DNA of 15,999 bases from Actinomycetota bacterium (GTDB lineage Bacteria; Actinomycetota; Thermoleophilia; Gaiellales; Gaiellaceae). The DNA lies in the NCBI GenBank assembly GCA_013812465.1, contig JACCTK010000300.1:1-15999 (forward strand), written 5' to 3'. Positions within the stretch are counted from its first letter, which is position 1; each line of letters opens with the position of its first letter. The notes under the pieces are model-generated. The model saw only the letters and a program-made list of their open reading frames with translations. It was not told the origin of the DNA and did no database searches. This document shows positions 1 through 15,999 of the stretch, in pieces. A program made the translations under genes and the position numbers.

Positions 1-27
1 GACGCGTTCGCCTCGCTTCGCCGCTGA
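1..27 (+). CDS. Possible 3' end of an upstream gene (partial)
   Basis: Read in frame 1 the window opens with eight sense codons (DAFASLRR) followed by TGA at 25-27. An arginine-rich end directly before a promoter-like gap is what the tail of an upstream gene would look like. Eight codons cannot be assigned to any family, and frame 2 is also open here, so this is only a suggestion. Confidence 0.2.
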   Translation, partial: DAFASLRR

Positions 28-75
28 GACCAAGTCAGAAGTCAACCGCTTCCCGCTCGTGACGCGCGCGATCCC

Positions 76-94
76 TTGTAACAGACTGTTGCAA
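76..94. promoter_or_regulatory. Operator-like palindrome upstream of the first glycosyltransferase
   Basis: The 19 bases ttgtaacagactgttgcaa form an 8-3-8 inverted repeat: TTGTAACA and TGTTGCAA pair with one mismatch around a 3-base centre (84-86). It is unusually AT-rich for this DNA and lies about 25 bases before the TACGCT -10 box at 119, covering the -35 zone. That is where a dimeric repressor or activator of the glycan operon would bind. The regulator is unknown; binding is inferred from symmetry and position only. Confidence 0.45.
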
Positions 95-118
95 GAGGTT
101 CTGCTTGCGACCGTGCCC

Positions 119-124
119 TACGCT
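119..124 (+). promoter_or_regulatory. -10 box (TACGCT) for a leaderless transcript of the first glycosyltransferase
   Basis: TACGCT fits TANNNT and ends 7 bases before the GTG at 132, so transcription would begin at or next to the start codon. No convincing -35 hexamer is visible at 16-18 bases; the palindrome at 76-94 occupies the region just upstream. The same geometry recurs at 3754, 5843, 8914 and 15964. Confidence 0.5.
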
Positions 125-131
125 TTCGCCG

Positions 132-1382
132 GTGAAGGTCCTCCTCGTGACGCTCTACTTCCCGCCCGCGGGCGGCGGCGGCGTGCAGCGGCCGCTGAAG
201 CTCGCGCAGTACCTGCCGGCGCTCGGGATCGAGACGCACGTGCTCGCTCCGGACGACCCGAAGTGGGTGCACCGGGATCCCGACCTGCGCGTCCCGACGC
301 AGGCCTGGATTCACCGCATCCGCTACGTCGGGCCGAGGGCGCGGAAGCCCACCGAGGAGCTCGCCGCCCAGGATGGGTTTAGCCGCGCGCTGCTGCAGGC
401 GCAGATCACCGCTCGCCGCCTGCTCCTCCCCGACGCGAGCGTGACCTGGAATCTCACCGCGGTCCCAGCTGCGATCAGGATCGTGCGTCGTGAGGGGATC
501 GACGCGGTCTTGACGACGTCCCCGCCCGGCTCGATTCACCTCGTCGGCGCCGCCGTCAAGCAGGCGACCGGCGCCCGCTGGCTCGCGGATCTTCGCGATC
601 CGCTCGTCGCGAACCAGCACCGGCGGGCTGACACCACCGCGACTCGCGCGCGACAGGCCGCGAACGAGCAGCTAGCACGCCTCGTCGCCCGCCAAGCGGA
701 TGCGATCTCGTGCGTCTCGGAGGCGATCGCCGAGGAGGTGCGAGGGCTCGAGCCGCGCGGGATCGTCCGCACCATCTCGAACGGGTGCGACTTCGACGAC
801 TTCGCGGGGCTCGACTACCGTCCCGCGCCGCGCTTCCGGATCACGCACGCCGGGAGCTTCTTCGGGAGGCGCGACCCACGCCCGTTCCTGCAGGCTCTGA
901 AGGACTCGGGTGTCGACGCCGTCGCGCGCTTCGTCGGCGACTTCCGCAGCTCCGATCGTGAATGGGCCGAGTCGCTCGCATTGGGCCACCGGCTCGAGCT
1001 GATTCCTTACGCGCCTCGCGCTGAGTCGCTCCGCCTTCAGCGGGACTCGGAGGCATTGCTCTTGCTCGTGCCGGACGCGGGCGGCAGGGGCAAGGGCGTG
1101 CTGTCTGGAAAAGTGTTCGAGTACCTCGCCGCCGGGAGGCCCATACTCGCGGTCGTGCCTCCCGACGGCGCGGCCGCCGACCTCATCAGAGAGACAGGAG
1201 CAGGAGTCGTGGTCGCTCCAGACGACATCGGAGGAATCAGCGAAGCATTGCTAGACCTGCATGCGCGGTTCGTCAACGGCGGCCTGCCTGCGACCGAGCT
1301 CTCCGAGGACGACCGCGAGCGACTGTCCCGCCAGGCTCGTGTCGAGGAGACGGCCGACCTGCTCCGGGAGATCGTCCTCTGA
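132..1382 (+). CDS. GT4-like (GT-B fold) glycosyltransferase
   Basis: A 416-residue cytoplasmic or membrane-associated sugar transferase, probably acting on a lipid-linked glycan. It opens with beta-strand KVLLVTLYFPPAGGGG (residues 2-17), a glycine-rich loop typical of the N-terminal GT-B domain. LADLRDP (151-157), HAGSFFGRRDP (239-249) and the C-terminal donor-binding stretch GKVFEYLAAGRPILA (326-340) follow a GT4 subfamily common in capsule and O-antigen clusters. The GTG at 132 is chosen because the protein then begins directly at the first beta-strand and a TANNNT box lies 7 bases upstream; a TTG at 105 would add nine residues unlike the family. The final TGA overlaps the proposed CTG start of the next gene. 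Donor and acceptor sugars cannot be read from the sequence. Confidence 0.93.
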   Translation: MKVLLVTLYFPPAGGGGVQRPLKLAQYLPALGIETHVLAPDDPKWVHRDPDLRVPTQAWIHRIRYVGPRARKPTEELAAQDGFSRALLQAQITARRLLLPDASVTWNLTAVPAAIRIVRREGIDAVLTTSPPGSIHLVGAAVKQATGARWLADLRDPLVANQHRRADTTATRARQAANEQLARLVARQADAISCVSEAIAEEVRGLEPRGIVRTISNGCDFDDFAGLDYRPAPRFRITHAGSFFGRRDPRPFLQALKDSGVDAVARFVGDFRSSDREWAESLALGHRLELIPYAPRAESLRLQRDSEALLLLVPDAGGRGKGVLSGKVFEYLAAGRPILAVVPPDGAAADLIRETGAGVVVAPDDIGGISEALLDLHARFVNGGLPATELSEDDRERLSRQARVEETADLLREIVL

Positions 1383-2755
1383 CCGCGCACGCGCTTCCAC
1401 TCCGGACGAGAGCCCGCGAGCGCGTTCTCGCACAGCCCGTTCTCGACGGGCTCTTCCTCGCAACCGTGCTCACGGTCACGTTCCACAAGCTGCAGTGGGA
1501 GCTCGCCGGCTCGCTCACGCTCTCGGATGTTCTCACCTCGGTCTTCCTCGTCGTCTTCTGCTGGGACCGGCTGGAACATGGCGATACGCGGCTCACGCGC
1601 ACCGCGCTCGTGGCGCTCGGGTTCCTGCTCGCCTTCGCGCTCGTCTACCTCGCCGGCTTCTACGCGCTCGACACCGCCCAGTCGCTCGCGCAGTGGGCGA
1701 AGGGCATGGTCAAGTTCGTGCTCCACTTCGGATTCCTGGTCACAGGAGTCGCGCTCCTAGCGCGGCGCTCGCTCGACTTCTACTGGCTGGCCCTAGCTGC
1801 GTTCTGCGGCGGCATCGCGTTGAACGCTCTCTACGGCGTGATCCAGCTCGGGCTCGCCGAGGTCGTCGGAGCGAACCTCGACGCGGCGCTGATCGAGCCG
1901 ATCACCTCTCGCCAGACGGGAATCAACGTCTTCGGGGCGGTCGGCGGCACCCAGGAGGTCTTCCGCCCGAACGCGCTGACCGGCGATCCGAACCACCTCG
2001 GGATCGAGCTCGTGATCCCGCTGCTCGTTCTCACGCCCCTCTATCTCAGGCTCGAGACCGGTCATCGCCTGCGCACGCCGCTTGCTCTGTTGCTCGTCTT
2101 TCTTCTCGTCGTCGAGCTCGCCACCCTTTCTCGAAGCGGGCTCCTCGGCCTCGGCTGCGGCGCGCTCGTACTCGCTCTCCCGTACCGCCGACACTTCCGG
2201 CGGCCGGCGTTTCTCGTTCCGCTCGGCGCTGTCGTGGCGTTGGTGGCGGCGGTGATCGTCGCACGACTCGACTTCTTCCTCACCGTGCTCCGCGCCCGCA
2301 CGAACACGAGCTCGGCGGCCGCGTCTCCCCACTTCGAGGTGTACGGCTTCGTTCCCGACGTGCTCTCGTCGAACCCGGTGCTCGGGCTCGGGCTGAACAA
2401 CTTCGCGGTCTACTACGAGTTCGTCACCGGCCGGCCCGACTTCGGTCCGCACTCGTTCTACGTCGCCACCCTCGTCGAGACGGGGGTCGTGGGGGCCGCG
2501 CTCTTCGCCGTGTTCGTCATCTGGATCTTCCGGCGGCTCGGAGCCGCGCGTCGGCTCGGGCGTGCTCTGACCGCGATCGGGGACCCGCTCGCCGCGCGCG
2601 TTCGTCCTCTGGCCTGGGGGATGACCGCCGCGCTGGTCGCGACTCTCGTCGCGAATCTCTTCTACCTGACGATGACCTTCTACTACTTCTACGTGTTCGC
2701 GGCGCTCGCGGTGGCGCTGCCCGCGGTCTTCGGGCGGGCCGCGCGGGCGCCTTGA
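1379..2755 (+). CDS. O-antigen ligase/polymerase-like membrane protein (Wzy_C/WaaL type)
   Basis: A hydrophobic protein with about ten or more membrane helices and a large outer loop, as in O-antigen ligases and Wzy polymerases, which polymerise polyprenyl-linked glycans or transfer them to an acceptor outside the membrane. Supporting signatures are FRPNALTGDPNHLGIEL (about residue 195-211) and GLGLNNF followed by PHSFYVATLVETGVVG (about 355-371); the histidine of PHS sits where the family has its key loop histidine. The only conventional start is GTG at 1466 (429 residues), but it falls inside the first hydrophobic segment. The frame stays open with coding-like composition back to a CTG at 1379, which overlaps the preceding TGA as CTGA, the 4-base junction used by most genes here. 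I therefore place the start at 1379 (458 residues) as inference. The last bases overlap the next start as TTGA. Ligase and polymerase cannot be told apart from sequence. Confidence 0.88.
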   Translation: MTAHALPLRTRARERVLAQPVLDGLFLATVLTVTFHKLQWELAGSLTLSDVLTSVFLVVFCWDRLEHGDTRLTRTALVALGFLLAFALVYLAGFYALDTAQSLAQWAKGMVKFVLHFGFLVTGVALLARRSLDFYWLALAAFCGGIALNALYGVIQLGLAEVVGANLDAALIEPITSRQTGINVFGAVGGTQEVFRPNALTGDPNHLGIELVIPLLVLTPLYLRLETGHRLRTPLALLLVFLLVVELATLSRSGLLGLGCGALVLALPYRRHFRRPAFLVPLGAVVALVAAVIVARLDFFLTVLRARTNTSSAAASPHFEVYGFVPDVLSSNPVLGLGLNNFAVYYEFVTGRPDFGPHSFYVATLVETGVVGAALFAVFVIWIFRRLGAARRLGRALTAIGDPLAARVRPLAWGMTAALVATLVANLFYLTMTFYYFYVFAALAVALPAVFGRAARAP

Positions 2756-3756
2756 GAGTCACGGTTCTGACGACGTCGTATCCGCGCCACGCGGACGACT
2801 TCGCCGGACTCTTCGTGCGGGATGCGGTCTTCCATCTACGAGACGCCGGCCTCGAGATCGCCGTCGTCTCACCGGCCTCGTTCCGGCACTTCGGGCTCGC
2901 CTACGGGAGCGGAATCGTCGGGAACCTCAAACGAAAACCGTGGCTCTCGCTCGCGCTCCCGCTCTTTCTCCTCTCGTACGCGCGAGCCGCGCGCCGTGCC
3001 TCGCGTGGAGCCGATCTCGTCCATGCGCACTGGCTTCCGTCCGCGCTGCCGGCGCTCGTGACGGGGAGGCCGTTCGTCGTTCAGCTGTGGGGCACCGATG
3101 TGGAGCTGGCAGGTCGTTTCCCGTGGGCGTTTCGCTGGCTCGTGCGGCGCGCCCGGCTCGTGCTCTGCCCCTCGACGGCACTCGCCGAGGCGGCCGGTCG
3201 ACTCGGGGCGCGGGCAATGCGCGTCGTGCCGAGCGGGGTTCAGCTTCCGGAGGAGGTCGCGGATCCAGACGAGCCGCCGCACGTGCTCTTCGTCGGCCGG
3301 CTCTCGGAGGAGAAGGGAATCCTCGATCTGGTCGAGGCGACGGAGGGGCTTCCGCGCGTCATCGTCGGCGACGGCCCTCTCAGAGCCCGCGTTCCGGGCG
3401 CCGTCGGATTTGTACCGCCGAGCTTGCTCGGCGGCTGCTACGAGCGCGCGGCGGTCGTGGCCTGTCCCTCGCACCGAGAGGGATACGGCGTGGCGGCGCG
3501 CGAGGCGATGGCGTACGGGCGACCGGTCGTCGCCGCGGCCGTGGGCGGCCTCGTCGATGCGGTCGAGGACGGCGTCACCGGGCTCTTGGTCTCGCCGCAC
3601 GATCCGGCGGCGTTGCGGGCGGCTCTCGAGCGGCTGCTCGCCGACACCGAGCTCCGCCGCCGTCTCGGCGAGGCGGCGCGTGAGAAGGCGCGAGCGGAGT
3701 TCTCGTGGGACGCCGCGACGAAGGCGACGATCGCCGCCTACCGGGACGCGCAGTAG
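2752..3756 (+). CDS. GT4 family glycosyltransferase
   Basis: A 334-residue GT-B enzyme with a compact N-terminal acceptor domain (RVTVLTTSYPR at 2-12; VHAHW at 90-94; QLWGTDVELAG at 111-121) and a Rossmann-like donor domain containing VGRLSEEKGI (181-190), VGDGPL (205-210) and the retaining-GT4 signature HREGYGVAAREAMAYGRPVV (241-260). In that signature E243 and E251 form the E-x7-E pair that contacts the nucleotide-sugar donor. TTG at 2752 is taken as the start because it gives the exact beta-strand beginning of the family and overlaps the ligase stop as TTGA, implying translational coupling. At 334 residues it is on the short side for GT4 but has both domains. Its TAG stop forms part of the -10 box proposed for the next gene. 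The sugar transferred is unknown. Confidence 0.93.
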   Translation: MRVTVLTTSYPRHADDFAGLFVRDAVFHLRDAGLEIAVVSPASFRHFGLAYGSGIVGNLKRKPWLSLALPLFLLSYARAARRASRGADLVHAHWLPSALPALVTGRPFVVQLWGTDVELAGRFPWAFRWLVRRARLVLCPSTALAEAAGRLGARAMRVVPSGVQLPEEVADPDEPPHVLFVGRLSEEKGILDLVEATEGLPRVIVGDGPLRARVPGAVGFVPPSLLGGCYERAAVVACPSHREGYGVAAREAMAYGRPVVAAAVGGLVDAVEDGVTGLLVSPHDPAALRAALERLLADTELRRRLGEAAREKARAEFSWDAATKATIAAYRDAQ

Positions 3757-3759
3757 CAT
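3754..3759 (+). promoter_or_regulatory. -10 box (TAGCAT) for a leaderless transcript of the NeuB-type gene
   Basis: TAGCAT fits TANNNT and is separated by 7 bases (3760-3766) from the GTG at 3767. Its first three bases are the TAG stop codon of the preceding glycosyltransferase. No Shine-Dalgarno sequence precedes 3767. This suggests an internal promoter at the head of the nonulosonate block, besides any read-through from upstream. No good -35 element is visible. Confidence 0.45.
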
Positions 3760-3766
3760 CTTGGCC

Positions 3767-4867
3767 GTGCCCGAGCTCCACGTGGACGGCCGGCGTATCG
3801 CCGACGACGAGCCCGTGTACGTCATCGCCGAGATCGGCCACAACCATCAAGGGGACGTGGAGAAGGCCAAGGCCCTGATCCATGCCGCCAAGGAGTGCGG
3901 AGTCGACGCGGTCAAGCTCCAGAAACGCGACAACCACTCGCTCTACACACGGGCCCTGTACGACTCGCCCTACGACAACGAGCACTCCTTCGGCGCGACC
4001 TACGGCGAGCACCGAGAGGCGCTCGAGCTGGGCGCGGCGGAGTGGCTCGAATTGCGTGAGTTCTCGCGGGAAGAGGGGGTGACGCTCTTCGGAACCGTCT
4101 TCGACGCGCCGAGCGCCGACCTCCTGGCCGAGCTGGACGTGCCTGCGCTCAAGATCGCGTCGGCCGACCTCGTCAACACCCCGCTGCTCCGGCATGTGGC
4201 CGCGCTCGGCAAGCCGATCTTCCTGTCCACGGGAGGCGGGACGCTCGAGGACGTCGAGCGTGCTCTCGACACCGTGCTTCCGGTCAATCCGCACGTCTGC
4301 CTCATGCAGTGCACGGCGGCGTATCCGTGTGAGACGGACGAGCTGCACCTGCGGGTCATCGAGACGTACCGCGCGCGTTTTCCCGATGTCGTCGTGGGGC
4401 TCTCCGACCACCAGAACGGAATCGCGATGGCCCTCGTCGCGTACATGCTCGGCGCCCGGGTGGTCGAGAAGCACTTCACGCTGAACCACGCGTGGAAGGG
4501 ATCCGACCACGCCTACTCGCTGATGCCGGAGGGCATGCGCCGGCTCGTGCGCGACTTGAACCGCGTCCCCGAAGCGCTGGGCGACGGGGTGAAGCGCCCG
4601 CTGCCGAGCGAGGAGCGGCCGCTCGAGAAGATGGGCAAGAAGCTCGTAGCTGCGCGCGATCTTCCGGCAGGGCATCTGCTCGTGGCTGGAGACCTCGCGG
4701 CCAGATCGCCCGCCAACGGCGGGCTCCCCCCGTACGAGCTCGACCGGCTGCTCGGGAGGCGCCTGCTGCGAGCGCTCGCGTTCGAGGAGAGCGTCGCGCT
4801 CGAAGATGTCGAGCTCCCCGCCGAGCTCGCAGCCGAGCTCGCCGCGGGCAGCTCTCAACGCGCGTGA
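3767..4867 (+). CDS. neuB: NeuB/SpsE-family nonulosonic acid (sialic-acid-like) synthase
   Basis: This 366-residue cytoplasmic enzyme should condense phosphoenolpyruvate with a six-carbon sugar to give a nine-carbon 3-deoxy-2-keto acid. The NeuB barrel is clear: VIAEIGHNHQGD (19-30, with the catalytic-site glutamate E22), KLQKRDNHSLY (50-60), the DNEHSFGATYGEHREALE region (70-87), CTAAYP (182-187), GLSDHQNG (211-218) and VVEKHFTLNHAWKGSDHAYS (232-251). H215 and H236 match the metal-binding histidines of meningococcal NeuB. A C-terminal SAF/antifreeze-like domain follows (GKKLVAARDLPAGHLL at 290-305, then LLGRRLLRALAFEE). The SAF loop usually reads R-P-G-x-G; here it is RSPANGGLPP (313-322), so the arginine is kept but spacing is altered. 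GTG 3767 is preferred over TTG 3761 because of the -10 spacing. The C-terminus overlaps the next start as GTGA. The family is certain; the substrate (ManNAc, mannose, or a modified sugar) is not. Confidence 0.95.
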   Translation: MPELHVDGRRIADDEPVYVIAEIGHNHQGDVEKAKALIHAAKECGVDAVKLQKRDNHSLYTRALYDSPYDNEHSFGATYGEHREALELGAAEWLELREFSREEGVTLFGTVFDAPSADLLAELDVPALKIASADLVNTPLLRHVAALGKPIFLSTGGGTLEDVERALDTVLPVNPHVCLMQCTAAYPCETDELHLRVIETYRARFPDVVVGLSDHQNGIAMALVAYMLGARVVEKHFTLNHAWKGSDHAYSLMPEGMRRLVRDLNRVPEALGDGVKRPLPSEERPLEKMGKKLVAARDLPAGHLLVAGDLAARSPANGGLPPYELDRLLGRRLLRALAFEESVALEDVELPAELAAELAAGSSQRA

Positions 4868-5652
4868 CGGCGGATCCCCTTTTCGACCTGTCGGGGCGAG
4901 TCGCCGTCGTCACCGGAGGAATGGGCCAGCTCGGCGCGATCTACACCGCGGGTCTCGCCGAGCGCGGCGCGCGCGTGGCGAGCCTCGACCTCGTCTCGGG
5001 CGACACGCCCGAGGGCGTCCGGGCGTTCGCCTGCGACGTCACGGATCGCACGGCGATCGAGGGGACGCTGGCAGAGATCCAGGCCGACTGGGGGACGCCG
5101 CACCTGCTCGTCAACAACGCCGGGCTCGACTCCCCGCCGGACGCGCCCGTCGAGGAGGTGGGGCCGTTCGAGAGCTATCCGGAAGCCTCTTTCGATGCGG
5201 TCATCGACGTCAACGTGAAGGGCGCGTTCCTCTGCTGCCAGGTGATCGGGGGTGCGATGGCCCGCGAGGGGCGCGGCTCCATCGTCAACGTCTCGTCGAT
5301 CTACGGGCTCCTCTCGCCCGTTCAGGATCTCTACGCCTTCCGCCGCGCGCGCGGTGAGACCTTCGTGAAGCCGGTGGCGTACTCGGTCTCGAAGTCCGCC
5401 GTGCTCAATCTCACCCGCTACCTCGCCACATACTGGGCGGCCGCGGGAGTGCGCGTGAACACGCTGACCCTCGCCGGCGTGTGGAACGACCAGCCGCCGG
5501 AGTTCTTGGAGGCGTACTCGGCGCGTACGCCGATGGGTCGCATGCTCCGCGCCGAGGAAGCGCTAGGCGCCGTCGTCTTCCTCGCCGCGGACGCCTCCTC
5601 GTACGTCACCGGCTCGAACGTCGTCGTCGATGGCGGCTGGTCGGCGTGGTGA
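4864..5652 (+). CDS. Short-chain dehydrogenase/reductase (SDR) in the nonulosonate block
   Basis: A 262-residue classical SDR, probably a soluble NAD(P)-dependent oxidoreductase acting on a hydroxyl or keto group of a sugar or sugar acid. It has the dinucleotide-binding TGGMGQLG (17-24), an acidic residue after the second strand (SLDLV, D42) that favours NAD(H), the NNAG motif (84-87), the catalytic serine in VNVSSIYG (141-148) and the catalytic YSVSK (173-177). The C-terminal VTGSNVVVDGGWSAW is typical of the gluconate-5-dehydrogenase/3-oxoacyl-reductase branch. The inserted stretch between SSIYG and the active tyrosine (about residues 149-171) is longer than usual and may shape the substrate pocket. 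The GTG start overlaps the NeuB stop as GTGA, so the two are probably made together. It may install or reverse a keto group on the nonulosonate or its precursor; that role is inferred from neighbours only. Confidence 0.93.
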   Translation: MTADPLFDLSGRVAVVTGGMGQLGAIYTAGLAERGARVASLDLVSGDTPEGVRAFACDVTDRTAIEGTLAEIQADWGTPHLLVNNAGLDSPPDAPVEEVGPFESYPEASFDAVIDVNVKGAFLCCQVIGGAMAREGRGSIVNVSSIYGLLSPVQDLYAFRRARGETFVKPVAYSVSKSAVLNLTRYLATYWAAAGVRVNTLTLAGVWNDQPPEFLEAYSARTPMGRMLRAEEALGAVVFLAADASSYVTGSNVVVDGGWSAW

Positions 5653-5712
5653 GGGCGGGAACGGCCACGTCTCAGCCTCAGGAGCTAGAACGAGCGGCTC
5701 GGAGCTCGAGAC

Positions 5713-5769
5713 ATGGCACAAACGGCCGTTGACCGCACCGCGCGGTCGCTGGCGAAGATCCGGGTCTGA
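5713..5769 (+). CDS. Possible 18-residue small ORF in the SDR-ALDH gap
   Basis: The gap 5653-5856 contains no recognisable gene. It does hold an ATG at 5713 followed by 18 codons (MAQTAVDRTARSLAKIRV) and a TGA at 5767-5769, with a GGAG sequence (5701-5704) 8 bases upstream of the ATG, unusual in a region where ribosome sites are absent. It could be a leader peptide or small protein of the ALDH transcript, or chance. An imperfect hairpin (gaccgc...gcggtc, 5731-5747) and a short palindrome gggtctgaccc (5763-5773) lie within or next to it. Confidence 0.2.
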   Translation: MAQTAVDRTARSLAKIRV

Positions 5770-5842
5770 CCCTGGCCGTGTCCGAAACAGGCGGCTGAAA
5801 CGTGCCGAATGTGTGCCAATTCATCCACAGTCGAGCGGGGGA

Positions 5843-5848
5843 TACTCT
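5843..5848 (+). promoter_or_regulatory. -10 box (TACTCT) for a leaderless aldehyde dehydrogenase transcript
   Basis: TACTCT fits TANNNT, ends 8 bases before the GTG at 5857, and has a weak -35-like TTCATC at 5820-5825 with a 17-base spacer. It lies at the end of the only sizeable gap of the + strand cluster (5653-5856), as expected for a second transcription unit covering ALDH to the GT-C-like gene. Confidence 0.5.
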
Positions 5849-5856
5849 CGCCGACG

Positions 5857-7280
5857 GTGATTGGCGCGGAGATTCCGAACCTGATCGCGGGCCGAAGAGC
5901 GGCGGCGGCCTCCGGTGAGTGGCTCGAGAAGCTCCGCCCAGCCGATGGCACACGGCTCTGCCGGCTGGCACGCTCCGACGCAGAAGATGTCGGCGCAGCG
6001 GTGGCAGCTGCAAGGGCAGCCCAGCCCGCATGGGCTGAGCACACGCCGGTAGAGCGTGGCGAGATCGTGCGGGAGCTCGCCCTGCTGCTCCGCGAGCGTC
6101 GCGGCGAGGCGGCCGAGATCGTCATCGAAGAGACGGGGAAGCCGCTCGAGCTCGCGCTCGGAGAAGCCGACGCCGCCGTCGAGATGGGCCTCTTCGTCGC
6201 CGGAGAAGGACGACGCTCCTACGGACGCACCACGACGGCGAGCATGAGGCATCGAACAGTTCTGACGATGCGCCAGCCGCTCGGTGTCGCCGGATTGGTC
6301 ATGAGCTTCAACACGCCACTTCCCAACATCGCCTGGAAAGCGTTTCCCGCGATCTTCTGCGGCAACGCGGCGGTCATGAAACCCTCCGAGGAGGTTCCGG
6401 CATCCGCGCTCTTCTTGCCGAGCTGGCGCACGAGGCGGGACTTCCGGCGGGCGTGCTGAACGTCGTCCAGGGGCTGGGAGCAGAAGCAGGCGCCGCGCTC
6501 GTCGAGCACGAGGACGTCGATCTCGTCAGCTTCACGGGTTCCGCTGCCACCGGACGCTGGATCAACGAGACCGCGGGTCGGCGTCTCGCCAAGGTGTGCC
6601 TCGAGCTCGGTGGGAAGAACGCGCTCGTCGTCTGCGACGACGCCGACCTCGAGAATGCCACCCGCTGGGCGCTCGCCTCGGCGTTCTCGAACGCGGGCCA
6701 GCGCTGCGCCGCGGCCAGCCGGATCGTCGTCTTCGACGCTGTCTACGACGCCTTCCGGGACCTGCTCGTGGACCGGTCCCGCGACTTGGAGCCCGAGCCG
6801 GTCATCAGCGAAGCGGCTCGCGAGCGAATGCTGGCGGCGATCGAGCGAGCCGTTGCAAGCGGCGCCAGCAAGTTGACGGGTGGCGAGCGCGCCGACGGGC
6901 CAGGCTTCCACCTCTCGCCGACGGTCCTCGAAGGCGCGTCGCCCGCCGACGAGATCTCGCGCACCGAGCTCTTCGGCCCGGTCACGCTCCTCTACCGCGT
7001 CTCGAGCCTCGACGAGGCGATCGCGCTCGTGAACGACTCCCCCTACGGCCTCACCGCCGCGATCCACACCGCGAGCCTGCACCGGGCGATGCGTTTCGCG
7101 GAGAAGGCGCAGGCCGGGGTGATCGTGGTCAACGGCGGGACGCACGGTTCGGAGCCGCACATGGGCTTCGGCGGCGTCAAGGACTCGGGAACCGGGTGGC
7201 GCGAGGCAGGGATCGAGGCTCTGGACGTGTATTCCGACTGGAAGATCGTGAACCTGATCGCCGATCCAGCCCTGACATGA
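5857..7280 (+). pseudogene. Aldehyde dehydrogenase (ALDH superfamily) interrupted by one frameshift
   Basis: Two adjoining frames together make one full ALDH, an NAD(P)-dependent enzyme that oxidises an aldehyde to a carboxylate. Frame 1 from GTG 5857 carries IPNLIAGRRAAAASGEWLEK, the AVMKPSEEVPASALF cofactor-binding lysine motif and FNTPLPN; it ends at TGA 6457-6459. From about 6414 the homology moves to the frame ending at 7280, giving LAELAHEAGLPAGVLNVVQG, SFTGSAATGR, the general-base glutamate in CLELGGKN, the catalytic cysteine in NAGQRCAAASR, and TELFGPV. Restoring one base gives exactly 474 residues, the usual ALDH size, with all catalytic residues. So the gene was recently intact, or the defect is a sequencing or assembly error. 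A GTG at 6453 could start the C-terminal 275 residues alone, but that piece would lack most of the cofactor-binding fold. ATG 5809 is an alternative start; 5857 is favoured by the -10 box. The stop overlaps the next ATG as ATGA. Confidence 0.88.
6409..6420 (+). other. Frameshift site in the aldehyde dehydrogenase
   Basis: The frame changes at ctcttcttgccg. The expected family sequence A-L-F-L-A-E-L would need one extra base here, for example ttc-ctt-gcc instead of ttc-ttg-ccg. The simplest explanation is a one-base loss near 6414-6415. There is no long homopolymer and no X-XXY-YYZ slippery heptamer, so programmed -1 frameshifting is unlikely. Confidence 0.8.
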
Positions 7281-8170
7281 CGAGAACCGTCGCCATTCTC
7301 GGGCCCGGAGCGGTCGGTGGAACCTTCGCCGTACGGCTCTCCCAGGCTCACTACCGCACGATCTGCGTGGGGACACCGGAGATCGTCGGGCTGATGGCGC
7401 TCTCCGGGATCACGCTCGACTCGAACGGCGCCAAGCCGCTGAATGTGCGGCCCATGATGGTCGAGCGGCTCGTCGAGCCGGTGGCTCTCCTGGTCGTGGC
7501 CGTGAAGGCGCCGTACCTCGCCGACGCGCTCGAGCGCATCGAGCCGGAAGCCGTCGAGCGCGGCGTCGTGCTGCCGCTCTTGAACGGGCTCGAGCATGTG
7601 GAGATCATCCGAGCGCGCTTCCCAGGACGGGTCGCGGCGGCGAGCCTGTCGCAGTTCGAGGCCTACCGCGTCGGGCGCATGCAGATAGTCCAGGGCACGC
7701 CCTCGGGGGTCGTGACGATGGCGTCGGACGACCTTTCCGCCCAGGAGCTCGAGCGCGCGGCCGACATTCTCCGCTCGGCGGGGATGCAGGTCGAGCTCGA
7801 GGACGACGAGAAGCGCGTGCTGTGGCGGAAGGCAGCACGGGCGGCGGTCGTGTCCAGCGCGACGGCGCTGTCGAGAAAATCCGTCGGTGAGCTGCGCACG
7901 GACCTCGAGTGGCGCCCCCGGATGGAGCAGGCGCTCGCCGAGGCGTGCGCCGTCGCCACCGCCGACGGTGTCAAGATGATGCCCTCGGCCCAGTGGACCC
8001 GAATCGTGGAGATGGATCCGCACTTGACGACCTCCGCGGCACGTGACGTCGTTGCCGGCAAGCGCCACGAGCTCGACGCGATCGCCGGGAGCGTTGTTCG
8101 CGCCGGGCAGCGGCTCGGCATCCCCTGCCCAGTGCTTTCCAGGCTCGTCGCCGAAGCCGACGCGTTGTGA
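7277..8170 (+). CDS. Ketopantoate reductase-like (PanE/ApbA-family) 2-oxoacid reductase
   Basis: A 297-residue NAD(P)-dependent reductase with a Rossmann N-terminal domain (ILGPGAVGG, 7-15), the conserved VKAPY lysine (K77), LLNGLEH (101-107) and a helical C-terminal domain with VLWRKAARAA (181-190) and GKRHELDAIAG (261-271). K185 and E265 correspond to the catalytic lysine and the conserved glutamate of E. coli PanE. The two asparagines that follow the lysine in E. coli PanE are replaced: A189 at the first and S193 at the second. The usual SSM.QD stretch reads TTSAARD. These changes argue that it does not make pantoate but reduces another 2-keto acid or sugar acid. Its position between ALDH and the CMP-sugar synthetase, with 4-base overlaps on both sides (ATGA, GTGA), points to a role in nonulosonate making or tailoring. 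The reaction is inferred. Confidence 0.88.
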   Translation: MTRTVAILGPGAVGGTFAVRLSQAHYRTICVGTPEIVGLMALSGITLDSNGAKPLNVRPMMVERLVEPVALLVVAVKAPYLADALERIEPEAVERGVVLPLLNGLEHVEIIRARFPGRVAAASLSQFEAYRVGRMQIVQGTPSGVVTMASDDLSAQELERAADILRSAGMQVELEDDEKRVLWRKAARAAVVSSATALSRKSVGELRTDLEWRPRMEQALAEACAVATADGVKMMPSAQWTRIVEMDPHLTTSAARDVVAGKRHELDAIAGSVVRAGQRLGIPCPVLSRLVAEADAL

Positions 8171-8931
8171 GCTCGCCGGAGACCCCGGTCGCGGTCGCGT
8201 TCGTCCCGGCCAGATCGGGCTCCGAGCGGGTTCCAGGGAAGAACGTCCGCCCGCTTGCGGGCCATCCTCTGCTCGCGTACGCGATCGAGACCGCCCTGCA
8301 GAGCGGGCTCTTTACGCGCGTGGTCGTCTCCACCGACTCCGAGGAGATCGCCGAGATCGCCCGCTGGTACGGCGCGGAGGCGCCATTCCTGCGCCCGGCT
8401 GAGTATGCGACCGCGACGTCCCCGGATATCGAGTGGCTCACGTTCACCCTCGATCGGCTCGGCGAGCAGTACGACCTCTTCGCGATCGTGCGCGCGACCA
8501 ATCCCTTCCGCGGGCCGGGCGTGGTGCGGCGCGGACTCGACCAGCTGGTTGCGACACCGGAGGCGGATTCGCTCCGGGCGGTCGAGCGCGTGAAACAACA
8601 TCCGGGGAAGACGTGGGTGCTGGCGGAGGACGGTCGCACGATGACTCCGCTCCTCGACCAGTCGCATCTGGACGTGGCCTGGCACGCGGGCCAGTATCAG
8701 GCGCTGCCGGCGGTGTACGTGCAGTCGAGCGCGCTCGAGATCGCGTGGACGCGCGTCGTCTCGGAGACCGGGACACGAGAGGGGCGGGTCGTGGCGCCGT
8801 TCTTCACCGACGGCTACGAGGGCTTCAACGTGGACGACGAGGAGGACTGGGAGCGCGCCGAGCGTCTGCTCGAATCCGGGTCGGCGTCGGTGCCCGCGGT
8901 CGGCCGCGCGTCGTATTCTCACCCGGAATGA
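8167..8931 (+). CDS. neuA: CMP-nonulosonate (acylneuraminate-type) cytidylyltransferase
   Basis: This 254-residue NeuA/SpsF-type enzyme should activate the NeuB product with CTP to a CMP-sugar donor, in the cytoplasm. It carries the CTP-binding loop FVPARSGSERVPGKN (12-26), VVVSTDSEEIAEIA (52-65), the GAEAPFLRP stretch (69-77) common to the family, RATNPFR (109-115) and a C-terminal DGYEGFNVDDEEDWERAE (215-232), whose acidic residues match the metal/sugar-binding end of the family. GTG 8167 overlaps the preceding stop as GTGA and places the nucleotide loop at the usual distance from the N-terminus. Neuraminate, legionaminate, pseudaminate and Kdn enzymes cannot be separated by eye. Its TGA overlaps the next ATG; the -10 box for that gene lies in its last codons. 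Confidence 0.94.
   Translation: MSSPETPVAVAFVPARSGSERVPGKNVRPLAGHPLLAYAIETALQSGLFTRVVVSTDSEEIAEIARWYGAEAPFLRPAEYATATSPDIEWLTFTLDRLGEQYDLFAIVRATNPFRGPGVVRRGLDQLVATPEADSLRAVERVKQHPGKTWVLAEDGRTMTPLLDQSHLDVAWHAGQYQALPAVYVQSSALEIAWTRVVSETGTREGRVVAPFFTDGYEGFNVDDEEDWERAERLLESGSASVPAVGRASYSHPE
8914..8919 (+). promoter_or_regulatory. -10 box (TATTCT) for a leaderless enolase-superfamily transcript
   Basis: TATTCT fits TANNNT, is the most canonical of the boxes seen here, and ends 8 bases before the ATG at 8928. It lies inside the last codons of the cytidylyltransferase gene. An internal start would let the dehydratase and the GT-C-like gene be expressed apart from the upstream genes. No strong -35 is seen. 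Confidence 0.4.
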
Positions 8932-10097
8932 AGGTCGCCAGCCTCGAGACGCTCTTCTGCGACGCCGGCTGGCGTCCGTGGATATTCCTCAAGGCCACGA
9001 CCGAGGACGGGCTCGTCGGCTGGGCGGAGGTCACGGACTCGCACGGCTCGCCGCGCGGGCTCGCGGGTATCGTCGAAGATCTCGCGCCGGTCGTCGTCGG
9101 GCGCGATCCACGGGCCGGCGAGCGGCTCTACTGGGATCTCTATCGCCACACGCGGCAGAGTCCTGGATCGGTCATCGCGAAGGCGATCGCAGGTGTCGAG
9201 AACGCCCTCCTCGACATCAAAGCGAAGGCGCTCGACGTTCCCGTGTACGAGCTCTTCGGCGGGCCGACGCGCGAGACGATCCCGCTCTACTGGTCGCACT
9301 GCGGGACGACGAGGGCGCGCGCCTGGGAGGTGACAGGCGCCACGAAGCTCGCGTCGTACGAGGACGTTGCGGCGCTCGGGCGGGAGGTCGTCGGGAGCGG
9401 GTATCGCGCGTTCAAGACGAACGTCGTCGTCCCGGGCGAGGAGCCGCAAGTGCTGATGCCCGGTTTCGGCGAAGGCGGCGGAACCCAGCACGCCGAGGAG
9501 ATCGCCGAGACGCTCGTCCGTCTGCTGGAGGCGTTTCGGGAGGGAACGGTCGACGCGGCCCGTCCGATCGTCGACCTCAACTTCAACCTGGAGCCCGAAG
9601 GTGTCGTGCGGGTGGCGCGCGCGCTCGAGCCGTTCGACCTGCTCTGGCTCGAGGTCGATCTCTTCGACCCGGCGGCGCTCGCACACGTGCGACACGTGGC
9701 GCCGATGCCGATCTGCTCCGGCGAGAACCTCTACGGCAGCCGCGGCTTCAGGCCCTTCCTCGAGGCAGGCGGGATGGACGTCGCGTCGGTGGACGTGATC
9801 TGGAACGGGTTCCACCAAGCCAAGAAGATCGCCGACCTCGCGGAGACGTTCGAGGTCAACTGCGCCCCGCACAACTACTACTCGCACCTGGCCACGTTCA
9901 TCGCCGCGCAGTGGTGCGCCGCGATCCCGAACGCGCGCATTCTCGAGCTCGACGTCGACGACGTCCCGTGGCGAGACGAGCTCGTCACCGCCGTTCCCGA
10001 GATCTCTGACGGCGAGCTGCGCGTGCCCGCGGGCCCGGGGTGGGGGGTCGAAGTGCGAGAGGACGTGCTGCTGGCACATCCCTGGCCGAAACTGTGA
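8928..10097 (+). CDS. Enolase-superfamily acid-sugar dehydratase (mandelate racemase/MLE subgroup)
   Basis: A 389-residue enzyme of the enolase superfamily, most like sugar-acid dehydratases, which remove water from an aldonate or uronate through an Mg-stabilised enolate to give a 2-keto-3-deoxy acid. The N-terminal capping domain includes GLVGWAEVTD (28-37) and the helix GVENALLDIKAKALDVPVYE (89-108). In the barrel the expected residues are present: K163 (AFKTNV), metal ligands D216 (IVDLNFN), E242 (LWLEVDL) and E266 (CSGENLYG), and a D289 (SVDVIW) plus H315 (CAPHNYYSH) pair matching the His-Asp dyad of the mandelate racemase/galactonate dehydratase type. The usual glycine pair after the dyad aspartate is replaced by WNGF. 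Such an enzyme is not part of any standard sialic acid route, so its overlap with the CMP-sugar synthetase (ATGA) is notable. Substrate unknown. Confidence 0.92.
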   Translation: MKVASLETLFCDAGWRPWIFLKATTEDGLVGWAEVTDSHGSPRGLAGIVEDLAPVVVGRDPRAGERLYWDLYRHTRQSPGSVIAKAIAGVENALLDIKAKALDVPVYELFGGPTRETIPLYWSHCGTTRARAWEVTGATKLASYEDVAALGREVVGSGYRAFKTNVVVPGEEPQVLMPGFGEGGGTQHAEEIAETLVRLLEAFREGTVDAARPIVDLNFNLEPEGVVRVARALEPFDLLWLEVDLFDPAALAHVRHVAPMPICSGENLYGSRGFRPFLEAGGMDVASVDVIWNGFHQAKKIADLAETFEVNCAPHNYYSHLATFIAAQWCAAIPNARILELDVDDVPWRDELVTAVPEISDGELRVPAGPGWGVEVREDVLLAHPWPKL

Positions 10098-11956
10098 GCT
10101 TCGGGCGGCGAGCGGGCGTCGCGGGGACTTCCCTCCTGGCTCTCGACCTCGTCATTCGGCTCCTCGCCCGGGGCCCGTATCCGGGCGCCACGGTGCTCCT
10201 GCTCGCCGCCTGCGGGATCTCGCTCGTTCCGTTCCTGCCGAGGGAGGTCCGCTCGCCGTCGCTTCGCCTCGCCGTCCTACCGGCCCTGGCCCTAGGGTCG
10301 TTCGCGATCCTGCTGACCTCGGTTTCGATCGTGGGCATTCCGCTCACCGAGCTCTCGATCCGGCTTGCCGCGCTGATGCTCGTGGTGGCGCTCGCGGCCG
10401 CAGCCTTTGTGCTGCGACGCCGCGAGCCGAGCGCGCCCGCGCCCCCACGGTCGGTGAGGACGGAAAGCATCGCGATCGCGGTGCTCGTCGGGATCCTCGC
10501 GTTCTCGCTCGGGTCCTCATGGGATATCGCGGGCTCGTATCCGCCCCGGGGAACGGACTGGGGGCACTACCTGCTGTACGCGGACGAGGTCGAGTCGCAG
10601 AACCGCCTCTTGATCGACGATCCGCTCGCAGGGGAGGAAGACCGCGTCTTCGCCGATCCGGCGGCGGTCGGCGCCGTGTACGGAAGCTTCCGGATTCTGG
10701 ACGGAATCTCGTCCCGGCCGCTCGCCTCCGGGGTCGTCGTCGCCTCGGCCCTCACCCCGCTCAGCGTCTATGTAGCGGTCGGCGCGCTGTGGGGGATCGG
10801 CGCGGGGCTGCTCGCGGCAGCGGCCTATGCGGTCTCGCCGATCCGGCTCGAGCCGATGTACTGGCATGGGCTGGCGACGACGATCGCGCTCGTCTTCTTC
10901 CCGCTGATCGTGCTCGCGCTCGGCCTCATGTATCGCGGGCGTGGGGATGTCCGCACGATCGCGCTCCTCGGCTTCTCTCTGGCCGCGGTGGCCGTGTCGC
11001 ACTCGACGAGCGCGGGCGTCGCGGCCCTGCTGATCGGGGTTGTCGTGACGGTCGAGCTCGTCCGCTGGCTCCGCGCGCGCCGGGCTGCGGGTGAGCAGGA
11101 GGTGAAGGGAGCGCTGCGTCCGGTCCTCGCGGGCGTCGGCCTTGCCTTCGTGCTCGGAGCGGGAGTGATCGCACACCTGCGGCTGCAGTCGGCCGAGCTC
11201 GGCTCACCCGTCAGCTATCGCCTCTTCGAGCCGGACTGGCTGAATCTCCGGACGCTCGTCGACTACTACTCGTGGCCGTTCCTCGCTCTGGCCGCGCTGA
11301 GCGTCCTCTTGCTGCTCGCAAGCGGCCGCCTGCGCCGGGACCGCGCCCTCCTCGCCCTCGCCGCGCTCGGCCTCGCGAGCATTCTCGTCGGCCAGCTCTG
11401 GCGCATCCACGTGCCCTACGAGTATCGGCGGGCGGTCTACTACCTCGGCGTCGCGCTCGTGATGCTGATCGGGGCGGCGTCGCTCAAGCTGCCCCGCACA
11501 GCGGCCTGGATCGCCGGATACGTCCTGGTGCTCGCGTACATCGCTCACTCCTCGATCGGCCTTCGCCTTCCCGAGCGCCTTCTCACCGGCGATCAGGAGA
11601 AGTCTGCGGCGGTGGAGGCGCTCATCGAGCTCCGGGGCGAGCTCGACAGCGGTCGGCAGCCCAACGCCCGTCTCGTCGTCGCCGACAGCTGCCTGCACTT
11701 CGTCGTGCCCTATCTCCTGCGGAGCCCGACTATCGCCGCGTTCGAGGACTGGCAGGTGGGCTTCTCCAATCGGGTTCCGCTCGCCCGCAAGGCCGTTGCC
11801 GTCCTCCAGGGAGGGCCCGAGGGCAGACGTCTCGCGGAGTCGATGGGAGTCGATTACGTCGTGCTCGACCCTCGGTGCACCGAGGAGCCCGATCTCGGCG
11901 GCACAGTGGTGGCGCGAAACGACGTCGTCACCATCATCCGGCTCGCTTCGGCGTGA
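10094..11956 (+). CDS. Large multispanning membrane protein, GT-C glycosyltransferase-like
   Basis: A 620-residue integral membrane protein with roughly a dozen hydrophobic helices and a soluble C-terminal part of about 125 residues (from about LPERLLTGDQ). After three or four N-terminal helices comes SYPPRGTDWGHYLLYADEVE (148-167), where a conserved-looking aspartate D155 sits in a loop, as in the first outer loop of GT-C enzymes that use polyprenyl-phosphate sugars. Paired features such as YEYRRAVYYLGVAL and the C-terminal GVDYVVLDPRC also resemble large membrane proteins of unknown function in polysaccharide clusters. GTG 10094 overlaps the dehydratase stop as GTGA; an earlier GTG at 10040 would add 18 polar residues. 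It is the last gene of the + strand operon and overlaps the convergent gene by 23 bases. GT-C assignment is tentative; it may transfer a sugar or flip a lipid-linked intermediate. Confidence 0.8.
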   Translation: MSFGRRAGVAGTSLLALDLVIRLLARGPYPGATVLLLAACGISLVPFLPREVRSPSLRLAVLPALALGSFAILLTSVSIVGIPLTELSIRLAALMLVVALAAAAFVLRRREPSAPAPPRSVRTESIAIAVLVGILAFSLGSSWDIAGSYPPRGTDWGHYLLYADEVESQNRLLIDDPLAGEEDRVFADPAAVGAVYGSFRILDGISSRPLASGVVVASALTPLSVYVAVGALWGIGAGLLAAAAYAVSPIRLEPMYWHGLATTIALVFFPLIVLALGLMYRGRGDVRTIALLGFSLAAVAVSHSTSAGVAALLIGVVVTVELVRWLRARRAAGEQEVKGALRPVLAGVGLAFVLGAGVIAHLRLQSAELGSPVSYRLFEPDWLNLRTLVDYYSWPFLALAALSVLLLLASGRLRRDRALLALAALGLASILVGQLWRIHVPYEYRRAVYYLGVALVMLIGAASLKLPRTAAWIAGYVLVLAYIAHSSIGLRLPERLLTGDQEKSAAVEALIELRGELDSGRQPNARLVVADSCLHFVVPYLLRSPTIAAFEDWQVGFSNRVPLARKAVAVLQGGPEGRRLAESMGVDYVVLDPRCTEEPDLGGTVVARNDVVTIIRLASA

Positions 11957-14048
11957 TCGCCTCGTAGCTCTCGGCGACGAGCTCGAGCGATCGGTCGATC
12001 CGGAGCGTCGATGCGTTGTCGGCGAACCAGCGGGCAGTCGACCTTCGGAGAGCCAGGCCCGCCTCGACCACGCTCTCGAGCGCGAGAGCGAGCACCTCGG
12101 GCGTCGCGTCGGGCGATACGAAACCGTTGACGCCGTCCTCCACGAGCTCAGTCGCGGCATTCTCCGGGCCGGCGACCACCACGCTCGGTGTGCCGTGCGC
12201 GGCCGCCTCGACCACAACCAGACCGTAGCCCTCGCGCTCCGACGCGGTGACGAGGCAGGCGGCGCGCGCGATCGCCTCTGCGACCTCCCCCTCCGGTCGC
12301 CTGCCGAGAAGGCGAACGGATGCTGTCAGCCCGAGAGCGTCGACGAGCTTCGAGATGTGCGGTCGTTCGGGTCCATCACCGTAGAGCCGCAGGTGGAGGT
12401 CGGGCCGGCGGACTCGGGCAAGCGCGAAGGCGCGAACGAGCGTATCGACCCGCTTCTCGCGGACGTGGCGGCCGGCGTAGACGACGAGCGCCGGGTCGAC
12501 GCCGCTTGCCGGAGTCGGCTCGACCGGCCCCGCATAGAGACCCGGCAGGAGCACCGGAGTGCCGGAGTACCCGGCGGCTCGGAGCCTCTCGGAATGCAGC
12601 CGCGAGAAGCAGAAGGCCGTGTGCGGCATGAGCACGCAGGCCTGCTGCACGTAGAACCCGGACATCCCGATCAGCACTCCCGCGTATCGGCGCCAGTACT
12701 CCCTCGTCCACACCTCGATCCAGTTCACGACCAGCTCGTACCTGCGCGCCCTGCCAATCGCGCTCGCCGCCAGCAGCGGGAAGTAGGGAAAGGACGCCAT
12801 GTGGACGATGTCGTACTCCGACCCGTGTCGCCAGAGGTGGCGCGCCACTGCCAGCCCGAAGCGGACCGGAGGCATCAGCGTCCGCCGCTCCCGTCGATAT
12901 ACCCGGCCCGCCGGAGTGAGCCCGAGCACGCGCACGCCGGTCAGATTCGGAAGCTCAGTCTCGTCCCAGTGACGCATCGTCACGTACGTCACCTCATGCC
13001 CGGTCGCGGCGACGTGGAGCGCGAGATCACGCATCCACCGCTCGGCGCCGCCGACGGTCTGCGGGAAGAGATGGTCGTAGACGAGGCAGATCCGTGGCTT
13101 CGAGGACTTCTGGGACCGGCCGGCCGAGCCCCCCTCGTCCCAGTGGCTCGGCAGTCCGGAGAGCCGTCTCTTGACCGGAACCGGGATTCGCTTGTGGCGC
13201 AATCCCAGCTGCAAGCCGGCGAACTTGGCGGACTCGTACACGGCGGCGTAGGGCAGCCAGCGGCGACGCCCGGTGCGCCAGAGCCAGGCGATCTCGCCGA
13301 GCGCGTACCGAAAGCCGGCGTCGCGAAGCGCTAATCGAGACGAGGACGCTTCGCTCACGTACGCGCGGTCGGCCGACACGCCCGAGTCGAAGAAGCGCCG
13401 AAACGCGCCAACGACCGTGTAGGCGTGGGAGTGCCGGACCGCGGCGCGGGGCTCGTAGACGATCTCCAGCCCCGCCAGCAGGACGCGTCTCGACCACTCC
13501 TGGTCCTCGCTCATGATCACGTCCGCCGCGAGCGGGTAGCGCTCGAGCACCGCGCGCGACACGGCCGAGTTCACGTTCGAGAAGAGCGTCGTCTCGAAGC
13601 TGAGCCGGTCGGGGTCGCGGAGGCGCTGCCTGCGAGGCTCCGGCCCGTACAGGAAGTCGAGGAAGTACCGCTCAGACGGGATTGCCTCCTGATGTGGGAG
13701 CTGACGGCCGTAGACGCCTGCGACAGCCGCGTCAGCGCGGAGTGGGGCGACGAGCGTGGCGAGCCAATGCTCGTCCACGGCGTACGCGTCCTGGGAGGTG
13801 AAGACGACGATGTCGCCGCGAGCGAGATCGGCGCCGAGATTGCGGGCGCCTCCGTGGGTGAACTCCTCGGGAAGGATCTCGTGAACGCGTGCTCCCAACC
13901 CGAGCGCTCGCTCGGCGCTTCCGTCACTGGAGCCCGAGTCCACGACCACGACCTCGACCTCCTCGTCCACGTGCTGCCGCGCGACGGCCTGCAGGCAGCG
14001 GACGAGATCGAGGCCTCCGTCCTTGACCGGAATGACGACGGAGATCAT
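11934..14048 (-). CDS. Bifunctional glycosyltransferase: GT2 (GT-A) fused to GT4 (GT-B)
   Basis: A 704-residue protein with two complete glycosyltransferase modules. Residues 1 to about 300 are a GT2 enzyme: ISVVIPVKDGG (2-12), VVVVDSGSSDGS (33-44), EEFTHGGARN (61-70), which resembles the rhamnosyltransferase-type E-F-x-H-G-G-x-R-N motif, FTSQDA (83-88) with D87 as metal-site acid, and MSEDQEWSRR (179-188) as the likely base region. After a polar linker (about 301-318) a GT4 module begins with KPRICLVYDHLFPQTVGGAE (317-336) and contains YAGRHVREKRVD (524-535), LYGDGPER (555-562) and EREGYGLVVVEAAAHG (604-619), with E606 and E614 as the E-x7-E pair. No stop or shift separates the halves. ATG 14048 is chosen because it begins the first beta-strand and overlaps the methyltransferase stop as ATGA; the open frame to 14423 is only a shadow of that gene. 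It probably adds two sugars in sequence to one lipid-linked acceptor. Confidence 0.92.
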   Translation of the reverse strand: MISVVIPVKDGGLDLVRCLQAVARQHVDEEVEVVVVDSGSSDGSAERALGLGARVHEILPEEFTHGGARNLGADLARGDIVVFTSQDAYAVDEHWLATLVAPLRADAAVAGVYGRQLPHQEAIPSERYFLDFLYGPEPRRQRLRDPDRLSFETTLFSNVNSAVSRAVLERYPLAADVIMSEDQEWSRRVLLAGLEIVYEPRAAVRHSHAYTVVGAFRRFFDSGVSADRAYVSEASSSRLALRDAGFRYALGEIAWLWRTGRRRWLPYAAVYESAKFAGLQLGLRHKRIPVPVKRRLSGLPSHWDEGGSAGRSQKSSKPRICLVYDHLFPQTVGGAERWMRDLALHVAATGHEVTYVTMRHWDETELPNLTGVRVLGLTPAGRVYRRERRTLMPPVRFGLAVARHLWRHGSEYDIVHMASFPYFPLLAASAIGRARRYELVVNWIEVWTREYWRRYAGVLIGMSGFYVQQACVLMPHTAFCFSRLHSERLRAAGYSGTPVLLPGLYAGPVEPTPASGVDPALVVYAGRHVREKRVDTLVRAFALARVRRPDLHLRLYGDGPERPHISKLVDALGLTASVRLLGRRPEGEVAEAIARAACLVTASEREGYGLVVVEAAAHGTPSVVVAGPENAATELVEDGVNGFVSPDATPEVLALALESVVEAGLALRRSTARWFADNASTLRIDRSLELVAESYEAITPKRAG
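11955..11992. terminator. Possible hairpin at the convergent operon junction
   Basis: Just past the + strand stop, gatcgc (11955-11960) pairs with gcgatc (11987-11992) and, inside it, ctcgt (11961-11965) pairs with acgag (11977-11981), leaving a 5-base bulge. There is no T-tract on either side and it lies inside the C-terminal codons of the opposite gene, so terminator function is only a guess from position. Confidence 0.2.
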
Positions 14049-14704
14049 CGGGCGGGTGTCGCCGAGACGACGAACTGGTATGCGAAGAGCGGAGGTCGAA
14101 GGCGGCCGATGGCGTGGGCCGCCCGCTCCACCGCCGGCGCTCCGATGCCCGGAACCGGGACGGTGTAGTCGAGCTCGACGATGCGATAGCCCGCACGCTC
14201 GAGCGTCTCGACGAGAGTGCTGCACGTGAAGAGGTGGAGGTGCGTTCGGTCGAGGATCCCGCGCTCCGTGTAGCGCCAACGGCCCGCCAGGAGCCCGAGC
14301 CGCATTGTCCAGTTCGCGACGTTCGGGGTGGTGAGGACGAGCCGGCCGCCTTCGCGGAGCAGTGGACGCACGCGAGCCAGGAGCTGCTCGGGATCGCGCA
14401 GGTGCTCGATCAGGTCGCCGCACAGGACGACGTCGAACGAGCCCTCGGGGAACGGCAGGTCCATCGTCTCCACGTCACCGACCAGCACCTGGGAGCAGAT
14501 CTCGCGCGCAGTCTCGGCCGCCCTCTCGTCCTGCTCGATTCCGACGACGGCGCAGCCGCGCTCGACCAGCGGCCGAGCCAGATACCCGCTCGAGCAGCCG
14601 ACGTCGAGCACCCGCTTGCCGGAGCCGACGAGCGCGAGGAGCTTGGCGTGCCCGCCGTGCGGGCGTGTGTTCAGAGCCACGTATCCGGAGTCCGCTGCCC
14701 TCAC
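14045..14704 (-). CDS. Class I SAM-dependent methyltransferase
   Basis: A 219-residue cytoplasmic methyltransferase. The SAM-binding motif I is RVLDVGCSSG (31-40), followed by the acidic strand end VVGIEQDE (53-60), LVGDVETMDLPFPEGSFDVV (74-93) and the post-motif LIEHLRDPEQLL (98-109). GGRLVLTTPNVANW (119-132) and LDRTHLHLFT (151-160) are typical of the Methyltransf_23-like proteins found among glycan genes, where they often methylate a sugar or cap a chain; that role here is inference from context. The GTG at 14704 starts 13 bases after the stop of the upstream GT2 gene, with a weak AGGGG about 10 bases before it. The stop overlaps the start of the GT2-GT4 fusion as ATGA, so the two are coupled. 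Confidence 0.92.
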   Translation of the reverse strand: MRAADSGYVALNTRPHGGHAKLLALVGSGKRVLDVGCSSGYLARPLVERGCAVVGIEQDERAAETAREICSQVLVGDVETMDLPFPEGSFDVVLCGDLIEHLRDPEQLLARVRPLLREGGRLVLTTPNVANWTMRLGLLAGRWRYTERGILDRTHLHLFTCSTLVETLERAGYRIVELDYTVPVPGIGAPAVERAAHAIGRLRPPLFAYQFVVSATPAR

Positions 14705-14717
14705 GAGCGCGTCGCCC

Positions 14718-15860
14718 CTACCGCCTGCGCAACGGCATCGTCAGGAGCGCGAGGAAGAACGCGCCGAAGATCACCTGCATGCCGAGCCCGAGCGTCGTCG
14801 CGAGGAGCGCCGTCTCGTAGGCGCGGCCGAGATCGCCGAAGCCCTCGACCGCCCACTCCGTGCCGATCGCGGCCAGGCCGGCGGTCGCGAGCAGGACGAG
14901 TCCTCCCCCGGCGAGCAGGCCGTGCTCGAGCCGCAGGCCCCGCCCCAGCCGGTCGAGCAAGGGGTCGTGCTCCCCGATCCGGACGCGCGCATAAGTTCTC
15001 GCGAAGACGCCGAGCTGGATCACCTGGGCGCCGATCAGCGTCAGAGCGACGAACCCGAGCATCGTGTGGATCTGCCAGGTCCGGCCGAAGACGTCGGCGG
15101 GGCCGCTCGCCAGCACGAGCATCCCGACGAGCCCGAGCACGAGCAGGATGACTCCCGGGAAGAGGTACAGCCAGCTCGGGCTGTACAGGAGCATGAAGCG
15201 AACGTGCCGCCACGCATCCGAGAAGCGGTTGAGCTTCGACTCCCCGATCCGGGGGAAGTAGTCGATCGGGATCTCGCTGACGGCCAGGCCGCGGCGGTAC
15301 GCCTTGAAGACCATCTCCGACGCGAACTCCATCCCCGTCGCGTGAAGGTCGAGCTTCGCCGCGGCGTCCTTGCGGATAGCGCGCATCCCGCAGTGGGCGT
15401 CCGAGACCTTGACGCCGAAGAAGAGGTTGAGCATCCCGGTCAGGATCGGGTTCCCGACGAAGCGGTTGAGAAACGGCATGGCGTCGCCGTGAATCGTTCC
15501 CTGGAAGCGGGAGCCCATGACCAGGTCGTCGCCCTGCTCGAGCCGGTCGACGAACGGGCCGAGCTCCTGCAGCGGGTAGGTCTCGTCGGCGTCTCCCATG
15601 ACGATGTACTCGCCTCGCGCCTGCTCGAGCCCGGTCAGATACGCGCTGCCGTAGCCGCGGCGATGCTCGGTGATGACCCGCGCTCCGTGCTCGGCGGCGG
15701 CCTCGGCCGAGCGATCGACGGAGCCGTTGTCCACGACCAGGACCTCTCCCGTGCGACCCGAACGGCGGATCCCCTCGAGCGCCTGGTCGACGACGTTCCC
15801 GACGGCCTCTTCCTCGTTCAGGCAGGGGATGACGACGGTGATCTCGGGGTCGGGGGCCAT
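14718..15860 (-). CDS. Membrane-anchored GT2 glycosyltransferase (dolichol/polyprenyl-phosphate mannose synthase-like)
   Basis: A 380-residue GT2 enzyme. The catalytic domain has ITVVIPCLNEEEAVG (7-21), LVVDNGSVDRS (41-51), MGDADETYPLQEL (88-100) with D90-A-D92 as metal-binding DXD, MGSRF (115-119) and HCGMRAIRK (156-164), the pattern of dolichol-phosphate mannose synthases and their bacterial relatives that load a sugar onto polyprenyl phosphate. Four C-terminal membrane helices follow (about 228-252, 263-285, 313-335, 353-375). It could make the polyprenyl-phosphate sugar used by a GT-C enzyme such as the one at 10094-11956; that link is inferred. ATG 15860 is chosen because the family beta-strand begins a few residues later; a GTG at 15893 would add 11 residues. 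It is the first gene of the three-gene - strand operon. Confidence 0.94.
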   Translation of the reverse strand: MAPDPEITVVIPCLNEEEAVGNVVDQALEGIRRSGRTGEVLVVDNGSVDRSAEAAAEHGARVITEHRRGYGSAYLTGLEQARGEYIVMGDADETYPLQELGPFVDRLEQGDDLVMGSRFQGTIHGDAMPFLNRFVGNPILTGMLNLFFGVKVSDAHCGMRAIRKDAAAKLDLHATGMEFASEMVFKAYRRGLAVSEIPIDYFPRIGESKLNRFSDAWRHVRFMLLYSPSWLYLFPGVILLVLGLVGMLVLASGPADVFGRTWQIHTMLGFVALTLIGAQVIQLGVFARTYARVRIGEHDPLLDRLGRGLRLEHGLLAGGGLVLLATAGLAAIGTEWAVEGFGDLGRAYETALLATTLGLGMQVIFGAFFLALLTMPLRRR

Positions 15861-15877
15861 CGGGAAAAGCGCCGCCG

Positions 15878-15883
15878 ACCGTA
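15878..15883 (-). promoter_or_regulatory. Possible -10 box (TACGGT) of the minus-strand operon
   Basis: On the minus strand TACGGT lies 17 bases before ATG 15860, which would give a leader of only about ten bases, not a strictly leaderless transcript. It sits in the 115-base divergent gap (15861-15975). No convincing -35 is seen, so this is a weak call. Confidence 0.3.
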
Positions 15884-15963
15884 GCACGCGCACTCGGCGG
15901 GTCCTTTCGCCGAATGCCGAAGAGGTGGCGAAGCTGCCCTGGTGTCGGCCGGTGGGCGTGCTC

Positions 15964-15969
15964 TAGGCT
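15964..15969 (+). promoter_or_regulatory. -10 box (TAGGCT) for a leaderless transcript at the right edge
   Basis: TAGGCT fits TANNNT and ends 6 bases before the ATG at 15976. The remaining divergent gap also holds a tandem gccgaat-gccgaag repeat (15910-15923) and a small cggcg...cgccg inverted repeat (15896-15913), which could belong to operator DNA shared by the two divergent promoters. Confidence 0.4.
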
Positions 15970-15975
15970 GGCGCG

Positions 15976-15999
15976 ATGCCGTGGCGCCCTCATGCGCTC
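15976..15999 (+). CDS. Possible start of a further + strand gene (partial)
   Basis: ATG at 15976 opens a frame of eight codons (MPWRPHAL) to the window edge, divergent from the GT2 gene. The only support is the -10 box 6 bases upstream. The product cannot be named. Confidence 0.35.

Follow-up and report, generated by a model that had tools for sequence, protein, structure and literature searches.

A conserved block of NeuB, NeuA and sugar-acid enzyme genes as a candidate pathway to a CMP-activated ulosonic acid

The pathways to Kdn and Kdo start with an aldose phosphate that is condensed with PEP, and are completed by a phosphatase of the HAD family and a CMP transferase. In the NeuB synthases Arg314 is believed to position the N-acetyl moiety of ManNAc (PMC6795526). 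Here we analyze a block of genes in a 15,999-nucleotide stretch of actinobacterial DNA (the window) that pairs a NeuB-family synthase with a NeuA-family cytidylyltransferase, and thereby belongs to the CMP-ulosonate loci in the wide sense. From its gene content and residues we propose, at about even chances, that the block encodes most of a pathway dedicated to a 3-deoxy-2-ulosonic acid, which is activated with CMP and destined for a surface polysaccharide.

Organization of the gene block

The genes lie on the + strand in the order NeuB, SDR, ALDH, KPR, NeuA, enolase, as assigned by Pfam. The first, opening with a GTG start at 3767, encodes a NeuB-family PEP-condensing ulosonate synthase with a SAF domain (3767..4867; PF03102, 8.1e-74); the Pfam and NCBIfam scans gave NeuB/SAF and no match to the KdsA family. 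It is followed by an SDR-family dehydrogenase (4864..5652, Pfam) whose nearest profiles, gluconate 5-dehydrogenase, SDR and D-mannonate oxidoreductase, score far under their cut-offs, and which matches weakly the broad Pfam 'Epimerase' model (24.8 bits). A gap of about 0.16-0.2 kb, with no overlap, separates it from the aldehyde dehydrogenase (ALDH) region. Then come a ketopantoate-reductase-like (ApbA/PanE) enzyme, here KPR (7277..8170), a NeuA/PseF-like CMP-ulosonate cytidylyltransferase of the CTP_transf_3 family (8167..8931; PF02348, 1.4e-20) and a dehydratase-like enzyme of the enolase superfamily (MR_MLE; 8928..10097), the KPR and the enolase being assigned by Pfam and a residue check. 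Four of the five junctions (NeuB/SDR, ALDH/KPR, KPR/NeuA and NeuA/enolase) are 4-base overlaps, which bears out the preliminary description of genes mostly joined in that way. The enolase gene shares another 4-base overlap, GTG at 10094 and stop TGA at 10095-10097, with the gene of a protein that is hydrophobic by eye and probably resides in the membrane (10094..11956, + strand), for which the Pfam and NCBIfam scan returned no match. Glycosyltransferases, a Wzy_C protein and a methyltransferase make up the rest of the window frames scanned. The 14 window frames scanned showed no NeuC-type epimerase, 4,6-dehydratase, aminotransferase or acetyltransferase, in line with the preliminary description.

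The same description had listed six enzyme families. NeuB, SDR, KPR-like enzyme, NeuA and enolase are as it stated; the ALDH is frameshifted, which had gone unnoticed. Its N-terminal piece (5809..6459, + strand) aligns with positions 7-172 of the 461-position Aldedh profile, after which the frame is lost, and its C-terminal piece (6453..7280, + strand) aligns with positions 186-461 in another frame, placing a frameshift between the pieces. The closest homologues among the 120 listed are full length (82% identical to the N piece and 86% to the C piece), as are the ALDH of the closely related locus L001 and its 120 nearest listed proteins. Since the nearest listed homologues are intact, the split could stem equally well from faulty assembly or from a genuine lesion. 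The broken ALDH, together with a window that gave no match to HAD or TKT and has no transketolase beside the enolase, might indicate that the cluster is decaying in this strain and its pathway inactive or altered. We hold this to be quite improbable, because the rest of the block has open reading frames and retains its 4-base overlaps, a single frameshift may be an assembly error, and the phosphatase beside NeuB is also missing from 6 of 19 NeuB-centred loci. Moreover, the genome of L001 (G003) keeps its transketolase on a separate contig, G003:C310, so the absence of one from 16 kb says little.

Conservation and co-inheritance of the block

Genomes were scanned for the enolase with two peptide patterns, and the best 80 of 88 relatives were taken. 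Other genes of the block are present at 25 of these loci (26 were flagged originally, and L025, with ALDH alone, was excluded), with NeuA at 22, KPR at 23, ALDH at 20, transketolase (TKT) at 17, NeuB at 10, SDR at 9 and HAD at 5, all of them minimal counts, as contig ends truncate many of the loci. Hosts are actinobacterial MAGs, Hadesarchaea, one member each of Desulfobacteraceae and Giovannonibacteria and an alphaproteobacterium, the distant recurrences being L020 and L049 (both Hadesarchaea), L047 (Desulfobacteraceae), L023 (Giovannonibacteria), L075 (alphaproteobacterial) and, in addition, L019. Variants occur: L047 has a DUF1932/6PGDH-like protein in the place of KPR; L021 shows just enolase plus NeuB across a 21 kb locus; and at L075 matches to SDR, ALDH and transketolase are absent. 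The last two weigh against a dedicated pathway. Distant loci, the genome G011 and the neighbourhoods of solo enolases were read with an in-house gene caller, which produced some false high-GC frames.

Two further conserved partners, which the preliminary description lacked, lie outside the window, in relatives: a transketolase and, at many loci, a KdsC-like phosphatase, a HAD protein being found beside NeuB at 13 of 19 NeuB-centred loci. The transketolase was scored in 99 genomes belonging to the same class as G002, with at most 12 candidates per genome. It reaches at least 988 bits in six of them, no more than 5 kb from the enolase and on the same strand, and these are exactly the six that have this type of NeuB (>560 bits) and exactly the six that have this enolase (E<=1e-120), while none of the 17 genomes with other NeuBs only has the cluster enolase. 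In four of the six, NeuB and enolase are on one contig; in G014 and G016 they lie on separate contigs, in a way consistent with a break of the assembly close to ALDH. The genomes of this six-in-99 comparison are related, which makes any p-value nominal. No cluster-type transketolase was found in G012 and G013, which also counts against the pathway, although such absences carry little weight in genomes that are mostly MAGs of unstated completeness.

The linkage of the block genes is far above chance, and their description as a conserved, co-inherited gene set is supported. Co-occurrence of the families, which the preliminary description had proposed to look for, is seen at the 25 loci and in the six genomes, and its refuting condition, that ALDH, KPR and dehydratase would not be conserved with neuB and neuA in homologous loci, did not hold. 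A catabolic sugar-acid operon was rejected for the block on the linkage to NeuB and NeuA. The enolase family must have additional uses, since 54 of the best 80 of 88 loci lack NeuA, NeuB, KPR, TKT and ALDH. Read by eye, the solo enolases of L060, L061, L036 and L025 have varied neighbours.

Active-site residues and what they suggest

The window NeuB bears the signature AVKLQKRDN and has a serine at the position of Arg314 (Neisseria meningitidis numbering). All 19 cluster relatives carry Ser (17) or Cys (2) there, and 20 of 22 other NeuBs checked, a subset of 28 matches from which six were left out, carry Arg. The replacement makes a non-N-acylated ulosonate the likely product. This agrees with the 'non-aminated' product suggested earlier and lends that interpretation, taken as a whole, partial support. 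The window enzyme retains E25, K53, Q55, K129, S132, S154, Y186, H215, E234, H236 and D247; near the substrate N74 is replaced by Glu, N184 by Ala and F288 by Lys, so that other changes accompany the loss of Arg314. Thirteen actinobacterial genomes have one NeuB each, and in a quick tree the NeuBs of Hadesarchaea and Giovannonibacteria fall outside the main clade.

The block could also be an ordinary cluster for sialic, legionaminic or pseudaminic acid whose precursor genes reside elsewhere, and the profile nearest to the window NeuA is PseF, although at 127 bits it stays under the cut-off of 205.7. Among the 20 locus genomes, of unstated completeness, NeuC exceeded its cut-off in one (G013) and PseB in two (G011 and G012), these three not being titled actinobacterial; the locus genomes titled actinobacterial had neither over cut-off, on which ground a supply of NeuB by a NeuC or PseB encoded elsewhere was rejected. 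G011 (Desulfobacteraceae) has PseB and two extra NeuBs 7-18 kb before the cluster NeuB on the same contig, but at position 314 the three NeuBs near those PseBs, two of them in L184 and the third in L186, carry Arg, Arg and Met rather than Ser or Cys. We consider such an ordinary cluster very unlikely.

The general base of DgoD is a His two residues past the first metal ligand. The window enolase keeps the metal ligands of DgoD and its Asp-His dyad and has Asn at the position of that residue, His185, as do all six cluster enolases aligned with it and also 7 of the 8 solo ones, the last showing that the Asn is not cluster-specific. With this base missing the dehydratase reaction is not assured, and identity with DgoD was rejected. 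The enolase found no relative among viral contigs; 15 phage records matched, at no more than 29.4% identity where most of the query was covered, and the plasmid matches listed reached at most 47.0%.

In PanE a Lys and a Glu are catalytic, while Asn180 and Asn184 bind pantoate. The window KPR-like enzyme keeps N98, K176, S244 and E256, and in all nine KPR-like enzymes aligned, the window one included, K176 and E256 are kept and N180 and N184 replaced; pantoate synthesis was rejected on the loss of these contacts. Ketopantoate is a 2-keto-4-hydroxy acid, which makes a 3-deoxy-aldonate a natural substrate for the KPR fold. Enolase and KPR might therefore make a small hydroxy acid, 3-deoxy-tetronate-like for instance, that decorates the ulosonate or another sugar, with NeuB and NeuA making a plain Kdn-like sugar. 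The pairing of kept catalytic residues with lost pantoate contacts suits this proposal, the enolase of L075 adjoins a KPR-like gene at a locus that gave no SDR, ALDH or transketolase, and 3-deoxy-glycero-tetronic acid on perosamine is a known acyl group of polysaccharides. We regard it as rather unlikely, since the 14 window frames scanned included nothing recognisable as an acyl-CoA ligase, acyl carrier or acyltransferase, and co-inheritance with NeuB is less expected of a separable decoration.

In E. coli TktA, R358, S385 and R520 contact phosphate. The catalytic H26, H66, H100, H261, E411 and H473 are conserved in the 12 cluster and viral transketolases aligned, and R358, S385, R520 and D469 are lost; because MAFFT misplaced R358 and S385, these were read from a HMMER alignment to human transketolase and, by eye, from the ADLA motif. 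H461 is uncertain, the cellular cluster enzymes having a His one residue further on. In the literature, PMC12342839 treats transketolase and nonulosonic acid genes in unrelated sections, and PMC4753412 is concerned with the octose of paulomycin.

Viral contigs carry NeuB-SDR-NeuA-transketolase modules without enolase, in one case between terminase and portal genes. None of the 22 viral NeuBs with an SDR in the locus has Arg314 (one has a gap), and the 17 viral NeuBs with Arg314 are all in loci without SDR and without cupin; position 314 is a gap in 27 of the 80 viral rows, 10 of these among the 12 cupin-linked ones. Those 12 of 80 viral loci combine the cupin with such a NeuB and mostly a NeuA.

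Loci of this last kind would suit an arrangement in which NeuB and NeuA make a Kdn-type CMP-nonulosonate, and SDR, ALDH, KPR, enolase and transketolase are merely co-located, serving another sugar of the same polysaccharide. Residue 314 fits the non-N-acyl aldose that Kdn requires, and the second-best solved-structure match of the L011 phosphatase is 3e81, deposited as 'acylneuraminate cytidylyltransferase', which we take to be a Kdn-9-phosphate phosphatase. Kdn polymers are present in Streptomyces walls, according to PMC11481543 and PMC7831098. Against it, the genes recur jointly in distant groups, at times reordered (L019 and L020), and the link to an unrelated sugar should break more often. 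This arrangement is improbable in our view, slightly more so than the acyl decoration.

Proposed route and comparison with known pathways

In the dedicated pathway that we propose, where the order of the steps and the chain length are guesses and the product is deduced, transketolase, SDR and ALDH would assemble and oxidise a sugar-acid part. The ALDH would destroy the aldehyde required by NeuB, so it must work at a different position of the chain or on a separate compound. The enolase-type enzyme may remove water beside the carboxylate, yielding a 2-keto-3-deoxy acid that the KPR-like enzyme may reduce to a 2-hydroxy acid, the two steps amounting to a single net deoxygenation. The replacement of KPR by a DUF1932/6PGDH-like protein in L047 speaks for such a sequence of enolase and acid reductase. 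NeuB would condense PEP with an aldose devoid of an N-acyl group, perhaps phosphorylated where the phosphatase is present, and NeuA would convert the ulosonate into the CMP sugar. A carboxylate at the far end of the chain would make the product a deoxy ulosaric (two-carboxylate) sugar.

In a bolder form of the proposal, to which we give clearly less than even chances, neither the route nor the class of CMP-activated sugar that it yields has been described before. The transketolase-type enzyme, devoid of phosphate contacts, would build a non-phosphorylated sugar chain. After oxidation, dehydration by the enolase-superfamily enzyme and reduction by the KPR-like one, a NeuB whose site takes non-N-acyl substrates would couple this chain to PEP, yielding a deoxy ulosonic or ulosaric acid with no nucleotide-sugar or amino-sugar precursor. 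Phages would carry a short version, NeuB-SDR-NeuA-transketolase, perhaps decorating virions or the host surface, and their modules pose the question of what use phages make of the sugar. If the proposed pathway is right, CMP-ulosonate synthesis of this kind would start from plain sugars and sugar acids instead of UDP-GlcNAc, would be spread over uncultured actinobacteria, archaea and candidate phyla, and would give roles to enzymes annotated merely as galactonate dehydratase, aldehyde dehydrogenase or transketolase. Ser or Cys for Arg314 in NeuB is a candidate sequence rule for predicting non-N-acylated ulosonates.

Compared with the NeuC-NeuB-NeuA sialic acid pathway, the cluster shares PEP condensation by the NeuB family and CMP transfer by the NeuA family, and differs in lacking a NeuC over cut-off in genomes titled actinobacterial, in having Ser or Cys for Arg314 and in the extra TKT, ALDH, enolase, KPR and SDR. 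With the pseudaminic and legionaminic acid pathways it has in common a NeuB/PseI-type synthase and a PseF-like transferase, both under the equivalog cut-offs, whereas PseB stays under cut-off in genomes titled actinobacterial and aminotransferase and acetyltransferase are absent from the window frames scanned. The Kdn and Kdo pathways resemble it in the KdsC-like HAD beside NeuB in relatives and in the likely non-N-acyl substrate; the synthase is of the NeuB family rather than KdsA, the window has no HAD, and five enzymes of sugar-acid chemistry and ketol transfer are added. The enolase shares family, metal ligands and the Asp-His dyad with DgoD and with 2OO6 (deposited as a putative L-alanine-DL-glutamate epimerase), and departs from DgoD in the change of His185 to Asn, in its linkage to NeuB and NeuA and in having no aldolase or kinase seen adjacent. 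The cluster transketolase, set against TktA of E. coli, keeps the catalytic residues and has parted with R358, S385, R520 and D469.

The gene set in the window and in other genomes

The block lies on the forward strand at positions 3767-10097 of the window and contains, in this order, genes for a NeuB synthase with a SAF domain, an SDR, an ALDH, a ketopantoate reductase (KPR)-like enzyme, a NeuA/PseF-like cytidylyltransferase and an enolase-superfamily protein. NeuB and SDR, ALDH and KPR, KPR and NeuA, and NeuA and enolase genes overlap by 4 bases. The preliminary description of a six-gene block joined mostly by such overlaps holds for the genes, their order and these four overlaps, and needs correction for the ALDH. 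The gene occupies two frames, 5809-6459 and 6453-7280 on the forward strand, with a frameshift between two well-matching halves. The nearest homologues of the pieces, among 120 listed, are full length and 82% (5809-6459) and 86% (6453-7280) identical, and the break may be an assembly error.

The enolase gene overlaps, likewise by 4 bases, a membrane-protein gene at 10094-11956, whose product found no match in Pfam or NCBIfam. The glycosyltransferases, the Wzy_C protein and the methyltransferase encoded around the block point to a surface polysaccharide as its likely setting. At 11934-14423 on the reverse strand, a single open frame of 829 amino acids carries GT2 and GT4 glycosyltransferase domains and is possibly a fusion.

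All 120 listed relatives of the window enolase (P0004) in public assemblies are at least 84% identical to it; where a name gives the source, it is Actinobacteria/Actinomycetota, Gaiellaceae or soil metagenome. Among the contigs listed for this enolase, the longest measures 25.6 kb. Two peptide patterns, run against 84,980 species genomes, picked out 88 relatives, and the loci of the best 80 were then searched by tblastn with NeuA, NeuB, KPR, transketolase (TKT) and ALDH queries. At least one query matched in 26 loci and none in the other 54; L025, matched by ALDH alone, was set aside. Linked loci L001-L018 have enolases at least 69% identical and actinobacterial titles, except L017 ('uncultured bacterium'). 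The further ones are L019, two of Hadesarchaea (L020, L049), and one each of Sungiibacteriota (L021, in which NeuB is the sole enolase partner among the queries), Giovannonibacteria (L023), Desulfobacteraceae (L047) and an alphaproteobacterium (L075). Co-occurrence across genomes was proposed earlier as a check; the enolase is accompanied by other genes of the block in 25 of the 80 kept loci, distant groups included.

For co-inheritance, an even sample of 99 genomes was taken from the class of one locus genome, G002. NeuB was detected at E ≤ 1e-40 in 23 of them, six of which carry the cluster type (above 560 bits), and exactly the same six of the 99 contain the enolase at E ≤ 1e-120. TKT reaches at least 988 bits in these six, sharing the strand of the enolase and lying within 5 kb of it, with weaker matches (372-521 bits) in four other genomes. 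NeuB and enolase share a contig in four of the six, 12 kb apart in G001 and 5-7 kb apart in G002, G005 and G007. In G014 and G016 they occupy two contigs, the NeuB contig carrying the SDR and the enolase locus starting inside the ALDH, a pattern expected from a contig break. The six-of-six agreement of NeuB and enolase corresponds to 1/C(99,6) = 8.9e-10; since the genomes are related and not independent, weight is put on the distant recurrences instead.

Partner and precursor genes

The full-length TKT type was matched in 17 of the 80 enolase loci, and TKT occurs in 18 of the 20 locus genomes, the exceptions being G012 and G013; G003, which contains L001, carries it on a different contig from that locus. 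NeuB is adjoined by an SDR in 15 and by a KdsC-like HAD phosphatase in 13 of 19 NeuB-centred loci. Neither TKT nor the KdsC-like phosphatase gave a match within the window. A partial TKT of the cluster type (G091:C31:2309-3655; 521 bits) was also seen in a genome of the G002 class having neither cluster-type NeuB nor the enolase. Immediately after TKT in L009 (13053-14399) and L011 (15900-17258) a PF04464-like (CDP-glycerol glycerophosphotransferase-like) protein is encoded, which is present in L021 (7486-8868) too and has weak tblastn relatives in further loci. By inference only, this protein is a candidate transferase for the ulosonate.

The preliminary description had noted that the window has no NeuC-type epimerase or 4,6-dehydratase gene. 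When the 20 locus genomes, which are of unstated completeness and do not include the window's own, were searched for NeuC and PseB, NeuC was over the cut-off in one (G013) and PseB in two (G011, G012). In the Desulfobacteraceae genome G011 (L184, G011:C26:4500-18500), PseB and two more NeuBs share the contig of the cluster and precede its own NeuB by 7-18 kb. A single NeuB is present in each of thirteen genomes, every one with an actinobacterial title (G001-G007, G014-G018, G020); G019 contains none and G008-G013 two to four.

Residue patterns and the proposed pathway

A study of Neisseria meningitidis NeuB (PMC6795526) reports that R314A is inactive and R314K active, and that contacts of R314 with ManNAc might position the N-acetyl and hence the aldehyde group. 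At this position the window NeuB has Ser; among the 19 cluster NeuBs, Ser is found in 17 and Cys in two. Arg occupies it in 20 of 22 other NeuBs from the same genomes or class (those fetched out of 28 non-cluster matches), both exceptions forming a divergent pair. The signature AVK[LFI]QKR is present in all 19 cluster NeuBs and in none of the 22. Most catalytic residues tested are retained in the window NeuB, with N74, N184 and F288 replaced. The substrate is probably one that lacks an N-acyl group.

For the other enzymes, comparison was made with functional residues of PanE, DgoD and TktA. The KPR-like enzyme retains PanE N98, K176, S244 and E256 and has lost N180 and N184 (9 of 9 aligned). 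In the enolase, the three DgoD metal ligands and the D258-H285 dyad are conserved and H185 is replaced by Asn, as in seven of eight aligned enolases from loci without the queried partners; its nearest solved relative is 2OO6, whose function is not known to have been proven. TKT retains the TktA catalytic residues, and its loss of R358, S385, R520 and D469 suggests that it acts on non-phosphorylated partners.

Linkage and residue patterns are observed; the sequence of reactions given here, with its end product, is inferred. TKT, SDR and ALDH would assemble and oxidize a sugar-acid part, the enolase-type enzyme would dehydrate it and the KPR-like enzyme would then carry out a reduction, giving overall a non-N-acylated CMP-ulosonate. 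In L047 the KPR position is filled by a DUF1932/6PGDH-like protein, which backs the succession of an enolase and a reductase of an acid. The main rival to a single pathway would have enolase and KPR produce a separate hydroxy acid.

Viral NeuB loci and known systems

In a search of open-access papers, with few subscription papers covered, no description of this gene set was found, whether as nonulosonic acid genes with an enolase-superfamily enzyme, KPR or TKT, as NeuB and NeuA with TKT and ALDH, or as a phage sialic acid synthase with TKT.

Viral loci were collected with the NeuB alignment (best 80 of 93). Their partners are NeuA (42), SDR (22), cupin (12), TKT (7) and HAD (3), and enolase, KPR and ALDH gave no match in any of the 80. 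SDR and cupin never occur together in one of these loci, and all seven with TKT have an SDR. In L106 (3213-8826), NeuB, SDR, NeuA, a short TKT and a methyltransferase are placed between the terminase large subunit and portal genes; similar NeuB-SDR-NeuA-short TKT sets are found in L085/L086, L088, L105, L114 and L117. The cupin is carried, without SDR, by L083, L091, L093-L095, L097, L100, L107, L108, L112, L115 and L150. Several NeuBs of cupin-type loci have about 310-320 amino acids and seemingly no SAF domain. At position 314 the 22 SDR-linked viral NeuBs have Ser (16), Thr (3), Ala (1), Asp (1) or a gap (1) and never Arg, and all 17 viral NeuBs with Arg come from loci having neither SDR nor cupin. 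From this partner pattern, the core looks like NeuB/NeuA with either a cupin or an SDR, the latter with or without TKT, and enolase plus reductase like an add-on, which is found with the cupin type too (L075).
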